Assembly (NCBI RefSeq): GCF_006540005.1
Contig: NZ_BJOC01000018.1
Span: forward strand, 124,001-188,000
Direction: 5' to 3'
From: Halomonas halmophila
GTDB lineage: Bacteria > Pseudomonadota > Gammaproteobacteria > Pseudomonadales > Halomonadaceae
Length of the DNA stretch: 64,000 bases
This document shows, in pieces, positions 1 through 64,000 of this stretch; position 1 is the first letter of the stretch, and the number at the start of each line of letters is the position of its first letter. The notes below the pieces were generated by a model. The model was not told the DNA's origin. It saw only the letters and a list, made by a program, of their open reading frames with translations, and made no database searches. The position numbers were made by a program, and so were the translations under genes.

Positions 1-71
1 CCCATGGCGGGTCGGTGGCGGCGACTGGATTCGACCCCTGAGCGCACGCGCGCGAGCCGAACGCCGGACCC

Positions 72-103
72 AAAAAAGCCGCCTCGGGGTGGCGAGGCGG
101 CTT
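72..103 (-). terminator. Rho-independent terminator of katG
   Basis: An 11-bp perfect inverted repeat (76-86 with 93-103, 6-base loop) is followed, reading the minus strand, by a run of T residues (72-77). It lies about 40 bases beyond the katG stop codon and is oriented to end katG transcription. Confidence 0.85.
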
Positions 104-140
104 GCGGTGGTTTCAGTCCGGCCGGCGGACGCTGTGGCGA

Positions 141-2731
<2,591 letters not shown>

Positions 2732-4231
2732 ATGTCCGTGCGCGAAATCCCGATGTATATCGATGGCCAGGCTGTCCTCTCTCAGAGTCAGGATAAGCGC
2801 GATGTGGTCAATCCGGCTACCCAGGAAGTGGTGGCCAGTGTGCCTTTCTGCTCGGTGGAGGACGTCGACCGCGCCGTGGCCAGTGCCAGGCAGGCCTTCA
2901 GGAGCTGGCGCAAGGTGCCGCTGGCCCGCCGTCAGCGCATCATGCTTGAGCTGCAGGCGTTGATTCGCGAGCACAGCGAGGAGCTGGCCGCGCTGATCAC
3001 CGAGGAGCACGGCAAGACGCTGCCGGATGCCGCCGGCGAGGTGGGGCGTGGCCTGGAAGTGGTCGAACATGCCTGCTCCATCACCTCCCTGCAGCTTGGC
3101 GAGCTGGCCGAGAATGCCGCCAGCGAGGTGGATGTCTATACGCTCAACCAGCCGTTGGGCGTCGGGGCCGGCATCACGGCGTTCAACTTCCCGATCATGC
3201 TGCCCTGTTTCATGTTCCCGCTGGCCATCGCCACCGGCAATACCTTCGTGCTCAAGCCGTCCGAGCAGGACCCGAGTGCCACCATGCGGCTGGTCGAGCT
3301 GGCCCATGAGGCGGGAGTGCCGGCGGGCGTGCTGAATGTGGTGCATGGTGGGCCGGAGGTCGCCAATCGGCTGTGTGACCATCCGGACATCAAGGCGATG
3401 TCGTTCATCGGTTCGACTCATGTCGGCACCCAGCTGTATCGGCGTGCCAGCGAGGCCGGCAAACGCGCCCAGGCGATGATGGGCGCCAAGAACCATTGTG
3501 TCGTCATGCCGGATGCCAATCGCAGCCAGGCCATCAACAACCTGCTGGGCTCGGCCTTCGGCGCCGCCGGGCAGCGCTGCATGGCCAACTCGGTGGTGGT
3601 ATTGGTGGGCGAGGCCCGCGAGTGGCTGGCGGATCTGGCCGAGGGCGCGCGCCGCATGGTAGTAGGGCCCGGCACCCAGCGCGATGCCGACCTCGGGCCC
3701 CTGGTCTCGCCGGCGGCCAAGGCACGGGTGGAGGAGCTGATTGGCGTGGGTGAGCGCGAAGGAGCCACGCTGCTGGTCGACGGTCGCGGCTGCCAGGTGG
3801 ACGGGTATCCGGATGGCAACTTCGTCGGCCCGACACTGTTCAGCGATGTCACGCCGGAGATGACGATCTATCGCGAGGAGGTCTTCGGCCCGGTACTCTG
3901 TGTGGTGGCGGTGGAGACGCTGGATGAGGCCATCGACTTCATCAATGCCAACCCCAATGGCAACGGCACCTCGATCTTCACCAACTCCGGCTGGGTCGCG
4001 CGGCGCTTCGAGTCCGACATCGACGTCGGCCAGGTGGGCATCAATGTGCCGATTCCGGTGCCGGTGGCCTATTTCAGTTTCACCGGCTCGCGAGGGTCGA
4101 AGCTAGGCGACATGGGCCCCAACGGCAAGCAGGCCGTTGCCTTCTGGACGCAGACCAAGACCGTTACCGCCCGCTGGTTCGAGCCCGAAAACGTTTCCAG
4201 CGGCATCAACAGCACCATATCGCTGAGTTGA
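2732..4231 (+). CDS. mmsA: Methylmalonate-semialdehyde dehydrogenase (CoA-acylating)
   Basis: A 499-residue aldehyde dehydrogenase that converts methylmalonate or malonate semialdehyde to propionyl-CoA or acetyl-CoA in valine, beta-alanine and inositol breakdown. The NAD-binding ALDH fold is clear ([14 protein letters not shown], then [13 protein letters not shown]), and the catalytic cysteine is about residue 283 in [11 protein letters not shown]. Length and the N-terminal sequence (PMYIDGQ) fit the MmsA family better than generic ALDHs. The start at 2732 is chosen because AGGAG lies 7 bases upstream; an in-frame ATG at 2726 sits too close to that site, and longer upstream extensions do not look like protein. 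It precedes the PLP enzyme by 37 bases, so the two may be co-transcribed. Confidence 0.95.
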
Positions 4232-4268
4232 TTCGGCGCGTCATGATTCGTCAGCCAAGAGAGGTTGC

Positions 4269-5480
4269 ATGCAGGATTCGTTATCGAAGCTGGGCCACAA
4301 GGGCACACCGGAACTCGGGCCATCATTGCTGGGCGGAGTGAGCCTGCCGGCGGCGGTGCTGCATGAGGCGGCGCTGGCGCATAATCTGGCGTGGATGCAG
4401 CGTTTCGCCGAGTCGCATGGCGCCCGGCTGGCACCGCACGGCAAGACCACCATGACGCCGGCGCTGTTCCGTCGCCAGCTCGAGGCGGGGGCCTGGGGCA
4501 TCACCCTGGCCACCGCGCCACAGTGTCGCGCGGCCTTCGCCAGTGGCGTCGTGCGCGTACTGATGGCCAACCAGCTGGTGGGCCAAGCCAACATGGCAAT
4601 CATCGCCGAATTGCTCGAGGCGGGCGCTGACTTCCATTGCGTGGTCGATAGTGAGGACAACGCCCGGGAACTCGGGCACTTTTTCGCCCAGCGCGACCTG
4701 ACGCTCAAGGTGCTGATCGAGCTGGGCGTCGCGGGCGGCCGTACCGGTTGCCGCTCCGTCGAGTCGGTCAAGGCGCTGGCGCGGGTCGTCGATGCCGAGC
4801 CGGGCCTGGCCCTGGCCGGCATGGAGGGCTACGAGGGCGTGGTGCATGCCGAGGATCCGGTACCGGCGATTCGCGATTATGCCACGCGGCTGGTCGAGGC
4901 GGCGCGTTGCCTCGACGACGAGGGGCGGTTCGCCGTGGACCTGCCCATCATCACCGCGTCGGGGTCGGCCTGGTACGACCTGATCGCCGAGGCCTTCGAT
5001 ACGGCCGAGCTGCGTCGACGCTTCACGCCGGTGATTCGTCCCGGCTGCTATGTGGTGCATGATCACGGCATCTACCGCCAGGCCCAGCAGGGTGTGCTGT
5101 CACGCCGCCCCGATCTGCACGCAGGCCTGCGCCCGGCGCTCGAGGTCTTCGCCCAGGTGCAATCATTGCCGGAACCCGGCCTGGCGATCGCTGCGCTCGG
5201 CAAGCGCGATATCGGCGCCGATCAGTTGCCCGAGCCATTGCGCCGCTATCGTGAGGCCGGCGCGGTAGACGAGGTGCTGAGCGTCGAGGGTTGGGAGATC
5301 ACCAGGCTGATGGACCAGCATGCCTTCATCCACCTGCCGGACTCGGCCGACGATGTGCGCATCGGTGATGTGGTGGCCTTCGGCGCCTCGCATCCCTGCC
5401 TGACCTTCGACAAGTGGCGGCGGATCTGCCGGGTCGATGAGCGGCTGGACGTCACGGAGGTCATGGACACTGCTTTCTGA
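4269..5480 (+). CDS. D-serine dehydratase-like / amino acid deaminase (fold III PLP enzyme)
   Basis: A 403-residue fold-type III PLP protein of the DSD1/alanine-racemase-N-like group, related to eukaryotic-type D-serine dehydratase and D-threonine aldolase. The likely PLP lysine is in PHGKT near residue 60. A C-terminal metal-site motif, GASHPCLTFDKW, has the His-x-Cys pair typical of zinc-dependent DSD1-type dehydratases. These enzymes remove ammonia from D-hydroxy-amino acids, but the substrate here cannot be read from sequence. A ribosome site (GAGAGG) sits about 5 bases before the ATG. It follows mmsA closely, suggesting a shared amino-acid catabolic unit, which is inference. Confidence 0.85.
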   Translation: MQDSLSKLGHKGTPELGPSLLGGVSLPAAVLHEAALAHNLAWMQRFAESHGARLAPHGKTTMTPALFRRQLEAGAWGITLATAPQCRAAFASGVVRVLMANQLVGQANMAIIAELLEAGADFHCVVDSEDNARELGHFFAQRDLTLKVLIELGVAGGRTGCRSVESVKALARVVDAEPGLALAGMEGYEGVVHAEDPVPAIRDYATRLVEAARCLDDEGRFAVDLPIITASGSAWYDLIAEAFDTAELRRRFTPVIRPGCYVVHDHGIYRQAQQGVLSRRPDLHAGLRPALEVFAQVQSLPEPGLAIAALGKRDIGADQLPEPLRRYREAGAVDEVLSVEGWEITRLMDQHAFIHLPDSADDVRIGDVVAFGASHPCLTFDKWRRICRVDERLDVTEVMDTAF

Positions 5481-5484
5481 GCAA

Positions 5485-5517
5485 CAAAAAAAGGCCATGA
5501 CGTCCCGGTTATGGCCT
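5485..5517 (-). terminator. Rho-independent terminator reading leftward
   Basis: A 7-bp stem (AGGCCAT/ATGGCCT) is flanked on the left by a run of A residues, giving a T tract on the minus strand only. The orientation therefore fits the minus-strand fimbrial-like gene ending at 5671, although it lies about 155 bases beyond that stop. It may also blunt convergent transcription. Confidence 0.65.
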
Positions 5518-5670
5518 GATCAAGGGAAGGTACTGCGCTGTCTGCTCCAGAGGTTCGTGGTAATGAGTGAACACCTCGCTGATGGATCAAGTAGTGGTTT
5601 CGTCGAGCCTGTGTCTACTGCCGCCTTGGTGATGATGTCTCATGCTCCAGATGAAGTCGGGTGAGGCATA

Positions 5671-6108
5671 TCAGCGGTAGGTCAGGCGCATGTACCCCGG
5701 TGATTGCTGCAGGTACTGCATGATCTGGCCTTCCCCGCCTGTCAGGCGCTCACCGTCCAGTGTGTGCCAGCTTTGTTCAGCCGTGTTGGTTGCCGTGACC
5801 TCTCGAGATACACCCTGCTCACTGATGTAGCACTCTGTGCGCGGCAGCGAGTTGGTGGTCTGCATCTGCGTTTCGCAGCCCGGCTCTGAAATAGCACCCT
5901 GAAACCTGATAGTGCTGCCTGCGGCGATGGCCTGTGTCGTGATCATTAAGCCTGCCACCAGGCAGGTACCAGCTGCCATCCACATCGAGCGACCGAAATG
6001 TGCCTTCCGCTGGTGTTTCAGTTTGCCTTGCTCAATGCGCTCGACAGCTTCAGGGCCTTCGCTGGCCGTAGCGACCTTGTGTTGGCGATGGCGAATGAGG
6101 GTAGTCAT
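5671..6108 (-). CDS. Orphan small fimbrial-subunit-like secreted protein
   Basis: A 145-residue protein with no close family I can name. Residues 1-41 are basic and hydrophilic, followed by a hydrophobic signal-like segment (about 42-63) ending in AIAAG. The mature part, about 80 residues, opens with GSTIRFQGAISEPGC, the beta-strand and cysteine pattern of chaperone-usher fimbrial subunits. A second cysteine follows 18 residues later, and the end LTYR has the aromatic residue near the terminus typical of such subunits. It is about half the usual pilin length and has no usher or chaperone neighbours. GGGAGG 5 bases before the ATG supports the long start, although that leaves an unusual N-terminal extension before the signal. 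Base composition around its promoter is AT-rich compared with its neighbours, which may indicate transfer. Confidence 0.6.
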   Translation of the reverse strand: MTTLIRHRQHKVATASEGPEAVERIEQGKLKHQRKAHFGRSMWMAAGTCLVAGLMITTQAIAAGSTIRFQGAISEPGCETQMQTTNSLPRTECYISEQGVSREVTATNTAEQSWHTLDGERLTGGEGQIMQYLQQSPGYMRLTYR

Positions 6109-6474
6109 TTTGACCTCCCATGAAGCTTGGGCATTGAATACAGCTCCTGTGTGAATCTCTCCTGAGCTGTGTCTATTAACAATAGTTCATTTAGAGTATG
6201 ACACAAGTAGTAATAAATGGTTTTATTGTGCTAATTCGATGATGGCATGATTTGTAGATTATAATCATGCTTTTATGAGATAGGGGTGAGCCAGGAAGGT
6301 GGGGCCCGGGTTCGCCGCAGGGCTTGCTGTACCGGGGCCAGCATCCTCGGGTCGATGGACTGGAACCAGAGTTAGCATCGGGCCGATGATGTGGCATCAT
6401 GGGCACGCGTTGATGGCAGGGTCGCCATGTCATGGCCGATCCGCTCAGCGCCTCACAATTCAATTCACTGTCGC
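6109..6474. other. AT-rich intergenic region upstream of the TPP riboswitch
   Basis: The part from about 6170 to 6290 is much more AT-rich than the rest of the window and contains an 8-bp inverted repeat (GCATGATT at 6245-6252, AATCATGC at 6263-6270) that could be an operator. The GC-richer part from 6290 to 6470 has open frames on both strands but none resembling a known protein; a decayed gene cannot be excluded. Confidence 0.5.
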
Positions 6475-6560
6475 CAGGGGAGCCCCACCCGCTATGCCGG
6501 GGCTGAGAGAGCGTCCGACGCTGACCCTGGAACCTGATCCGGTTTGTACCGGCGGAGGAA
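6475..6560 (+). promoter_or_regulatory. TPP riboswitch (THI element)
   Basis: The conserved THI-box blocks are present in order: GGGGAGCC, then GGGGCTGAGA, then GACCCTGGAACCTGATCCGG, then a TACCGGCGGAGGAA block. This is the thiamine pyrophosphate aptamer. The last block contains GGAGGA (6554-6559), which is also the ribosome-binding site 8 bases before the ATG at 6568. Ligand binding could therefore block translation directly, the common mode in Gram-negative bacteria. I see no intrinsic terminator between aptamer and gene. Confidence 0.95.
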
Positions 6561-6567
6561 GAGCGAC

Positions 6568-7974
6568 ATGCCTTACCTGACGTCAGCCGTGCTGGGCGCG
6601 GCACTGTTGTGTTTTGCCTTTCTGGGCCTGCGGGCCCGCCGGGCCGAAGGCCCCCTCGATGACTATGTGACGGCGCGTAACTCACAGAGTGCGCGTTCGT
6701 TGGGTATTTCCTTTCTGGCCTCCGGCATGGGGGCCTGGATTCTCTTCGCCCCGCCCGAGATCGGCGCCATGGTGGGGCCATTGGCGCTGCTCGGTTATGC
6801 GTTGGGGTCGGCCCTGCCGCTGGTCGTGCTCAGCCTGTATGGGCCGGTGATCCGGCGCTACCTGCCCGAGGGACGCAGCATCGGCGAGTTTGCCGAAGCC
6901 TGCTATGGCGCCGGGGTGCGCCGCTGGGTCACCCTGGTGTCGATTCTCTACATGGGCTGTTTTCTGGCGGCCGAGCTGACCGCCATCGGTGCCATTGCAT
7001 CGCTGCTCTCCGAAGTGCCGTCGAGTGCCGTGGTCATCGGGGTGGCCCTCGTTACCCTGACCTACACGGCGGTCGGCGGGCTGCGTGCCAGCCTGGCCAC
7101 GGATCGTTGGCAGGGCTGGTTGCTGCTGGCGTTACTGATCCTGGTGACGGGGGTCGTGCTCTGGGTGCTGCCGCCCATGCCCGAGCAGGCGTCCCTGCCG
7201 CAGACACCGCCGGTGGATGCCCTCGCGGTGGCCCTGACCCTGGTCATCGCCGTGACCTCCGCCGAGCTCTTTCATCAGGGCTACTGGCAGCGGGTGTGGG
7301 CCGCCGAGGACCAGCGTGCCCTGGGGCGTGGCGCCCTGCTGGGTGGTGTCGGGGTGCTGTTGGTCATCATGGCCATCGGTGGCCTGGGCATGCTCGCGGT
7401 CATGCATGGGTTGCCGCTCGGTGAGCCGCCCATGCCGTTCTTTGCCCTGCTGTCCGAAGCGCCGGGCTGGCTGGCCATTCCGGCGCTGGTGCTGGCCGTG
7501 ACGCTGGTCGCCTCGAGTGTCGACACCCTGCAGACGGCCATTGCCTCGCTGGTGGTGGCCGGTTCCGGCCGCAGCGGCCTGTCCGTCGGCGCGGCGCGCC
7601 TGGTGACCGTGGGCCTGATGTTGCCCGTGGTGGTCATTGCGTTGCAGGAACTGTCGGTACTGCGCCTGTTCCTGATTGCCGACCTGTTGTGCGCCGCGAC
7701 CATCGTGCCGGTGCTGCTCGGCGTCTGGCGACGCATGGGCTCGCTGGCGGCAATGGTCGGCGGCATGGCGGGTCTGGTGGGTGCTGTTGTGCCCGGTTGG
7801 TGGGCCCAGGGCAGCCTGCTGGCGGGCATTCAGGCGGCGAGCTTTCCGGGTGGCATTCCGGCGCTCGCGCCCTTTGTCGGGGCCCTGCTGGCGTCGGCGC
7901 TGGTCAGCGTGGTCATCGCCATGGCCTGGCCGGCTCCGCGTGCTTCCCTGACAAGCGACGGAGGCGATGCATGA
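6568..7974 (+). CDS. Sodium:solute symporter, TPP-regulated (thiamine or precursor uptake)
   Basis: A 468-residue inner-membrane protein with about 12-13 hydrophobic segments, of the SSS family (PutP/PanF relatives). The TPP riboswitch directly upstream and the overlapping tenA gene point to uptake of thiamine, hydroxymethylpyrimidine or a degradation product. Riboswitch-linked SSS members have been called ThiV, but I cannot distinguish orthology from analogy. The ATG at 6568 is chosen over an upstream TTG because the riboswitch ribosome site GGAGGA precedes it by 8 bases. The stop overlaps the tenA start as ATGA, implying translational coupling. Confidence 0.85.
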   Translation: MPYLTSAVLGAALLCFAFLGLRARRAEGPLDDYVTARNSQSARSLGISFLASGMGAWILFAPPEIGAMVGPLALLGYALGSALPLVVLSLYGPVIRRYLPEGRSIGEFAEACYGAGVRRWVTLVSILYMGCFLAAELTAIGAIASLLSEVPSSAVVIGVALVTLTYTAVGGLRASLATDRWQGWLLLALLILVTGVVLWVLPPMPEQASLPQTPPVDALAVALTLVIAVTSAELFHQGYWQRVWAAEDQRALGRGALLGGVGVLLVIMAIGGLGMLAVMHGLPLGEPPMPFFALLSEAPGWLAIPALVLAVTLVASSVDTLQTAIASLVVAGSGRSGLSVGAARLVTVGLMLPVVVIALQELSVLRLFLIADLLCAATIVPVLLGVWRRMGSLAAMVGGMAGLVGAVVPGWWAQGSLLAGIQAASFPGGIPALAPFVGALLASALVSVVIAMAWPAPRASLTSDGGDA

Positions 7975-8675
7975 GTAGTATTGCCGAATGGACGCAGTGG
8001 GCCGAGCGTCAGGCGTCGCCGCGCCTGACTGAGTGGTTGCGGGAACTCAGCGAGCCGGACTGGTCGCGGACCGTGCACCACCCGTTATTCGATGCGCTGG
8101 CCGCCAGGCGACTGACAGACCAGGAGTTCGCCGCCTACATGGTGCAGGACTATGGCTTCGTCGACCCCTTTACCGCTTTGCTCGGACAGGCGATCGGTCA
8201 CGCTCCCTGTATGCAGGATCGGGTCGTGCTCGGGCAGTTCATGGGCATGCTGACCAGTGACGAGAACAGCACCTTCCAGCGTACCTTCGAGGCCTACGGT
8301 GTGTCGGCCGAGGCCGAGTATCTGCCGGCCACGCGTGATTTTCGACAGCTGTTGAAGGATACCGCCCTGCATCAGGAGGGCGCTCGGAGTACGCGCTATG
8401 CCGAAATGCTGGCCGTGTTGGTGGTCACCGAGTGGCTGTACCTGGAGTGGGCCACGCGTGTCGAGCGCGCGGAGGGGCTGCAGCCATTGATGGAAGAGTG
8501 GATCGATCTGCATGACAATCCTGAGTTCCGAACTTTCGTTGCCTGGTTGCGGCGGCGCCTGGAGGAAGAAATGTCCCGGCTGGAGGATGAGGCGTTCGTG
8601 GGTGTGGTAAAACGATTTCGCGAAACGGTGGCTTGTGAGCGCGCTTTTCACGATGCCGTTTATCACGCTGACTGA
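7971..8675 (+). CDS. tenA: TenA/thiaminase II family protein lacking the canonical cysteine
   Basis: A 234-residue, mostly alpha-helical TenA-fold protein. Thiaminase II hydrolyses aminopyrimidines from degraded thiamine so that the pyrimidine can be salvaged. Conserved positions remain: Asp in MVQDYGF, matching the pyrimidine-binding Asp of Bacillus TenA, and a Glu in the C-terminal CERAFHD helix. The catalytic Cys of the PCYWLYYE motif, however, aligns with Thr in VTEWLYLE, with Glu beside it, as in TenA groups described as lacking the cysteine. ATG at 7971 overlaps the transporter stop and is preceded by GGAGG. Being under the same riboswitch, it probably acts on what the transporter imports. 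Confidence 0.88.
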   Translation: MSSIAEWTQWAERQASPRLTEWLRELSEPDWSRTVHHPLFDALAARRLTDQEFAAYMVQDYGFVDPFTALLGQAIGHAPCMQDRVVLGQFMGMLTSDENSTFQRTFEAYGVSAEAEYLPATRDFRQLLKDTALHQEGARSTRYAEMLAVLVVTEWLYLEWATRVERAEGLQPLMEEWIDLHDNPEFRTFVAWLRRRLEEEMSRLEDEAFVGVVKRFRETVACERAFHDAVYHAD

Positions 8676-8804
8676 AGTGGCGGCGCGCTGTATGGCCCAA
8701 TCGGCGGCATCGGTGCGCGGCAAATGCGCTGTTTACGGGTTGCCAGGCAGACCGCGGCCAGTCACCCTTTAAAGCCTGACTAGCAATCCGAAAAGGGCCT
8801 CAGC

Positions 8805-10493
8805 ATGAGCAATACTCCAAGTGATCCACGCCGCCGGCATTCCGCCCCGGTGGTCGATGGTGTCGGCAAGTCGGCCAGTCGCGCGATGCTGCGCGCGGTT
8901 GGCTTTTCCGATGAAGACTTCACCAAGCCCCAGGTCGGGGTGGCCTCGACCTGGAGCCAGGTGACGCCGTGCAACAGCCATATTGCCGAGCTGGCGGAGC
9001 AAGCCAGCCAAGGCGCCGATGCCGCCGGTGGCAAGGGCGTGATCTTCAACACCATCACCATTTCCGATGGTATCGCCAACGGCACCGAGGGCATGAAGTA
9101 TTCCCTGGTGTCGCGGGAGCTGATCGCTGACTCCATCGAAGCCGTGGCGGGCTGCGAAGGGTTCGACGGCGTGGTGGCCCTGGGCGGCTGCGACAAGAAC
9201 ATGCCGGGCTGCGTGATGGGACTGGCGCGTCTGAATCGCCCGGGTGTCTTCGTCTATGGCGGCACCATCATGCCCGGTGCCAACCATACCGATCTGGTGT
9301 CGGTGTTCGAGGCCATGGGAGCGCACAGCCGCGGCGACATGGACCTGATCGACGTCAAGCAGATCGAGGAAACGGCGATTCCCGGCCCCGGCTCCTGCGG
9401 CGGCATGTACACCGCCAATACCATGGCCTCGGCGATCGAGGCGCTGGGCATGAGCCTGCCGGGCAGTTCGGCGCAGAATGCCGTCTCGGACGACAAGCGG
9501 GCGGACAGCCATGCAGCCGGCGAGGCGGTGCTGAACCTGCTCGACAAGGACATCAAGCCGTCGGACATCATGACCCGCGAGGCCTTCGAGAACGCCATCA
9601 CGGTGGTCATCGCGCTCGGCGGCTCGACCAATGCCGTGCTGCACTTGATTGCCATGGCCGACACCATCGGCGTGTCGCTGAGCCTCGAGGACTTCACCGA
9701 GATTGGCCGCCGGGTGCCGGTGCTGGCCGATCTGCGCCCCAGTGGTCATTACATGATGAGCGAGCTGGTCGCCATCGGCGGCATTCTGCCGTTGATGAAG
9801 ATGCTGCTCGAGGCCGGCATGCTGCATGGCGACTGCCTGACGGTGACCGGCAGGACCCTGGCCGAGAACCTGGCGGACGTGGCGCCGTACCCGGTAGATC
9901 AGTCGATCATCGCGCCGCTCGACGCCCCGCTCAAGAACGAGAGCCACCTGCGCATTCTCTACGGCAATCTGGCGCCGGAAGGGGCCGTGGCCAAGATTAC
10001 CGGCAAGGAGGGCACCCACTTCACCGGCACGGCGAGGGTATTCGGCTCCGAGGAAGAGGCGCAGGCGCGCATCAATGATGGCGTGGTGGTCGCCGGGGAC
10101 GTCGTGGTCATTCGCTACGAGGGGCCGCGGGGCGGTCCGGGCATGCGCGAGATGCTGACGCCGACCTCGGCGATCATGGGGCGCGGCCTGGGCGATCAGG
10201 TGGCCCTGATCACCGACGGTCGCTTCTCGGGCGGCAGCCATGGCTTCGTGGTCGGCCATGTGACGCCGGAGGCCTTCGATGGCGGCCCGCTGGCGCTGGT
10301 GGAGGATGGCGATACCATCACCATCGATGCCGAGGCCAACACCATCGATGTGAGCCTGGATGACGCGGAGCTGAAGCGGCGTCGTGCGGCCTGGCAGCGC
10401 CCCGAGCCGCGTTATACCCGTGGCGCCCTGGCCAAGTATGCCAAGGTGGTCAGCTCGGCTTCCATGGGTGCGGTGACCGACCGCCTGGATTGA
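8805..10493 (+). CDS. ilvD: Dihydroxy-acid dehydratase IlvD
   Basis: A 562-residue iron-sulfur enzyme that dehydrates dihydroxy-isovalerate and dihydroxy-methylvalerate in valine and isoleucine synthesis. Three cysteines expected to hold the cluster are visible: Cys56 (TPCNSH), Cys129 ([10 protein letters not shown]) and Cys198 ([12 protein letters not shown]). The C-terminal signature [15 protein letters not shown] is intact. The length fits the shorter IlvD/Edd subgroup. Its terminator at 10516-10551 closes a single-gene unit. The ribosome site is weak (AAGGG about 9 bases upstream). Confidence 0.96.
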
Positions 10494-10515
10494 ACCGGTA
10501 GAACGCGCCATGAAA

Positions 10516-10551
10516 CACAAAAAGGGCCCGATGAGCGGGCCCTTTTTTGTG
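10516..10551. terminator. Bidirectional Rho-independent terminator
   Basis: CACAAAAAGGGCCCG pairs with CGGGCCCTTTTTTGTG around a 5-base loop. A and T runs on opposite sides of the GC stem serve ilvD on the plus strand and the convergent DUF4412 gene on the minus strand. Confidence 0.92.
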
Positions 10552-10581
10552 ATTGCCGGGTGCCGGGCGCGCGCGGGGCGC

Positions 10582-11265
10582 TTACTCCGAGACGGCGGAG
10601 CGCATCATGTCCTCCAAGGACTTGGCGTTTTCGGGCAGCTCAAAAATGGCTGCGTCGGGTGTGGTATCCGACAGTTCGGCGAGCTGGAAACGGTCGCCGA
10701 AACGCAACATCCCGAGCCCACGCTCCTGCAGCTCCATGGCGATGGGGTCCGGCTCGCCGGTCATGGTGCGCTGGTAGTCATGGAAGGCCGCCATCAGTTC
10801 GCGGACCTGAGCGTCATCCGTCAGGACGAGTTCGTCGTCATGGAAGGTGCCGCTCTTGTCGGTCCACTGAAGGTTGTAGACGTCACCTTCAAGTCCGGCG
10901 ATGGTTTCGGTTCCGCCTGTGGCCTCCAATGAGTCCACCTTCTGCGCTTGCTTGCCGGTCATGGTTTCGGCCTGGCCGCCGCCCATGCGTTCGGCCATTT
11001 TCTTCATCTTGGCCATGTCCATGATCATGGTCTGCCCCTGCATCTGGGTGACCATGTAGCCCTTGCCGTTACGCAACAGCATGAAACCGGCCTGGGACTG
11101 ATCGGGAAAATCCATGCGCAGCTTGTCGCCGGCCCAGCGGACCTTCATGTTGACGCTGTCCTGATTGGAATGAGCCTGCAGGGTAGCCTGACCATCGGCC
11201 AGTGCAGGAGTGGCAACGGCCAGGCTCAGGCCGCAGGCGATCAGGCTGGTGGCGAGATATCGCAT
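10582..11265 (-). CDS. DUF4412-like periplasmic protein
   Basis: A 227-residue exported protein of unknown function. Residues 1-24 form a signal peptide (hydrophobic core, cleavage after ALAD or ALA). The mature part is rich in beta-strand patterns with repeated Met-Lys-Met and Gly-Gly stretches in the middle and resembles DUF4412 proteins. The start at 11265 is chosen because AGAGGAAG precedes it and because the signal peptide begins there; the frame stays open upstream but without protein character. It lies about 70 bases after the XRE-like gene on the same strand, so the two are probably co-transcribed. No enzymatic motif is seen. Confidence 0.7.
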   Translation of the reverse strand: MRYLATSLIACGLSLAVATPALADGQATLQAHSNQDSVNMKVRWAGDKLRMDFPDQSQAGFMLLRNGKGYMVTQMQGQTMIMDMAKMKKMAERMGGGQAETMTGKQAQKVDSLEATGGTETIAGLEGDVYNLQWTDKSGTFHDDELVLTDDAQVRELMAAFHDYQRTMTGEPDPIAMELQERGLGMLRFGDRFQLAELSDTTPDAAIFELPENAKSLEDMMRSAVSE

Positions 11266-11335
11266 GGCGCGTCTTCCTCTTGAAGCAGTTCGTGGCGTGG
11301 TGATCCCCCGGCGTACAAGACGCTCGGCCAGGCGG

Positions 11336-11617
11336 TCAGGACGTCGAAAGTTCATGGTCAATGGTCTCTCGCAGGATCTGCAGGTCCTCAAGCGAGAGTT
11401 GTTCCAGGCGACCGGACAGCAGGTCACTGACCTTTTGCAGGGGCAGGCCGGCGCGACGGGCGATGTCGCGGCTACCCAGATCGGAAACGGCGATCAGCCG
11501 GGTGATGATGCGCATCAAGCGCGTGCGTTGCTCCAGGTCCCTGACATCGAGGTCAGGGCAACTTCGTGGAGGAGGATCGCTGGGATCCGAATCGCAGGTG
11601 TGACTTACCGTACTCAT
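11336..11617 (-). CDS. Small XRE-family HTH protein, antitoxin-like
   Basis: A 93-residue protein. After a low-complexity N-terminus with Pro and Asp, residues about 28-90 form a helix-turn-helix of the type seen in HigA/HTH_37 antitoxin-like regulators (IARRAGLPLQKVSDLLSGRLEQLSLEDLQ). Such proteins usually bind DNA upstream of their own gene. No toxin-like gene is adjacent; the downstream partner is the DUF4412 protein. It may therefore be a solitary regulator rather than half of a toxin-antitoxin pair. Confidence 0.72.
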   Translation of the reverse strand: MSTVSHTCDSDPSDPPPRSCPDLDVRDLEQRTRLMRIITRLIAVSDLGSRDIARRAGLPLQKVSDLLSGRLEQLSLEDLQILRETIDHELSTS

Positions 11618-11892
11618 GTGGCTCCAGTTGGACGGATCGACAGGGACAGCATGACGCCTTTTTCACACGTTCGCCAGTCTTGTGCAAGCTTGTCGCGCAA
11701 GTCGGCGATGGGTAGCGTGGGCGAGGCGGCAAGCAGGCCTTTGCTCCCGGGGGGCAAACGTGGAATTCCTGGCTGGCCCCCGCCGCACGGGGCTGCTAGC
11801 GTTTGCAGGGCAGCCGAGGCTGTCATCGATAACACGACAACAAGATGTGATCTGACCCGATCGCAGCGAATGTACCGCAACGGAGGTTATTC

Positions 11893-12855
11893 ATGCGCGC
11901 TATCAATTACGCTCTCGCGGCTTCACTACTGGTGGCTGCACCGGCGGCCGTCGCCCAGCAACAGCTGTCCATTGCGACCGGTGGTACCGGTGGCACCTAT
12001 TACCCCTACGGCGGCGGCCTGGCCGAGCTGATCAATGAGCACGTCGAAGGCTATGATGCCGTGGCCGAAGTGACTGGTGCCTCGGTGGAAAACATGGGCC
12101 TGGTCTGGCGCGGTGATTCCGATATGGCGCTGGCGCTGGCTGATACCGTCTATCAGGCCTATAACGGCACCGGTGACTTCGAGGGTCGCCAACTGGAAAA
12201 CATTCGTGCTCTGGCCTCCGTCTACCCGAATGCGGTGCAGATCGTGACCATGGCGGATTCCGGTATTGACTCGCTCTCGGATCTCGAGGGCAAGACCGTC
12301 TCGGTGGGCGCTCCCGGCAGCGGTACCGAACTCAATGCTCGGGCGGTGCTGGAATCCAACGGCATCACCTATGACGAAATCGAAGAACGCCGATTCAATT
12401 TCAATGAAACCGCCGATGCCTTGCGTGATGGTGATATCGATGCCGGCTTCTGGAGCGTGGGCCCACCCACCAGCTCGATCATGAACCTGGCCACCACCCG
12501 CGACATTCGCCTGATTGGCCTGACGGACGAGGAAGTCGCCAATGCTCGCGAGGCGTCTCCGGTATTTGCGCCCTATCAGCTCCGAGCCGGGCTCTACGAG
12601 GGTATGGAAGAGCCGGTCCAGACCATCGGCATTCCCAATATCCTGGCGACCAGTGCCGAGATGGACGAGGAGCTGGCCTATCAGGTCACCAAGACGCTGT
12701 TCGAACACACGGATCAGCTGATCGCCATCCACCCGGCGGCCAATGACACCACCGTGAAATTCAGTGTCGATTCCACGCCGATTGCCTTTCATCCGGGCGC
12801 GCTGCGCTATTACGAAGAGCAGGGTGTCGAAATCGCCGATCACCAGCGCCCCTGA
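11893..12855 (+). CDS. TAXI-family TRAP transporter substrate-binding protein
   Basis: A 320-residue periplasmic solute receptor. A signal peptide covers about residues 1-22 (cut after AVAQ or nearby), and the mature protein opens with LSIATGGTGGTYYPYGGGLAELI, the TAXI-family hallmark. It delivers a ligand, in known cases often a dicarboxylate or amino acid such as glutamate, to the fused TRAP permease encoded two genes downstream; the actual ligand is unknown. GGAGG lies 7 bases before the ATG. The stop overlaps the next start (TGATG), indicating coupling. Confidence 0.93.
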   Translation: MRAINYALAASLLVAAPAAVAQQQLSIATGGTGGTYYPYGGGLAELINEHVEGYDAVAEVTGASVENMGLVWRGDSDMALALADTVYQAYNGTGDFEGRQLENIRALASVYPNAVQIVTMADSGIDSLSDLEGKTVSVGAPGSGTELNARAVLESNGITYDEIEERRFNFNETADALRDGDIDAGFWSVGPPTSSIMNLATTRDIRLIGLTDEEVANAREASPVFAPYQLRAGLYEGMEEPVQTIGIPNILATSAEMDEELAYQVTKTLFEHTDQLIAIHPAANDTTVKFSVDSTPIAFHPGALRYYEEQGVEIADHQRP

Positions 12856-13460
12856 TGCGCTGGCGCACCTTGTTGCCCGGCCTGGCGAAGCGTCTCCTGC
12901 GGCCGGGCCGGTGCTGGCCGGTCGTCGCCCTGGGAAGCGCACTGATATCTGGCCCGGCTATTGCCGATTGCGCGGCTTACCAGCTGCGTGTCAGTGATGC
13001 CGGGGGACGCACTCTGGTGACTCTGCCCATGCCGCCAGGGGCTGGCTGGTGCCTGGCCTGGAATCACTCGGTGGAAGGCTTCGCCGTGCATGATTGCTAC
13101 CGCAATCGCGATGGGCGCATGGTGCTCGAGCGAAGCCATCTCCCGGACTTTGCCGCCGGCCTCGGCCATATTCCTGGCCGCGGTCGTCAGGTCTCGGACG
13201 GCCAGGGCGGTTACTGGATCGAGGATATCGACGAGCCAGTGCCCGGCGATGCCTACCGGCTTCGGGTCGGGGGAATGCGGGTCGACCACCGCCTGGTCAG
13301 CCGCCCCCGGGGGGCGAGCCTTGCGTCGCTGCTGGAAGATGCCCGTGACTGCGGCGCTGGCGATCACTATCCGGCGGTCGGTAAGCCACCGGTGGTGATC
13401 AGCCTGAGCGAAAGGGCCGCTAATCAAGCCGTAACGTTAGGGTTGTACCCCACACCTTGA
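12855..13460 (+). CDS. DUF1850 protein of a TAXI-TRAP operon
   Basis: A 201-residue protein with an N-terminal hydrophobic segment (about 22-38) ending in a signal-like cleavage region. It is followed by a small beta-rich domain containing WNHSVEGF, the recognisable DUF1850 pattern. DUF1850 genes are commonly found between TAXI receptors and fused TRAP permeases, as here, but their job is not established. The start overlaps the receptor stop by one base. Confidence 0.8.
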   Translation: MRWRTLLPGLAKRLLRPGRCWPVVALGSALISGPAIADCAAYQLRVSDAGGRTLVTLPMPPGAGWCLAWNHSVEGFAVHDCYRNRDGRMVLERSHLPDFAAGLGHIPGRGRQVSDGQGGYWIEDIDEPVPGDAYRLRVGGMRVDHRLVSRPRGASLASLLEDARDCGAGDHYPAVGKPPVVISLSERAANQAVTLGLYPTP

Positions 13461-13525
13461 GACACTTCGCCGCCTCGGCATCGAGCCTTGGCGGCGCTTC
13501 AATTCGCTGTTGCGAGAGACTATTC

Positions 13526-15529
13526 ATGAGCGAATCGGGCAATTCCCCCATTATTCCCGGTAGCCAGGCCCAGCACTCGCGGCCCGTGTTGTGGCTGATC
13601 ACCCTGGTGGCCGTGGCACTGTCGCTGTTCCAGCTTTATTCCGCCGGTATCGAACCCCTGGGGCTCTTCTACCAGCGCAGCCTTCACCTGATGCTGATCA
13701 TGATGCTGGCCTTTCTGATGTTTCCGGTATTCGGGCCTCGGCGCAAGCGGGGCATGGTCGGCGGGTTGATCGACCTGGCATTCTTCGCTGGGGCATTGGT
13801 GACCGGTAGCTATTTGACGCTGTTCCTTGACGAGATTATCAACCGCGCCGGTTTCTGGAATCAGACCGATATCTTCATCGGCTGCATCGCCACCGTCACC
13901 GTTCTCGAAGCGAGCCGTCGGGCGGTCGGCCTGGGTATGACGATCATCGGTCTGGTTGCCATCCTCTATGCCTTCGCCGGTCCCGAGGGCGAGCTGCCCT
14001 GGCTGGGCCAGTTCCTGCCCGGCATTCTCGAACACCGGGGCTACGATCTGTACCGCCTGTCGGGTCAGCTCTATCTGGGGCAGGAGGGCATTTTCGGCTT
14101 GCCAATCGGAGTGGCGGCCACCTATATCTTCACCTTTGTGCTGTTTGGCGCCTTCCTGGAAATTACCGGCGCCGGCAAGTTCTTCATCGACCTGGCCTAT
14201 GCGGCCACCGGCAAGCAGCGTGGTGGGCCGGCCAAGGCCGCGGTCATCGCCTCGGCCGGTATGGGCTCGATCTCGGGCAGCGCCATCGCCAATGTGGTGA
14301 CCACCGGGGCCTTTACCATCCCGCTGATGAAACGCCTGGGCTATCGCCCGCATCAGGCGGGCGGCATCGAGGCCGCCGCATCCACCGGCGGGCAGATCAT
14401 GCCGCCGTTGATGGGCGCGGGGGCCTTCCTGATCGCCGAATACACGCGTATGCCCTACCTGGAGGTGGTCAAGGTCAGCATCCTGCCGGCGGTCATGTAT
14501 TTCGGCACCGTCTATCTGTTGGTGCACATCATTGCGCTCAAGCAGGGCATGCAGGGCATGAGTCAGGACGAACTGCCGAAGGTACGCGATGTCATGGGCA
14601 CTGGCTGGCATTTTCTGCTGCCCCTGGCGGTACTTATCTGGTTGCTGGCAATGAACCTGTCGCCCTCGCGGGTGGGTTACTACGCTATCCTGACCATTCT
14701 GCTGGTGACGGCTCTGCGTTTTATCATCTGGATGGTCTTCGTGGGCCCCAGGCAGGGCCAGCCGGTCACGCTGAGTGCCGTCATGCTGGCGCTGCGCAAT
14801 GGGGCGCTCAAGGTGATCGAGGGCTTGGAGCTTGGTGCACGCAATGCCGTGGCGGTGTCCATGGCCTGTGCGGTGGCCGGCATCATCGTCGGGGTGGTGG
14901 GGCTGACGGGGCTCGGCTTGAAGTTCTCGTCGATGATGATGGCCTTCTCCAACGGCCATCTGCTGCTGGCCCTGGTGATGGTACTGCTGGCCAGCCTGGT
15001 GCTGGGTATGGGCCTGCCGGTGACGGCCAGCTATATTGTGCTGATCGTGCTGGTGGGGCCGGCATTGACTGCCGAGTTCGGTGTGCCGCTGCTGATCGCG
15101 CACCTGGTGGTGTTCTGGTACTCCCAGGATTCCAATGTCACGCCACCGATTGCCCTGGCCGGCTTTGCCGGCGCGGCGATCGCCGGGGCCAAACCCATGG
15201 ATACCAGCTTCCAGGCCTGGAAATTTGCCAAGGGGCTCTACCTGATTCCGCTGTTCATGGTCTATAACCCGGAGATTATCGTCGGCGGACCGTGGTGGTT
15301 GCTGGTGTGGACGGCATTGACCGGCTTTCTGGCACTGGGTGCTTTCGCTGCGGTCCTGGAGGGCTACCTGTTTACACGCATGTCGTTACCCGTACGCCTG
15401 GTGCTGGTACCAGCGGTGATCGCCGTCTTCTACCCGAGCCTGATGGCCGAGGTAGTGGGCGCGGCGGTGATGCTGGGGCTGATCGTCGGCAACTGGCTGG
15501 TCAGTCGGCGCGAGGCGGCGGTGGCGTGA
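13526..15529 (+). CDS. Fused TRAP transporter permease (4TM + 12TM)
   Basis: A 667-residue membrane protein combining the small DctQ-like and large DctM-like subunits of a TRAP carrier, the form that pairs with TAXI receptors. Signatures include the glycine/serine-rich loop AGMGSISGSAIANVVTTGAFTIP, the EAAASTGGQIMPPLMGAGAF motif and, in the second half, LVLGMGLPVTASYI. Transport is driven by an ion gradient. The ATG at 13526 (MSESGNS) gives a sensible cytoplasmic N-terminus; an upstream TTG overlapping the preceding stop is possible but gives an implausible Cys-rich leader. It is the last gene of the TAXI-DUF1850-permease operon. Confidence 0.93.
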   Translation: MSESGNSPIIPGSQAQHSRPVLWLITLVAVALSLFQLYSAGIEPLGLFYQRSLHLMLIMMLAFLMFPVFGPRRKRGMVGGLIDLAFFAGALVTGSYLTLFLDEIINRAGFWNQTDIFIGCIATVTVLEASRRAVGLGMTIIGLVAILYAFAGPEGELPWLGQFLPGILEHRGYDLYRLSGQLYLGQEGIFGLPIGVAATYIFTFVLFGAFLEITGAGKFFIDLAYAATGKQRGGPAKAAVIASAGMGSISGSAIANVVTTGAFTIPLMKRLGYRPHQAGGIEAAASTGGQIMPPLMGAGAFLIAEYTRMPYLEVVKVSILPAVMYFGTVYLLVHIIALKQGMQGMSQDELPKVRDVMGTGWHFLLPLAVLIWLLAMNLSPSRVGYYAILTILLVTALRFIIWMVFVGPRQGQPVTLSAVMLALRNGALKVIEGLELGARNAVAVSMACAVAGIIVGVVGLTGLGLKFSSMMMAFSNGHLLLALVMVLLASLVLGMGLPVTASYIVLIVLVGPALTAEFGVPLLIAHLVVFWYSQDSNVTPPIALAGFAGAAIAGAKPMDTSFQAWKFAKGLYLIPLFMVYNPEIIVGGPWWLLVWTALTGFLALGAFAAVLEGYLFTRMSLPVRLVLVPAVIAVFYPSLMAEVVGAAVMLGLIVGNWLVSRREAAVA

Positions 15530-15580
15530 GCGCCCGCCGTTGCATGGGCGTGACGGGGCGCGAGTCAGTGTCATTCTGAC

Positions 15581-15625
15581 CCCGGGCCCCGCCCGGCACA
15601 TGATTGCTGTCTGGCGGGGCCCGGG
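15581..15625. terminator. GC-rich hairpin between convergent genes
   Basis: A perfect 13-bp inverted repeat (15581-15593 with 15613-15625, 19-base loop) lies between the TRAP permease and the convergent lipoprotein gene. It lacks a T tract on either side, so it is a terminator-like hairpin rather than a textbook intrinsic terminator. Confidence 0.5.
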
Positions 15626-15642
15626 CTCTCAGGGGCGGCCGT

Positions 15643-16341
15643 TCACTGAGCCGGTTGTTCGGAGTCGGTGGAAGCGTCCGGCGTGGGTTCCTGCATGTCG
15701 GTGGCCTGCTCGTTGACCTCGCCCAGTGAGTCGGCCGTTTCACCCTGTCCCTCGGCGTTTGCGGCTTCTTCCTGGAGCATTTCCTGCTGCGCTTCCTGCA
15801 GACTGCTGCCATCCGGGGTGGCATTGACGGGTTCCAGAACCAGGGTCACGGTTCCCGTTTCGGCTTCGGCCCCGACCCGGACGACATGCCGCGATGTGGT
15901 GGTCCACAGCAGCTCGCCCTCGTCGCCGTGCAGGGCGGCGCGCAAGGTATGGGTATGCTCGGGATTCACCTCGCCGGTGGTGTAGTCGAGGCTGAATTCG
16001 GCCGGTACCTGGTTGCCGGGTGCCACCTCGGTTTCGGCGATGGTGGTCGCCGGGGCATCGGCACGCGAGATATCGCGCAGGCTGATAGTGACACTGGCGC
16101 CCTCGGGCAGTGGGATGTCCGTGGCGGAGAACTCCAGCACACCCTCGATACGGCGTGTCACGGACTCGCCTGCCGAGCCGTTCTGCTCATCACCGGCGTC
16201 CGACGCTGCGTCGGCCTGTGTTGTGTCCTGCTCCGAGGAAGGGGGCTCGGCATTATCCTGCTGTGCCTGCTTGGCATCATCGCAGCCCGCCAGGGCGAGT
16301 GTCCCGGTGAGGGCGGCGATCATTAGCAGGTGACGTTTCAT
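15643..16341 (-). CDS. YbaY-family lipoprotein
   Basis: A 232-residue predicted lipoprotein. The signal peptide ends in the lipobox LALAGC, giving a lipidated Cys near residue 20. A charged low-complexity linker (about 22-60, rich in Gln, Glu and Ser) precedes a YbaY-like beta domain (about 63-165) recognisable from the pattern of LPEGASVTISLRDISRADAP and a later SLDYTTGEVNPEHTHTLRA. A second acidic Gln/Glu-rich tail closes the protein. The ATG at 16341 is preferred because GGAG lies 7 bases upstream; an ATG two codons earlier is less well placed. The function of YbaY proteins in the envelope is not defined. Confidence 0.8.
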   Translation of the reverse strand: MKRHLLMIAALTGTLALAGCDDAKQAQQDNAEPPSSEQDTTQADAASDAGDEQNGSAGESVTRRIEGVLEFSATDIPLPEGASVTISLRDISRADAPATTIAETEVAPGNQVPAEFSLDYTTGEVNPEHTHTLRAALHGDEGELLWTTTSRHVVRVGAEAETGTVTLVLEPVNATPDGSSLQEAQQEMLQEEAANAEGQGETADSLGEVNEQATDMQEPTPDASTDSEQPAQ

Positions 16342-16605
16342 GAGCATACTCCATAACGGCGTGGGTGCAGGGACTCGATATGTGACCAGATATTAACAAT
16401 CTAGTTCGCGATCGGCATGCATTCCGTCGGTGTCGGGTGCGCATCCCTGGCATGGCCGGGGGATCATGGCTGGGAACGGCATTCGGGTAAGGTAGGCATG
16501 GCGTGGCTCTGCTAGAATGCCCGATTTCGACTTGTCCGGGCACCGATGCGTCTTGCATGCGGTGTCATCAGTGTTGGGTGAAGCCTGTTTCGCGAGGAGC
16601 CTTGA

Positions 16606-17115
16606 ATGCCAGCTAACGACTCGCCGCGCGTCGGCGTCATCATGGGATCCCAGTCCGACTGGCCCGTCATGGAGCATGCCGTCGATATGCTCGAACGCCT
16701 CGGGGTCGCGTACGAGACGCGGGTGGTGTCGGCCCACCGTACGCCGGACCTGCTGTTCGATTACGCCAAGTCGGCTGCCGAGCGCGGCCTGCAGGTGATT
16801 ATCGCCGGTGCCGGCGGTGCGGCACACCTTCCGGGCATGGTGGCGTCCCAGACGGCACTGCCGGTACTCGGGGTGCCGGTGGAGTCCAAGTCCCTCAAGG
16901 GGATGGACTCGCTGCTCTCCATTGCCCAGATGCCCGGCGGTGTGGCCGTGGGCACGCTGGCCATCGGCAAGCCGGGCGCCATCAATGCCGGCCTGCTGGC
17001 GGCGCAGATCGTCGCCCTGCAGGATGCCGCGGTGCGCCGGGCGGTGGAGAGCTTCCGTGCCGAACAGACCGACAAGGTGCTGGACAACCCCGACCCGCGT
17101 CCCCATTCAGAGTGA
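16606..17115 (+). CDS. purE: N5-carboxyaminoimidazole ribonucleotide mutase PurE
   Basis: A 169-residue class I PurE, which moves the carboxylate of N5-CAIR to give CAIR in purine synthesis. The nucleotide-binding N-terminus ([14 protein letters not shown]), the catalytic-histidine motif SAHRTPD and the loop [12 protein letters not shown] are all present. It works with PurK, encoded 22 bases downstream, in the bacterial ATP-dependent route. A -10-like TAGAAT at 16513-16518 may belong to its promoter, but I found no good -35 or clear PurR box. Confidence 0.97.
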
Positions 17116-17136
17116 TCTCAGCGAGGTAAACCAAGC

Positions 17137-18249
17137 ATGAATATCGGTGTACTGGGTGCTGGCCAATTGGGTCGCATGCTGGCCCTGGCGGGCTATCCAC
17201 TGGGCAATCGCTTCACCTTCCTGGATACCACCGGCAACCCGAGTGCCGGGATCGGTGATGTCATGGTGGATACCGACCAGCAGCACCTGACGGAGTTTCT
17301 GTCCAAGGTCGATCTGGTGACCTACGAGTTCGAGCACTTGCCGGTGCCGCTGGTGCAGGCCATCGAGGAACACAAGCCGGTGCATCCCTCCAGTGAGGCG
17401 ATCCGCGTCTGCCAGAACCGCGCCGAGGAAAAGGCACTGTTCGATCGGCTCGCCATTCCCACGCCGGCCTATCGTCTGGTCGAGAGTGCCGAGGCGCTCG
17501 AGGCGGCGGTGCGCGAACTGGGCACCCCGGTGGTCGCCAAGTCGGTGACCGATGGTTATGACGGCAAGGGCCAGGCGGTCATCAAGGACCCGGCCAACGC
17601 CGCCGAGGCCTGGCGCTCGATCAACCATCCGCGGCTGATCGTCGAAGCCTTCGTCGACTTCGTGCGCGAGGTATCGATCATTGCCGTGCGCGGCCGCGAT
17701 GGCCAGGTGGTCTTCTATCCGATGGCCGAGAATCTGCACGTCGACGGCATCCTGCGCTATTCGCTGGCGCCCATGCCGGACCTGGACGCGGCTGTCCAGC
17801 AAACCGCTGATGAGTACATTCGCGCCCTGCTCGACGAGCTCGACTATGTCGGCGTTCTGACCCTGGAGCTCTTCCAGGCGCGTGACGGTAGCCTGCTGGC
17901 CAACGAGATGGCGCCGCGCGTGCACAACTCCGGCCACTGGACCATGGACGGCGCGGTGACCAGCCAGTTCGAAAATCATCTGCGTGCCATCCAGGGACTG
18001 CCACTGGGCGACACGGCGGCCCGCATGCCGTCCTGCATGGTCAATGTGATCGGCCAGGAAGGCGAACCGGCGCGCCTGCTCGAGATCGAGGATGCGCATC
18101 TGCATCGTTACGGCAAGGGCGAGCGCCCCGGCCGCAAGCTGGCCCACGTCAACCTGATGGCACCGACCCACGAGGCTCTGGTGGAGAAGGTAAGGGCCTG
18201 CGCGGCCCTGTTGCCCGGCGCCCCGGCGCCGCGTTTCAGTTTCGAGTGA
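17137..18249 (+). CDS. purK: N5-carboxyaminoimidazole ribonucleotide synthase PurK
   Basis: A 370-residue ATP-grasp enzyme that carboxylates AIR with bicarbonate and ATP to make N5-CAIR, the substrate of PurE. The N-terminus IGVLGAGQLGRMLALAGYPLG is typical, followed by the ATP-grasp core (VAKSVTDGYDGKGQAVI) and the catalytic block NEMAPRVHNSGHWT. Length is normal. It is co-transcribed with purE, and no later gene shares the strand. Confidence 0.97.
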   Translation: MNIGVLGAGQLGRMLALAGYPLGNRFTFLDTTGNPSAGIGDVMVDTDQQHLTEFLSKVDLVTYEFEHLPVPLVQAIEEHKPVHPSSEAIRVCQNRAEEKALFDRLAIPTPAYRLVESAEALEAAVRELGTPVVAKSVTDGYDGKGQAVIKDPANAAEAWRSINHPRLIVEAFVDFVREVSIIAVRGRDGQVVFYPMAENLHVDGILRYSLAPMPDLDAAVQQTADEYIRALLDELDYVGVLTLELFQARDGSLLANEMAPRVHNSGHWTMDGAVTSQFENHLRAIQGLPLGDTAARMPSCMVNVIGQEGEPARLLEIEDAHLHRYGKGERPGRKLAHVNLMAPTHEALVEKVRACAALLPGAPAPRFSFE

Positions 18250-18280
18250 CGCTGACCCCCGGGTAGCCTGCCCGGGTGGC

Positions 18281-20485
18281 TCAGGACGGTTGACGCAACA
18301 GCCGCAAGCCGTTGCCGATGACCAGTAGGCTGGAGCCCAGGTCGGCGAACACCGCCATCCACAGGGTGGCGTGACCGGTGAAGGCCAGCACCATGAAGAC
18401 GGCCTTGATGCCGAGTGCCAGCACGATGTTCTGGATCAGCACGGCGTGGGTGGTGCGTGACAGGCGCAGGAAGGTCGGCAGCTTGCCGAGGTCGTCGTCC
18501 ATCAGTGCCACGTCGGCGGTTTCGATGGCCACGTCGCTGCCGGCCGCGCCCATGGCAAAGCCAATATCGGCACGTGCCAGGGCTGGCGCATCATTGATGC
18601 CGTCGCCGACCATGCCGGTCACACCGTGGCGGCTTTGCTCCTCGATGATGGTGAGCTTGTCCTCGGGCAGCAACTCTCCTCGCGCGCTGTCGATGCCGGC
18701 TTCCTCGGCGATGGCGGCCACCGCGTGTCGGTTGTCGCCGGAGAGCATCAGGGTCTTCACCCCCAGGCCATGGAGGGCCTTGATGGCGGCCAGGCTGGTC
18801 GGCTTGAGCGGGTCGCGCACGGCGAACAAGGCCAGTACCCGATCGGCTGAGCCGAGTGCCACGACGCTGGCGCCGCGCCGCTCCAGCGCCTCGATGCGCT
18901 CGGTGAGTGTTGCGTCGAGCAGGCCATGGGCATCGGCCAGCCGGCGGTTGCCGAGCCATAGCGCCTGGCCATCTAGCTGGCCTTCGACGCCTTGTCCCGG
19001 TTGTTCGCGGAAGTGTTCAAGGGAGTCGTCGCTGCTGGCATCGTCGGCCGCCGAGGCGAGGGCATGATGAATGGCAGCAGATACGGGGTGGGTCGAGCGT
19101 CCGGCCAGTAACGCGGCCTGCCGCGACAGGCTGTGTTGTTGCTCCTCCGAGTGTGTGCCAAGCGCTTCCCAATGCTCCAGCGTCGGCTTGCCCTGGGTCA
19201 GGGTGCCGGTCTTGTCGAGCGCTACCCAGCTCAGGCGCTTGCCTTGCTCCAGGAAGCGGCCACCCTTGATCAGGATGCCGGCTCGGGCGGCAGCCGATAG
19301 GCCACTGACGATGGTCACCGGCGTGGAAATGACCAAGGCGCAGGGGCAGGCAATCACCAATAGCACCAGGGCGCGGTAGACGCCGTCCAGCCAGGCGCCA
19401 CCAGCGACCCAGGGCCAGGCCAGGGCGGTGAGTATGGCCAGAACAAAGACCACGGGTGTGTAGACGGCGGCGAAGCGGTCGATGAAGCGCTGGGTAGGCG
19501 CCTGACTGGCCTGGGCTTGTTCCACAGCGTGAATGATGCGTGCCAGGGTGGTGTCGTTGGCCGCCTTGGTAGTGCGGATGTCGAAGTCGCCGTCGTGGTT
19601 GATGGCACCGGCGAAGACCGAGTCACCCGGGGACTTGTCGATTGGCAGGCTTTCGCCGGTGATCGGCGACTCATCGAGGCTGGGGTTGCCACGCACGACC
19701 TCGCCGTCCAGCGGTAGACGCTCACCGGGAAGGATGCGCACTATCTCGCCGATGGCCACGTCTTCGGCGGCCACGGTCTCCCATTCGCCTGCTTCCGTGC
19801 GCCGCCGAGCCTGACGGGGCGCGCTGTCGAGCAGGTCGCGGATGGCGCGACGGGCACGGGTCAGAGAGCGGGATTCCAGGTGTTCCGCAAGCGTGAACAG
19901 TACCATCACCATGGCCGCTTCCGACCAGTGGCCGATCAGCACCGCCCCGGTCACTGCCACGCTCATCAGCGCGTTGATGTTGAGGGTGCGGTGACGAATG
20001 GCCACCCAGCCCTTGCGCCAGGTCGGCAGGCCCACCAGTGCGATGGCCAGGAGTGCGAGAAACGGGGAAAGCCAGATCGTCCAGGGCCAGGGTGTCCAGC
20101 CAACGACTTCCGCCCCGAATGCCAGCAGCCCCGCCAGTATCAGCCGCCCCCAGTTCGGCTCGTCACTCTCCGGTGCTGCATCGGTGTCATTTTCATCATC
20201 CAGGGGACGGGGCGTCATGCCCAGGTCGCGCACGCGCGCCTGTAGCGCCTCGGTATCGGCGTCGTGATGATGAATGCTCAGAATTCGGCTCATCAGGTCG
20301 AACTCCAGGGCGGCGACGCCGGGTGCCGGGTTCAGGGCCTTGCGCAGCAAGGCTTCCTCGGTGGGGCAGTCCATTTCCTGGATGCGCAAGCGCAGCGTGT
20401 CGCTGTCAGCCGGGGCGGTCACGGTCTCGCGAGGTTCAGCTTGATGGCCGCAGCAGCCATGTTGATGAGAGGTGTCATCGGACAT
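18281..20485 (-). CDS. zntA: Zn/Cd/Pb-exporting P1B-type ATPase
   Basis: A 734-residue heavy-metal efflux pump of the inner membrane. The N-terminus carries a His/Cys stretch (HQHGCCGH) and a metal-binding domain with MDCPTEE. The transmembrane metal site is CPC (ACPCALVIS), typical of P1B ATPases. The phosphorylation site is DKTGTLTQG, the HP dipeptide is in GRSTHPVSAA, and the hinge motif is GDGINDAPALA. The MDCPTEE motif and the pairing with a CadR/PbrR-like regulator fit Zn/Cd/Pb rather than Cu specificity. It is transcribed divergently from that regulator, from a promoter with the elongated spacer used by MerR-type activators. Confidence 0.94.
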   Translation of the reverse strand: MSDDTSHQHGCCGHQAEPRETVTAPADSDTLRLRIQEMDCPTEEALLRKALNPAPGVAALEFDLMSRILSIHHHDADTEALQARVRDLGMTPRPLDDENDTDAAPESDEPNWGRLILAGLLAFGAEVVGWTPWPWTIWLSPFLALLAIALVGLPTWRKGWVAIRHRTLNINALMSVAVTGAVLIGHWSEAAMVMVLFTLAEHLESRSLTRARRAIRDLLDSAPRQARRRTEAGEWETVAAEDVAIGEIVRILPGERLPLDGEVVRGNPSLDESPITGESLPIDKSPGDSVFAGAINHDGDFDIRTTKAANDTTLARIIHAVEQAQASQAPTQRFIDRFAAVYTPVVFVLAILTALAWPWVAGGAWLDGVYRALVLLVIACPCALVISTPVTIVSGLSAAARAGILIKGGRFLEQGKRLSWVALDKTGTLTQGKPTLEHWEALGTHSEEQQHSLSRQAALLAGRSTHPVSAAIHHALASAADDASSDDSLEHFREQPGQGVEGQLDGQALWLGNRRLADAHGLLDATLTERIEALERRGASVVALGSADRVLALFAVRDPLKPTSLAAIKALHGLGVKTLMLSGDNRHAVAAIAEEAGIDSARGELLPEDKLTIIEEQSRHGVTGMVGDGINDAPALARADIGFAMGAAGSDVAIETADVALMDDDLGKLPTFLRLSRTTHAVLIQNIVLALGIKAVFMVLAFTGHATLWMAVFADLGSSLLVIGNGLRLLRQPS

Positions 20486-20514
20486 CTCGGGCTCCGTTCG
20501 TGATATCTTGTGCT

Positions 20515-20545
20515 ATCACACACCCTATAGCCCATATAGGGTCAA
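20515..20545 (-). promoter_or_regulatory. MerR-type metal-responsive promoter and operator for zntA
   Basis: On the minus strand, TTGACC (20540-20545) and a -10-like TGTGAT (20515-20520) are 19 bases apart, the long spacer that MerR-family activators correct by distorting DNA. Inside lies a perfect 8-bp dyad, ACCCTATA-N5-TATAGGGT (20522-20542), close to operators known for CadR/PbrR proteins. The divergent regulator gene starts about 40 bases away. Confidence 0.9.
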
Positions 20546-20581
20546 GTGCCGCTTGAGGTCGATGTCAAAGAGAGGTCGATG

Positions 20582-21034
20582 ATGAAGATCGGAGAACTGG
20601 CGACTCGCACTGGGTGCCGAGTGGTTACCATCCGTTATTACGAGCGTGAAGGCTTGTTGCCCGAGCCGGCACGCAGCGAAGCCAATTATCGTCTTTACGG
20701 CGCGACTCATGTTGAGCGCCTGGCCTTCATTCGCCACTGCCGGGCATTGGACATGACGCTGGATGAAATCCGTGCCTTGCTGGAATGCCATGACCATCCG
20801 GCTGATTCCTGCCACCGGGCGGATGCCCTGGTCGACGAGCACCTGCAGCATGTCGAGGCCCGCATTGCTCAGCTTCAGGCCCTGGAGGCCTCATTGGTGG
20901 CACTGCGAGCGCGTTGCCAGGGGCAACGGCCGGCCGCTGAGTGCGGCATTCTCCATGCCCTGGCGCAACCACTGGAAGACGAGACACTGGGTGAAGATAC
21001 CGAACATGTACCCGGTACGCATCCGCGGGTCTGA
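20582..21034 (+). CDS. MerR-family metal sensor, CadR/PbrR type
   Basis: A 150-residue regulator. A winged helix-turn-helix fills about residues 1-70 (MKIGELATRTGCRVVTIRYYEREGLLPEP), followed by a dimerisation helix and a C-terminal metal loop. Cysteines in LLECHDHPADSCH and later in RCQGQRPAAECGIL match the Cys pattern of Cd/Pb sensors. It should activate the divergent ATPase through the dyad at 20522-20542. Two adjacent ATG codons (20579 and 20582) are possible; the second gives the usual MKIGELA start with GAGG about 6 bases upstream. Confidence 0.92.
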   Translation: MKIGELATRTGCRVVTIRYYEREGLLPEPARSEANYRLYGATHVERLAFIRHCRALDMTLDEIRALLECHDHPADSCHRADALVDEHLQHVEARIAQLQALEASLVALRARCQGQRPAAECGILHALAQPLEDETLGEDTEHVPGTHPRV

Positions 21035-21094
21035 AGCGCCGAACGTTAATGGGGCAAGGCGATACTCGAAGATGGCCATCGGGCTTCAATAGAA

Positions 21095-21116
21095 CGGCCC
21101 CGCCGAAGCGGGGCCG
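21095..21116. terminator. Hairpin between convergent cadR-like and aotJ-like genes
   Basis: A perfect 9-bp stem (CGGCCCCGC/GCGGGGCCG) with a CGAA loop lies between two convergent genes. T residues following on the minus strand are sparse, so termination is likely but not textbook. Confidence 0.55.
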
Positions 21117-21159
21117 CAGGGTCACGGCCGAGAGGCCATGATGACGTCACGATAGAGAA

Positions 21160-21927
21160 TCACTCACCGAAGTACTTGGTGTGGATCTCTTCGTAGGTGC
21201 CGTTGTCCTTCAGGGTGGCCAGGGCCTCGTTGAAAGCCTTGGCCAGCTCCTTGTCACGCTGACGGAAGGCGATGCCGAAGCCTTCGCCGAAGTATTTCTT
21301 CGGTTTGGTGATCTTCTTGCCGACGGTCTGGTAGTCACCGGCTTCGCTTTCGAGCAGGGTGGACTTGCCGATCGGGAAGTCGAGGAAGACAATGTCGAGG
21401 CGACCGGCGTCCATGTCCAGCACCATGTCGTCGGCGGTGGCGTAGCGGTTGACGTCGGCCACGTCGCCGTACAGGTCGGTCACGTAATTGTCCTGCAGGG
21501 TGCCGCGCTGCACGCCAATGGTCTTGCCTTCCAGGCTTTCCTTGCTCGGTTTGGTGATCTCGGTATCGGTCGGCGCGAACCAGGCGGAGGGCGGGGTGAT
21601 GTAGGGCTCGGAGAACAGCACCTGCTCGCGACGCTGCTCGTTGATGGTCATGGACGACATGATGGCGTCGTACTTGCGTGCCTGGAGGCCCGGAATAATG
21701 CCGTCCCAGCCCTGCACGACCCACTCGCACTGAATGCCGATCTCGGCACACAGGGCGTTGCCCAGCTCGATGTCGAAACCGGTCAGATCACCGTCGGGGG
21801 TGCGGTATTCCATGGGCTCGTAGGGAACGTCGACGCCGATACGGATATCGCGGACTTCGGCGTTGGCGACGCCGGCGATCATGCTGGCGCCGAGGACGCC
21901 GATGCTCAGGAGCTTGCTGAAGTTCAT
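21160..21927 (-). CDS. Basic amino acid ABC transporter substrate-binding protein (arginine/ornithine type)
   Basis: A 255-residue periplasmic binding protein of the HisJ/ArgT/AotJ family. A signal peptide covers residues 1-23 (cut after VANA). The mature opening RDIRIGVDVPYEPMEYRTPDGDLTGFDIE and later IGVQRGTLQDNYV are diagnostic of polar amino acid receptors. It is the last gene of a set of two permeases and an ATPase, separated from the nearest permease gene by about 146 bases, so it may also have its own promoter. Neighbouring astE suggests arginine or ornithine as substrate. Confidence 0.9.
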   Translation of the reverse strand: MNFSKLLSIGVLGASMIAGVANAEVRDIRIGVDVPYEPMEYRTPDGDLTGFDIELGNALCAEIGIQCEWVVQGWDGIIPGLQARKYDAIMSSMTINEQRREQVLFSEPYITPPSAWFAPTDTEITKPSKESLEGKTIGVQRGTLQDNYVTDLYGDVADVNRYATADDMVLDMDAGRLDIVFLDFPIGKSTLLESEAGDYQTVGKKITKPKKYFGEGFGIAFRQRDKELAKAFNEALATLKDNGTYEEIHTKYFGE

Positions 21928-22073
21928 AGGTGTTATCCCTTCTTGTTGATCGTTTCACCGCTTGGGTGGTCACTTGCCTACCATAGCCGAAGGCGGGGTG
22001 GCTCGAAAGCCTGGGCGTCGAAGCCTTGAACCAACGTTTGTTCGACGCCGCCCTCTCCGCCTTCACATGCCGC

Positions 22074-22805
22074 TTAACCGCTGGCCGGCTTGAGGTGGGC
22101 CAGCAGGCGTTTTTCCAGATGACGGAACAGATAGATGATGCCGAAGGTCAGGCATAGATAGATGGCCGCCACGAACAGGAAAGCATCGAAAGGCGCATAG
22201 AAGCGTGCGTAGACGAAGCGCGCCGCTCCGGTCAGGTCCATGATGGTGACCACGCTGGCGATGGCACTGGCATGCAGCATGAAGATGACCTCATTGCCGT
22301 AGGCCGGCAGGGCGCGGCGGAAGGCACTGGGCAGCACGATACGCCGCAGCATCAATGACCAGGACATGCCGTAGGCCCGAGCCGCCTCGATCTCGCCTCG
22401 CGGCGTCGACTTGATGGCGCCACGGAAGATTTCGGTGGTGTAGGCGCCGGTGTTCAGCGTGAAGGCGATCAGGGCCGGCACAAAGGGCTCCTCGAGGATG
22501 ACCCAGAGCCAGGTGTCCTGAATGCCCTCAACAAAGACCACGCCGTAGTAGATCAGATAGAGTTGCACCAACAAGGGCGTGCCGCGGAACACATAGCAGT
22601 AGAAGAAGATCGGCAGACGGATCCAGGCGCGCTTCGAGCCTCGTGCAATGGCCAGCGGTATGGCCAGCAACAGGCCGATGATCAGCGACAGGAAGACCAG
22701 CTGTACCGTGTTGGCCAGCCCCTCGCCATAAAAGGAGAGCGTCTGCAGGGTAAAGATGCTGTTGTCGGCCAGCAGGTTTTTCAGCCAGGTTGTCAGGCTT
22801 TCCAT
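22074..22805 (-). CDS. Amino acid ABC transporter permease (HisM/AotM-like)
   Basis: A 243-residue inner-membrane permease with about five hydrophobic segments and the polar amino acid permease signature around YRGTPLLVQLYLIYYG and GAIKSTPRGEIEAARAYGMS (EAA motif contacting the ATPase). Its start overlaps the stop of the partner permease by one base, indicating translational coupling. With that partner it forms the membrane channel for the binding protein encoded downstream. Confidence 0.9.
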   Translation of the reverse strand: MESLTTWLKNLLADNSIFTLQTLSFYGEGLANTVQLVFLSLIIGLLLAIPLAIARGSKRAWIRLPIFFYCYVFRGTPLLVQLYLIYYGVVFVEGIQDTWLWVILEEPFVPALIAFTLNTGAYTTEIFRGAIKSTPRGEIEAARAYGMSWSLMLRRIVLPSAFRRALPAYGNEVIFMLHASAIASVVTIMDLTGAARFVYARFYAPFDAFLFVAAIYLCLTFGIIYLFRHLEKRLLAHLKPASG

Positions 22806-23509
22806 CAGTCCACCTCCTCGAAGCCGACGTCATAGCGTTTCTGCAGGCGCGCGAACCCCCATTCGGAGACACTGGCAATCAATAGGTAGATCACGGCGAC
22901 GATGAACATGAAGGTGAAGGGTTCACGAGTCGCCTTGGAAGCCTCCGAGGCGATTTTCACCATGTCGGAAAGGCCGATCACCGAGACCAGGGCAGTGGTC
23001 TTGAGCAGTACCATCCAGTTATTGGACAGACCGGGCAGGGCGTGGCGCATCATTTGCGGGAAGCGAATGCGCCGGAATACCAGGCTGTGCGACATGCCAT
23101 AGGCCCGGCCGGCCTCGATCTGGCCGCTGTCCACGGCCAGGAAGGCGCCGCGGAAGGTTTCGCCCATGTAGGCGCCGAAGATCAGGCCGATAGTGCCCAC
23201 ACCGGCGACGAATTCGTTGACGTTGATGAAGATGTCGATATCGAACTGGTAGTAGAGCCAATCGGTGACCTGGTTGATGCCGATCTGGCCGCCAAAGAAC
23301 AGCAACATCATCAGCACCAGGTCGGGGACCCCGCGAATCACGGTCGTGTAGAGCGTAGCGAAGCGGTGCAAGGCCCAGCTGCGCGACATCTTGGCGCTGG
23401 CGGTGGCCAGGCCCAGCACGATGGCCAGGATCAGCGACAGTACCGCCAGTTCGATGGTGACCAGGGCGCCTTCCATGAGGCGCGGTCCATAGCCATGCAG
23501 GTTGATCAT
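22805..23509 (-). CDS. Amino acid ABC transporter permease (HisQ/AotQ-like)
   Basis: A 234-residue permease paralogous to its neighbour. It carries the signature VIRGVPDLVLMMLLFFGGQ and an EAA loop (DSGQIEAGRAYGMSHSLVFRRI). GAGGAG precedes the ATG by 6 bases. The ATPase gene ends 24 bases upstream, so the four transporter genes form one leftward unit. Confidence 0.9.
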   Translation of the reverse strand: MINLHGYGPRLMEGALVTIELAVLSLILAIVLGLATASAKMSRSWALHRFATLYTTVIRGVPDLVLMMLLFFGGQIGINQVTDWLYYQFDIDIFINVNEFVAGVGTIGLIFGAYMGETFRGAFLAVDSGQIEAGRAYGMSHSLVFRRIRFPQMMRHALPGLSNNWMVLLKTTALVSVIGLSDMVKIASEASKATREPFTFMFIVAVIYLLIASVSEWGFARLQKRYDVGFEEVD

Positions 23510-23533
23510 GTGAGTCTCCTCATCCGGGCCATG

Positions 23534-24304
23534 TCAGTGCTTCGGCGCCAGGAACTGCTTGAGGCGTTCGGAACTCGGGTTGCCGAGAACCTGGTCGGGA
23601 GGGCCTGCTTCCTCGACCTGGCCCTGGTGCAGGTAGATCACCTGAGTGGAAACATCGCGGGCGAATGCCATTTCATGCGTCACCACGATCATGGTGCGGC
23701 CTTCCTCGGCGAGATCACGCATCACCTTGAGCACGTCGCCGACCAGCTCCGGATCCAGGGCCGAGGTCGGCTCATCGAAGAGCATGACTTCCGGATCCAT
23801 GGCCAGGGCCCGGGCAATGGCGCCGCGCTGTTGCTGGCCACCGGACATCTGCGCCGGATAGTAGTAGGCCCGGTCATCCAGGCCGACACGCTGCAGCAGC
23901 TCATGGGCATGCCGGGTGGCTTCCTGCTTCGACTTGCCGAGCACATGCACCGGGGCTTCGATGACGTTCTCCAGCAGTGTCATGTGGGCCCACAGATTGA
24001 AGCTCTGGAAGACCATGGACAGCTTGGCGCGCATATTGACGACCTGTTTCCAGTCCTCCGGCTCGCGCCCCTTCTTGGTTTCCTTGAAGCGGATGGTCTC
24101 GCCGTGAACGATCAGATCACCCTGGTCGGGCTGCTCGAGCAGGTTCATGCAGCGCAGAAAGGTGCTTTTGCCGGAGCCCGAGGCTCCGATGAGGGTGATG
24201 ACATCGCCCTTGCTGGCCTGCAGGGACAGGCCCTTGAGAACTTCGGTATCGCCGAAGCGCTTGGTGATATTGCGCACTTCCAGCGGAATCGGGGTATCGG
24301 CCAT
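23534..24304 (-). CDS. Amino acid ABC transporter ATP-binding protein (HisP/AotP-like)
   Basis: A 256-residue ATPase with Walker A GASGSGKST, signature MSGGQQQRGAIARAL, Walker B VMLFDEPTSALDPE and switch His in VVTHEMAFA. The long insert near FKETKKGREPEDWKQV is typical of HisP-like basic amino acid ATPases. The ATG at 24304 is chosen because GGAG precedes it by 8 bases and the protein then begins MADTPIPLEV; the open frame further upstream does not look coding. It is the first gene of the transporter unit, about 225 bases downstream of astE. Confidence 0.92.
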   Translation of the reverse strand: MADTPIPLEVRNITKRFGDTEVLKGLSLQASKGDVITLIGASGSGKSTFLRCMNLLEQPDQGDLIVHGETIRFKETKKGREPEDWKQVVNMRAKLSMVFQSFNLWAHMTLLENVIEAPVHVLGKSKQEATRHAHELLQRVGLDDRAYYYPAQMSGGQQQRGAIARALAMDPEVMLFDEPTSALDPELVGDVLKVMRDLAEEGRTMIVVTHEMAFARDVSTQVIYLHQGQVEEAGPPDQVLGNPSSERLKQFLAPKH

Positions 24305-24529
24305 GAAGCGGACTCCAGTTCGGGATAGGTCGCCAGGGTCGGCACGGGACGGGATGCGGGCCGGCGAAAAGGTGAGCGATTCTAACAGCCCGAGCGCCAC
24401 TCGGCAGGCCATGGCAGCCATGTGGCCGGGCGGTACGGGGTTCCTGCGGTGATGATGTGGTGCATGACGACTCCAGTTTGTTGTTATTCTGCGGTGTTTC
24501 TTAGCGTTTAAACAACGTCCAACGCGGCT

Positions 24530-25522
24530 TCATGAGGTGGGCGGCGCCTGCGTGGCGCTGACCAGCAGGGCCGCCCGGGCGCCGAGTTCGACGTTGGCGT
24601 TGGGAAAGACAACCCGCAGAGCGGTTTCACCCACCGTAAAGCTCCCTGCTTGTGCATCCTCGGCGAGGCAGGTGCCGGGGGCGAACTCGGTGAAGTTGGG
24701 GGTGTCATCGTCGAAGCATAGCCGGAAGTCTTCGGCGTGGCGCATCAGCTCGTGCTCGACGCGGAAGAAGGCTATGCGCGACGCCTCAGCCGTCGCGGGC
24801 GAGCGCCCTGCCAGCAGGGCGTCGAGCATTCGGCCCATGGGGGCCAGGGGCGCGAGGCCATTGTCGCCGAAGGGCAGGGCACGACCCAGCTCCAGCGTGA
24901 AGGCCTGGGCAGCATGGTAGTGCTTGCTGTAATGCGAAAATGTCCAGCTGTGCGTGTGCTGGTGCAGTACTGCCTGAATGGCGGCACCGGCCAGCCATTG
25001 CCACTGTTCCGGTGTGGTGGTGGCGTCGGCGTAGGGTTCGACCGCGAAACGTGGATACTGGCTGCCGCGAATGGCGGTGTGCAGGTCGTAGTGTAGTCGG
25101 CGGCGCGTCGCATGACGCTCGAAGAAGGCGTCCACGGCGTGCATCAGGGCGCGGGCGCGGTCCGCCTCCATGCCGGTGTCGGCCAGGTCGCGGTGAAACA
25201 GGCGGTTGAGATTGGTCGCGACGAAACGCGTACCGGCGCGGATAGCTTCGAGGTTGCCGAGGATCACCAGCACCGGACTGCCGAGCGTCATCAGGCCGGC
25301 TTCCAGCCGGGCCAGGCTGGCGCCCAGCAGCTCGATGGGGGCCGTTTCATTGCCGTGAATGCCCACCGACAAGACCACGGCGGGCGCCTCTGGCGCAGCA
25401 CTGACGGGCGTGAGTTCCAGCAGCCCCGGGCCCGGCACGCGAAAGCGGCCGCCGGGAATCTCGCCACCCCGGGGAGTCGACGCGGTCTCATTCAGGCTCT
25501 GTTCCAGCCAATCAGCCAGCAT
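24530..25522 (-). CDS. astE: Succinylglutamate desuccinylase AstE
   Basis: A 330-residue zinc carboxypeptidase-like enzyme for the last step of the arginine succinyltransferase pathway, splitting N-succinylglutamate to glutamate and succinate. Zinc ligands appear as HGNE near residue 55 and the later DLHTAIRGS, and the catalytic Glu is in TLELGRALPFGDN. GGAG lies 7 bases before the start. It stands apart from other ast genes, none of which is in the window, and sits just upstream of the basic amino acid transporter on the same strand. Confidence 0.93.
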   Translation of the reverse strand: MLADWLEQSLNETASTPRGGEIPGGRFRVPGPGLLELTPVSAAPEAPAVVLSVGIHGNETAPIELLGASLARLEAGLMTLGSPVLVILGNLEAIRAGTRFVATNLNRLFHRDLADTGMEADRARALMHAVDAFFERHATRRRLHYDLHTAIRGSQYPRFAVEPYADATTTPEQWQWLAGAAIQAVLHQHTHSWTFSHYSKHYHAAQAFTLELGRALPFGDNGLAPLAPMGRMLDALLAGRSPATAEASRIAFFRVEHELMRHAEDFRLCFDDDTPNFTEFAPGTCLAEDAQAGSFTVGETALRVVFPNANVELGARAALLVSATQAPPTS

Positions 25523-25717
25523 GGCGGGACTCCGGCCGATGTTGGCGCCGGCTGGCGGTATTCCGGCGTCGCGGATAAGCCGTGGTGATCATCTTGCTCC
25601 CGGTCTGGTGTTGTTGTCGGTCGCGTTACCTTCACCAGAGTCGGCTGCCGGCTCAATACCCGGCGTCGACTTGATGAAAGCCCGGGGTGCGATAATGAAA
25701 ACCCGGATCATTCGAGC

Positions 25718-26269
25718 TCATTGCCAGGAGCGGCAGGCGCCACCCTGTTCGACCTTGATCAGCTCGTCGCTGGGGAAGCCTTGCTCGGCGGCGCGCTGCA
25801 CGAGGTCGCGATAGGTAGCGTCGGGCAGTGTCGGGGTCCGTGAGAGGATCCATAGATAATCGCGGTTCGGGCCGGCGACCAGGGACCATTGGTAGTCAGC
25901 GTCGAGCGCCATGATGTTGTAACCGCCGTAGAAGGGGCCGAAGAAGCTGACCTTGAGGCGGCCGACATCGGTCGAGTCGATGAAGTAGGCCTTGCCCTCG
26001 GCGACATCGGCTTCGCCTTCCTGCAGGTTGATGCCCCGGTTGGTGACACTGACGCCACCGTCCTCGCGCATGGCGTACTCGGCGGTGACACAGTCCAGGC
26101 CGCGCTCGAAGGAGTGATCGAGGCGCGCGATCTCGTACCACTGGCCCAGGTAGCGGTCGAGCTGGAAGTCTTCGACGGGCTCCACGCCCTCCGGTATCCC
26201 GGTGCAGGCGGTCAGGCCCAGGCTGGCGGCTGCCAGCAGGGGCAACAGGTATCGGCGGGGTATCAGCAT
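25718..26269 (-). CDS. blc: Bacterial lipocalin (Blc-like lipoprotein)
   Basis: A 183-residue outer-membrane-type lipocalin. A signal peptide ends in the lipobox LGLTAC. The first lipocalin motif is LDRYLGQWYEIARLDHSFERG, and the family's later motif appears in YLWILSRTPTLPD. Blc proteins bind lysophospholipids or other amphiphiles. The ATG at 26269 gives the signal peptide directly; its ribosome site is weak. It stands alone, convergent with nothing nearby. Confidence 0.9.
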   Translation of the reverse strand: MLIPRRYLLPLLAAASLGLTACTGIPEGVEPVEDFQLDRYLGQWYEIARLDHSFERGLDCVTAEYAMREDGGVSVTNRGINLQEGEADVAEGKAYFIDSTDVGRLKVSFFGPFYGGYNIMALDADYQWSLVAGPNRDYLWILSRTPTLPDATYRDLVQRAAEQGFPSDELIKVEQGGACRSWQ

Positions 26270-26552
26270 GGTGGCAAGGCTCAATGGGAATGAATGATTC
26301 GGCGGCAAACGATACGCTTGCCCGCCAGGATCATGATACTGCCATTTCCCGCTGGAAAGCCGACAGCCATTTGAGGAGGCTACCATCAGCAGGCAAGCAT
26401 GCCATGGTACGGCGCTCTGGCTGAGCAATTGCAATGCCGTGTATCATCGGCGCCGCTTTCCACCTTGGTGGGTGAGTCGCGTATCATGAGACGCAGGAAA
26501 GCTCGGTATAGTCGCCGGTGTCGCGTTGTATCCTTACAGGAGAGTTCCCTCA

Positions 26553-27875
26553 GTGAATGTGCTGATGTTCACCAATACCTATCACCCGATTGTCGGTGGG
26601 GTCAGCGAGTCGGTACAACGTCTCAAGTATCAACTTTGCCGGGCGGGACACCGTGTGCTGGTCGTGGCGCCGCGTCTGGAAGGACAGCCCGACGACGAGA
26701 CGGATGTGGTGCGGGTGGCGGCCGTTCAGCATTTCAATGGCAGTGACTTCTCCTTGCCGGTGCCGATGCCGGGGCAGCTCTATGAAGCCATCGAGGACTT
26801 CGAGCCGGATATCGTGCACTCCCACCATCCCTTCCTGCTGGGCGATACCGCGGCCAGGGCCGCCGAAACCTATGGCCTGCCGCTGGTGTTCACGCACCAT
26901 ACCCTCTATGAGCATTATACCCACTACGTGCCCGGGGACTCGCCGCGCATGCAGCGTTTTGCCATTGCTCTGGCCACGCAGTACAGCTGGCTGTGCGACA
27001 GCGTCATCGCGCCGAGCGAGAGTATTCGCGACCTGCTGATCGAGCGTGAGGCCAATTCCGCGGTGCGGGTCGTGCCCAGCGGCGTCGATACGGCGCGTTT
27101 CTCCCTGGGCAATGGTGAGGACTGTCGGCGACGCCACGGCATCCCGCCGGATGCCTATGTCATCGGCCACCTGGGACGGCTGGCCCAGGAGAAGAACCTG
27201 TCGTTTCTGACCGAGGCGGTGGCCCTGGCATTGAGCAGGCGGCCCGAGGCGCACTTTCTGATCGTGGGCGATGGCGAAGCCGGCGGGATCATGCAGGACA
27301 TCGCCGAGCAGCATGGTGTCGCGGCGCGTGTGCACTTCACCGGTCGCCTGCATGGCGATGCCCTCATCGATGCCTATCACGCCATGGATGTCTTCGCCTT
27401 CGCGTCGCACACCGAGACCCAGGGCATGGTCGTGGCCGAGGCCATGGCCGCCGGCTTGCCGGTGGTGGCCGTGGCGGCGCCCGGGGTGGTCGAAGTGGTC
27501 GAGGATGGCGAGAACGGACGCCTGTTGCCGGAGGACGACGCCCCGGCGATGGCCGAGGCCCTCGAGGAGCTGGCCGATGAACGGGCGCGGGAGCCCCTGA
27601 GGCAGGGGGCGCTGTGGACCGCCGCGGATTATGACGAGCAACGCTGCGCCGGCCGTTGTCTGCTGGTCTATCGCGAAGTCATCGCACGTGGCGGGCCTTT
27701 CACGCATGCCGACGATGGCGGCTGGGATCGCGTGCGCGGGCGTCTGGGCGCCGAGTGGCAGATGCTGCGTTATCGCGGCCGTCTGCTGCGTCACATGGTG
27801 CAGGGCGAGTGGGATCAGGAACGCCCCAACTGGTGGCCGGGCGGCCGTGACGAGCCGGGCGTGCCCCCGGAGTGA
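26553..27875 (+). CDS. GT4 glycosyltransferase, probable lipid glycosyltransferase
   Basis: A 440-residue GT-B fold glycosyltransferase with a glycogen-synthase-like N-terminal loop (NTYHPIVGGVSESVQRL). The donor-site region carries GHLGRLAQEKNLSFL and the catalytic EX7E-type block TETQGMVVAEAMAAGLPVVA. Sequence style resembles diacylglycerol glucosyltransferases that make membrane glycolipids, but substrate choice is inference. The start is a GTG at 26553, because CAGGAGAG lies about 9 bases before it and the protein then begins at the conserved MNVLMFTNTYHP. Its stop codon abuts that of the convergent TVP38-type gene (TGATCA). Confidence 0.85.
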   Translation: MNVLMFTNTYHPIVGGVSESVQRLKYQLCRAGHRVLVVAPRLEGQPDDETDVVRVAAVQHFNGSDFSLPVPMPGQLYEAIEDFEPDIVHSHHPFLLGDTAARAAETYGLPLVFTHHTLYEHYTHYVPGDSPRMQRFAIALATQYSWLCDSVIAPSESIRDLLIEREANSAVRVVPSGVDTARFSLGNGEDCRRRHGIPPDAYVIGHLGRLAQEKNLSFLTEAVALALSRRPEAHFLIVGDGEAGGIMQDIAEQHGVAARVHFTGRLHGDALIDAYHAMDVFAFASHTETQGMVVAEAMAAGLPVVAVAAPGVVEVVEDGENGRLLPEDDAPAMAEALEELADERAREPLRQGALWTAADYDEQRCAGRCLLVYREVIARGGPFTHADDGGWDRVRGRLGAEWQMLRYRGRLLRHMVQGEWDQERPNWWPGGRDEPGVPPE

Positions 27876-28556
27876 TCAGCGGCGGCGCTGTCGGCGCTGT
27901 GACCAGCGCTTGAGGGCAAACAACACCCCCACGCCGGACAGCAGCCCCAGCACGGATAACACCACTTCCCGAGTACTGGTTGCCGTCACCAGTTCACCCA
28001 ACTGACTGCCCAGCAGTGTGACCCCCGCCAGACCCGGTACGATGCCCAGGGTCGAGCCGATCATGTAGTCGCGAAAGCGCAGGTGAAAGGCGCCGGCCAT
28101 CATGTTGGTCAGGGTGAAGGGAGCCAGCGGCAGCAGGTTGACGACGGTCATGGTGCGGATGCCACGACCCGAGAGATAGCGCGATAACCCATGCAGATGC
28201 TTGCCGCCATAGCGCATCAGGGCATCGCGTCCTAGCCGGCGGCCGACCCACCAGGTCAGCACCGAGGCCGCCAGGGTGCCGGCCAGTGAATAGGTGAAGC
28301 CCCACCAGGGGCCGAACAGCAGGCCGGTCAGGGCCACCAGCAGGCTCAGCGGAAACATGACCAGCGAGGCCGCGGCATAGGCGGCCATGACCACCAACAC
28401 GGCCCAACTGGCATCGCGCCAGGCGAACGACCCCCTGGCCAGCTTCATCAGGCTGTCGACGGTCAGCAGGTTCTGCATGGCCAGCCATTGCCAGAGCAGG
28501 CCGAGAGAGACAAGCGCGAGCAGCACGGAGGCAAGGATGCTGAGAGGCCGAGACAT
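27876..28556 (-). CDS. TVP38/TMEM64 (DedA-related) membrane protein
   Basis: A 226-residue inner-membrane protein with about six hydrophobic segments. The conserved VTT-domain pieces are visible: FGPWWGFTYSLAGTLAASVLTWWVGRRLGRD, then the R-x4-LLPLAPFTLTNMMAG motif. Proteins of this group are thought to handle lipid distribution or membrane-potential balance, but the role here is not known. The ATG at 28556 is my choice although no clear ribosome site is present; an ATG 13 codons earlier is possible. Confidence 0.8.
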   Translation of the reverse strand: MSRPLSILASVLLALVSLGLLWQWLAMQNLLTVDSLMKLARGSFAWRDASWAVLVVMAAYAAASLVMFPLSLLVALTGLLFGPWWGFTYSLAGTLAASVLTWWVGRRLGRDALMRYGGKHLHGLSRYLSGRGIRTMTVVNLLPLAPFTLTNMMAGAFHLRFRDYMIGSTLGIVPGLAGVTLLGSQLGELVTATSTREVVLSVLGLLSGVGVLFALKRWSQRRQRRR

Positions 28557-28603
28557 GAAGCTTGGGGATTCCTGATTGACGTCTGGCGACAGCATACGGC
28601 AGA

Positions 28604-28634
28604 TCGCCCGCTGGCCAAAGTGCTCAGCGGGCGA
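28604..28634 (-). terminator. Hairpin downstream of the betaine/carnitine-binding protein gene
   Basis: TCGCCCGCT and AGCGGGCGA form a perfect 9-bp stem with a 13-base loop, 12 bases beyond the stop of the binding-protein gene. No T tract follows, so it may be a stabilising or Rho-assisted hairpin. Confidence 0.45.
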
Positions 28635-28645
28635 GCGGCAGGTGG

Positions 28646-29593
28646 TCAGGCGTCGCTGAACGACTCGAGCCGGCTTTCGATTACCGGCCAGGCGGGCTGG
28701 TCGTCACGCGTGGTCACGCCTTTCAGCATGGCTTTTACGCGTTTTGGGTGCTCGCTGAGCCACTGCTGGGCGACGCTGGTCACGTCACGCTCCTCCTGAC
28801 CGAACTCGCGAATCATCCAGCTCTGCTCTTCGGCGGAGAAAGTAAACTGTTCGAAGAATGTCATCAGGTTGGGGTGAGCGTCGGCATAGTCGCTGCGTGC
28901 GATGGTCAGCACTTCGCTGGCACCGTTGTTGTCGCCGAACAGGTCCTTGGAGTCCTCCAGGTAGCGCATGTCCAGTTCCAGGTTCATCCAGTGCGGCGTC
29001 CAGCCGACCCAGATAATGGGTTCGTCACGTGAGATGGCGTCGCGGGCTGCGGTGAGCATGCCGACCACGCTGGTATCGACCAACTGCCAGTCGCCCAGAC
29101 CCCAGGTGTCGTTGTCGATGGCCTCGTTGAGGATCTCGCTGGCTGCCGAACCGGCGCCGAAGCTGTGGATTTCGCCATTGAAGCGATCGCGGTGTGCGTC
29201 CAGGTCGGCAAAGCTCTGGATGCCCTGGTCATACAGGTAGTCGGGTACTGCCAGGGTCATCTGAGCACCATCGACATTGTTGACCACACGGGTGATGGCA
29301 CCGCTGTCGATCAGCGGCGAATAGATGCTGTCCTGGGCCGGCAGCCACCCGCCAAGGAAAACATCCAGATCCCCGCTGTCCAGGCCTTGGTAGACCACCT
29401 GCATGCCGAGCTCCTCGGAGCGTGTGGCATAGCCGAGCGGCTCGATCAGTTGCGCGGCGATTTCGGTCTTGACGGTGATGCCCGGCCAGGCCGGAACGCC
29501 GAAATCCAGGGTGGCATCGTCGGCCATGGCGGGGCCGGCCAGCCCCATCGCCAGGGGAAGCGTCCATAGGGCCGAGTTGGAACAGACTCGCAT
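28646..29593 (-). CDS. Quaternary amine ABC substrate-binding protein (carnitine/betaine type)
   Basis: A 315-residue periplasmic protein of the OpuAC/ProX superfamily. A signal peptide ends in AMAD. The mature protein has the betaine-box style sequence DFGVPAWPGITVKTEIAAQLIEPLGY and several tryptophans (DVFLGGWLPAQ, WVGWTPHWMN) suited to caging a trimethylammonium group. No permease or ATPase gene lies next to it, as for the orphan binding proteins CaiX, BetX and CbcX of pseudomonads, which share one core transporter. Being next to a gamma-butyrobetaine dioxygenase gene favours carnitine or gamma-butyrobetaine as ligand. GGAGAG precedes the ATG. Confidence 0.88.
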   Translation of the reverse strand: MRVCSNSALWTLPLAMGLAGPAMADDATLDFGVPAWPGITVKTEIAAQLIEPLGYATRSEELGMQVVYQGLDSGDLDVFLGGWLPAQDSIYSPLIDSGAITRVVNNVDGAQMTLAVPDYLYDQGIQSFADLDAHRDRFNGEIHSFGAGSAASEILNEAIDNDTWGLGDWQLVDTSVVGMLTAARDAISRDEPIIWVGWTPHWMNLELDMRYLEDSKDLFGDNNGASEVLTIARSDYADAHPNLMTFFEQFTFSAEEQSWMIREFGQEERDVTSVAQQWLSEHPKRVKAMLKGVTTRDDQPAWPVIESRLESFSDA

Positions 29594-29684
29594 TGATTGC
29601 TCTCCTGATGGCCGGGTCCGCAGACCCGGCATGAGTGCCAAGAAAAGGCCTGTGAAAGTGCCTCGGGTGAGGCACGCGTCAGGC

Positions 29685-30866
29685 TCAGGTGCTACGTGCC
29701 AGAACGCGTAGACGCGATTCCAGCAGGTCGAGATCCAGGTAGGTGCCCTGCAGGTGGCGACGGCCACTGTTGGGATTGAAGGCGTTGCGCCCGTGCAACA
29801 CGCGGCGGTTGTCGAAGGCGATCATCTCGCCGGGTTGCAGGGAAAACTCGAGGCGCATGCTCGGGTCATGGACCAGGTGCCAGAATTCGATATAGGCGCG
29901 GTACCAGGCATCGGCCTGATCCAGCGGCAGGCGCAGCGAGTCGCGGATCCAGTTGTTGAAACGGACTTCGAGCAGCTGGCCGTCATGGTCCAGTGTCAGA
30001 ATCGGGGCGCGCCAGGCGATATCCTGGGTGTCGTCCTGGAACCGAAAATCGATGGGGGTCTCGCTGAGCAGGCGGAAGGCCTCCGGCGAGCGTTCACGCA
30101 GCGCCTCGGCGGCGGCAAAGCCGTCGGTGAAGGTCGACTCGCCACCCTCGGCGCCGTTTTCCAGGCAGTACAGCAGCTGGATGTCCGGCGGCTGACGCCA
30201 GTTGGGCAGGTCGGTATGCAGGGGCAGACCGATGGCCGTGTAGGCGGCATTGTTGGGGTTGGGCTTGGAACGCACATCGAAGCGGGCGCCGAAGTTGGTG
30301 GCGCGCAGAGGGCCGATGCGTTCGGCCAGGCGGCTGACTTCCTCGTCCGCCAACGGGCCATCCTCGAGCAGCACCAGGCCGTCACGCAGCAGGGCGGTCA
30401 GCCATTGGCGCTCTCCGGCGGCGTCCTGAACGAAGTCGGCGTGGGCCACACGGGCCGGGGCGAAGTCCTCCGCCCAGGGCCGGCGGGCAGGCACGGCATC
30501 GCCTGTCGGCTGCCCGGCCTGACGCTGGCGCAGCCAGCCGGCATCGAAGGGGCTGACATGGTCATCGGCCCAGGTCAGCACCAGGTTGCCGTCCTCGAGG
30601 TGGGCGGCAGGCGCGGCTTCCGGCAGCTCGAGGGGGATGTAGAGGCGCTCGCGCGTCGTGGTGTGACGGCATTCCGTGCAGGGGCAGTGGTCGCGCAGCC
30701 AGCTCAGGGTGAAGTCGGCTTGCTGGCGGTCCTCCCAGGTCAAGGTGACGCGCGAACTGCCGGTCGTGGCACCGATCAGAGCGGGGCCGCCGGTGTGGCT
30801 GAACAGCTCGCTCATGGCCCAGGTGATACGGTCGGGTGAGGTGACGGTGGCAGCGTCGGTAGTCAT
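29685..30866 (-). CDS. Gamma-butyrobetaine dioxygenase
   Basis: A 393-residue Fe(II)/2-oxoglutarate oxygenase that hydroxylates gamma-butyrobetaine to carnitine. The N-terminal domain (about 35-120) has the zinc motif LRDHCPCTECRH found in butyrobetaine and trimethyllysine hydroxylases. The catalytic TauD-like domain holds His-x-Asp (LPLHTDLPN), a distal His (RRVLHGRNAF) and the 2-oxoglutarate arginine (SGRRHLQGTYLD). AGGAGG lies 5 bases before the ATG. It precedes the amine-binding protein on the same strand by about 90 bases and is divergent from a LysR regulator that probably controls it. Confidence 0.9.
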   Translation of the reverse strand: MTTDAATVTSPDRITWAMSELFSHTGGPALIGATTGSSRVTLTWEDRQQADFTLSWLRDHCPCTECRHTTTRERLYIPLELPEAAPAAHLEDGNLVLTWADDHVSPFDAGWLRQRQAGQPTGDAVPARRPWAEDFAPARVAHADFVQDAAGERQWLTALLRDGLVLLEDGPLADEEVSRLAERIGPLRATNFGARFDVRSKPNPNNAAYTAIGLPLHTDLPNWRQPPDIQLLYCLENGAEGGESTFTDGFAAAEALRERSPEAFRLLSETPIDFRFQDDTQDIAWRAPILTLDHDGQLLEVRFNNWIRDSLRLPLDQADAWYRAYIEFWHLVHDPSMRLEFSLQPGEMIAFDNRRVLHGRNAFNPNSGRRHLQGTYLDLDLLESRLRVLARST

Positions 30867-30991
30867 CTTGGCCTCCTGTTGCAGTAGTGCGATACAGGGT
30901 GACGATTGCCCGATGAGTGCGCAAACGATTAATCTGGCCCCTATGCCCTAGAAAAACTTATGAGGTAATTAGCCATGCCGGGAGTACCATC

Positions 30992-31858
30992 ATGACAGGA
31001 TTGCCGCCGCTGGGATGGATGCAGGCCTTCGAAGCGGCAGCGCGCACCCTGAGTTTCACTGCAGCGGGGAACGAACTGGGGGTCACCCAGGCGGCGATCA
31101 GCCAGCGCATTCGCCTGCTGGAGGATCGGCTCGGTCAGAAGCTTTTCGTGCGGCATCCGCGCAGCCTGAGCCTGACGCCCGTGGGACGTGCCTGGCTGCC
31201 TTCCATCCAGGATGCCTTCGTGCGACTCGGCGAGGGCACCAGCGAAGTCTTTGGCGGTACGCGCCAGGAGCGTCAGGTCACCCTGCGCACCACGCCGGTC
31301 ATTCAGCAGAACTGGCTGGCGCCACGTTTGCCCGCGTTTCAGCGCGACAACCCGCAGATCGGCGCCCGCGTGGTGAGCGCCATCTGGCCGGACGACTTCG
31401 GTCCCGAGGGCGCGGATATCGAGATTCGTTATGGCCGCGGCGAGTGGTCCGGGGTGGAGGCCATCTCGCTCGGCGAGGAGGCCATGCTGCCGGCCTGCTC
31501 ACCGACGCTGGCGCGTCGGATCCAGACGCCCGAGGACCTGGCCGGTCAGGTCCTGCTGCATGCCGTGGGCTTTGCCGTGGGCTGGCCGACCTGGCTGGAG
31601 CAGGCCGGCGTGCCGGGCCTGGAAGACCGTTGCGCGGCGATGACCTGTGACAACCAGGTGATGACGCTGGCCCTGGCCAGTCAGTCCGGCGGAGTGGCCT
31701 TGATGCATCGTCGCCTGCTCGAGAAGCGCGACGACCTGGTGGCGCCCTTGCCGTTGGAAGTTCCCAGCGAAGAGCAGTTCTGGCTGGTGCGCCCGGCGAA
31801 GCGACAGCCCCATGAAGAGGCGGCGCGGTTGTGGGACTGGTTGCTGGAGTGCCTTTAG
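30992..31858 (+). CDS. LysR-family transcriptional regulator (GcvA-like)
   Basis: A 288-residue regulator with an N-terminal winged helix-turn-helix (FEAAARTLSFTAAGNELGVTQAAISQRIRLLEDRLGQKLFVR) and a periplasmic-binding-like effector domain of the GcvA/AmpR type. The ATG at 30992 is supported by GGGAG 7 bases upstream. It is divergent from the gamma-butyrobetaine dioxygenase gene with 125 bases between them, the classic arrangement for control of the neighbour. I did not find an unambiguous T-N11-A operator. The effector is unknown; a quaternary amine would be a reasonable guess. Confidence 0.9.
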   Translation: MTGLPPLGWMQAFEAAARTLSFTAAGNELGVTQAAISQRIRLLEDRLGQKLFVRHPRSLSLTPVGRAWLPSIQDAFVRLGEGTSEVFGGTRQERQVTLRTTPVIQQNWLAPRLPAFQRDNPQIGARVVSAIWPDDFGPEGADIEIRYGRGEWSGVEAISLGEEAMLPACSPTLARRIQTPEDLAGQVLLHAVGFAVGWPTWLEQAGVPGLEDRCAAMTCDNQVMTLALASQSGGVALMHRRLLEKRDDLVAPLPLEVPSEEQFWLVRPAKRQPHEEAARLWDWLLECL

Positions 31859-31870
31859 GGAAGCACTTCC

Positions 31871-32731
31871 TTAGGCTCGGGGGCCGAACCAGCCGGCCGG
31901 CTCCTGCCGGAAATACTGGGTGAGCAGAGTGTAGAGTTCGGGGTAGGCGGCCACCAGAGTGTGCGGTGAGGTGAAGAAATACTCGCAGTTCACGGCGAAG
32001 CATTCTCCGGGGTGGGTGGCGGCGTAATCGTCGATGGGTGTGATGTCACCGCGCTCCAGCCGGGCCTGAAGGTCCTCCCAGACGGCCATGAAGACGCGGT
32101 ACCACTGGCGTGGATCCATGTCGCCGGGCAAGGGCGGATAGCCATCGGCGTCCAGCGAGTTGCCCATGTCGAGCTTGTGCGACAGCTCGTGAATCAGCAC
32201 GTTGAAACCGTCCAGCCCGCCGCTAGCCATCAGGTCCGGATAGGCGACCACCACCGGCCCCTGATGGGAGGTCTCGCCGGCACGCTGGTCGTCGTACTCA
32301 TGCATTACGCCGAACTCATCCATTTCCTCGACGCGCCGGTGGAAGGCCTCGGGCAGGACCAGTATCTCGTGGACATTGGCGAAGGCATCGAGATGGTCGC
32401 GATCCCGCCAGCCGAGCGTCAGCAGGCAGGCCTGTCCCGCCAGTGCCAGATAGCCGGCTGTGTCGAACTCGATGCCTTCCTCGCGCAGTGCCGGATGCAG
32501 GCTGATTCGCTTGTGGTGCAGAAAGTACCAGGCCCGGCGACCCAGCCGCCCGGCCGGGTCGTCGGGCAGCACGCCGAGCAGGGGTACACGCCCCCGAGCT
32601 ACCTGCCAGTCGGCCTCGGGAAAGGGATGACGGGCCTCGAAGCGCGCCATCCGCCAGCGGTTCAGGAAGGCCAGCAAGCGCTCAGTTATCCTCTGCACCG
32701 ATGCGGCCACCGGACTTCCAGGACCAGTCAC
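31871..32731 (-). CDS. mtfA: MtfA-like zinc metallopeptidase (M90)
   Basis: A protein of up to 286 residues with the zinc motif LIHELSHKLD, followed by the conserved FAVNCEYFFTSP segment that supplies the third ligand. E. coli MtfA is an aminopeptidase that sequesters the glucose-phosphotransferase repressor Mlc; no Mlc is seen here, so only the family is asserted. The start is uncertain: a GTG at 32731 overlaps the upstream gene by 50 bases, while a GTG at 32698 overlaps by 17. Either way it appears translationally coupled to the acetyltransferase-amidohydrolase gene. Confidence 0.88.
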   Translation of the reverse strand: MTGPGSPVAASVQRITERLLAFLNRWRMARFEARHPFPEADWQVARGRVPLLGVLPDDPAGRLGRRAWYFLHHKRISLHPALREEGIEFDTAGYLALAGQACLLTLGWRDRDHLDAFANVHEILVLPEAFHRRVEEMDEFGVMHEYDDQRAGETSHQGPVVVAYPDLMASGGLDGFNVLIHELSHKLDMGNSLDADGYPPLPGDMDPRQWYRVFMAVWEDLQARLERGDITPIDDYAATHPGECFAVNCEYFFTSPHTLVAAYPELYTLLTQYFRQEPAGWFGPRA

Positions 32732-34259
32732 GCCAGCGCAGGTCGAACAGGTCCTGACGGCGGTCCTTGAGGTTGGTCACCGAGCCCTCGTTGCGCACTA
32801 CCTTGAGGCGGCTCAGGTCCAGGTCCGAGAACATGATCATCTCGGTGTTGGGCGTGGTCTCGGCGAGCACGGCATCGTGGGGGAAGGAAAAGTCCGAGGG
32901 CGAGAACACCGAGGACTGGGCGTACTGGATGTCGAGGTTCTCGATCGACGGCACATTGCCCACGCTGCCGCACAGCACTACATAGCACTCATTTTCGATG
33001 GCACGCGCCTGGGCGCAGTGACGCACGCGCAGATAGCCGTTCTTGGTATCCGTCCAGAAGGGCACGAACAGGATGTCCATGTCCTGATCGGCCAACAGGC
33101 GGGAGAGTTCGGGGAACTCCACGTCGTAGCAGATCTGGATGCCGACCCGGCCGGCATCGGTCTCGAAGACCTGGAGCTCGTCGCCGCCCTCGACGATCCA
33201 GTCGCGACGCTCCTGGGGCGTGATGTGCAGCTTGGCCTGGCGCTCGACCGAGCCGTCGCGGTGACACAGGTAGGAGACGTTGTAGAGCCGGTCTTCCTCG
33301 CCGACCTCGATCATGGAGCCGGCGATGATGTTGATGTTGTAGGAGACCGCCATGCGTGACAGCTCGGTCTTGAAGCGCTCGGTGAAGCCGGCCAGAAAGC
33401 GGATGGCGGCCAGCTGGTCCTGCTGGGCGGCGCGGTCCTGCAGGCCCATCAGCGGCGCGTTGAACAGCTCCGGGAAGACCGCGAAGTCGCTCTGGTAGTC
33501 GGCCAGGGCGTCGACGAAGTATTCCACCTGCTGCAGTACCGCCTCCACCGAGGCGAATTCGCGCATCTGCCACTGCACCGCGCCGACGCGTACCTGGGTG
33601 CGGCGTGTCTCCAGCACCCGTTCGGCGGGCTCGAAGAGGATGTTGTTCCATTCCAGCAGGGTGGCGTAGCCGCGCGACTTCTCGTCCTCGGGCAGGTACT
33701 TGCTGAGCAGCCGCTTGACCTGAAAGTCGTTGGCCAGCTGGAACGACAGGATGGGATCGTGGATCTCCTTGCGTGACACCTTATCGATGTACTCGGCGGG
33801 CGTCAGCTCATCGGCGTACTGGTGGTACTGGGGGATGCGCCCCCCCGCCAGGATGGCCCGCAGGTTCATCGAGCGGCACAGTTCGCGACGCGCTTCATAG
33901 AGCCGGCGGCCCAGTCGGTGTCCGCGATAGTCCGGATGGATCAGGACATCGAGGCCGTACATGGCGTCGCCATCGGGATCATTGAGGATGATTTCGCGCT
34001 GGTCGATCAGGTCATCGTACTTGTGCGGGTTGGAGAAGCCGTCGTAATCCACGCGCACGGTCAGCGCCACCCCGATCAGGCGCCCATCGTCCTCGATGCC
34101 GATCTGACCGTCGGGAAACTCCTGGATCAGGCGCTCCATGGTGTGCTTGGGCCAGGCGCCGCCCAGATCGTCATAGACGGCATCCATCAGCTGCTTGAGC
34201 TGGGGATAGTCTTCCGGTGTCAGGTTACGCAGATTGAGCTGAAGATCGTCTAGCGACAT
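32682..34259 (-). CDS. Fused GNAT acetyltransferase and nitrilase-type amidohydrolase
   Basis: A 525-residue two-domain protein. Residues about 8-160 are a GNAT acetyltransferase (acetyl-CoA loop in HPDYRGHRLGRRLYEARR). From about 220 to the end is a carbon-nitrogen hydrolase with the Glu-Lys-Cys triad visible as FPELFNAP, AKLHITPQE and IQICYDVEFPELSR. Such fusions are widespread in bacteria and are annotated as bifunctional, but their substrate is not established. AGGA lies 7 bases before the ATG. It forms a two-gene unit with the mtfA-like gene. Confidence 0.93.
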   Translation of the reverse strand: MSLDDLQLNLRNLTPEDYPQLKQLMDAVYDDLGGAWPKHTMERLIQEFPDGQIGIEDDGRLIGVALTVRVDYDGFSNPHKYDDLIDQREIILNDPDGDAMYGLDVLIHPDYRGHRLGRRLYEARRELCRSMNLRAILAGGRIPQYHQYADELTPAEYIDKVSRKEIHDPILSFQLANDFQVKRLLSKYLPEDEKSRGYATLLEWNNILFEPAERVLETRRTQVRVGAVQWQMREFASVEAVLQQVEYFVDALADYQSDFAVFPELFNAPLMGLQDRAAQQDQLAAIRFLAGFTERFKTELSRMAVSYNINIIAGSMIEVGEEDRLYNVSYLCHRDGSVERQAKLHITPQERRDWIVEGGDELQVFETDAGRVGIQICYDVEFPELSRLLADQDMDILFVPFWTDTKNGYLRVRHCAQARAIENECYVVLCGSVGNVPSIENLDIQYAQSSVFSPSDFSFPHDAVLAETTPNTEMIMFSDLDLSRLKVVRNEGSVTNLKDRRQDLFDLRWRDWSWKSGGRIGAEDN

Positions 34260-34336
34260 GGGACGTCCTTTGTACTGATGTGACCTCGAATGCCGACCAG
34301 TTTACCACGCGGCTATAAGCGCGCCCGTGCTACTGA

Positions 34337-35245
34337 TTAGCGGCGTCTAAACGCAGCGGATGCCCCGCCATGCCAGGGGGCCGTCCAGGTCTGGGCCATG
34401 ATCACCCCGGCGAGAATCAGGACGCCGCCGACCAGATGGAAGCCGGCCACCTGTTCGCCGAGGGCGAGCATGGCGATCAGGGCGCTGAATAGCGGCATCA
34501 GGTTGATGAAGATGCTGGCACGGCTGGCGCCGATCTGGCGAATGGCGCGCATCCACAGGTAGGTGGTGATGATGGAGGCGGGGATGCCGGCGTAGGCGAT
34601 CAAGCCGATATTGCCCGGGGTCACCGGCGTCATGGGGCCGGCCAGGTAGAAGGGCAGCAGAAGCAGCACCGCGCACACCACTTGCCCGTAGAGCATCACC
34701 CAGGGCGGCAGGTCCAACGGCCAGCGCTTGAGCATCACGCCATACAGGGCATAGCAGGTCGCGGCCAGCAGCATCAACAGGTCGCCACGCGAGATCTCGA
34801 GTGCCAGCAACGACAGGGGGTTGCCCCGGCCGAGCAGGAAGCTCACGCCCAGGAAGGCGCAGAGCCCGCCGATGATGCCGCCCATGCTGGGCGGCTCGCG
34901 CAGGATGAGGGCACTCAGCAGCACGGTGAGCAACGGCACCATGGCGGCCAGGATTCCCATGTTGGTGGCCGAGGTCGTCTCGGCGGCCACATAGGCCAGC
35001 CCTTGCCACAGCCCCATGCCGAGCATGCCCAGCACCGCCAGCTTGGGCCACTCGCGGCGCAGACTGGCACGATGGCGCCAGGCGGCGGGCGCCACGCAGG
35101 GAGTCAGCACGGCCAGTGCCAGCAGCCAGCGCAGGAAGGCAATGCTGCTCGGGGCGATGGCGCCCACGGTCAGCTGGTTGATGGTCATGTTGCCGGACCA
35201 GATCAGCACGGCCCCAAGGGGTGGCAGGAAAAGCAGCAGTGGCAT
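34337..35245 (-). CDS. EamA/DMT-family transporter
   Basis: A 302-residue inner-membrane protein with ten hydrophobic segments in two EamA repeats, the layout of drug/metabolite exporters such as RhaT/YdcZ-like and amino-acid exporters. The first repeat starts LPPLGAVLIWSGNMTINQL and the second SRGDLLMLLAATCYALYGVMLKRW. The ATG at 35245 is preceded by GAGG. The substrate cannot be inferred; the nearest partner is the BCCT gene upstream on the same strand, separated by hairpins. Confidence 0.85.
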   Translation of the reverse strand: MPLLLFLPPLGAVLIWSGNMTINQLTVGAIAPSSIAFLRWLLALAVLTPCVAPAAWRHRASLRREWPKLAVLGMLGMGLWQGLAYVAAETTSATNMGILAAMVPLLTVLLSALILREPPSMGGIIGGLCAFLGVSFLLGRGNPLSLLALEISRGDLLMLLAATCYALYGVMLKRWPLDLPPWVMLYGQVVCAVLLLLPFYLAGPMTPVTPGNIGLIAYAGIPASIITTYLWMRAIRQIGASRASIFINLMPLFSALIAMLALGEQVAGFHLVGGVLILAGVIMAQTWTAPWHGGASAAFRRR

Positions 35246-35263
35246 GGTGGCCTCGAAATGCGC

Positions 35264-35323
35264 GAGCCCCGCATGGGCGGGGCTCACAATCCGGCTGTCG
35301 ATGTCCCCGCCGCTCAGGCGGGG
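35264..35323 (-). terminator. Two tandem GC hairpins between the BCCT and EamA genes
   Basis: Two perfect stems lie in the 87-base gap: 9 bp (35264-35272 with 35277-35285) and 7 bp (35305-35311 with 35317-35323). They could limit read-through from the BCCT gene into the EamA gene. T tracts are weak. Confidence 0.5.
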
Positions 35324-35332
35324 CGGTTGCGG

Positions 35333-36976
35333 TCACCGAGCGCGCAGCAGTCGCAGCTCGCTGTTCAGTGCCTTCATGATGGTGTAGCACATTAGCAGCA
35401 TGAGCACCGAGAAGGGAATGGCCGTGGCCGTCACCCCGGCCTGAAGCGCCGACAGACCGCCCCCGATCAGCAGCACGATGGCAATCAGCCCTTCCACCGT
35501 GGCCCAGAACATACGCTGGGGACGCGGTGCATCGATTTTGCCACCGGCGGTGATGGTGTCGATGACCAGCGATCCCGAGTCGGATGACGTGACGAAGAAG
35601 ATCAGTGCCAGAATGATCCCCAGGGTCGACATCAGGCCGGTCAACGGCAGTTCATTGAGCATGCCGAACAGCGACAGCTCGGGGCTGTAGTTATCGATCA
35701 CGTATTGCTTGACCAGGCTGGTATCGGGGCTGGCATAGAGCTGCTCTAGCCCGGTGCTGCCGAAGACCCCCATCCAGATGGCGATGAACAGGGTGGGCAC
35801 GATCAGCACGGCGAGGACGAACTCGCGAACCGTGCGGCCGCGCGATACTCGGGCGATGAACATGCCGACGAAGGGTGCCCAGCTGACCCACCAGGCCCAG
35901 TAGAAGATGGTCCAGGCCTGACGGTAGGCATCATCCTCGCGACCGAAGGGGGCCGAGAGCGCGACGAACTCCGTGGCATAGGTCACCATGCCGTCCCAGA
36001 AGCCGGTCAGGGCGGCCAGAGTCGGCCCGGCGAATAGCACGAAGAAGAAAAAGCATACCGCCATTAGCATGTTGAGTTCGGAGAGCCGCTTCACGCCGCC
36101 GTCGAGGCCGCGCCACACGGAGACCAGGGCCACGGCGGTCACCAGCAGGATGATGATGATCTGGGCGGTGACGCTGACCTCGAGGCCGAACACGAAATTC
36201 ATGCCGGCGTTGGCCTGCTGTGCCCCGAGGCCGAGGGAAGTGGCCAGACCGAACAGCGTCGAGAACACCGCCAGGATGTCGATGATATGGCCCCACCAAC
36301 CCCAGACCCGCTCTCCCAGGATCGGGAAGAAGGCAGAGCGAATGGAAAACGGCATGCCCTTGTTGTAGCTGAACAGCGCCAGGGCCAGGGCCATGACCAC
36401 GTAGACCGCCCAGCCGTGGATGCCCCAGTGCAGGTAGGTACCGGCCAGCCCCATGGCGGTCGCCTCGGGCACGGCATCGGCGTTCAGGGCGCCATCGGCG
36501 AAGGGCGAGGTGATGCCCAGCGGCAGGGAGACATTGGCGTGATAGACCGGCTCGAGGACGCCGAAGAACAGCAGGCCGATGCCGATGCCGGCGGCAAACA
36601 GCATGGCGAACCAGGAGAGGTAGCCATATTCGGGTCTAGCATCGGGGCCGCCCAGCCGGATGGAGCCGTGGGGCAACAGGATCAGGGCGATCGAAAACAG
36701 GATGAAGAAATCCACCACGATCATGAAGTACCAGTCCAGCGTGCCCGTCGAAAAGGACACGATGGACTGAAACATGCTGCCGGCCGTCTCCGGAAACATC
36801 AGAGTCAGCAGGATGAAGATGATGGAGGCCGCCGCAGAGATCATGAAGACCCGGTTGTGGATATCGAAGCCGATGGGGCCCAGGTTGCCTTCGATGTTGT
36901 CCTGGCCGACGACATAATCCGTCTGCATGTCGTCGACCGGTTCGGGATGCGCTGACGCATCATTCGGACTGTTCAT
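35333..36976 (-). CDS. BCCT-family betaine/choline/carnitine transporter
   Basis: A 547-residue transporter with about 12 membrane segments. The aromatic substrate cage region is recognisable (AGIGIGLLFFGVLEPVYH, then GLAGTYLHWGIHGWAVYVVMALALALFSYNKG, and TIFYWAWWVSWAPFVGMFIARVSRGRT). The GIGIG region resembles BetP-type, sodium-coupled members rather than the carnitine antiporter CaiT. It imports compatible solutes such as glycine betaine during osmotic stress, in keeping with a halophile. The ATG at 36976 (MNSPND) is chosen by position of AGGA about 10 bases upstream. Confidence 0.93.
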   Translation of the reverse strand: MNSPNDASAHPEPVDDMQTDYVVGQDNIEGNLGPIGFDIHNRVFMISAAASIIFILLTLMFPETAGSMFQSIVSFSTGTLDWYFMIVVDFFILFSIALILLPHGSIRLGGPDARPEYGYLSWFAMLFAAGIGIGLLFFGVLEPVYHANVSLPLGITSPFADGALNADAVPEATAMGLAGTYLHWGIHGWAVYVVMALALALFSYNKGMPFSIRSAFFPILGERVWGWWGHIIDILAVFSTLFGLATSLGLGAQQANAGMNFVFGLEVSVTAQIIIILLVTAVALVSVWRGLDGGVKRLSELNMLMAVCFFFFVLFAGPTLAALTGFWDGMVTYATEFVALSAPFGREDDAYRQAWTIFYWAWWVSWAPFVGMFIARVSRGRTVREFVLAVLIVPTLFIAIWMGVFGSTGLEQLYASPDTSLVKQYVIDNYSPELSLFGMLNELPLTGLMSTLGIILALIFFVTSSDSGSLVIDTITAGGKIDAPRPQRMFWATVEGLIAIVLLIGGGLSALQAGVTATAIPFSVLMLLMCYTIMKALNSELRLLRAR

Positions 36977-37157
36977 AAGGGATCTTTCCTGTGTTGATAG
37001 ACTCACTCGCTTACGCTTGATTCTTGTTCACTATCCCCAAGCGCGCGACGAATTACCGTTATCTGATTAAACGTTCACCATGAGCGCCGTCGTTGAAAGC
37101 CGGCGCAGGGAGTCGTCACGCCGCTTGCGCAGGGCGTGGCGCGGACATCTTCGAGCG

Positions 37158-37178
37158 GAGAAGGGAGTGGGGAGTAGA
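37158..37178 (+). repeat. Degenerate 7-bp tandem repeats (GAGAAGG, GAGTGGG, GAGTAGA)
   Basis: Three consecutive heptamers starting with GAG occupy the gap upstream of the BCCT gene, followed by out-of-phase copies of GAGTAGA to about 37190. They resemble the better-preserved heptamer arrays at 46.1, 57.5 and 61.5 kb. Confidence 0.45.
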
Positions 37179-37199
37179 GGGAGTAGAGTAGTGGGGACG

Positions 37200-37466
37200 C
37201 TAGCGTAACTGACTGTCCTTGCTGGCCCGCCGATTGAAGCCTGCACCGGCGCTGTCACGCTTGTCCTGCTCGGCCTGGCACTCGATGCACAGGCGCACAC
37301 CCGGCACGGCCGTGCGGCGTGCTTCGGGGATCTGCTCATCGCACTCCTCGCAATGCGTGAGGCTCTCGCCGCCGGGAAGGCGGCTACGCGAGCGCTCCAC
37401 GGCATCCTCGACCGTGCTTTCGATCTGTTCCTGGACGCTTCCGTCCTTGGCCCAACCTCCTGCCAT
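37200..37466 (-). CDS. DksA/TraR-type zinc-finger protein
   Basis: An 88-residue protein with a C4 zinc finger, CEEC and CIEC separated by 17 residues, preceded by an acidic helical region and lacking the long DksA coiled coil. It matches short TraR/YbiI-like members that may touch RNA polymerase through its secondary channel; that role is not shown for this subgroup. AGGA precedes the ATG by 9 bases. It seems to be a monocistronic gene. Confidence 0.88.
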   Translation of the reverse strand: MAGGWAKDGSVQEQIESTVEDAVERSRSRLPGGESLTHCEECDEQIPEARRTAVPGVRLCIECQAEQDKRDSAGAGFNRRASKDSQLR

Positions 37467-37547
37467 GTGCGGTTGTCCTCAATGCTCTCGAGAATGATGG
37501 CTTGCGCCTTTGAAGGCTAGCGGAGCAGGGTGGTGCGCGCCAACCTC

Positions 37548-37949
37548 TCAAGCCACGGCGGCGAGACCGGCGCGGGCAACCCGGGCATCCTGTTCGGGCT
37601 TGACGCCGGATACGCCGATGGCCGCGATGGGCTGACCATCGACGATGACGGGGATGCCGCCTTCCAGCAACCCTTCCAGCGGCACCGACAGAAAAGCAGT
37701 GCGCCCCTCGTTGATCATGTGCTCGAAGACCCGGGTTTCCTTGCCGCTGAGGGCGGCGGTGCGTGCCTTGCGGGTGCCGATCATGGCGCTTGTCGCGGCG
37801 GCCCCATCCAGGCGTCGCAGGCCGAGCAACTCGCCGCTGTCATCGGCCACGGCAATGGTCACGGCCCACTGGTTGGCCTCGGCTTCGCGCTGCGCGGCAT
37901 CCAGGATGGCGTTGACATCGGCCAGTTCTAGCATGGCTTTGGTTTTCAT
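37548..37949 (-). CDS. GlcG/HbpS-family (DUF336) protein
   Basis: A 133-residue small protein with the GlcG/HbpS fold: an N-terminal helix with ILDAAQREAEANQWAVTIAVADDSG, then LLGLRRLDGA and the conserved glycine-rich end GIPVIVDGQPIAAIGVSG. Family members include haem-binding HbpS and the glycolate-operon protein GlcG of unknown role. AGGAG lies 4 bases before the ATG at 37949, preferred over an ATG five codons earlier. No glycolate genes are adjacent. Confidence 0.88.
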   Translation of the reverse strand: MKTKAMLELADVNAILDAAQREAEANQWAVTIAVADDSGELLGLRRLDGAAATSAMIGTRKARTAALSGKETRVFEHMINEGRTAFLSVPLEGLLEGGIPVIVDGQPIAAIGVSGVKPEQDARVARAGLAAVA

Positions 37950-38076
37950 GTGGCTCCTTGGCATTGGCTTCGAGCCACGGATTCTAGCATCGAGCGGGCA
38001 GCTGGTGGGGCGTGTGGCCAGGCTCGCCGATTCTTGGCAGTATCATGGGCCTTTGTCCCGAATGCGAGGAGCCGGC

Positions 38077-38784
38077 ATGTCCCGAGTACTCTATGATCTG
38101 TGCGGTATCGACACAGCACTACGCTTTTCCCCCTTCTGCTGGCGGGTGCGCATGGCGCTGGCGCACAAGGGGCTGGATGTCGAAACCCGACCCTGGCGTT
38201 TCACCGAGAAGGATGCCCTGAGCTTCGCCGAGCACGACAAGGTGCCGGTGCTGGTCGATGGTGACACGGTGGTCACCGAGAGCTATGACATTCTGTGCTA
38301 TCTCGATCGCACCTATCCCGAGGCGCCGCTGGTCGGCGACGCGCTGGCCGAGTCCCGGGCGCGTTTCTTCAAGCATTACGCCGAACGCTCGCTGGCGCCT
38401 CCGATTATGGCGATCATCATCATGGACCTGCTCAATGCCATCCATCCGGATGATCGTGCCTACTTCCGCGAGACCCGCGAAAAGCGCTTCGGTCGCACCC
38501 TCGAGGAAGTGCATTCGCCGGTGAGAGGGCTGAGCCAGCTCGACACCGCGCTGGCTCCCTTGCGCGGCCGCCTCGAGGAAGCTCCCTTCCTGGACGGCGA
38601 TGCCCCGGGCGCGGCCGACTACCTCGTCTTCGGCAACTTCATGTGGGCGCGCTGCGTCTCCACCGCCGACCTGGTCTCCAATGCCGATCCGGTCCATGCC
38701 TGGCTGGAGCGCATGCTCGACCTGCATGACGGCCTGGGCCGCCAGGCAACCCGGATTACCGATATTCAGGACGCCTATCGCTGA
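38077..38784 (+). CDS. Glutathione S-transferase family protein
   Basis: A 235-residue two-domain GST: a thioredoxin-like N-terminal part (SPFCWRVRMALAHKGLDVETRPW, then KVPVLVDGDTVVTESYDILCYLD) and an all-helical C-terminal domain. The VPVL cis-proline and the ES glutathione-binding pair are intact, and the Cys/Ser near residue 18-21 may be the catalytic residue. The style resembles LigE/LigF-type and omega-like GSTs. GCGAGGAG precedes the ATG. It lies 75 bases before the glycerate kinase gene but no functional link is evident. Confidence 0.85.
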   Translation: MSRVLYDLCGIDTALRFSPFCWRVRMALAHKGLDVETRPWRFTEKDALSFAEHDKVPVLVDGDTVVTESYDILCYLDRTYPEAPLVGDALAESRARFFKHYAERSLAPPIMAIIIMDLLNAIHPDDRAYFRETREKRFGRTLEEVHSPVRGLSQLDTALAPLRGRLEEAPFLDGDAPGAADYLVFGNFMWARCVSTADLVSNADPVHAWLERMLDLHDGLGRQATRITDIQDAYR

Positions 38785-38859
38785 ACGCTCGTGCAGAGCG
38801 TGTGACCGACAAGTTGCGTATGCTGACCGATAGCGATTTTCGGCGTTGAGGAGTCTCCC

Positions 38860-40185
38860 ATGACGGATCAGGCCTTGCCCTTCGACCCGGCCGACCCCGA
38901 GGCCGTGCGTCGTTGGCTGGTTCAGCTCGGTCACACGGCGGTTGCGGCGGTGCACCCGCAGGCGCTGGTCTGCGACAAGTTGCCCGAGGCCCCGGCGGGA
39001 CGCACCCTGGTGGTGGGCGCCGGCAAGGCGGCAGCGGCCATGGCGGCGGCGCTCGAGCGTGCCTGGCAGACGCAGTATCCCGATGCGCCGCTGAGCGGTC
39101 TGGTCGTCACCCGCTACGGCCATGGGCCTCAGGGCGACGCGGAGGCCTGCGCGAACATCGAGGTGCTGGAGGCCGCGCACCCGATGCCGGATGACCTCGG
39201 CGAACGGGCGGCGCGCCGCATGCTCGAGTCGCTGGACGGGCTGGGCGAGCAGGACCTGGTGATTGCCCTGATCTCGGGGGGTGGGTCGGCACTGATGACC
39301 CTGCCGGCACCGGGCATCGAGCTGGCCGAGAAACAGGCCCTCAACCAGGCGCTGTTGCGCTGCGGGGCGCCGATCAGCGAGATCAATACCGTGCGGCGTC
39401 ATCTGTCGGCCATCAAGGGTGGACGGCTGGCGGTGGCGGCGCATCCGGCCCGCGTGCTGACCTGGCTGATCTCGGATGTGCCCGGCGATGAGCCGTCGCT
39501 GATCGCGTCCGGGCCCACTCTGCCCGATGCCAGCACACCGGCCGATGCCCTGGCGATCCTCGAGCACTATCAAATCGAGATATCGCCGAGCGTTCGCCGA
39601 CACCTGAGCACGACCCGGCAGGCACCCGGCGAGGCTGATGCCGAGTTCCGGCGTGACCGACACCTGGTGCTGGCGCGGGCGCGTGATGCCCTGGAGGCGG
39701 CGCGCGATGTCGCCGCCGCCGAAGGCCTCGAGGTACGGTTGCTGGGCGATGATCTGGAAGGCGAGGCGCGTGAACTCGGGCGGGCCCAGGCGCAGCTGGC
39801 GCTGGACACCCAGCGTGACGCTGCGTGGCCGTGCCTGCTGCTGTCCGGCGGCGAGACCAGCGTGACCATGCAGGGAGATGGCCGCGGTGGCCGTAATGTC
39901 GAGTATCTGCTCGGGCTCTTCACTACCCTGAAGGGGGCGCCGGGCATCCATGCCCTGGCCATCGACACCGATGGTATCGATGGTTCGGAAGACAACGCCG
40001 GAGCCATCTTCGGACCGGGCTGCTGGCAGGAGCGTGGAAGGCTCGACCTTGATCCTGACGAATATCTGTCACGTAATGATGCGTATACTTTCTTTGCCGC
40101 CCTGGGCGACCTGATCGTGACGGGCCCGACGCGCACCAATGTCAACGACTTTCGAGCCATTCTGGTTTTACCGAGGACTTCATGA
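38860..40185 (+). CDS. Glycerate 2-kinase (MOFRL type)
   Basis: A 441-residue protein of the GckA/TtuD group, long misannotated as hydroxypyruvate reductase. The N-terminal DUF4147 domain shows [16 protein letters not shown] and [16 protein letters not shown]; the C-terminal MOFRL domain has [25 protein letters not shown] and [18 protein letters not shown]. It phosphorylates D-glycerate to 2-phosphoglycerate. The stop overlaps the pyruvate kinase start (ATGA), so glycerate entry is coupled to the reaction two steps further on. Confidence 0.92.
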
Positions 40186-41669
40186 CGCTGCCCCCCCATG
40201 CTCCGATCCACGAGCCGATTCGCCGCACCAAGATTGTTGCCACCCTCGGCCCGGCCAGCGACCGGCCCGACGTGCTCGAGCAGATGATCGCCGCCGGCGT
40301 CGACGTGGTACGCCTCAACTTCTCCCACGGCGCGCCCGAGGATCATCGCCGCCGCCTCACCGAGGTACGCGAGGCGGCCGCTCGACTGGGGCGCAGCGTC
40401 GCCGTGCTGGGTGACCTGCAGGGCCCCAAGATTCGCATCGCGCGTTTTCGCGACGGCCCGGTGGAGCTCGAGGACGGCCAGGCCTTCGTGATCGACGTGG
40501 CCCTGGACAGCGAGGCCGGCGACGCCAACCGGGTGGGCTGTGACTACAAGGCGCTGGCCGATGATGTGGTGGCCGGTGACCGCCTGCTGCTCGACGACGG
40601 CCGGCTGGTGCTGGACGTGGCGCGCGTGGACGGCACGCAGATCCACACCACCGTGGAACAGGGCGGCAAGCTGTCCAACAACAAGGGCATCAACAAGCAG
40701 GGCGGCGGGCTCTCCGCCCCGGCCCTGACCGACAAGGACAAGACCGACCTGAAGACCGCCATGGAGATCGGCGTCGACTACCTGGCGGTGTCCTTTCCGC
40801 GCAGCGCCGCCGACATGCACGAAGCCCGCGAGCTGCTCGGCGAGGCCGGTGCCGATATCGGCCTGGTGGCCAAGCTGGAACGCGCCGAGGCGGTGGCCGA
40901 TGATGACACGCTGGACGGCATCATCGAGGCCAGCCAGGCGGTGATGGTGGCCCGCGGCGATCTGGGCGTGGAAATCGGCGACGAGCAGCTGATCGGCACC
41001 CAGAAGCGCATCATCAAGCACGCGCGCACCCTGAACCGGGCGGTGATCACCGCCACCCAGATGATGGAGTCGATGATCGAGTCGCCGCTGCCCACCCGGG
41101 CCGAGGTGTTCGACGTGGCCAATGCGGTGCTGGACGCCACCGACGCGGTGATGCTGTCCGCCGAGACCGCCGCCGGCGACTATCCGGTGGAAACCATCGA
41201 GGCCATGGCGCGTGTCTGCCTGGGTGCCGAGCGTGAACGGGTGGCCCAGGCCTCCGGCCATCGCATCCATGAGGGTTTCTCGCGCATCGACGAGACCATC
41301 GCCCTGTCGGCCATGTATGCCGCCAACCACCTGGCCGGCGTGGCCGCCATCGTGTGCATGACCTCCACCGGTTACACACCGCTGATTGCCTCGCGGATTC
41401 GTTCGGGGCTGCCGATCGTCGGTCTGGCGCACAACCCGGTCGCCCAGCGTCGCATGGCGCTGTATCGGGGCGTGGTGTCGCTGCCCTTCGATACCAGCGC
41501 GATGACGGCCGACGAACTCAACGACCGCGCCATGGATGTGCTGGTCCGTCACAGCATTGCCGAGCCGGGGGACCATGTCATCCTGACCCGCGGGGATCAC
41601 ATGAATGCGCATGGCGGCACCAATACCCTGAAGATTCTCGATGTGGGTCCACAGCATGGGCATCGCTGA
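40182..41669 (+). CDS. pyk: Pyruvate kinase
   Basis: A 495-residue glycolytic enzyme making pyruvate and ATP from phosphoenolpyruvate and ADP. The opening [14 protein letters not shown], the K+ and Mg2+ loop VVRLNFSHG, the catalytic-Lys region and Mg2+ ligand ([11 protein letters not shown], then [12 protein letters not shown]) and [26 protein letters not shown] are all present. It is translationally coupled to glycerate kinase, an arrangement also seen in other proteobacteria that use glycerate or tartrate. Confidence 0.97.
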
Positions 41670-42201
41670 GAAGCTGACCAGCAGGCGGCGTACGCACACG
41701 CCGAACCCGACACGCCGCCGCTTGCTGAAAGGCATGCTGGTGGCGCCACTGGCGCTCGGGTGGCAGCCGCTGGCCTGGGCGGCCCTGCTGCCGACCAGCC
41801 CCCTGACCATTCACAGCCGCCAGGGCCCGCACCGACTGACGGTCGAGGTGGCTAACAGCTCGTCGGAACGCAGCCAGGGGCTGATGGAGCGCGAATCCCT
41901 CGCCCGGGATGCCGGCATGCTGTTCCTCTATGACGTGGCCCAGCCCGCGCGTAGCGGCTTCTGGATGTATCGCACGCGGATTCCGCTGGACATTGCCTTC
42001 CTGGATGCCGAGGGGCGTATCAACGAGATCCATCGCATGCAGCCGTGTCGCGCTGCCTCGCCGAGCGACTGTCCGGTGACACGGGCCGAGGCGCCGTATC
42101 ATGCGGCCCTGGAGGTCAATGCGGGGTACTTCGAAGCCCGGGATATCCAGCCGGGCGACTGCGTCAGCTGGCCGGCGCAGGACGGCGGGGCCTGCCGCTG
42201 A
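41656..42201 (+). CDS. DUF192 protein with Tat-like signal
   Basis: A 181-residue exported protein. The N-terminus has a twin-arginine-like segment ([17 protein letters not shown]) and a hydrophobic core. The DUF192 domain follows, with [23 protein letters not shown], then [17 protein letters not shown] and a late [21 protein letters not shown]192 proteins are of unknown function. The start at 41656 overlaps the pyruvate kinase stop by 14 bases, so it is probably read in the same transcript. Confidence 0.82.
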
Positions 42202-42227
42202 TCCACCGTTCTGTTGCCTCGGCGCCG

Positions 42228-43103
42228 CTAGTCTTGCGCGCTGCTGTCGTGCTCGGCCCGCGGGTCCGGGGTCTCCTCGTCCAGCCAGGTGCCGCAGCGC
42301 AGGCAGTAATAGGCCTTCTGGTCGTGGCGGTCGTGGCCGCAGCCGGGGCAGGCTTCCTCGGAATAGCGGTCGGCTCGAATCGAGCGGATGACCTCGGCGG
42401 AGAAGACGCCGGTGGGCACGGCGATGATCGAGTAGCCGATCAGCATCATCATCACCGAAATGGCCTGACCGAGCGGCGTGACCGGCGCGATGTCACCATA
42501 GCCGACCGTGGTCAGCGTCACCGCCGCCCAGTAGATCGAGGTGGGAATGCTGGTAAAGCCGGCCTCGGCGGGTTCGATCAGATAGACCAGCGAGGCGAAG
42601 ATGGTGATCAGCATGCAGACGGTGAACAGAAACAGGAAGATCTGATGGGAGCTGCGTTTCAGGGCATCGATCAGTAATCGGCCTTCACCGACGAATTCCA
42701 TCAGGCGCAATACGCGAAAGATGCGCAGCGTCCGCAGCAGCCGGACCACCACCAGCGACTGGGTGCCCGGCACGATCAGGGCCAGCCAGGTGGGCAGAAT
42801 GGCCAGCAGATCAATGACCCCATAGAAGCTGCGCAGGTACTGCCAGGGCCGGTCCAGGCAGTAGAGTCGCACGGCCAGCTCGGCCGTGAAGAGGATCGTG
42901 AAGCCCCACTCGAGCGTGTGAAAAATGTCGCCGTGGCGCTCCTGCAGGCTGACCACGCTTTCCAGCATGACTACCAGCACACTGCACAGGATCAGGCCGA
43001 TCAGGGCGATATCGAAGGCCTTGGCGGCCGGCGTGTCGGACTCGAAAATGATCTGGAAGATGCGCGTGCGCAGGCCTTCCGCAGCGGGTTTCAAGTGGCT
43101 CAC
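42228..43103 (-). CDS. Voltage-gated K+ channel-like protein with C-terminal zinc ribbon
   Basis: A 291-residue ion channel. It has six membrane segments, an S4-like helix with arginines every third residue (VVVRLLRTLRIFRVLRLM) and the K+ selectivity filter TVGYGD. The last 55 residues contain CPGC and CLRC, 12 residues apart, the pattern of a zinc ribbon, which is unusual for such channels. The start is a GTG at 43103 with AGGA 9 bases upstream; the frame runs further without protein character. It is convergent with the DUF192 gene. Confidence 0.85.
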   Translation of the reverse strand: MSHLKPAAEGLRTRIFQIIFESDTPAAKAFDIALIGLILCSVLVVMLESVVSLQERHGDIFHTLEWGFTILFTAELAVRLYCLDRPWQYLRSFYGVIDLLAILPTWLALIVPGTQSLVVVRLLRTLRIFRVLRLMEFVGEGRLLIDALKRSSHQIFLFLFTVCMLITIFASLVYLIEPAEAGFTSIPTSIYWAAVTLTTVGYGDIAPVTPLGQAISVMMMLIGYSIIAVPTGVFSAEVIRSIRADRYSEEACPGCGHDRHDQKAYYCLRCGTWLDEETPDPRAEHDSSAQD

Positions 43104-43128
43104 GAGGGGGCGTCCTTGTGGTCGTGGG

Positions 43129-43995
43129 TCAGCCGAGCTGGGCATCCCCGGGCAGGCGGCGCGACAGTGCCAGCGCGTGGGCGCCAAAGGCCGCATCGAA
43201 CCAGTCGGGGCCTTCCAGCGCCCCGGCCAGCCAGCGGGCATTCTCGGCTGTATCTTCGCTCAGGCGAGCCAGTTGTTGAAAGGCCTCGCGAGCCTGGTGG
43301 CGCCATACCGGGTCGCCGGTGTCGGCCAGGGCATCCAGCGCGACATTGGCCCGATGGAACCAGGCGGCCGGGCTGCCACCCTCGGGCAGTTGCCAGCGGC
43401 CGAGCAGCAGCGCGCCGCCACGGGCCGCCTTGCTGGTGTCCGAAGGACGCAGCGCCACCCCTTCGGCCAGACGGCTGGCCAGTTCATGCAGGGCGCTCGG
43501 CTCGCCGTCCTTCAATTCCAGCTCCAGCTCGCGGATCGTCACCCGGGCGTCGCCGGCGCGAATCTCTCCGCTGTCCAGGGCGACTTCGATCTCCGCGGCT
43601 TCGCTGGTCACCCACCAGGTCCGGCGCGTGAAATCGGTCGCGAAGCGCGGCTCGAGACGGGCGATGACATCCTGACCCAGGGCGGCCATGGGCGGGATCT
43701 CGCCGAGCCCGTCGAGGTCGAGCCCGGGACCCGTGACAGGCCATTCCCATTCGCCACGGCTCGACAGGCCGCCGCCGCCATGGCCACGAGTCTTGACGGT
43801 CTGCAGCAGGCGTTCGCCGTCCCGGCGCAGGCGCAGGGCGCTGCGAGCCGATTCCAGGTCGCCCTCGGGGGTATCGTAATAAGTATTGCCCAGCCGGCTG
43901 ACCCGTGGCGTCAGCGAGGCGAGGCTGGGGTGGCGGGGAAGAGAGTCCGGCGCGGCGTCGCCGAGTGCCAGCTTGAGTTCGATTTCACTTGCCAT
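43129..43995 (-). CDS. CYTH-domain inorganic triphosphatase-like protein
   Basis: A 288-residue protein with an N-terminal CYTH domain opening MASEIELKLAL (the EXEXK fingerprint), continuing with tunnel-lining charged strands (ALRLRRDGERLLQTVKTRG, then IEVALDSGEI and ELELELKDGEP). The C-terminal part resembles a short, partial CHAD-like helical region. E. coli YgiF of this family hydrolyses inorganic triphosphate. It is divergent from the phosphate-transport genes across a 111-base gap with an 11-bp-periodic element, suggesting shared phosphate control (inference). An open frame extends far upstream but is antisense to the phosphate genes and is not coding. Confidence 0.85.
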   Translation of the reverse strand: MASEIELKLALGDAAPDSLPRHPSLASLTPRVSRLGNTYYDTPEGDLESARSALRLRRDGERLLQTVKTRGHGGGGLSSRGEWEWPVTGPGLDLDGLGEIPPMAALGQDVIARLEPRFATDFTRRTWWVTSEAAEIEVALDSGEIRAGDARVTIRELELELKDGEPSALHELASRLAEGVALRPSDTSKAARGGALLLGRWQLPEGGSPAAWFHRANVALDALADTGDPVWRHQAREAFQQLARLSEDTAENARWLAGALEGPDWFDAAFGAHALALSRRLPGDAQLG

Positions 43996-44018
43996 GGCCG
44001 GGTGCCCTGTGTCGTCTG

Positions 44019-44062
44019 GATGAAATTTGCGTGAATTTTGGGTGAATTTTTCATGACGTCGC
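44019..44062. promoter_or_regulatory. Candidate Pho-box-like 11-bp tandem element
   Basis: Four 11-base units in a row start at 44019, 44030, 44041 and 44052, each beginning with NRTGA and most followed by a T-rich stretch; on the other strand the cores read TCAT or TCAC followed by A-rich spacers. PhoB sites have the same 11-bp period (7-bp core plus 4 A/T). Only the unit nearest the Pit side matches the consensus well. Confidence 0.4.
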
Positions 44063-44106
44063 CACGGCCAGTCACTATACTGACGCCGCCATTTTCCAAG
44101 TGTTAG

Positions 44107-44793
44107 ATGCTCATGGTGACATCCAATCCCTTCTCCGCGATGTTTGGCCGCTCGCCATTCCAGCCGTTGCTGGCACACATCGTCAAGGTCAATGACTGCG
44201 CTGACCAGCTGCTGCCGTTCTTCGAGGACTCGCTCAATGGCGACTGGCAGGCTGCCGGTACCCATCGCGAGACGATCACGCGCCTCGAGCATGAGGCGGA
44301 TGAGCTCAAGACAGAGCTGCGTCTCAACCTCCCCAATACCATGTTTCTGCCGGTCTCGCGCTCCGATCTGCTGGACCTGATCAGCGTCCAGGACAAGATC
44401 GCCAACAAGGTGCGTGACATCACCGGCATCATGCTGGGCCGCAGCATGCAGATGCCGGAACCGCTGGCCGAGTCCATGCGCCATTACATGCAGACCTCCG
44501 TGGCCTGTGTGGGCCAGGCGCGCCAGGCGCTGGAGGAACTCAAGGATCTGCTGGAGTCCGGCTTCGGGCGCAATGTGTCCGATGTCATGCAGAACCTGAT
44601 CCGCGAACTTCACACCCTCGAGCAGCAGACCGATGCCCAGCAGGTGGATATTCGTCGCCAGCTTTTCACGCTGGAAGAGAGCCTGCCGCCGGTGGAGGTG
44701 ATGTTCCTCTACAAGATCATCGACTGGGTGGGCGAGCTTTCCGATCTCGCCGAACGTGTCGGCAGTCGTCTGCAGATCATGACGGCCAACTGA
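44107..44793 (+). CDS. PhoU-like phosphate-transport regulator (DUF47/TIGR00153)
   Basis: A 228-residue, almost wholly helical protein of the PhoU-domain family that accompanies Pit transporters (TIGR00153). The opening SNPFSAMFGRSPFQPLLAHIVKVNDCADQLLPFF and later helices with repeated E/D-rich metal-binding heptads fit the family. It probably regulates the Pit carrier encoded 46 bases downstream. Two ATG codons (44107 and 44113) are possible; neither has a clear ribosome site. Confidence 0.9.
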   Translation: MLMVTSNPFSAMFGRSPFQPLLAHIVKVNDCADQLLPFFEDSLNGDWQAAGTHRETITRLEHEADELKTELRLNLPNTMFLPVSRSDLLDLISVQDKIANKVRDITGIMLGRSMQMPEPLAESMRHYMQTSVACVGQARQALEELKDLLESGFGRNVSDVMQNLIRELHTLEQQTDAQQVDIRRQLFTLEESLPPVEVMFLYKIIDWVGELSDLAERVGSRLQIMTAN

Positions 44794-44839
44794 TCGGGAA
44801 TTCCCCGCTACCAAACTGACCGCAGAAGGACAGCGTCCA

Positions 44840-46105
44840 ATGTCGATCATCGCGCAACACGGCGACATCTTCATCCTCATGGCCTGTGCATTCGGCCTCT
44901 TCATGGCCTGGGGAGTCGGCGCCAACGATGTGGCCAATGCCATGGGCACCTCGGTGGGCTCCAAGGCCATTACCATCAAGCAGGCGATCCTGATCGCCGT
45001 CGTCTTCGAATTTCTCGGCGCCTGGCTGGCTGGCGGCGAGGTGACCAACACCATTCGCAAGGGGATCATCGACCCGACGGCACTGCAGGATGATCCGCAG
45101 TTGCTGGTCTACGGCATGCTGGCGGCCCTGCTGGCGGCGGCGACCTGGTTGCTGATCGCCTCGATGCGGGGCTGGCCGGTATCGACCACGCATTCCATCG
45201 TCGGCGCCATCGTCGGCTTTGCCATGGCCGGTCTGGGGCTGGATGCCATTGGCTGGGTCAAGGTTGGCCAGATTGCCGCCAGCTGGGTGGTCTCGCCGCT
45301 GATGGCGGGCTCCATCGCCTTCATGCTGTTCCGTTCCGTGCAGCATCTGATCTTCGAGAACCACGACCCCTTCGCGGCGGCCAAGCGCTACGTGCCCATG
45401 TATGTCTTCCTGGTGGGCTTTATCGTGGCCATGGTGACCTTTACCAAGGGACTCAAGCATGTCGGCTTGGATCTGGGCTTCGGGGCCAGTCTGCTGTATT
45501 CCATCCTGGTAGGTGGCCTGCTGATGGCGCTGGGTGTGTGGCGTGAGCGCCGGGTCGGTGCCGGAAAGCGCCAGGATGATGCCTTCGGCTTCGGCGGGGT
45601 GGAGCGCGTCTTCGGCGTGTTGATGCTGTTTACCGCCTGCGCCATGGCCTTTGCGCATGGCTCCAATGATGTGGCCAATGCCGTCGGTCCGCTGGCCGCG
45701 GTGATCAGTGTCGTGGAAAGCGGCGGGACCATCGGCGGCGAAGCCCTGGTGCCCTGGTGGGTGCTGGTACTCGGTGGCGGCGGCATCGTCATCGGCCTGG
45801 TGACATACGGTCATCGCGTGATCGCCACGGTGGGCACCGGCATCACCGAGTTGACCCCCAGCCGTGGCTTCGCCGCGACCCTCGCTGCCGCTACCACCGT
45901 CGTGCTGGCCTCCGGCACCGGCCTGCCGATCTCGACCACGCAGACCCTGGTCGGCGCGGTGCTGGGCGTCGGCCTGGCCCGCGGCATGGCCGCCCTCAAC
46001 ATGCGCGTCATCGGCACCATCGTGATGTCGTGGTTGATCACCCTGCCGGCCGGCGCCACCCTGGCGATCATGTTCTTCTTCATGTTCAAGGGGATGTTCG
46101 GCTAA
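44840..46105 (+). CDS. pit: Pit-family inorganic phosphate transporter
   Basis: A 421-residue membrane carrier of the PiT family. Both inverted halves carry the family signature: GVGANDVANAMGTSVGSKAIT early and AHGSNDVANAVGPLAAVI late, with the connecting STTHSIVGAIVGF and STTQTLVGAVLG. It imports phosphate, usually as a metal complex, driven by protons. GAAGGA precedes the ATG. It is the second gene of a two-gene unit with the PhoU-like gene, and the heptamer repeats begin 6 bases after its stop. Confidence 0.94.
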   Translation: MSIIAQHGDIFILMACAFGLFMAWGVGANDVANAMGTSVGSKAITIKQAILIAVVFEFLGAWLAGGEVTNTIRKGIIDPTALQDDPQLLVYGMLAALLAAATWLLIASMRGWPVSTTHSIVGAIVGFAMAGLGLDAIGWVKVGQIAASWVVSPLMAGSIAFMLFRSVQHLIFENHDPFAAAKRYVPMYVFLVGFIVAMVTFTKGLKHVGLDLGFGASLLYSILVGGLLMALGVWRERRVGAGKRQDDAFGFGGVERVFGVLMLFTACAMAFAHGSNDVANAVGPLAAVISVVESGGTIGGEALVPWWVLVLGGGGIVIGLVTYGHRVIATVGTGITELTPSRGFAATLAAATTVVLASGTGLPISTTQTLVGAVLGVGLARGMAALNMRVIGTIVMSWLITLPAGATLAIMFFFMFKGMFG

Positions 46106-46110
46106 GCGCC

Positions 46111-46157
46111 GAGCTACGAGCTACGAGCTACGAGCTACGAGCTACGAGCTACGAGCT
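46111..46157 (+). repeat. Tandem 7-bp array, GAGCTAC x 6.7
   Basis: Six perfect head-to-tail copies plus five bases of the unit GAGCTAC begin just beyond the pit stop codon. It faces, in inverted orientation, the array at 46195-46269, whose reverse-strand unit is GAGCCGC. Confidence 0.95.
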
Positions 46158-46194
46158 GAAGGGTTGACGGATTAGAGGGCGGTGGCACCATCCC

Positions 46195-46269
46195 GCTCGC
46201 GGCTCGCGGCTCGCGGCTCGCGGCTCGCGGCTCGCGGCTCGCGGCTCGCGGCTCGCGGCTCGCGGCTCG
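46195..46269 (-). repeat. Tandem 7-bp array, GAGCCGC x 10.7 (reverse strand)
   Basis: Read on the plus strand the unit is GCTCGCG, repeated perfectly over 75 bases. On the minus strand it is GAGCCGC, which differs from the facing GAGCTAC array in two of seven positions. The 37-base spacer contains GGTGGCACC at its centre. Confidence 0.95.
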
Positions 46270-46305
46270 TGTCTCGTGATAGTGCCGCCGTTTTCGTCCG
46301 TCTGG

Positions 46306-46311
46306 TATAGT
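46306..46311 (+). promoter_or_regulatory. Candidate extended -10 element for argA
   Basis: TATAGT at 46306-46311 is preceded by TGG, giving an extended -10 (TGNTATAGT), about 42 bases before the TTG start. No convincing -35 is seen; the repeat array ends 37 bases upstream. Confidence 0.4.
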
Positions 46312-46352
46312 TCAAGCACGTGCTTTCTTTCACCTGCTGCCGGAGCGCGGCC

Positions 46353-47666
46353 TTGGACACTCGCTTTCCCTTCGTCGACTGGTTTCGCAATTCCTCGCCG
46401 TACATCAATGCCCACCGAGGTCGTACCTTTGTCATCCTGATCGAGGGTGAGGCGGTCGCGGAGGGCCGGGGCGAGCAGCTCATTCAGGATCTGGCGTTGC
46501 TGCATACCCTGGGCGTGCGCCTGGTGGTGGTGCAGGGCATTCGTCCCCAGGTGAACCAGGCGCTCGAGACAGCGAATGTCACGCCGGCGCGCCATCATGG
46601 GCGCTGGGTCGCGGATGAGGCTGTCATGGCGCGCGTCGAGCGGGTGGCAGCCGAACAGCGGCTGTGGCTGGAGTCGCGCTTGTCCCTGGGGCTGCCCAAT
46701 TCGCCCTTGCATGGCGTGGAAATGACGGTGGTGTCGGGCAATCTGGTCATGGCCAAGCCGCTGGGGGTCCGCGAGGGGGTCGATTTCGCGCGCAGCGGCG
46801 AGGTGCGTCGCGTGCGCGACACGGCCATCAGTGGATTGCTGGAGCAGGGCTCGCTGGTCCTGTTGCCGCCCCTTGGCTATTCGAGCACCGGCGAGGTGTT
46901 CGATCTGGATGCCGCCGAGGTCGCCCAGAAAGTGGCGACAGCATTGACCGCCGACAAGCTGATCCTGCTGGGGGAGGCCAGTGGCCTGGTGGATGGCCGG
47001 GGCGAACTGCAGCGTCAGTTGACCCCGGACGAGGCGCGTGACTGGCTCGAGGATACGGCGCCGGGGGAAGAGCTGCATCGTCATCTCAAGTCGGCCAGTG
47101 CGGCCGCGCGCCATGGGGTGTCGCGCACGCATCTGCTGTCCTGGCGCGACCATGATGCGCTGCTGGGCGAGTTGTTCACCCGGGATGGCGTGGGCACCAT
47201 GATCTCGCGCCATCAGTATGAGCAGTTAAGGGCCGCTCAGGTGGGTGACGTGGCGGGCCTGCTGGAGCTGCTCGAGCCGCTCGAGCAGCGCGGCATGCTG
47301 GTGCCGCGCTCGCGCGAACGCCTGGAATACGAAATTGATGACTATGTAGTGATCGAGCGGGATGGCATGGTCATCGGTTGTGCCGCCCTGCATGTCTTTC
47401 AGGCGGCCGGCATGGGTGAACTCGCCTGTGTGGCGGTGCATGTCGACTATCGCGGAGGCGCGCGCGGCGACCTGCTGCTCACCGAGGTGGAGAAGCGCGC
47501 CAGGCATCAGGGGCTCGGCTCGCTGTTCGCGCTGACGACGCATACGGCGCACTGGTTCTTCGAGCACGGCTTCCGCACTGCAGAACTCGCGGATCTGCCC
47601 CCTCTCAAGCGTGATACCTATAATCACGCCCGGCAGTCCAAGGTGCTGGTCAAGTCGATCCGCTGA
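46353..47666 (+). CDS. argA: Amino-acid N-acetyltransferase ArgA
   Basis: A 437-residue N-acetylglutamate synthase, the first enzyme of arginine synthesis. The N-terminal amino-acid-kinase-like domain (FVILIEGEAVAEGR, then VVVQGIRPQVNQALE) mediates arginine feedback in this family. The C-terminal GNAT domain (about 290-437) has the acetyl-CoA region CVAVHVDYRGGARGDLLLTEVEKRARHQGL. I choose a TTG start at 46353, because GGAG lies 7 bases upstream and the protein then begins near the conserved FVDWFRNSSPYINAHRG; an upstream GTG at 46320 would add 11 unconvincing residues. Confidence 0.94.
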   Translation: MDTRFPFVDWFRNSSPYINAHRGRTFVILIEGEAVAEGRGEQLIQDLALLHTLGVRLVVVQGIRPQVNQALETANVTPARHHGRWVADEAVMARVERVAAEQRLWLESRLSLGLPNSPLHGVEMTVVSGNLVMAKPLGVREGVDFARSGEVRRVRDTAISGLLEQGSLVLLPPLGYSSTGEVFDLDAAEVAQKVATALTADKLILLGEASGLVDGRGELQRQLTPDEARDWLEDTAPGEELHRHLKSASAAARHGVSRTHLLSWRDHDALLGELFTRDGVGTMISRHQYEQLRAAQVGDVAGLLELLEPLEQRGMLVPRSRERLEYEIDDYVVIERDGMVIGCAALHVFQAAGMGELACVAVHVDYRGGARGDLLLTEVEKRARHQGLGSLFALTTHTAHWFFEHGFRTAELADLPPLKRDTYNHARQSKVLVKSIR

Positions 47667-47996
47667 CCCTCCGCTGCTCGACCATACGGTGTTGCAAGTC
47701 CGCTCAGGCTGCGCTTTTACTTTCTGCCAACCCTCGCTTTTTCGCAGATTTGCGCCTTGTTCACCCTTCCGTGGTCGGCTTTTCAGGCAGCGCCGGGGCG
47801 GGTTTCGGCACCCGGTGTTGCCTTTATGAGACGTTGTAAATCATTGTAATAAAAGTGTTTATCGTTTTTTTTCTGGTTCCACGTCGCTTTATGGCGACAG
47901 AATTCGTCGTGTGTCCCGCCTGGATTGCTCTGTCGTGTCGCGCCCCTTGCAGTTGCTTTTATTTAATCCATTGAATTAAATGGTTTTTTTGTTTTA
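47667..47996 (+). other. AT-rich upstream region of the 48-kb RNA locus
   Basis: No gene is recognisable in these 330 bases. The first half is GC-rich without a terminator for argA. From about 47820 to 47995 the DNA is strongly AT-rich with T runs and short dyads (GTCGC/GCGAC near 47885, CCATT/AATGG near 47970). Such bendable DNA often lies between activator sites and sigma54 promoters, but I found no convincing TGTC-N10-GACA activator site. Confidence 0.5.
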
Positions 47997-48012
47997 TGGC
48001 ATGAAGTTGGCA
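47997..48012 (+). promoter_or_regulatory. Candidate sigma54 promoter
   Basis: TGGCATG-N4-TGGCA matches the sigma54 pattern TGGCACG-N4-TTGCA with GG and GC exactly ten bases apart. Transcription would start near 48024, ahead of the structured region and the sigma54 activator gene glrR. Confidence 0.5.
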
Positions 48013-48023
48013 AGTATTTTAGT

Positions 48024-48473
48024 GAGCGACAGGAAATGATTCTTACGGCTCGAATCGTTTTCCGGCTGCAGCAAGGTAAGATAAATCACTGCCCTGTGTG
48101 CCCTGCCTTGATGTGGTCATTGTCTGCTCCAGCGATGTGTGACTTTAGGTTGCGATGAGACGGTACCGACTTGCGTCATGGAAGCGTACCGAGAAGAGCA
48201 CGGAAGCTCTGGCATGGATGCCAACCCCCGACTTCGGGGCAAGAGTCAATCAGGTATTCGCCTGGCGGCGATACCTCTGGATCGAAGCAAGGCAGTCCGC
48301 TGCCTTGACGCTTGAAGCCAGCCCCTGGTGGCAATGGGATTCAGGCGGCTTCGAGGGCCTTTTAGGGGCCCGTGAAAGTGAGCCAGCAGATTGTGGAGCC
48401 AGGTCCATCTGGCTGGTGCTTTCCAACCCTTCAGTTCCCTGCGTATTGGGCCGGCTCTGCCGGCCTTTTTTTT
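48024..48473 (+). ncRNA. Putative structured small RNA upstream of glrK
   Basis: No protein-like frame is present, yet from about 48160 to 48465 there are about nine consecutive hairpins. They include 48161-48166/48186-48191, 48195-48199/48206-48210 (loop ACGGAA), 48210-48213/48220-48223 (loop ATGGAT), 48226-48230/48235-48239, a 10-bp stem with one bulge at 48252-48276, 48288-48295/48300-48307 (8 bp, loop TCCG), 48355-48359/48367-48371 and 48397-48402/48409-48414. The series ends in a strong terminator. The 5' end is uncertain: about 48024 if the sigma54-like promoter is used, nearer 48150 if not. In enterobacteria the sRNA GlmY occupies this place next to glrK. I cannot assign a known family; two loops with ANGGA could also bind CsrA/RsmA. 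Confidence 0.55.
48449..48473 (+). terminator. Strong Rho-independent terminator of the putative RNA
   Basis: GGCCGGC pairs with GCCGGCC around a TCT loop, followed by eight T residues (48466-48473). It lies 780 bases after argA and 104 bases before glrK, so it must end a transcript that carries no obvious protein. Confidence 0.93.
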
Positions 48474-48577
48474 ACTGTGTTGCCGCGTGCCAGCTGGCAG
48501 GCGAACCCGCGTATCTTTGGTATCCTCGGGCGGTTGCGATAGTGTCCATCATTACCATCTTGCAAAGTACACTAACC

Positions 48578-50056
48578 ATGCCCTCAGTTGTTTCCCGTCG
48601 TTGGCGACCGCGTTCCCTGTTGCAGCTGGTGCTGCTGGCCTTCCTCATGGTGATGCTGCCGTTGGCCGTATTGATGTTTCAGGCCGGGCAGGCGCTTTCC
48701 GAGTTGTCGCGGCTCGCCGATGTGAGTGCGCGTCAGGCGGTCGAGGAAACCCGCCGAGCCCGGACGCTGGGAGCACTGGCGCTGAAAATGGAACGCGCCG
48801 CTCGTCAGTATGCGGTGGTCGAGGACGAGAGCTTGCTCGAGATCTACGACCAGCGGCTGTCGGAATTTCGCAGCCTGCTGGCCATTCAGCGTCAACTGCT
48901 GCCCGATGACCCGAATGTGGCGGCGTTGGGCGAGCAGCTGGATGAATTGGCCGAACTGCCCGACCTGCCTCTGGAGGCGTTCGAGGAGCGCCTGGCCGCC
49001 TTCCTGCCCTTTGCGGAGAAGACCGAGGCTATGCAAGCGGCCACCAACCAGCGAATCGACCAGCGTCTGGAAGATATTCGTCAGCGGGCCGAGGATGTGC
49101 AGACGCGCTTGTGGTGGCAGACAGCTGCCCTGGTGTCGGCGAGCCTGATACTGATGCTGTTGTTCACGCGCCTCATCATTCGACCGATACGCCAGCTTGA
49201 GCGCCACATCCTGGGAATCGGCAGTGGCGGCCAGCAGCAGGTGCGGGGGGCGGTGCAGGGGCCGGCCGAGCTGGTGCGGCTCGATGACCGACTGGATTGG
49301 TTGTCATCCCGGCTCAATGAACTGGAAGAGCAGAAACAGCAGTTTCTGCGGCATATGTCGCATGAGCTGAAGACCCCGCTGGCTAGTGTGCGCGAGGGCT
49401 CATCCCTGCTCACCGATGGGGTAGCAGGCGAGCTGACCCAGCATCAGCGCGAGATACTCGAGCTGATCGATGCCAGTGGTGGTGAGCTGCAGCAGCTCAT
49501 CGAACAGTTGCTGGATTACAACCTGCTTCAGCACAACCGCCGCCTGGAACTCGAGGATCGGGATCTTGCCACCGTGGTCAAGGAGGTGTTGGCCAAGCAC
49601 CGACTGGCGCTGCAGAACAAGGGCATGCAGGTCGAGTGTTTCGATGGACCGTTGAAATGGCGGATAGACCCCACTGCGACAAGCCGCATACTCGATAACC
49701 TGATTTCCAACGCCATCGCCTATGGTGAGGATGGAGGCCAGCTGGAGGTGCGGGCGCGTACTACAGCGTCGTGCTTGACGCTCGAGGTAGCCAACAGTGG
49801 TGAGTCCATCTCCGAGGAAGATGCTCAGCACCTCTTCGAGGCCTTCTATCAGGGGCGCATTCGTCGCAAGGGAGCCTTGAAAGGGTCCGGTGTCGGTCTG
49901 TCCGTGGCGGCGGATTGTGCCCGTCTGCAGGAGGGCACGCTCGAGCTGGTCGATGACCGGCTGTCCGTCTGCTTTCGCCTGACGCTGCCTGAGGGAGCAG
50001 GCATGGAAGATAATAACGTATCAAGAGTCTCCCCAGAGGGAGCCGCAAGGAGCTGA
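48578..50056 (+). CDS. glrK: Sensor histidine kinase, GlrK/QseE family
   Basis: A 492-residue membrane sensor kinase. The first membrane segment is about residues 13-34, a mainly helical periplasmic region of about 150 residues follows, and the second segment is near 185-203. A HAMP linker leads to the dimerisation domain with the phospho-acceptor His near 262 (FLRHMSHELKTPLASVREGS) and an ATPase domain with N box RILDNLISNAIAYGEDGG and G box KGSGVGLSVAADCA. Gene order with a QseG-like lipoprotein and a sigma54-type response regulator identifies it as the GlrK/QseE partner. The ATG at 48578 has no strong ribosome site; sequence upstream in the same frame includes the terminator and is not coding. 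Confidence 0.9.
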   Translation: MPSVVSRRWRPRSLLQLVLLAFLMVMLPLAVLMFQAGQALSELSRLADVSARQAVEETRRARTLGALALKMERAARQYAVVEDESLLEIYDQRLSEFRSLLAIQRQLLPDDPNVAALGEQLDELAELPDLPLEAFEERLAAFLPFAEKTEAMQAATNQRIDQRLEDIRQRAEDVQTRLWWQTAALVSASLILMLLFTRLIIRPIRQLERHILGIGSGGQQQVRGAVQGPAELVRLDDRLDWLSSRLNELEEQKQQFLRHMSHELKTPLASVREGSSLLTDGVAGELTQHQREILELIDASGGELQQLIEQLLDYNLLQHNRRLELEDRDLATVVKEVLAKHRLALQNKGMQVECFDGPLKWRIDPTATSRILDNLISNAIAYGEDGGQLEVRARTTASCLTLEVANSGESISEEDAQHLFEAFYQGRIRRKGALKGSGVGLSVAADCARLQEGTLELVDDRLSVCFRLTLPEGAGMEDNNVSRVSPEGAARS

Positions 50057-50060
50057 TGAT

Positions 50061-50597
50061 ATGCAGAGTAGAACCTGGAGCGTCTGTCTGACCGCACTCT
50101 GGCTGACGGGCTGTCAGTGGCTTCCCATGGCGCCCGAGCAGGGCCAGGAGGGCAACGCACCCACGCAGCCGGAAGCCATGGAGTGCTATACGCAAGCCCC
50201 CGGCTTCCGCGATTCAGCCTGCTTGTTGCAAGAGTGGGTGGCCTTTGGTCTGGCCTCGCAACGCGCTGACAGCGAATGGCGCAGTGACATGCTGGAGCGT
50301 TTCAAGGGCACCAGGGCCGAGGCCCGGCTGGCGCGGGCGATGGTCATGGCATGGGGCCCCGTTGCCCAGTGGAAGCAGGCCTCTGAGCTGCTCAAGGCTG
50401 ACCTGCATGCGGCACCATCAAAGCTGCAGCCCCTGTTGCGCTACTGGCTTAATGAACTGGAGCGCCGTCGCGACCTCCAGTATCGCCATTACCAGGTGCT
50501 GGAAGAACAAAAAAACCTGGAAGCTGACAAACAAGCGCTCGAGGAAAAGCTTGATGCGCTCACCGATATTGAACGCAACATCAACTCGCGAGAGTGA
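50061..50597 (+). CDS. qseG: QseG-like lipoprotein
   Basis: A 178-residue predicted lipoprotein with a short signal and lipobox LWLTGC (Cys about residue 18). The mature part has a small domain with three further cysteines nearby (MECYTQAPGFRDSACLLQEW), then a C-terminal coiled coil (about 140-175). In enterobacteria the outer-membrane lipoprotein QseG lies between qseE/glrK and qseF/glrR and links the kinase to a sensing complex; this gene has the same position and size class, although sequence identity cannot be judged here. AAGGAG precedes the ATG by 8 bases, inside the end of glrK. Confidence 0.75.
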   Translation: MQSRTWSVCLTALWLTGCQWLPMAPEQGQEGNAPTQPEAMECYTQAPGFRDSACLLQEWVAFGLASQRADSEWRSDMLERFKGTRAEARLARAMVMAWGPVAQWKQASELLKADLHAAPSKLQPLLRYWLNELERRRDLQYRHYQVLEEQKNLEADKQALEEKLDALTDIERNINSRE

Positions 50598-50620
50598 GGC
50601 GAGTAACACGGAGACACGAT

Positions 50621-52003
50621 ATGACCCCTGGCGGAGCCACGACAGCCACGCTCGATCAAGCCGCCCACATCCTGTTGGTGGACGATGACGTCAGCCTGTT
50701 GAAACTGCTGGGCATGCGGCTCGAGAGTCGCGGTTACCGCGTGACCACGGCCGAAAGCGGCCCATCGGCTCTCAAACAACTGGAGGCGGAACGACCCGAT
50801 CTGGTGCTGTCTGACATGCGCATGGATGAAATGGATGGCATGGCGCTGTTTCAGGAGATCCAGCGTCGCCTGCCGGGGTTGCCGGTGATCATCCTCACCG
50901 CTCACGGTTCGATCCCCGATGCCGTCAGCGCCACGCGTCAGGGGGTGTTCGGTTTCCTGACCAAGCCGGTGGATCGCGAGGAACTGTTCGCCACCATCGA
51001 GGATGCGCTGGCGCAGACCGCGGCAGGGAGCGGCGACGATGATAGCTGGCGAGCGGCGATCATCACACGAAGCCCTGACATGGAGCGCGTGCTGGAACAG
51101 GCCAGGATGGTGGCGGCGTCCGATGTCAGCGTGCTGGTGACCGGGCCCTCGGGCTCCGGCAAGGAGCTGATGGCAGGGGCGATTCACAAGGCCAGCCGGC
51201 GTGCCGACAAGCCGTTCATCGCCATCAACTGCGGTGCTCTACCGGAGCAGTTGCTCGAGAGTGAGCTCTTCGGTCATGCCAAGGGCGCCTTCACCGGAGC
51301 GATCAGCGATCACGAGGGCCTCTTTCAGGCCGCCGACGGTGGCACCCTGTTCCTCGATGAGATCGGCGACATGCCGCTGACCCTACAGATCAAGCTGCTG
51401 CGTGCCTTGCAGGAACGCCAGATTCGCCCGCTGGGGTCCACGAAGTCGATACCCGTGGACGTCCGCCTGATTTCGGCCACTCACCGTGACCTGAGCCAGG
51501 CCATGGAGAGCGGCGACTTTCGCGAGGACCTTTTCTATCGCCTGAATGTCGTCAATCTGCGTTTGCCGCCGCTCAAGGAGCGTGCCGAGGATGTGCCGCT
51601 GTTGGCCAAGCACCTGGTCACCCAGGCCGCCGAACGGCACAAGCCCTTCGTCAAGGGCTTCTCCAAGGAAGCGATCAACCTGCTGGCGTCAAGCGCCTGG
51701 CCGGGCAATGTGCGCCAACTGGTGAACGTGGTGGAGCAGTGCGTGGCACTGACCAGTGCGCCGATCATTCCCGAGGCGCTGGTCTCCCAGGCACTGGTGG
51801 CCGAAGAAAATGCCCTGCCGACCTTCAATGACGCCCGGGCCGGCTTTGAACGCAGCTATCTGATCAAGGTATTGAAGATTACCGAGGGCAACGTTACCCA
51901 GGCGGCACGGATCGCCGGGCGTAATCGCACGGATTTCTACAAGCTGCTGGCGCGCCACGAGCTTGAGCCCTCGACCTTCAAGGGCAACGTCAGTCACGCC
52001 TGA
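50621..52003 (+). CDS. glrR: Sigma54-dependent response regulator GlrR/QseF
   Basis: A 460-residue NtrC-type activator. The receiver domain (residues about 15-130) has the acidic pair in HILLVDDDVSLL and the phosphorylated Asp at residue 65 (LVLSDMRMDEMDG). The AAA+ domain (about 150-380) holds Walker A GPSGSGKE, the sigma54 contact loop GAFTGA and Walker B GGTLFLDEIGD. A Fis-type helix-turn-helix ends the protein (GNVTQAARIAGRNRTDFYKLL). It is paired with the kinase two genes upstream; in enterobacteria GlrR activates sigma54 promoters of glmY and rpoE. Ribosome site GGAGA precedes the ATG at 50621. Confidence 0.95.
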   Translation: MTPGGATTATLDQAAHILLVDDDVSLLKLLGMRLESRGYRVTTAESGPSALKQLEAERPDLVLSDMRMDEMDGMALFQEIQRRLPGLPVIILTAHGSIPDAVSATRQGVFGFLTKPVDREELFATIEDALAQTAAGSGDDDSWRAAIITRSPDMERVLEQARMVAASDVSVLVTGPSGSGKELMAGAIHKASRRADKPFIAINCGALPEQLLESELFGHAKGAFTGAISDHEGLFQAADGGTLFLDEIGDMPLTLQIKLLRALQERQIRPLGSTKSIPVDVRLISATHRDLSQAMESGDFREDLFYRLNVVNLRLPPLKERAEDVPLLAKHLVTQAAERHKPFVKGFSKEAINLLASSAWPGNVRQLVNVVEQCVALTSAPIIPEALVSQALVAEENALPTFNDARAGFERSYLIKVLKITEGNVTQAARIAGRNRTDFYKLLARHELEPSTFKGNVSHA

Positions 52004-52065
52004 GGTGGCGGGGCACCGTCAAGGCGAGCAGCGCCTCCAAGGTTCTGTCGTTCGTCTATCCAGTA

Positions 52066-53412
52066 TCAGCGGTCCCTGGGGGAGATGACCTCCAGGGTCA
52101 GCCGCCCCTCACCCAGGCGGGCTTCCAGATGCTGACCGGCCTGTGTTTCCCCGGCCCGCTTCACGACGCGCCCCTCTGCCGTTTCCAGTATCGAGTAACC
52201 ACGGCCCAGCACGGCCAGCGGGCTGACGGCCTGTAGCTCGCGAGAAACCGCCGCCAGGCGCTCGCGGTGGCGTGTCAGCGCTCTGGGCAGACTGCTCTCG
52301 AGCCGTCGTGCCGCCTGGGCAAGCCGATGCTCTGCCTGCTCGACCTGGCGCTGCGGTGAGCGCAGTGACAGGCGCTGGCGCAATTGCTGCTGGCGTTGAC
52401 GCTGCTCGCCCAGGTGCGACTGCATGGCGCGATGCAGTCGGCCTTCGATCTGTTGCAGCTGGTGGCGTCGAAAGGTCAGGATTTCACCGGGATGGCGGAG
52501 CCGGGCGCGAAGGTGATCGAGCCGCTGGCCCTGAGCGTTCATCCGGGCCCGCTGTGCGCGACACAGTTGAGCGTCGAGCTGTGCCAGCCGCTGGCGCAGG
52601 GCTGTGGCGTCGGGGACCAGGCGCTCGGCGGCCGCCGAGGGGGTAGGGGCGCGCTGGTCGGCAGACAGGTCGGCAAGGGTGACGTCCACTTCATGGCCGA
52701 CGGCCGACATGATCGGCAGCCGAGAGTGAAAGATGGCGCGGGCCAGGTGTTCGTCATTGAAGGCCCACAGGTCCTCGAGGCTGCCGCCGCCGCGCGTGAT
52801 CAGAATGACATCCTGCGCCGGGTCCAGGGCCGCTTGGCGGTTGAGCAGCCCGAGCGCCGCAATCAGTGCCGGCGCCGCTTCATTGCCCTGGACGGGCACG
52901 GGGATCAGGGTGACCTGCGCCAGCGGCCAGCGCGTCTCGAGCACGGCCAGGACATCGCGAATGGCTGCCCCCGTGGCCGAGGTCAGGACCAGCAAACGTC
53001 GCGGCGGGCATGGTAGCGTCCGGGCATTGGCGAAGACGCCCTCGGCCTGGAGTCTGGCCTTCAAACGCTCGTAAGCGGCCAGTAGCTCGCCTTCGCCGGC
53101 CGGTTGCACGGCCTCGGCAATCAGCTGGAAGTCGCCGCGGGGTTCGAAGAGCGATACCTGGCCGCGCACCTTGACCCGGTCGCCGTCGCGCATCGGAGCC
53201 GTCACGAAGCGTGCCCGCTGGCGGAACATGGCACAGCGCAGCTGGGCGCGTTCGTCCTTCAGGGTGAAATAGACATGCCCGGAGGCCGGCCGCGAGACAT
53301 TGGAGAGCTCGGCTTCGACCCAGATCTCGCCGATGCCGCCCTCGAGGAGCTGACGAGAGCGGCGATTGAGTTCGCTGACGGAGAGCGGGGTATCATCGGA
53401 GGCCATCGGCAT
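52066..53412 (-). CDS. xseA: Exodeoxyribonuclease VII large subunit
   Basis: A 448-residue nuclease subunit. An N-terminal OB-fold for single-stranded DNA (LSVSELNRRSRQLLEGGIGEIWVEAELSNVSRPASGHVYFTLKDE) is followed by the catalytic region (PRRLLVLTSATGAAIRDVL, LITRGGGSLEDLWAFNDE, SAVGHEVDVTLADLSADQRAPTPSAAAE) and a long Arg/Gln-rich coiled coil. It acts with XseB, which is not in the window. Two close ATG codons exist; 53412 is taken, with GAGA upstream. The gene is convergent with glrR. Confidence 0.95.
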   Translation of the reverse strand: MPMASDDTPLSVSELNRRSRQLLEGGIGEIWVEAELSNVSRPASGHVYFTLKDERAQLRCAMFRQRARFVTAPMRDGDRVKVRGQVSLFEPRGDFQLIAEAVQPAGEGELLAAYERLKARLQAEGVFANARTLPCPPRRLLVLTSATGAAIRDVLAVLETRWPLAQVTLIPVPVQGNEAAPALIAALGLLNRQAALDPAQDVILITRGGGSLEDLWAFNDEHLARAIFHSRLPIMSAVGHEVDVTLADLSADQRAPTPSAAAERLVPDATALRQRLAQLDAQLCRAQRARMNAQGQRLDHLRARLRHPGEILTFRRHQLQQIEGRLHRAMQSHLGEQRQRQQQLRQRLSLRSPQRQVEQAEHRLAQAARRLESSLPRALTRHRERLAAVSRELQAVSPLAVLGRGYSILETAEGRVVKRAGETQAGQHLEARLGEGRLTLEVISPRDR

Positions 53413-53589
53413 GGGGCTTTCTCGCGGCAATGGGACTGTGTGGCGTACTGTAGACGACTTCATGGGCGCCGACTACGCTGAAACCTAGCGTTCGAGGATG
53501 CCGGCCAGCGAACTTACGCGCATCCGGTAACGTGGCGACTTGTCTGCGCCGGCCATCAGGCCGTATCGCTCCAGCGGAGGAACCCCGCC

Positions 53590-55314
53590 ATGTCGGGACT
53601 ACGTGCACCTCAGCTCGGACCCATCGTCGGGCATACCGCTCATGATCGCTGCCGGTTGTGGATACGTGGTCGCGCGCCCCGGGATGAGGGGGCGCATCTG
53701 GGGGCCGAACTGCGCACCGTGGGCGTGATCGGCGTATGCAATGCGCAGGGCCGGTTGTTGAAGGATGCCGCCGGGCAACCCTGGGCCTATTACTTCCGCC
53801 TGCATCGAGAATTCGACCGCACCGGAACCTTCGTACTGGGCCAGGACGTGAGCCTCGGGGAGCAGGATGGGCCCGGCCCCTTTCCCTTCAAGCCTGACAC
53901 CGAGTACCGGGTACGCCTGGCGACGCTGACCGTCGACGATCCCTTGCCGGACGCCGAGTCCCTCGACGATACGGATCTGGCGCGACGCCTGCCGCCGCTC
54001 GCTACCATGGGGGAACTGCTCGAGGGGCTCGACTCGGCGGATTGCGAGGCACGCTTCCGGACCTTCCCCGACCCTGATGCCGGCCCGGCGGACGAACTGA
54101 GTTTTTTGATCGGTTCCTGCCGCTACCCGGGCCTGTTGTGGAAGATCAAGGAAGCGGACCGTATCTTCGCGCCCATGGCGGCGCAGTTTCAGCGACAGGG
54201 CGGGCGACGGCCGGCGCGCATCACATTGTTGATGGGCGATCAGATCTATGCCGACAAATTCAACCGCCACCTGCCGATCGGCCGGGCCGACACCTTCGAG
54301 GAAATGCAGTCGCGCTATCACGAGGCCTTCGGCGCTCCCAACATGCGTCGCCTGCTGCGCCGCTCTCCGGTCTACATGATCCTCGACGACCACGAGATCG
54401 AGGACAACTGGAGCCAGGACCGGCTGCGCGACAATCATCACCTCTTCAACATCGCCATCGGCGCCTACATGAGCTATCAGTGGAGCCACGGCCCGCGTAC
54501 ATACGGGCGTCGACTCTATTATCACTTCGAATGTGGCGGCTATCCCTTCTTCGTGGTCGACACCCGCACCCAGCGCTATCGCCAGCATGCCGGCCTTCAC
54601 GACAACCATCTACTGGGGCGGCCAACCATCGATCCGGCCCATCCCGGTCAGCTCGACCGGCTGCTCGAGTGGCTGAGCGAGCAGCAGCGCGAGCACGGCA
54701 ACGTGCCCAAGTTCCTGGTCACCGCCAGCGTCTTCGCTCCCAGCCCCATCGACGAACGCCTCGGCAACGAGCTCCGCGATGAGCCCGAAAGGCAGCGCCT
54801 GGAGGCCAATCTCGAAAAGCGCGAGGCCAGTGACACCTGGCCGGCCTACCCCCGTACCCGTCAGGCGCTGCTGCAGCATATCTTCGATAACCGGATCCAG
54901 AACGTGGTCTTCCTCAGCGGTGACGTGCACTGTGCCAACATTGCCGAACTGCGCTTCGAGACCGATGCAGGGGATGCCGACCTGATTGCCTATGATGTGA
55001 CATCCTCGGCGCTTTACTGGCCGTTTCCCTTCGCCGATGGCGACCCCAACGGCTTCGTGCATGATTCCCGTCAACCAGACCAGTACGACGGCTTCCCGCT
55101 GGAGGGCGCAACACCGGACAGCCGGGGCCCGGTCGTGCATTACCGGGCATGGGGTTTCAGCCAGGAAGATAACTTCTGTCGCCTCGAGCTCGACAAGACG
55201 CGCCATCGGCTGCGCGTCAGGGTGCTGGGTTCCCGGGGCGAGAGCGTCAAGGTCACCGACTCCGACGGACGCCTGGTGCAGGCCAACGACCTGCCCCTGG
55301 CGCCATGGCCGTGA
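53590..55314 (+). CDS. PhoD-like metallophosphatase
   Basis: A 574-residue protein of the PhoD alkaline phosphatase/phosphodiesterase superfamily. An N-terminal beta domain (about 1-165) precedes the catalytic core, where metal and active-site signatures are visible: FLIGSCRYPG, LLMGDQIYADK, YMILDDHEIEDNWSQD and VFLSGDVHCANI. No signal peptide or Tat motif is seen, so unlike secreted PhoD enzymes it may be cytoplasmic. GGAGG lies about 8 bases before the ATG. It is the first of four tightly packed genes that end with a GMC oxidoreductase and a hydrolase, so its role is probably metabolic rather than phosphate scavenging. Confidence 0.85.
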   Translation: MSGLRAPQLGPIVGHTAHDRCRLWIRGRAPRDEGAHLGAELRTVGVIGVCNAQGRLLKDAAGQPWAYYFRLHREFDRTGTFVLGQDVSLGEQDGPGPFPFKPDTEYRVRLATLTVDDPLPDAESLDDTDLARRLPPLATMGELLEGLDSADCEARFRTFPDPDAGPADELSFLIGSCRYPGLLWKIKEADRIFAPMAAQFQRQGGRRPARITLLMGDQIYADKFNRHLPIGRADTFEEMQSRYHEAFGAPNMRRLLRRSPVYMILDDHEIEDNWSQDRLRDNHHLFNIAIGAYMSYQWSHGPRTYGRRLYYHFECGGYPFFVVDTRTQRYRQHAGLHDNHLLGRPTIDPAHPGQLDRLLEWLSEQQREHGNVPKFLVTASVFAPSPIDERLGNELRDEPERQRLEANLEKREASDTWPAYPRTRQALLQHIFDNRIQNVVFLSGDVHCANIAELRFETDAGDADLIAYDVTSSALYWPFPFADGDPNGFVHDSRQPDQYDGFPLEGATPDSRGPVVHYRAWGFSQEDNFCRLELDKTRHRLRVRVLGSRGESVKVTDSDGRLVQANDLPLAPWP

Positions 55315-55356
55315 TACGGGGTGGCACACAAGGCCGAACGGGCGGAGGTGGATCTC

Positions 55357-55959
55357 ATGACGGCCGGCATTATCTTCGAAGAGACCATGCAAGGCGGATT
55401 CAGCCTGGGTGAGGTCGAGCCGTCAGCTGGTGCCGAGGCAGGCCTGAAGGCGGGCTCGCGCCTGGCCATGCATGTCGAGGTTTTGATCGATGACCTCGCG
55501 ACCTTCATCTCGGATCCGGCACATCCCGGTCGGCTGAGCGGGTCCGTGGACTTCGCGCCGCTGGGCATGGGCGTCACGGCGTCCACCGGTGTCTTCCAGT
55601 TGTTCTCGCCGGCACGTGCCGATGGCATGGGGCGGCGCATGGTCTATGAGCTGGCGTTCAACGTGAAGGGAGCTGCCTACTATCTGGCAGGGGAGAAACG
55701 CGTGTTCGATGATCCGGGTCCCGACCTGTGGCGCGACACCACTACCCTGTATACCTGCCTGTACCGAGGCGACTCTACCGAGGGCGAGATCGTCGGCGCC
55801 GGGATTCTCGAACTCGGGGTGCCCCAACTGACCTCACTGCTGCGGACGCTGCACACCACGGGCGATGGTGACCTGCGCACACTGGCGACCTTCGGTGGCT
55901 TCTTCTTCGGCGAACTCTGGGAATTGTATGCGCCCCTGGCGGGAGGCGGCCGCCCATGA
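55357..55959 (+). CDS. Accessory domain protein associated with GMC oxidoreductase
   Basis: A 200-residue protein with no characterised function that I know. It opens with IIFEETMQGGFSLGEVEPSAG and continues with LSGSVDFAPLGMGV, GVFQLFSPA, GAAYYLAGEKRVFDD and FGGFFFGELWELY. Domains of this type occur fused to or next to cholesterol-oxidase-like GMC proteins. GGAGG lies about 8 bases before the ATG at 55357, so this ATG is taken rather than an upstream GTG. The gene overlaps the GMC gene by ATGA, implying a stoichiometric partnership. Confidence 0.65.
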   Translation: MTAGIIFEETMQGGFSLGEVEPSAGAEAGLKAGSRLAMHVEVLIDDLATFISDPAHPGRLSGSVDFAPLGMGVTASTGVFQLFSPARADGMGRRMVYELAFNVKGAAYYLAGEKRVFDDPGPDLWRDTTTLYTCLYRGDSTEGEIVGAGILELGVPQLTSLLRTLHTTGDGDLRTLATFGGFFFGELWELYAPLAGGGRP

Positions 55960-57530
55960 GCATGAGCTTCGATGCCATCGTCATCGGTTCCGGCTTCGGT
56001 GGCGCCGTGGCCGCCTGTCGGCTGGCCGAGGCCGGTGAGCGGGTGCTGGTGCTCGAGCGCGGTCGGCGCTGGGCGACGCAGGACCTGCCCCGTGGCCCCG
56101 ATGATGACTGGGTCTTCGACGTCGAGAAGCCCGAGCAGTGCCATGGCTGGCTGGATGTACGCCTGTTTCCGCGTGTCGGGGTGGCCCAGGGCGCCGGCGT
56201 GGGGGGCGGCTCCCTGGTCTACGCCAATGTGTTCGTCGAGGCCGAACGCTTCGTGTTCGATCATGGCTGGCCAGAGCCGATCGATTACGCGGCACTGCGG
56301 CCACACTACGCCACCACGGGGCGCATGCTCGAGGTCCAGACCCTGCCCGAAGGCCAGCGTACCGCGCGCCATCGACTGATGCGCGAGGCTGCCGAGGCTA
56401 CCGGCGCCGGCGATCGCTTCCGTGATCTGCCGCTGGCGGTACGTTTCGACGAGGCCTGGCATTATGGCCTCGATGATCCGCATGCCGGGCATCACAGCCG
56501 TACTGAGTTCAACCCCTTCGGTCGTCGCCAGGGAACCTGCGTTCACTGTGGTGACTGTGATGTGGGCTGCCCGGTGGGGGCACGCAATACGCTGGATCTG
56601 AACTATCTGGCGCGTGCCGAAGACAAGGGGGCCGAGATTCGCCCCCTGAGCCTCGTCGAAGCGGTCGAGCCGCAAGGACGGGGCTACCGGGTGCATTACC
56701 GATGCCTGGACGGTCAGGGCCAGGCCAGCGAGACGGCGCCGCGGGTCATCGTGGCGGCGGGCTCGCTGGGCTCCACCGAGCTGCTGCTGCGCTGTCGGGA
56801 TCAGCACGGCACCCTGCCGGGGCTCTCATCGCGCCTCGGGCATGGCTGGTGCGCCAACGGTGACTTCCTGACCCCGGCGCTTTACAGCGAGCGTCGCGTC
56901 TCACCGACCCGCGGGCCCACCATCACCAGTGCCATCGATTACCTGGATGGCAGTGATGGCGGTGCGCGGTACTTTGTCGAGGATGGGGGTTTCCCCGACC
57001 TGGTCGCCAATGCCCTGCGTGCCGTTCTGGAGCAGCGGCCCGCGGGGGAACGCCTGTTCGATGGCTGGCAGATGCTGCTGGACGGCTTGCTGCAGGGACG
57101 GGATCCGCATACACACCTGATGCCCTGGTTCGGCCAGGGGGTGGACGCCAGTGACGGGGTGATGCGCCTGGAGCGAGGCTGGTTCGATCGCGACCTGGCG
57201 CTCGAGCTCGACTACGACGTGCGCCGCTCGCACCCGGTCGTGCAGGCATTGATCGACCGCCATAAACAACTGACGGTCGCGACCGGTGGCCAGGCGCTGG
57301 AGCCGCCCTCCTGGTCATTGTTCGACTACCTGCTGACCCCGCACCCATTGGGCGGCTGCAACATGGGCACGACCGCCGAGGATGGTGTGGTGGATCACAA
57401 GGGAGAAGTCTTTGGCTACCCCGGCCTGCATGTGCTGGATGGCGCCATCGTCCCGCGCGCCCTGGGGCTCAATCCCTCGCGTACCATCGCTGCTCTGGCC
57501 GAGCGGGCCATGGCCGAGATACTTGCGTGA
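55956..57530 (+). CDS. GMC oxidoreductase, cholesterol-oxidase-like, with four-Cys motif
   Basis: A 524-residue flavoprotein. The FAD-binding Rossmann motif is near the start (FDAIVIGSGFGGAVAACRLAEAGERVLVLERG), and GAGVGGGSLVYANVFVEAE binds the flavin further on. Near the C-terminus the conserved catalytic His is in LTPHPLGGCNMG and the Asn in ALGLNPSRTIAALAE. Residues 195-205 form C-x2-C-x2-C-x3-C followed by Pro, as in ferredoxin clusters; this is a feature of the cholesterol-oxidase-like subgroup, but an iron-sulfur cluster is not proven. The substrate, probably a sterol-like or other alcohol, is unknown. Confidence 0.85.
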   Translation: MSMSFDAIVIGSGFGGAVAACRLAEAGERVLVLERGRRWATQDLPRGPDDDWVFDVEKPEQCHGWLDVRLFPRVGVAQGAGVGGGSLVYANVFVEAERFVFDHGWPEPIDYAALRPHYATTGRMLEVQTLPEGQRTARHRLMREAAEATGAGDRFRDLPLAVRFDEAWHYGLDDPHAGHHSRTEFNPFGRRQGTCVHCGDCDVGCPVGARNTLDLNYLARAEDKGAEIRPLSLVEAVEPQGRGYRVHYRCLDGQGQASETAPRVIVAAGSLGSTELLLRCRDQHGTLPGLSSRLGHGWCANGDFLTPALYSERRVSPTRGPTITSAIDYLDGSDGGARYFVEDGGFPDLVANALRAVLEQRPAGERLFDGWQMLLDGLLQGRDPHTHLMPWFGQGVDASDGVMRLERGWFDRDLALELDYDVRRSHPVVQALIDRHKQLTVATGGQALEPPSWSLFDYLLTPHPLGGCNMGTTAEDGVVDHKGEVFGYPGLHVLDGAIVPRALGLNPSRTIAALAERAMAEILA

Positions 57531-57552
57531 GGCGTGAGGCGTGAGGCGTGAG
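57525..57552 (+). repeat. Tandem 7-bp array, GCGTGAG x 4
   Basis: Four perfect copies of GCGTGAG (equivalently GAGGCGT), then a degenerate fifth, start inside the last codons of the GMC oxidoreductase gene; the first copy supplies its stop codon TGA. The array fills the gap to the hydrolase gene. Confidence 0.9.
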
Positions 57553-57580
57553 GCGAGACATACCGATCAAGGAGGGCACC

Positions 57581-58681
57581 ATGAGTCGGGAGATACCGCT
57601 CTACACTCTGGAGGGCGTCCGCGATGCCGACGCCAGTACTCATTACTTCACCACGGATGATGGCCTGGGGTTGTCATTGTTGCGCTTCTGTCGGGCGCCT
57701 TGCCGCGACGTGGTGGTCATCATCCATGGTTTGACCACCTCCTCGGACATGTTCATCCAGCCCGAGCATGAAAATCTGGTGAACTGCCTGCTGGATGCCG
57801 GTTTCACCGACGTCTGGACCCTGGACTTTCGCATGAGCAACCGTCATGCCTACAACCTGCAACCCAGTGACTGGTCGATGGATGACTGTGCGCTATATGA
57901 CCACCCGGCGGCGATGGCCAAGGTGCGCGAAGTGGCGGGCGAGGACGTAAACCTTCACGTGATCTGTCATTGCCTGGGCGCCATGAGTTTCACCATGGCG
58001 CTCTTCGCCGGTACCGTCACCGGCATCCGCTCGTGCATCGCCAACAGCGTGGCGCTGACGCCGCATGTGCCGACCTGGTCGCGGATCAAGGGGCACGTCT
58101 TTCCCTTCATCATCGAGCGACTCCTTCAGCAGCCCTATGTCAGCCCGCGCTGGAGCGAAGATCCGCGGCTTACCATCGGCAAGCTGCTGTCGAAGCTGAT
58201 CTCGCTGTTCCATCGTGAGTGCGACGTGCCCGCCTGCCATATGCTGTCGCTGATGTGGGGCACCGGCTGGCCGGCGCTCTATCATCACGAGAATCTCGAC
58301 GAGATCACCCATCGCCGCGGTGCCGACCTTTATGGCCCCGTAGGGCTCAACTACCACAAGCACGTCCTGAAGATGCTGGGCGAGGGGCATCGCACGGTGC
58401 GCATGAAGCCCGAGGACCCACGTTATGCCGAGCTACCCGAGGACTACATCGCCGCTGCCGCTACCATCGAGACCCCCTGCCTGTTCATGACCGGAGCGGA
58501 CAACCGCGTTTTCACCGACAGCAATATTCACTGCCACCAGGCCCTGGAGGCAGTGGTACCGGGGCGTCATCAACTGGCCATCTTCGAGGGCTATGGGCAT
58601 CAGGACGTGTTCATGGGCAAGCGGATCCACGAGGACATCTTCCCGCGTTTGCAACGCTTCCTCATGGAAAACGCCGGCTAG
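57581..58681 (+). CDS. Alpha/beta hydrolase with Cys nucleophile
   Basis: A 366-residue alpha/beta hydrolase. The oxyanion-hole region VVVIIHGLTTSSDMF is standard, but the nucleophile elbow reads ICHCLGAMSF, with Cys131 where serine enzymes have Ser. Asp307 (MTGADNRVF) and His340 (EGYGHQDVF) complete a plausible triad. The ribosome site AAGGAGG precedes the ATG at 57581. Its partner is the GMC oxidoreductase upstream: in some actinobacterial proteins related domains are fused to GMC oxidoreductases, so the two may act on one substrate, which is inference. The reaction is unknown. Confidence 0.8.
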   Translation: MSREIPLYTLEGVRDADASTHYFTTDDGLGLSLLRFCRAPCRDVVVIIHGLTTSSDMFIQPEHENLVNCLLDAGFTDVWTLDFRMSNRHAYNLQPSDWSMDDCALYDHPAAMAKVREVAGEDVNLHVICHCLGAMSFTMALFAGTVTGIRSCIANSVALTPHVPTWSRIKGHVFPFIIERLLQQPYVSPRWSEDPRLTIGKLLSKLISLFHRECDVPACHMLSLMWGTGWPALYHHENLDEITHRRGADLYGPVGLNYHKHVLKMLGEGHRTVRMKPEDPRYAELPEDYIAAAATIETPCLFMTGADNRVFTDSNIHCHQALEAVVPGRHQLAIFEGYGHQDVFMGKRIHEDIFPRLQRFLMENAG

Positions 58682-58711
58682 TCATGTGGCGCTATTCGGC
58701 CGTCTCCCGAA

Positions 58712-59776
58712 TCATTTCCTCGGCTGTCCACTTGGCACCAGTCGGCTCAGCAGCGCCGGCAGAATCAGCACCAGTACGCTGATGCGCAGCAGGTGGTGGG
58801 TGGTGACGAAGGCTGGGTCGATGCCCAGCGTCAGCGCCACCAGGCTCAGCTCGGGGGCGCCGCCGGGCATGTAGGCGAGCAGTGCCGCGGCGGCCGAGTA
58901 GCCGGTCAGCAGGTGGCCGATCCAGGCGGCGACCACGGCGAAGGCCAGCAATACCAGCGCCTGAGCGGCGGCCATGACCAGGGCGTGGCCGACCCGAGCC
59001 AGCGAGGTGCCGGCGAAACGCACGCCCACCGAGACGCCGATCAGTACCTGAGCCAGGGCAAGCAGCATCGGTGGTACCGCGGCATGGGTGACGCCAGTCA
59101 GGTGCAGGGCCGCCGAGATCAGCGCCGGGCCGAACAGCAGGGCGTTGGGCAAGCGCAGCCAACGCCCCAGCCACAGGCCGCCCAGACCCGCGCCGATGAG
59201 CCAGACCGCATCCACCGGTCCGGGTAGCCACAGCCAACGTGACGGGTCCGGTGTGGTGCTGGCCAGATCGACGTGCCCGATCGCCTGGAGCACCGGCGGG
59301 ATCGCCACCAGCAGCACCAGGATACGCACCGCATGGGTCATGCCCACCACTCGCAGGTCGGCGCCGGAAGCCATCGCCATCACCGTGACCGTGGAGACGC
59401 CGCCCGGCACTCCGGCATACAGCGCGGTCTCCCGCGAGTGACCGGCGATGCGCTGCGAGAACCATACCGAGAACGCCATCATCGCTGCCGTGGCCACCAG
59501 CATCACCGCCAGACTCAGGCTCCACAACCCCGGGTCGCCGGACATCTGCGGGGTGAACGCCGAGCCCAGCATCACTCCGATTACCACCAGCACACCCTTG
59601 CGGCCGCGTCCCGGAGAACGCAGACGTGCGCCGGACAGGCTGGCCACGGTGGTGGCGACCATGGCGCCGAGCAGCCAGGGCAGCGGCAGGTTCACGGCAA
59701 AGGCCGCCGCACCACCGGCCAACCCCAGCGCCAGGGTGGGCAGAAAGCGAAGCAGGGAAGCGAGGATGGGGGGCAA
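58712..59776 (-). CDS. AbrB-family membrane protein (duplicated transporter domain)
   Basis: A 354-residue inner-membrane protein with about ten hydrophobic segments in two repeats, each with the conserved LP-WLLGAM/LPNALLFGPALI and YAGVPGGVSTVTVMA/LAYMPGGAPELSLVA blocks. This is the AbrB duplication family, related to putative ammonia-monooxygenase-associated proteins and the regulatory transporter AbrB of E. coli; function is not established. I set the start at a TTG (59776) because AGGAG lies 5 bases upstream and the protein then has the usual length; an upstream ATG at 59890 would add a hydrophilic, unlikely leader. Confidence 0.8.
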   Translation of the reverse strand: MPPILASLLRFLPTLALGLAGGAAAFAVNLPLPWLLGAMVATTVASLSGARLRSPGRGRKGVLVVIGVMLGSAFTPQMSGDPGLWSLSLAVMLVATAAMMAFSVWFSQRIAGHSRETALYAGVPGGVSTVTVMAMASGADLRVVGMTHAVRILVLLVAIPPVLQAIGHVDLASTTPDPSRWLWLPGPVDAVWLIGAGLGGLWLGRWLRLPNALLFGPALISAALHLTGVTHAAVPPMLLALAQVLIGVSVGVRFAGTSLARVGHALVMAAAQALVLLAFAVVAAWIGHLLTGYSAAAALLAYMPGGAPELSLVALTLGIDPAFVTTHHLLRISVLVLILPALLSRLVPSGQPRK

Positions 59777-59914
59777 GGGGGCTCCTGTAGTGTTGCCGGG
59801 CGGTTCTGTGGTGGAGTGATGCTGTCTCGACGGCTTGATGAGATTCGTGAGGGAGCTAAGTATACCGGCCTTGCCCCGCTCGAGCGACATGGGACTGCCC
59901 GGCAGCGTCTCACG

Positions 59915-59944
59915 TTGCCCGACTTCGACTGCTCACGCTATAAT
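59915..59944 (+). promoter_or_regulatory. Sigma70 promoter of guaB
   Basis: TTGCCC (59915-59920) and a perfect TATAAT (59939-59944) are 18 bases apart, 50 bases before the guaB start. Confidence 0.7.
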
Positions 59945-59993
59945 GGCGGATTAATTTTACTCCCTCCCTCCACAGCTCACGGGTGTTGCCTCT

Positions 59994-61463
59994 ATGCTAC
60001 GTATGGCCCAAGAAGCTCTTACGTTCGACGACGTACTACTCCTGCCCGGCTACTCCGATGTCCTGCCCAAGGACGTCAGCCTCAGAACGCGCTTGACCCG
60101 CGATCTCTTCCTGAACATCCCGATGGCCTCCGCGGCCATGGACACCGTCACCGAAGCTCGCCTGGCCATTGCCATGGCGCAGGAAGGCGGTATCGGCATC
60201 GTTCACAAGAGCATGACCATCGCCCAGCAGGCGGCCGAGGTGCGCAAGGTCAAGAAGCACGAGAGCGTGATCGTCAAGGACCCGGTGACCGTCGGGCCCA
60301 AGGCCAAGCTGGCCGATCTGCTGTCCATGGCCAAGGAGTATGGCTTCTCGGGATTCCCCGTGGTGGAAGGGGAGACCCTGGTCGGCATCGTGACCGAGCG
60401 CGACATGCGCTTTCAGCCCAATCATGGCGATAGCGTGGCCGATATCATGACGCCGCGCGACAAGCTGGTCACCGTCCCCGAAGGCACCAGCCTCGAGGTG
60501 ATCAAGTCGAGGATGCAGGAGCATCGCGTCGAGAAGATGCTGGCCGTCGATGACGCCTTCCATCTGCGCGGCCTGGTGACCTTCCAGGACATCGAGAAGG
60601 CACGGACCTTCCCGCATGCCGCCAAGGATGAGGATGGCCGCCTACTGGTCGGCGCCGCGGTCGGCACCGGCCCGGAGACCTCCGATCGTATCGCCGCCCT
60701 GGTGGAAGCCGGTGTGGATGCGATCATCGTCGACACCGCTCATGGCCACTCTCGGGGTGTGATCGAGCGCGTGGCATGGGTCAAGGAGCACTTCCCGCAG
60801 ATACAGGTCATCGGTGGCAACATCGCCACGGCGGATGCGGCCCGGGCGCTGGCCGAGGCGGGCGCCGATGGCGTCAAAGTCGGCATCGGCCCCGGCTCGA
60901 TCTGCACCACCCGCGTCGTGGCGGGTGTCGGCGTGCCGCAGATCACCGCGGTCTCCAATGTTGCCGAAGCCCTCAAGCCCTATGACGTGCCGCTGATCGC
61001 CGATGGTGGCATTCGCTTCTCCGGCGATCTGGCCAAGGCCATGGCCGCTGGCGCCAGCTGCGTGATGGTTGGCGGCCTGCTCGCCGGCACCGAGGAAGCG
61101 CCCGGGGAAGTCGAGCTCTATCAGGGGCGTACCTACAAGGCCTACCGTGGCATGGGCTCCATGGGGGCCATGTCGCAGACCCAGGGTTCCAGCGATCGGT
61201 ACTTCCAGGACAAGAGCGAAGGCGTCGAAAAGCTCGTGCCGGAAGGCATCGAAGGCCGGGTGCCCTACAAGGGCCTGATGGGTGCCATCGTGCACCAGAT
61301 GATGGGCGGGCTGCGCGCATCCATGGGCTACACCGGCTGCCGCAATATCGAGGAAATGCGCACAGTACCCGAGTTCGTGAAGATCACGGGAGCCGGCTTC
61401 AACGAGTCGCACGTTCATGATGTGCAGATCACCAAGGAAGCCCCGAATTACCGAGCGGGCTAA
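59994..61463 (+). CDS. guaB: Inosine-5'-monophosphate dehydrogenase
   Basis: A 489-residue enzyme oxidising IMP to XMP with NAD+, the first committed step to GMP. The TIM-barrel N-terminus ([25 protein letters not shown]) is followed by two CBS domains (about 95-205). The catalytic loop Cys is in [19 protein letters not shown], then the flap [10 protein letters not shown]. The start at 59994 gives the family's usual [13 protein letters not shown]; an ATG three codons later is possible. guaA follows after a repeat-bearing 155-base gap, so the two form a guaBA operon. Confidence 0.97.
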
Positions 61464-61474
61464 GGCTCGCCCGA

Positions 61475-61558
61475 GAGGGAAGATGTAAGAGATAAGAGGG
61501 AAGAAGAGGGGGAGGAGTCACCCAGGGTGTCTCTTCCTTCTTCATTCTTCCCTCTTTG
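61475..61558 (+). repeat. Degenerate heptamer element in inverted orientation
   Basis: Twelve consecutive 7-base units fill the gap: seven reading GAGGGAA, GATGTAA, GAGATAA, GAGGGAA, GAAGAGG, GGGAGGA, GTCACCC, then five on the other strand such as GGAAGAA and TGAAGAA. The arms form an imperfect inverted repeat of about 36 bases centred at 61523/61524. It lies 12 bases beyond the guaB stop. Confidence 0.75.
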
Positions 61559-61618
61559 TTCCGAGCAGACCGTGACCCAAGCCGCGATGCTTGAGTCCAC
61601 AACGGCGGTGGCCATTTC

Positions 61619-63196
61619 ATGCAAGACATTCACGCCCACAAGATCCTGATTCTCGACTTCGGTTCCCAGTACACCCAGTTGATCGCTCGCCGGGTTCGCG
61701 ACATCGGGGTCTATTCCGAGGTTCGCGCCTTCGATATCACGGAAGAGGAAATCCGTGAGTACGCGCCCAACGGCATCATTCTCGCCGGCGGGCCGGAGTC
61801 CGTCACTGAACTGGGCTCGCCCCGTGCGCCGCAGTGCGTGTTCGAGATGGGGCTGCCGGTGCTGGGCATCTGCTATGGCATGCAGACCATGGCCGAGCAG
61901 CTCGGTGGCAGCGTGGAAGGTTCCAACAAGCGTGAATTCGGCTATGCGCAGATCCGCCTCGATGGCGAGAGCGCGCTTTTCGAAGATATTGCTGACCATC
62001 TCGAGGCCGACAGCGGCAAGCGCCTGCTGGACGTGTGGATGAGCCACGGCGACAAGGTGGCGAGCGTGCCCGAGTCCTTCAGCGTGATTGCGTCCACCGA
62101 AAGCTGCCCGATTGCCGCCATGGCCTGGGAGGAACAGCGCTTCTACGGCGTGCAGTTCCACCCCGAGGTGACGCATACCCTGCAGGGCCAGCGCATCCTG
62201 GAACATTTTGTGCTGGGTATCTGCCAGGCGGAGCGTTGGTGGACGCCGGCACAGATCATCGAGGACCAGGTCGCCCGGGTGCGCGAACAGGTCGGTGATC
62301 GCCATGTGCTGCTGGGGCTCTCCGGAGGGGTCGATTCCTCGGTAGTGGCCGCGCTGCTGCACAAGGCCATCGGCGACCAGCTGACCTGCGTCTTCGTCGA
62401 TAACGGTCTGCTGCGCAAGAACGAGGGCGATCAGGTCATGAAGACCTTTTCCAGCCACATGGGCGTGCGCGTGATCCGCATCGATGCCGAGGAGCAGTTC
62501 CTGTCGCTGCTGGAAGGCGTGGACGACCCCGAGGCCAAGCGCAAGATCATCGGTAACACCTTCATCGATGTCTTCGATACCGAGGCCGCCAAGATCGAAG
62601 GCGTGGAGTACCTGGCCCAGGGCACCATCTATCCGGATGTGATCGAGTCCGCCGACAGCAAGACCGGCAAGGCGCATGTCATCAAGTCCCACCACAATGT
62701 AGGCGGCCTGCCCGAGACCATGAAGCTGCAGCTCGTCGAGCCGCTGCGCGAACTGTTCAAGGACGAGGTGCGCAAGCTTGGCGTCGAACTCGGCCTGCCC
62801 TACGACATGGTCTATCGCCACCCCTTCCCGGGACCGGGGCTCGGCGTGCGCATCCTCGGCGAGGTCAAGAAGGAATACGCCGATATCCTGCGCGAGGCCG
62901 ACGCCATCTTCATCGAAGAGCTGCACAATGCCGGCTGGTATCAGAAGACCAGCCAGGCCTTTGCCGTCTTCCTGCCGGTCCGCTCGGTGGGCGTGGTCGG
63001 CGACGGCCGCCGCTACGAATGGGTCATCGCCCTGCGCGCCGTGGAGACCATCGATTTCATGACCGCCCGCTGGGCACACCTGCCCTACGAGCTTCTGGAG
63101 AAGGTCTCCAACCGCATCATCAACGAGCTCTCCGGCGTCTCCCGCGTCACCTACGACGTCAGCAGCAAACCGCCCGCCACCATCGAGTGGGAGTGA
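61619..63196 (+). CDS. guaA: GMP synthase (glutamine-hydrolysing)
   Basis: A 525-residue enzyme converting XMP to GMP using glutamine and ATP. The class I glutamine amidotransferase domain (1-200) has the catalytic Cys in [16 protein letters not shown] and His in FHPEVTHT. The ATP pyrophosphatase domain has the PP-loop [18 protein letters not shown], and the C-terminal dimerisation domain ends in KPPATIEWE, a family hallmark. A terminator follows at 63226. Confidence 0.97.
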
Positions 63197-63225
63197 CGGC
63201 CTCAGCGGCCGTGCATTGAGTCTTG

Positions 63226-63260
63226 AGGCCCCGCCACTTCCGCATGGCGGGGCCTTTTTT
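63226..63260 (+). terminator. Rho-independent terminator of guaA
   Basis: An 11-bp stem (63226-63236 with 63245-63255) with an 8-base loop is followed by a T run, 30 bases after the guaA stop. Confidence 0.93.
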
Positions 63261-63326
63261 GCACCGGCGTTCCCTCCCGGCTACTCTGCTTGGTCCGATT
63301 CTGCTGATCTTGCTAAGGAGCCTCCC

Positions 63327-64000
63327 ATGCTTAATCTGTCACGCCGCCAGGTCCTCGGGACGATGACCGCCGCTGGCGCCATGCTCGCCGCGGGCCAGCC
63401 GACGTTGGCTGCCGCTTCTTCGACTTCTGCCGGTGCGACCGACCTCAAGCAGCGGCTGGCGGAGCTGGAGCGTGCGGAGGGCGACCGCGTGGGCGTGGCG
63501 TTGATGAACGTTGCCACTGGCGCGGTGGCGAGCCATCGTGGCGACGAGCGATTCCTGTTCAACAGCACCGGCAAGTTCTTCATCGCCGCGGCGGTGTTGG
63601 CGCGGGTGGATGAGGGCAGCGAGACGCTCGACCGCCGCATCGCAATCGAGGAGGGCGATCTCGTCGGCTGGACGCCGATCACCGAGAAGCGGCTGGGCGA
63701 GCCCGGCCTGACCATCGCCGAGCTGTGTCAGGCGGCGGTAGCCTGGAGCGACAACGCGGCGGCAAACGCGCTGACCGAGAGCGTCGGCGGGCCCGCAGCG
63801 GTCACCGCCTTTCTGCGTTCCATCGGCGACGACACCACCCGGATGGATCGCGTCGAGCCCGACCTGAACACTCACGATCACGAAGGCGACGAGCGCGACA
63901 CCACGACCCCGCTGGCCATGATGACGACGCTGCGCACCTTGATGCTGGGCGACGCCCTGACGCCGTCTTCCCGGCACCAGCTCGCGTCCTGGATGATCGA
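63327..64000 (+). CDS. Class A beta-lactamase (3' end beyond window)
   Basis: The first 224 residues of a serine beta-lactamase are present. The N-terminus has a twin-arginine-like signal (SRRQVLGTMTAAGAMLAAG, cut after TLAA), fitting Tat export. The class A motifs are present: Ser80-Thr-Gly-Lys83 (nucleophile), Ser141-Asp-Asn143 and Glu177 in RVEPDLNT, the deacylation Glu. The KTG box lies past the right edge. No cysteine sits just before the nucleophile, so the disulfide of class A carbapenemases of the KPC/SME type is absent. AAGGAG precedes the ATG by 6 bases. It is a single gene with its own ribosome site after the guaA terminator; no regulator of the AmpR type is in view. Confidence 0.9.
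   Translation, partial: MLNLSRRQVLGTMTAAGAMLAAGQPTLAAASSTSAGATDLKQRLAELERAEGDRVGVALMNVATGAVASHRGDERFLFNSTGKFFIAAAVLARVDEGSETLDRRIAIEEGDLVGWTPITEKRLGEPGLTIAELCQAAVAWSDNAAANALTESVGGPAAVTAFLRSIGDDTTRMDRVEPDLNTHDHEGDERDTTTPLAMMTTLRTLMLGDALTPSSRHQLASWMI

Follow-up and report, generated by a model that had tools for sequence, protein, structure and literature searches.

A conserved non-coding RNA with CsrA-type hairpins at the glmY position of Halomonadaceae

The 64,000-nucleotide stretch of Halomonas halmophila DNA analysed here (hereafter the window) carries, between argA and glrK, the gene of a structured RNA that is near certainly a real, family-wide non-coding RNA gene of the Halomonadaceae. 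In our best reading, which rests on sequence comparison and to which we assign a probability of about 0.63, this RNA would be controlled by GlrKR and sigma54, would titrate CsrA and would carry a separate effector module at its 3' end. The initial annotation had proposed a new sRNA at the place that glmY occupies in enterobacteria, and this proposal stands. It had further suggested a possible functional counterpart of GlmY, with binding of CsrA/RsmA as the alternative; judged from the sequence, it is the alternative that has become better supported (by conserved ANGGA hexaloops on covarying stems), whereas a counterpart in the RapZ/glmS sense was not borne out.

Locus, distribution and fold

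The features of the locus are collected in Table 1. The predicted start of the RNA was set 12 nt past the -12 element of its promoter, while its 3' end is the T tract of the terminator. Downstream, glrK owes its name to its position ahead of glrR (the 25 NCBIfam matches listed, out of 66, contain no kinase model at cut-off for its product), the gene in the qseG position has no family match in the Pfam or NCBIfam matches listed, and glrR is followed by xseA on the opposite strand. The gene order in E. coli K-12, glmY-glrK-qseG-glrR-glnB, is the same arrangement. The source genome comprises 3.25 Mb in 90 contigs, and its nearest relative at the sRNA locus (G035) shows 81% identity there. Elsewhere in the window, a TPP riboswitch at 6466-6578 (RF00059, 65.4 bits) is the only Rfam match at gathering score, and two tandem arrays of perfect 7-bp units, CGAGCTA repeated 6.9 times (46110-46157) and GCTCGCG repeated 10.7 times (46195-46269), lie ahead of the predicted argA start at 46320.

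Table 1. Coordinates of the features at the sRNA locus (positions in the window)
Feature	Position	Strand	Remarks
argA	46320-47666	+	NCBIfam NF003641
Possible second GlrR/QseF site TGTTGCCTTTATGAGACG (tentative)	47816-47833	+	1 mismatch to TGTN12ACA
GlrR/QseF-type upstream activating site CGTCGCTTTATGGCGACA	47882-47899	+	1 mismatch to TGTN12ACA
sigma54 (-24/-12) promoter TGGCATGAAGTTGGCA	47997-48012	+	GG-N10-GC
Structured sRNA gene, ~451 nt	48023-48473	+	between argA and glrK
5' hairpin, near-invariant CGGCTC loop, strongly covarying stem	48036-48058	+	alignment columns 22-28 with 39-45
Near-invariant core GTCTGCTCC..GCGATGTGTGAC..AGGTTGCGATGAGAC	48122-48161	+	41 homologues; core of covariance model R1
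Hairpin with ANGGA site 1 (48178-48182), no simple hexaloop	48162-48190	+	
Hairpin AGAGC-ACGGAA-GCTCT, ANGGA site 2 (48200-48204) as hexaloop	48195-48210	+	
Hairpin GGC-ATGGAT-GCC, ANGGA site 3 (48214-48218) as hexaloop	48211-48222	+	
10-bp stem with one-base bulge, variable domain	48252-48276	+	
8-bp stem with TCCG loop	48288-48307	+	covarying pairs, columns 350-353 with 377-380
Near-invariant 3' element ACCCTTCAGTTCCCTGCGTA	48426-48445	+	common to second short RNA of other species
Intrinsic terminator	48448-48473	+	stem 48448-48466, then T's to 48473
glrK (qseE), sensor kinase gene	48578-50056	+	HisKA, HATPase_c (Pfam)
Small lipoprotein-like gene, qseG position	50061-50597	+	named by position; lipobox-like LTGC
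glrR (qseF), sigma54-dependent response regulator	50594-52003	+	NCBIfam NF011695 equivalog, 806.8 bits, cut-off 763

A DNA search with the interval matched 37 of 58 genomes (own genome included, E <= 0.001); 36 of the matches fall among the 37 genomes of the window's genus and the other is a 27-base match in G039. A covariance model of the RNA core (R1, 120 positions), run both times with stricter filters at which weak matches are lost, matched 160 of 275 Halomonadaceae genomes in 16 of 24 genera and gave 10 matches, all of them Halomonadaceae, in an order-wide sample of 390 genomes. Searching named genomes with a DNA pattern of the core turned up 101 stretches, which belong to Halomonas, Billgrantia, Litchfieldella, Franzmannia, Chromohalobacter, Modicisalibacter, Salinicola, Aidingimonas and Cobetia, to one Halomonadaceae MAG and to one record titled only Gammaproteobacteria bacterium; no plasmid records were found. 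Of 83 testable named loci, 81 have glrK after the RNA. Exceptions among the named loci are L229, without glrK, and L259, without the 3' element described below; L199, on a second contig of Halomonas sp. EAR18, is without promoter, 3' element and glrK. Two R1 matches per genome are seen in genus g35 (G163, G166, G168, G171, G174 and G176), where the long RNA may be duplicated; L199 is one such second copy.

The set of 49 full-length homologues used below was obtained after merging identical sequences, and leaves out a duplicate (L031), the short-RNA loci L039-L045, L055, L070 and L080, and two loci in which the promoter is nearer than 380 nt (L060 and L078). In line with a new sRNA, a check against Rfam 15 found no family at gathering score for the window locus and 12 homologous or short-RNA loci. 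One ORF (48155-50056) stays open from within the RNA through glrK. A protein-coding reading was rejected, since only 22 of the 49 homologues keep the glrK frame open beyond 20 nt into the RNA, with scattered end points, which agrees with the original statement that the interval holds no protein-like frame.

The interval 48020-48475 has a folding energy of -182.8 kcal/mol as against -168.1 (sd 5.8) in dinucleotide shuffles (z -2.56), and none of 100 such shuffles was as stable. The 10-bp and 8-bp stems were confirmed where the initial annotation had placed them, and so was the terminator, which is accepted because it is conserved and not because of the count of such sites, one terminator-like site being not above chance (shuffle mean 2.1). 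Conservation and compensatory changes within the Halomonadaceae, named beforehand among the tests of the proposed RNA, were both found. The core motif is present in 47 of the 49 full-length homologues (L016 and L030 deviate from the pattern used), 41 of which entered the core alignment, where 95.9% of the cells in the stems are standard pairs. Two-sided changes affect 7 of the 24 pairs against 2.7 in shuffles, and covariation scores 0.105 where shuffles score 0.058 (0 of 500 shuffles in both cases), although kinship among homologues can inflate this test; the number of further pair types is unexceptional (12 against 11.0, 153 of 500). Shifting the partners of the core stems abolishes pairing. 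At the level of single pairs, columns 60/72 in the hairpin of site 1 are C-G in 21 of the 41 sequences and A-U in 19. In the whole-length alignment, which took 35 of 42 sequences, 32 of the 81 consensus pairs show compensatory changes, and the 5' hairpin, in which both sides have changed at one pair in up to 13 of the 35 sequences, is among the strongest covarying parts.

The distribution of the RNA can be set beside that of GlrK. In a search of 30 family genomes, whose counts are less independent than they appear owing to shared ancestry, GlrK was present in 19 and missing in 11, and none of these 11 is among the R1 matches. Of the 19 glrK-bearing genomes, 13 show an ANGGA-bearing RNA before glrK, 11 of them being R1 matches (one weak, G149, E 1.1e-4), and the RNAs of L137 and L139 were recognised by motif, promoter and 3' element only; one genome has only a short RNA without ANGGA (L142), and in five no such RNA was found (L133, L140, L141, L143 and L144). 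In genus g44, R1 matches 0 of 82 genomes and GlrK is missing in 8 of 8 sampled, which suggests that this large genus lost the whole module. Since g44 is without the RNA, the latter would be an added input into the Csr network and not the family's sole Csr RNA, on the assumption that g44 has CsrA.

Promoter, ANGGA hairpins and 3' element

The GG-N10-GC of the sigma54 promoter is kept in 29 of 29 oriented homologues, and a sigma54 promoter is found in 99 of 100 testable named loci. Of 60 distinct loci, 51 have it 300-600 nt before the 3' element; 8 more, which have short RNAs, have it at 150-300 nt. In L045 the promoter (TGGCATTCTTATCGCT) was seen in the alignment, outside the range scanned since the RNA is short; L020, a TTTAG variant, is outside the 29 oriented homologues but included in later counts. 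No match to a sigma70 promoter was found near the sRNA locus. The consensus of QseF/GlrR sites is given as TGTN12ACA (PMC6075780), and most upstream palindromes of this type stand ~115-127 or 179-192 nt ahead of the -24 element, with others farther out. In 59 loci 57 such sites were counted, where mononucleotide shuffles would give 1.4, over a range that was chosen after sites had been seen; at least one is present in 40 of the 59 loci. The window site CGTCGCTTTATGGCGACA is nearly identical to TGTCGCTTTCTGGCGACA upstream of E. coli glmY, while the tentative second site, TGTTGCCTTTATGAGACG, resembles those at -180 in other homologues (L008, for example), and is a weak palindrome that is absent from a stricter palindrome scan. 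The sigma54 promoter and the near-identical QseF/GlrR sites thus point to the same switch as that of glmY, and the RNA is very probably under GlrR/sigma54 control, as had been proposed at the outset, the role of GlrR itself being one that we infer.

Three successive ANGGA motifs are present in all 49 full-length homologues (RNA positions 147-168, 169-189 and 183-203), and at least three occur within 95 nt past the core in 100 of the 101 named loci. In all 49 homologues, sites 2 and 3, the two hairpins in which exposed ANGGA had been noticed originally, are ANGGAN hexaloops on stems of at least three pairs. Site 1 never forms such a hexaloop, and the unpaired probabilities from a single-sequence fold are 0.36, 0.99 and 0.86 for sites 1, 2 and 3, respectively. 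Three bare ANGGA motifs occur in 25% of dinucleotide shuffles, so their count is not in itself unusual in the window RNA; at least two ANGGAN hexaloop hairpins occur in 0.7% of 2000 such shuffles. Across homologues the loop is constant and the stems vary (GAGC/GCTC, GGGC/GCCC, GGAC/GTCC, AAGC/GCTT), as they do in diverged genera (CTCTCCC/GGGAGAG, CCAGGC/GCCTGG, TGGGC/GCCCA), and the diverged L136 keeps the loop on another stem, CTCTCCCATGGATGGGAGAG. Only two ANGGA are found in the RNA of the diverged L137, and L137 and L139 have one hexaloop each. Among 100 hexaloop hairpins, 99 are of the form C-ANGGAN-G, which CsrA/RsmA binds best, and 53 match CARGGAUG, the core of the reported SELEX consensus, RUACARGGAUGU; most of the loops selected in that work had six nt, and RsmE is described as contacting an ANGGAN hexaloop (PMC7652899).

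The genome has a single csrA of the common type (65 aa), whose product begins MLILTRRVGETLM, the same start as in H. hydrothermalis CsrA. Promoters of the GacA/UvrY type carry the box TGTAAGN6CTTACA. None was found at the sRNA locus; the own genome has two sites with at most one mismatch, both elsewhere, and by eye neither leads into a CsrB-like gene. A GacA-box-like palindrome of the own genome (TGTAATATATGTCTTACA, L268) lies ~330 nt before a frame that by eye is type VI secretion sheath-like. The RsmY model gave no match over cut-off in the whole own genome, and RsmY-like matches elsewhere were rejected (the best, E 0.0035, was below cut-off, and L047 and L048 resemble coding sequence).

Ahead of the terminator stands a 16-nt 3' element, TTYAGTTCCCTGCGTA, which is present in 94 of 96 testable named loci when C or T is allowed at three positions; a strict pattern occurs in 87 of the 275 family genomes, with two copies in 18. 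The element extends to diverged genera (L136-L139) and to L142 (genus g43), where the only RNA is a short one without ANGGA. In seven genomes the element and terminator are found a second time, tens of kilobases off or on another contig; this second copy ends a shorter RNA that has its own sigma54 promoter and, in 6 of 6 tested, a TGTN12ACA-type palindrome. In genus g24 (L132) two sigma54 RNAs stand in tandem before glrK, a long one with ANGGA hairpins and a short one. Since the 3' element is reused in short RNAs, of which that of L142 is without ANGGA, it is separable from the putative CsrA domain. By eye, the short RNA precedes a GGDEF-type gene in three translated loci (L039, L040 and L044), and in L040 and L044 a HIT-type gene on the opposite strand comes before it.

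As regards its function, the 3' element is most likely a base-pairing seed placed beside a U-rich terminator, and its unpaired probability is 0.46 against an average of 0.34 (49 homologues). In a simple and weak duplex test on eight glmS leaders, shuffled seeds equalled it in 15.5-87% of trials. It paired no better than shuffled seeds with the leaders of csrA, glrK, glrR, qseG, rapZ, argA and xseA, and a scan of the own genome showed no enrichment of its complement (31 sites, counting the own locus, versus 49 with the reversed control).

Proposed mechanism and competing readings

In the reading that we prefer, signals received through GlrK/QseG would lead to phosphorylated GlrR on the TGTN12ACA sites, and GlrR would open the sigma54 promoter to give a burst of the 450-nt RNA. 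With its three neighbouring ANGGA, of which two are presented by ideal CsrA hexaloops, the RNA would bind CsrA dimers, free CsrA would fall and CsrA-controlled mRNAs would be released or destabilised, as happens with CsrB/RsmZ under GacA, while the 3' element would act as a separate module. The RNA is like CsrB/CsrC and RsmX/Y/Z in that several ANGGA stand in hairpin loops, in that its hexaloops are of the form C-ANGGAN-G and in that a two-component system is the proposed trigger. It is unlike them in having a sigma54/GlrR promoter and no GacA box, only three invariant sites, a large extra conserved core and 3' element, and no Rfam match. CsrB has far more ANGGA sites than three. What speaks against CsrA titration is that only three ANGGA are invariant, of which site 1 is predicted to be partly buried and is never a hexaloop, and that titration leaves the conserved core and the 3' element unaccounted for. 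As to the proposed logic, a sigma54-dependent sponge RNA beside its own two-component system, the closest analogy may be CrcZ/CrcY of Pseudomonadaceae beside CbrAB, likewise switched on by a sigma54 activator. This comparison is one of layout and logic. CrcZ/CrcY lie after cbrB and titrate Hfq/Crc; binding to RsmA and RsmN has been reported too (PMC8871633).

Readings that give the ANGGA hairpins a lesser part were weighed as well. The 3' element is the most widely kept part of the RNA, in nearly all the testable named loci, in the diverged genera and at the second RNA locus, it is unpaired more than average and a T-tract terminator comes just after it. This would fit a base-pairing, probably Hfq-dependent sRNA in which the 3' element is the main function and CsrA tunes stability or is a side feature. 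However, no target was found among the tested leaders or by the complement scan of the genome, and the three ANGGA that are invariant in 49 of 49 homologues would be left unexplained; we regard such an RNA as an unlikely alternative. The position before glrK-qseG-glrR, the promoter logic shared with E. coli glmY (sigma54 and near-identical QseF/GlrR sites) and the presence of both rapZ and glmS would suit a functional counterpart of GlmY/GlmZ, i.e. a decoy for RapZ by which glmS expression is increased, and the second sigma54 RNA with a common 3' end in part of the Halomonadaceae recalls the GlmY/GlmZ pair. Nevertheless, no Rfam family is matched at gathering score and the GlmY/GlmZ covariance model gave no row at the window locus, even in a lax search with E up to 10; the halomonad RNA has 451 nt, against 184 nt for GlmY, and carries ANGGA hairpins; and in the weak duplex test no specific pairing of the 3' element was seen in the eight glmS leaders. 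The protein side points in the same direction. RNA binding by E. coli RapZ is reported to need Lys270, Lys281, Arg282 and Lys283 (PMC7073468), which align with Pro, Glu, Lys and Glu in Halomonas RapZ (49% identical, with a longer, acidic tail), so that the RNA-binding residues are not conserved, only Arg282 to Lys being a conservative change. The likeness to GlmY would therefore appear to be confined to locus and promoter, and a role as RapZ decoy is improbable.

Scarcely probable, finally, is that the interval belongs to glrK as a long structured 5' leader or attenuator and is not an independent sRNA. The two are on the same strand, the RNA stops ~100 nt short of glrK and in Proteus mirabilis glmY and qseEGF are reported to be co-transcribed (PMC8745638), but in the window a strong terminator separates the RNA from glrK, the 3' element and terminator recur far off or on another contig in seven genomes, and genus g24 has a tandem pair of such RNAs. 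Kinship with SorY, SorX or suhB/mmgR was rejected (20.7, 17.3 and 25.6 bits against gathering scores of 111, 46.6 and 41, respectively), as what matches is the terminator together with the CU-rich stretch that precedes it, a common shape.

Meaning for halomonads

In the titles and abstract openings of the open-access literature on Halomonas sRNAs, CsrA and GlrR/QseF, no description of the RNA was found, and the titles and abstract openings of open-access papers likewise gave no description of a two-armed RNA regulon. The Gac/Csr sRNA of Halomonas anticariensis is listed as unknown in a comparative-genomics table of 2020 (PMC7366521). The RNA family is present in this species (L167, now Litchfieldella) and is, with its conserved CsrA-type sites, a concrete candidate for that sRNA. 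The near-unchanged 16-nt 3' element is a further problem, and one that is open to direct testing.

More speculatively, and with the odds slightly against it, the glmY locus might have been rewired in halomonads, so that the envelope-sensing GlrK-QseG-GlrR system feeds the Csr network through a composite RNA, made of a CsrA-titrating domain and a 3' effector, with the same 3' element in a second, shorter GlrR/sigma54 RNA. If this is true, one envelope-sensing system would drive different RNAs depending on the lineage, a RapZ decoy in enterobacteria and a CsrA decoy in halomonads, and the RNA would represent a control point in halophiles that are used for the production of ectoine and PHB.
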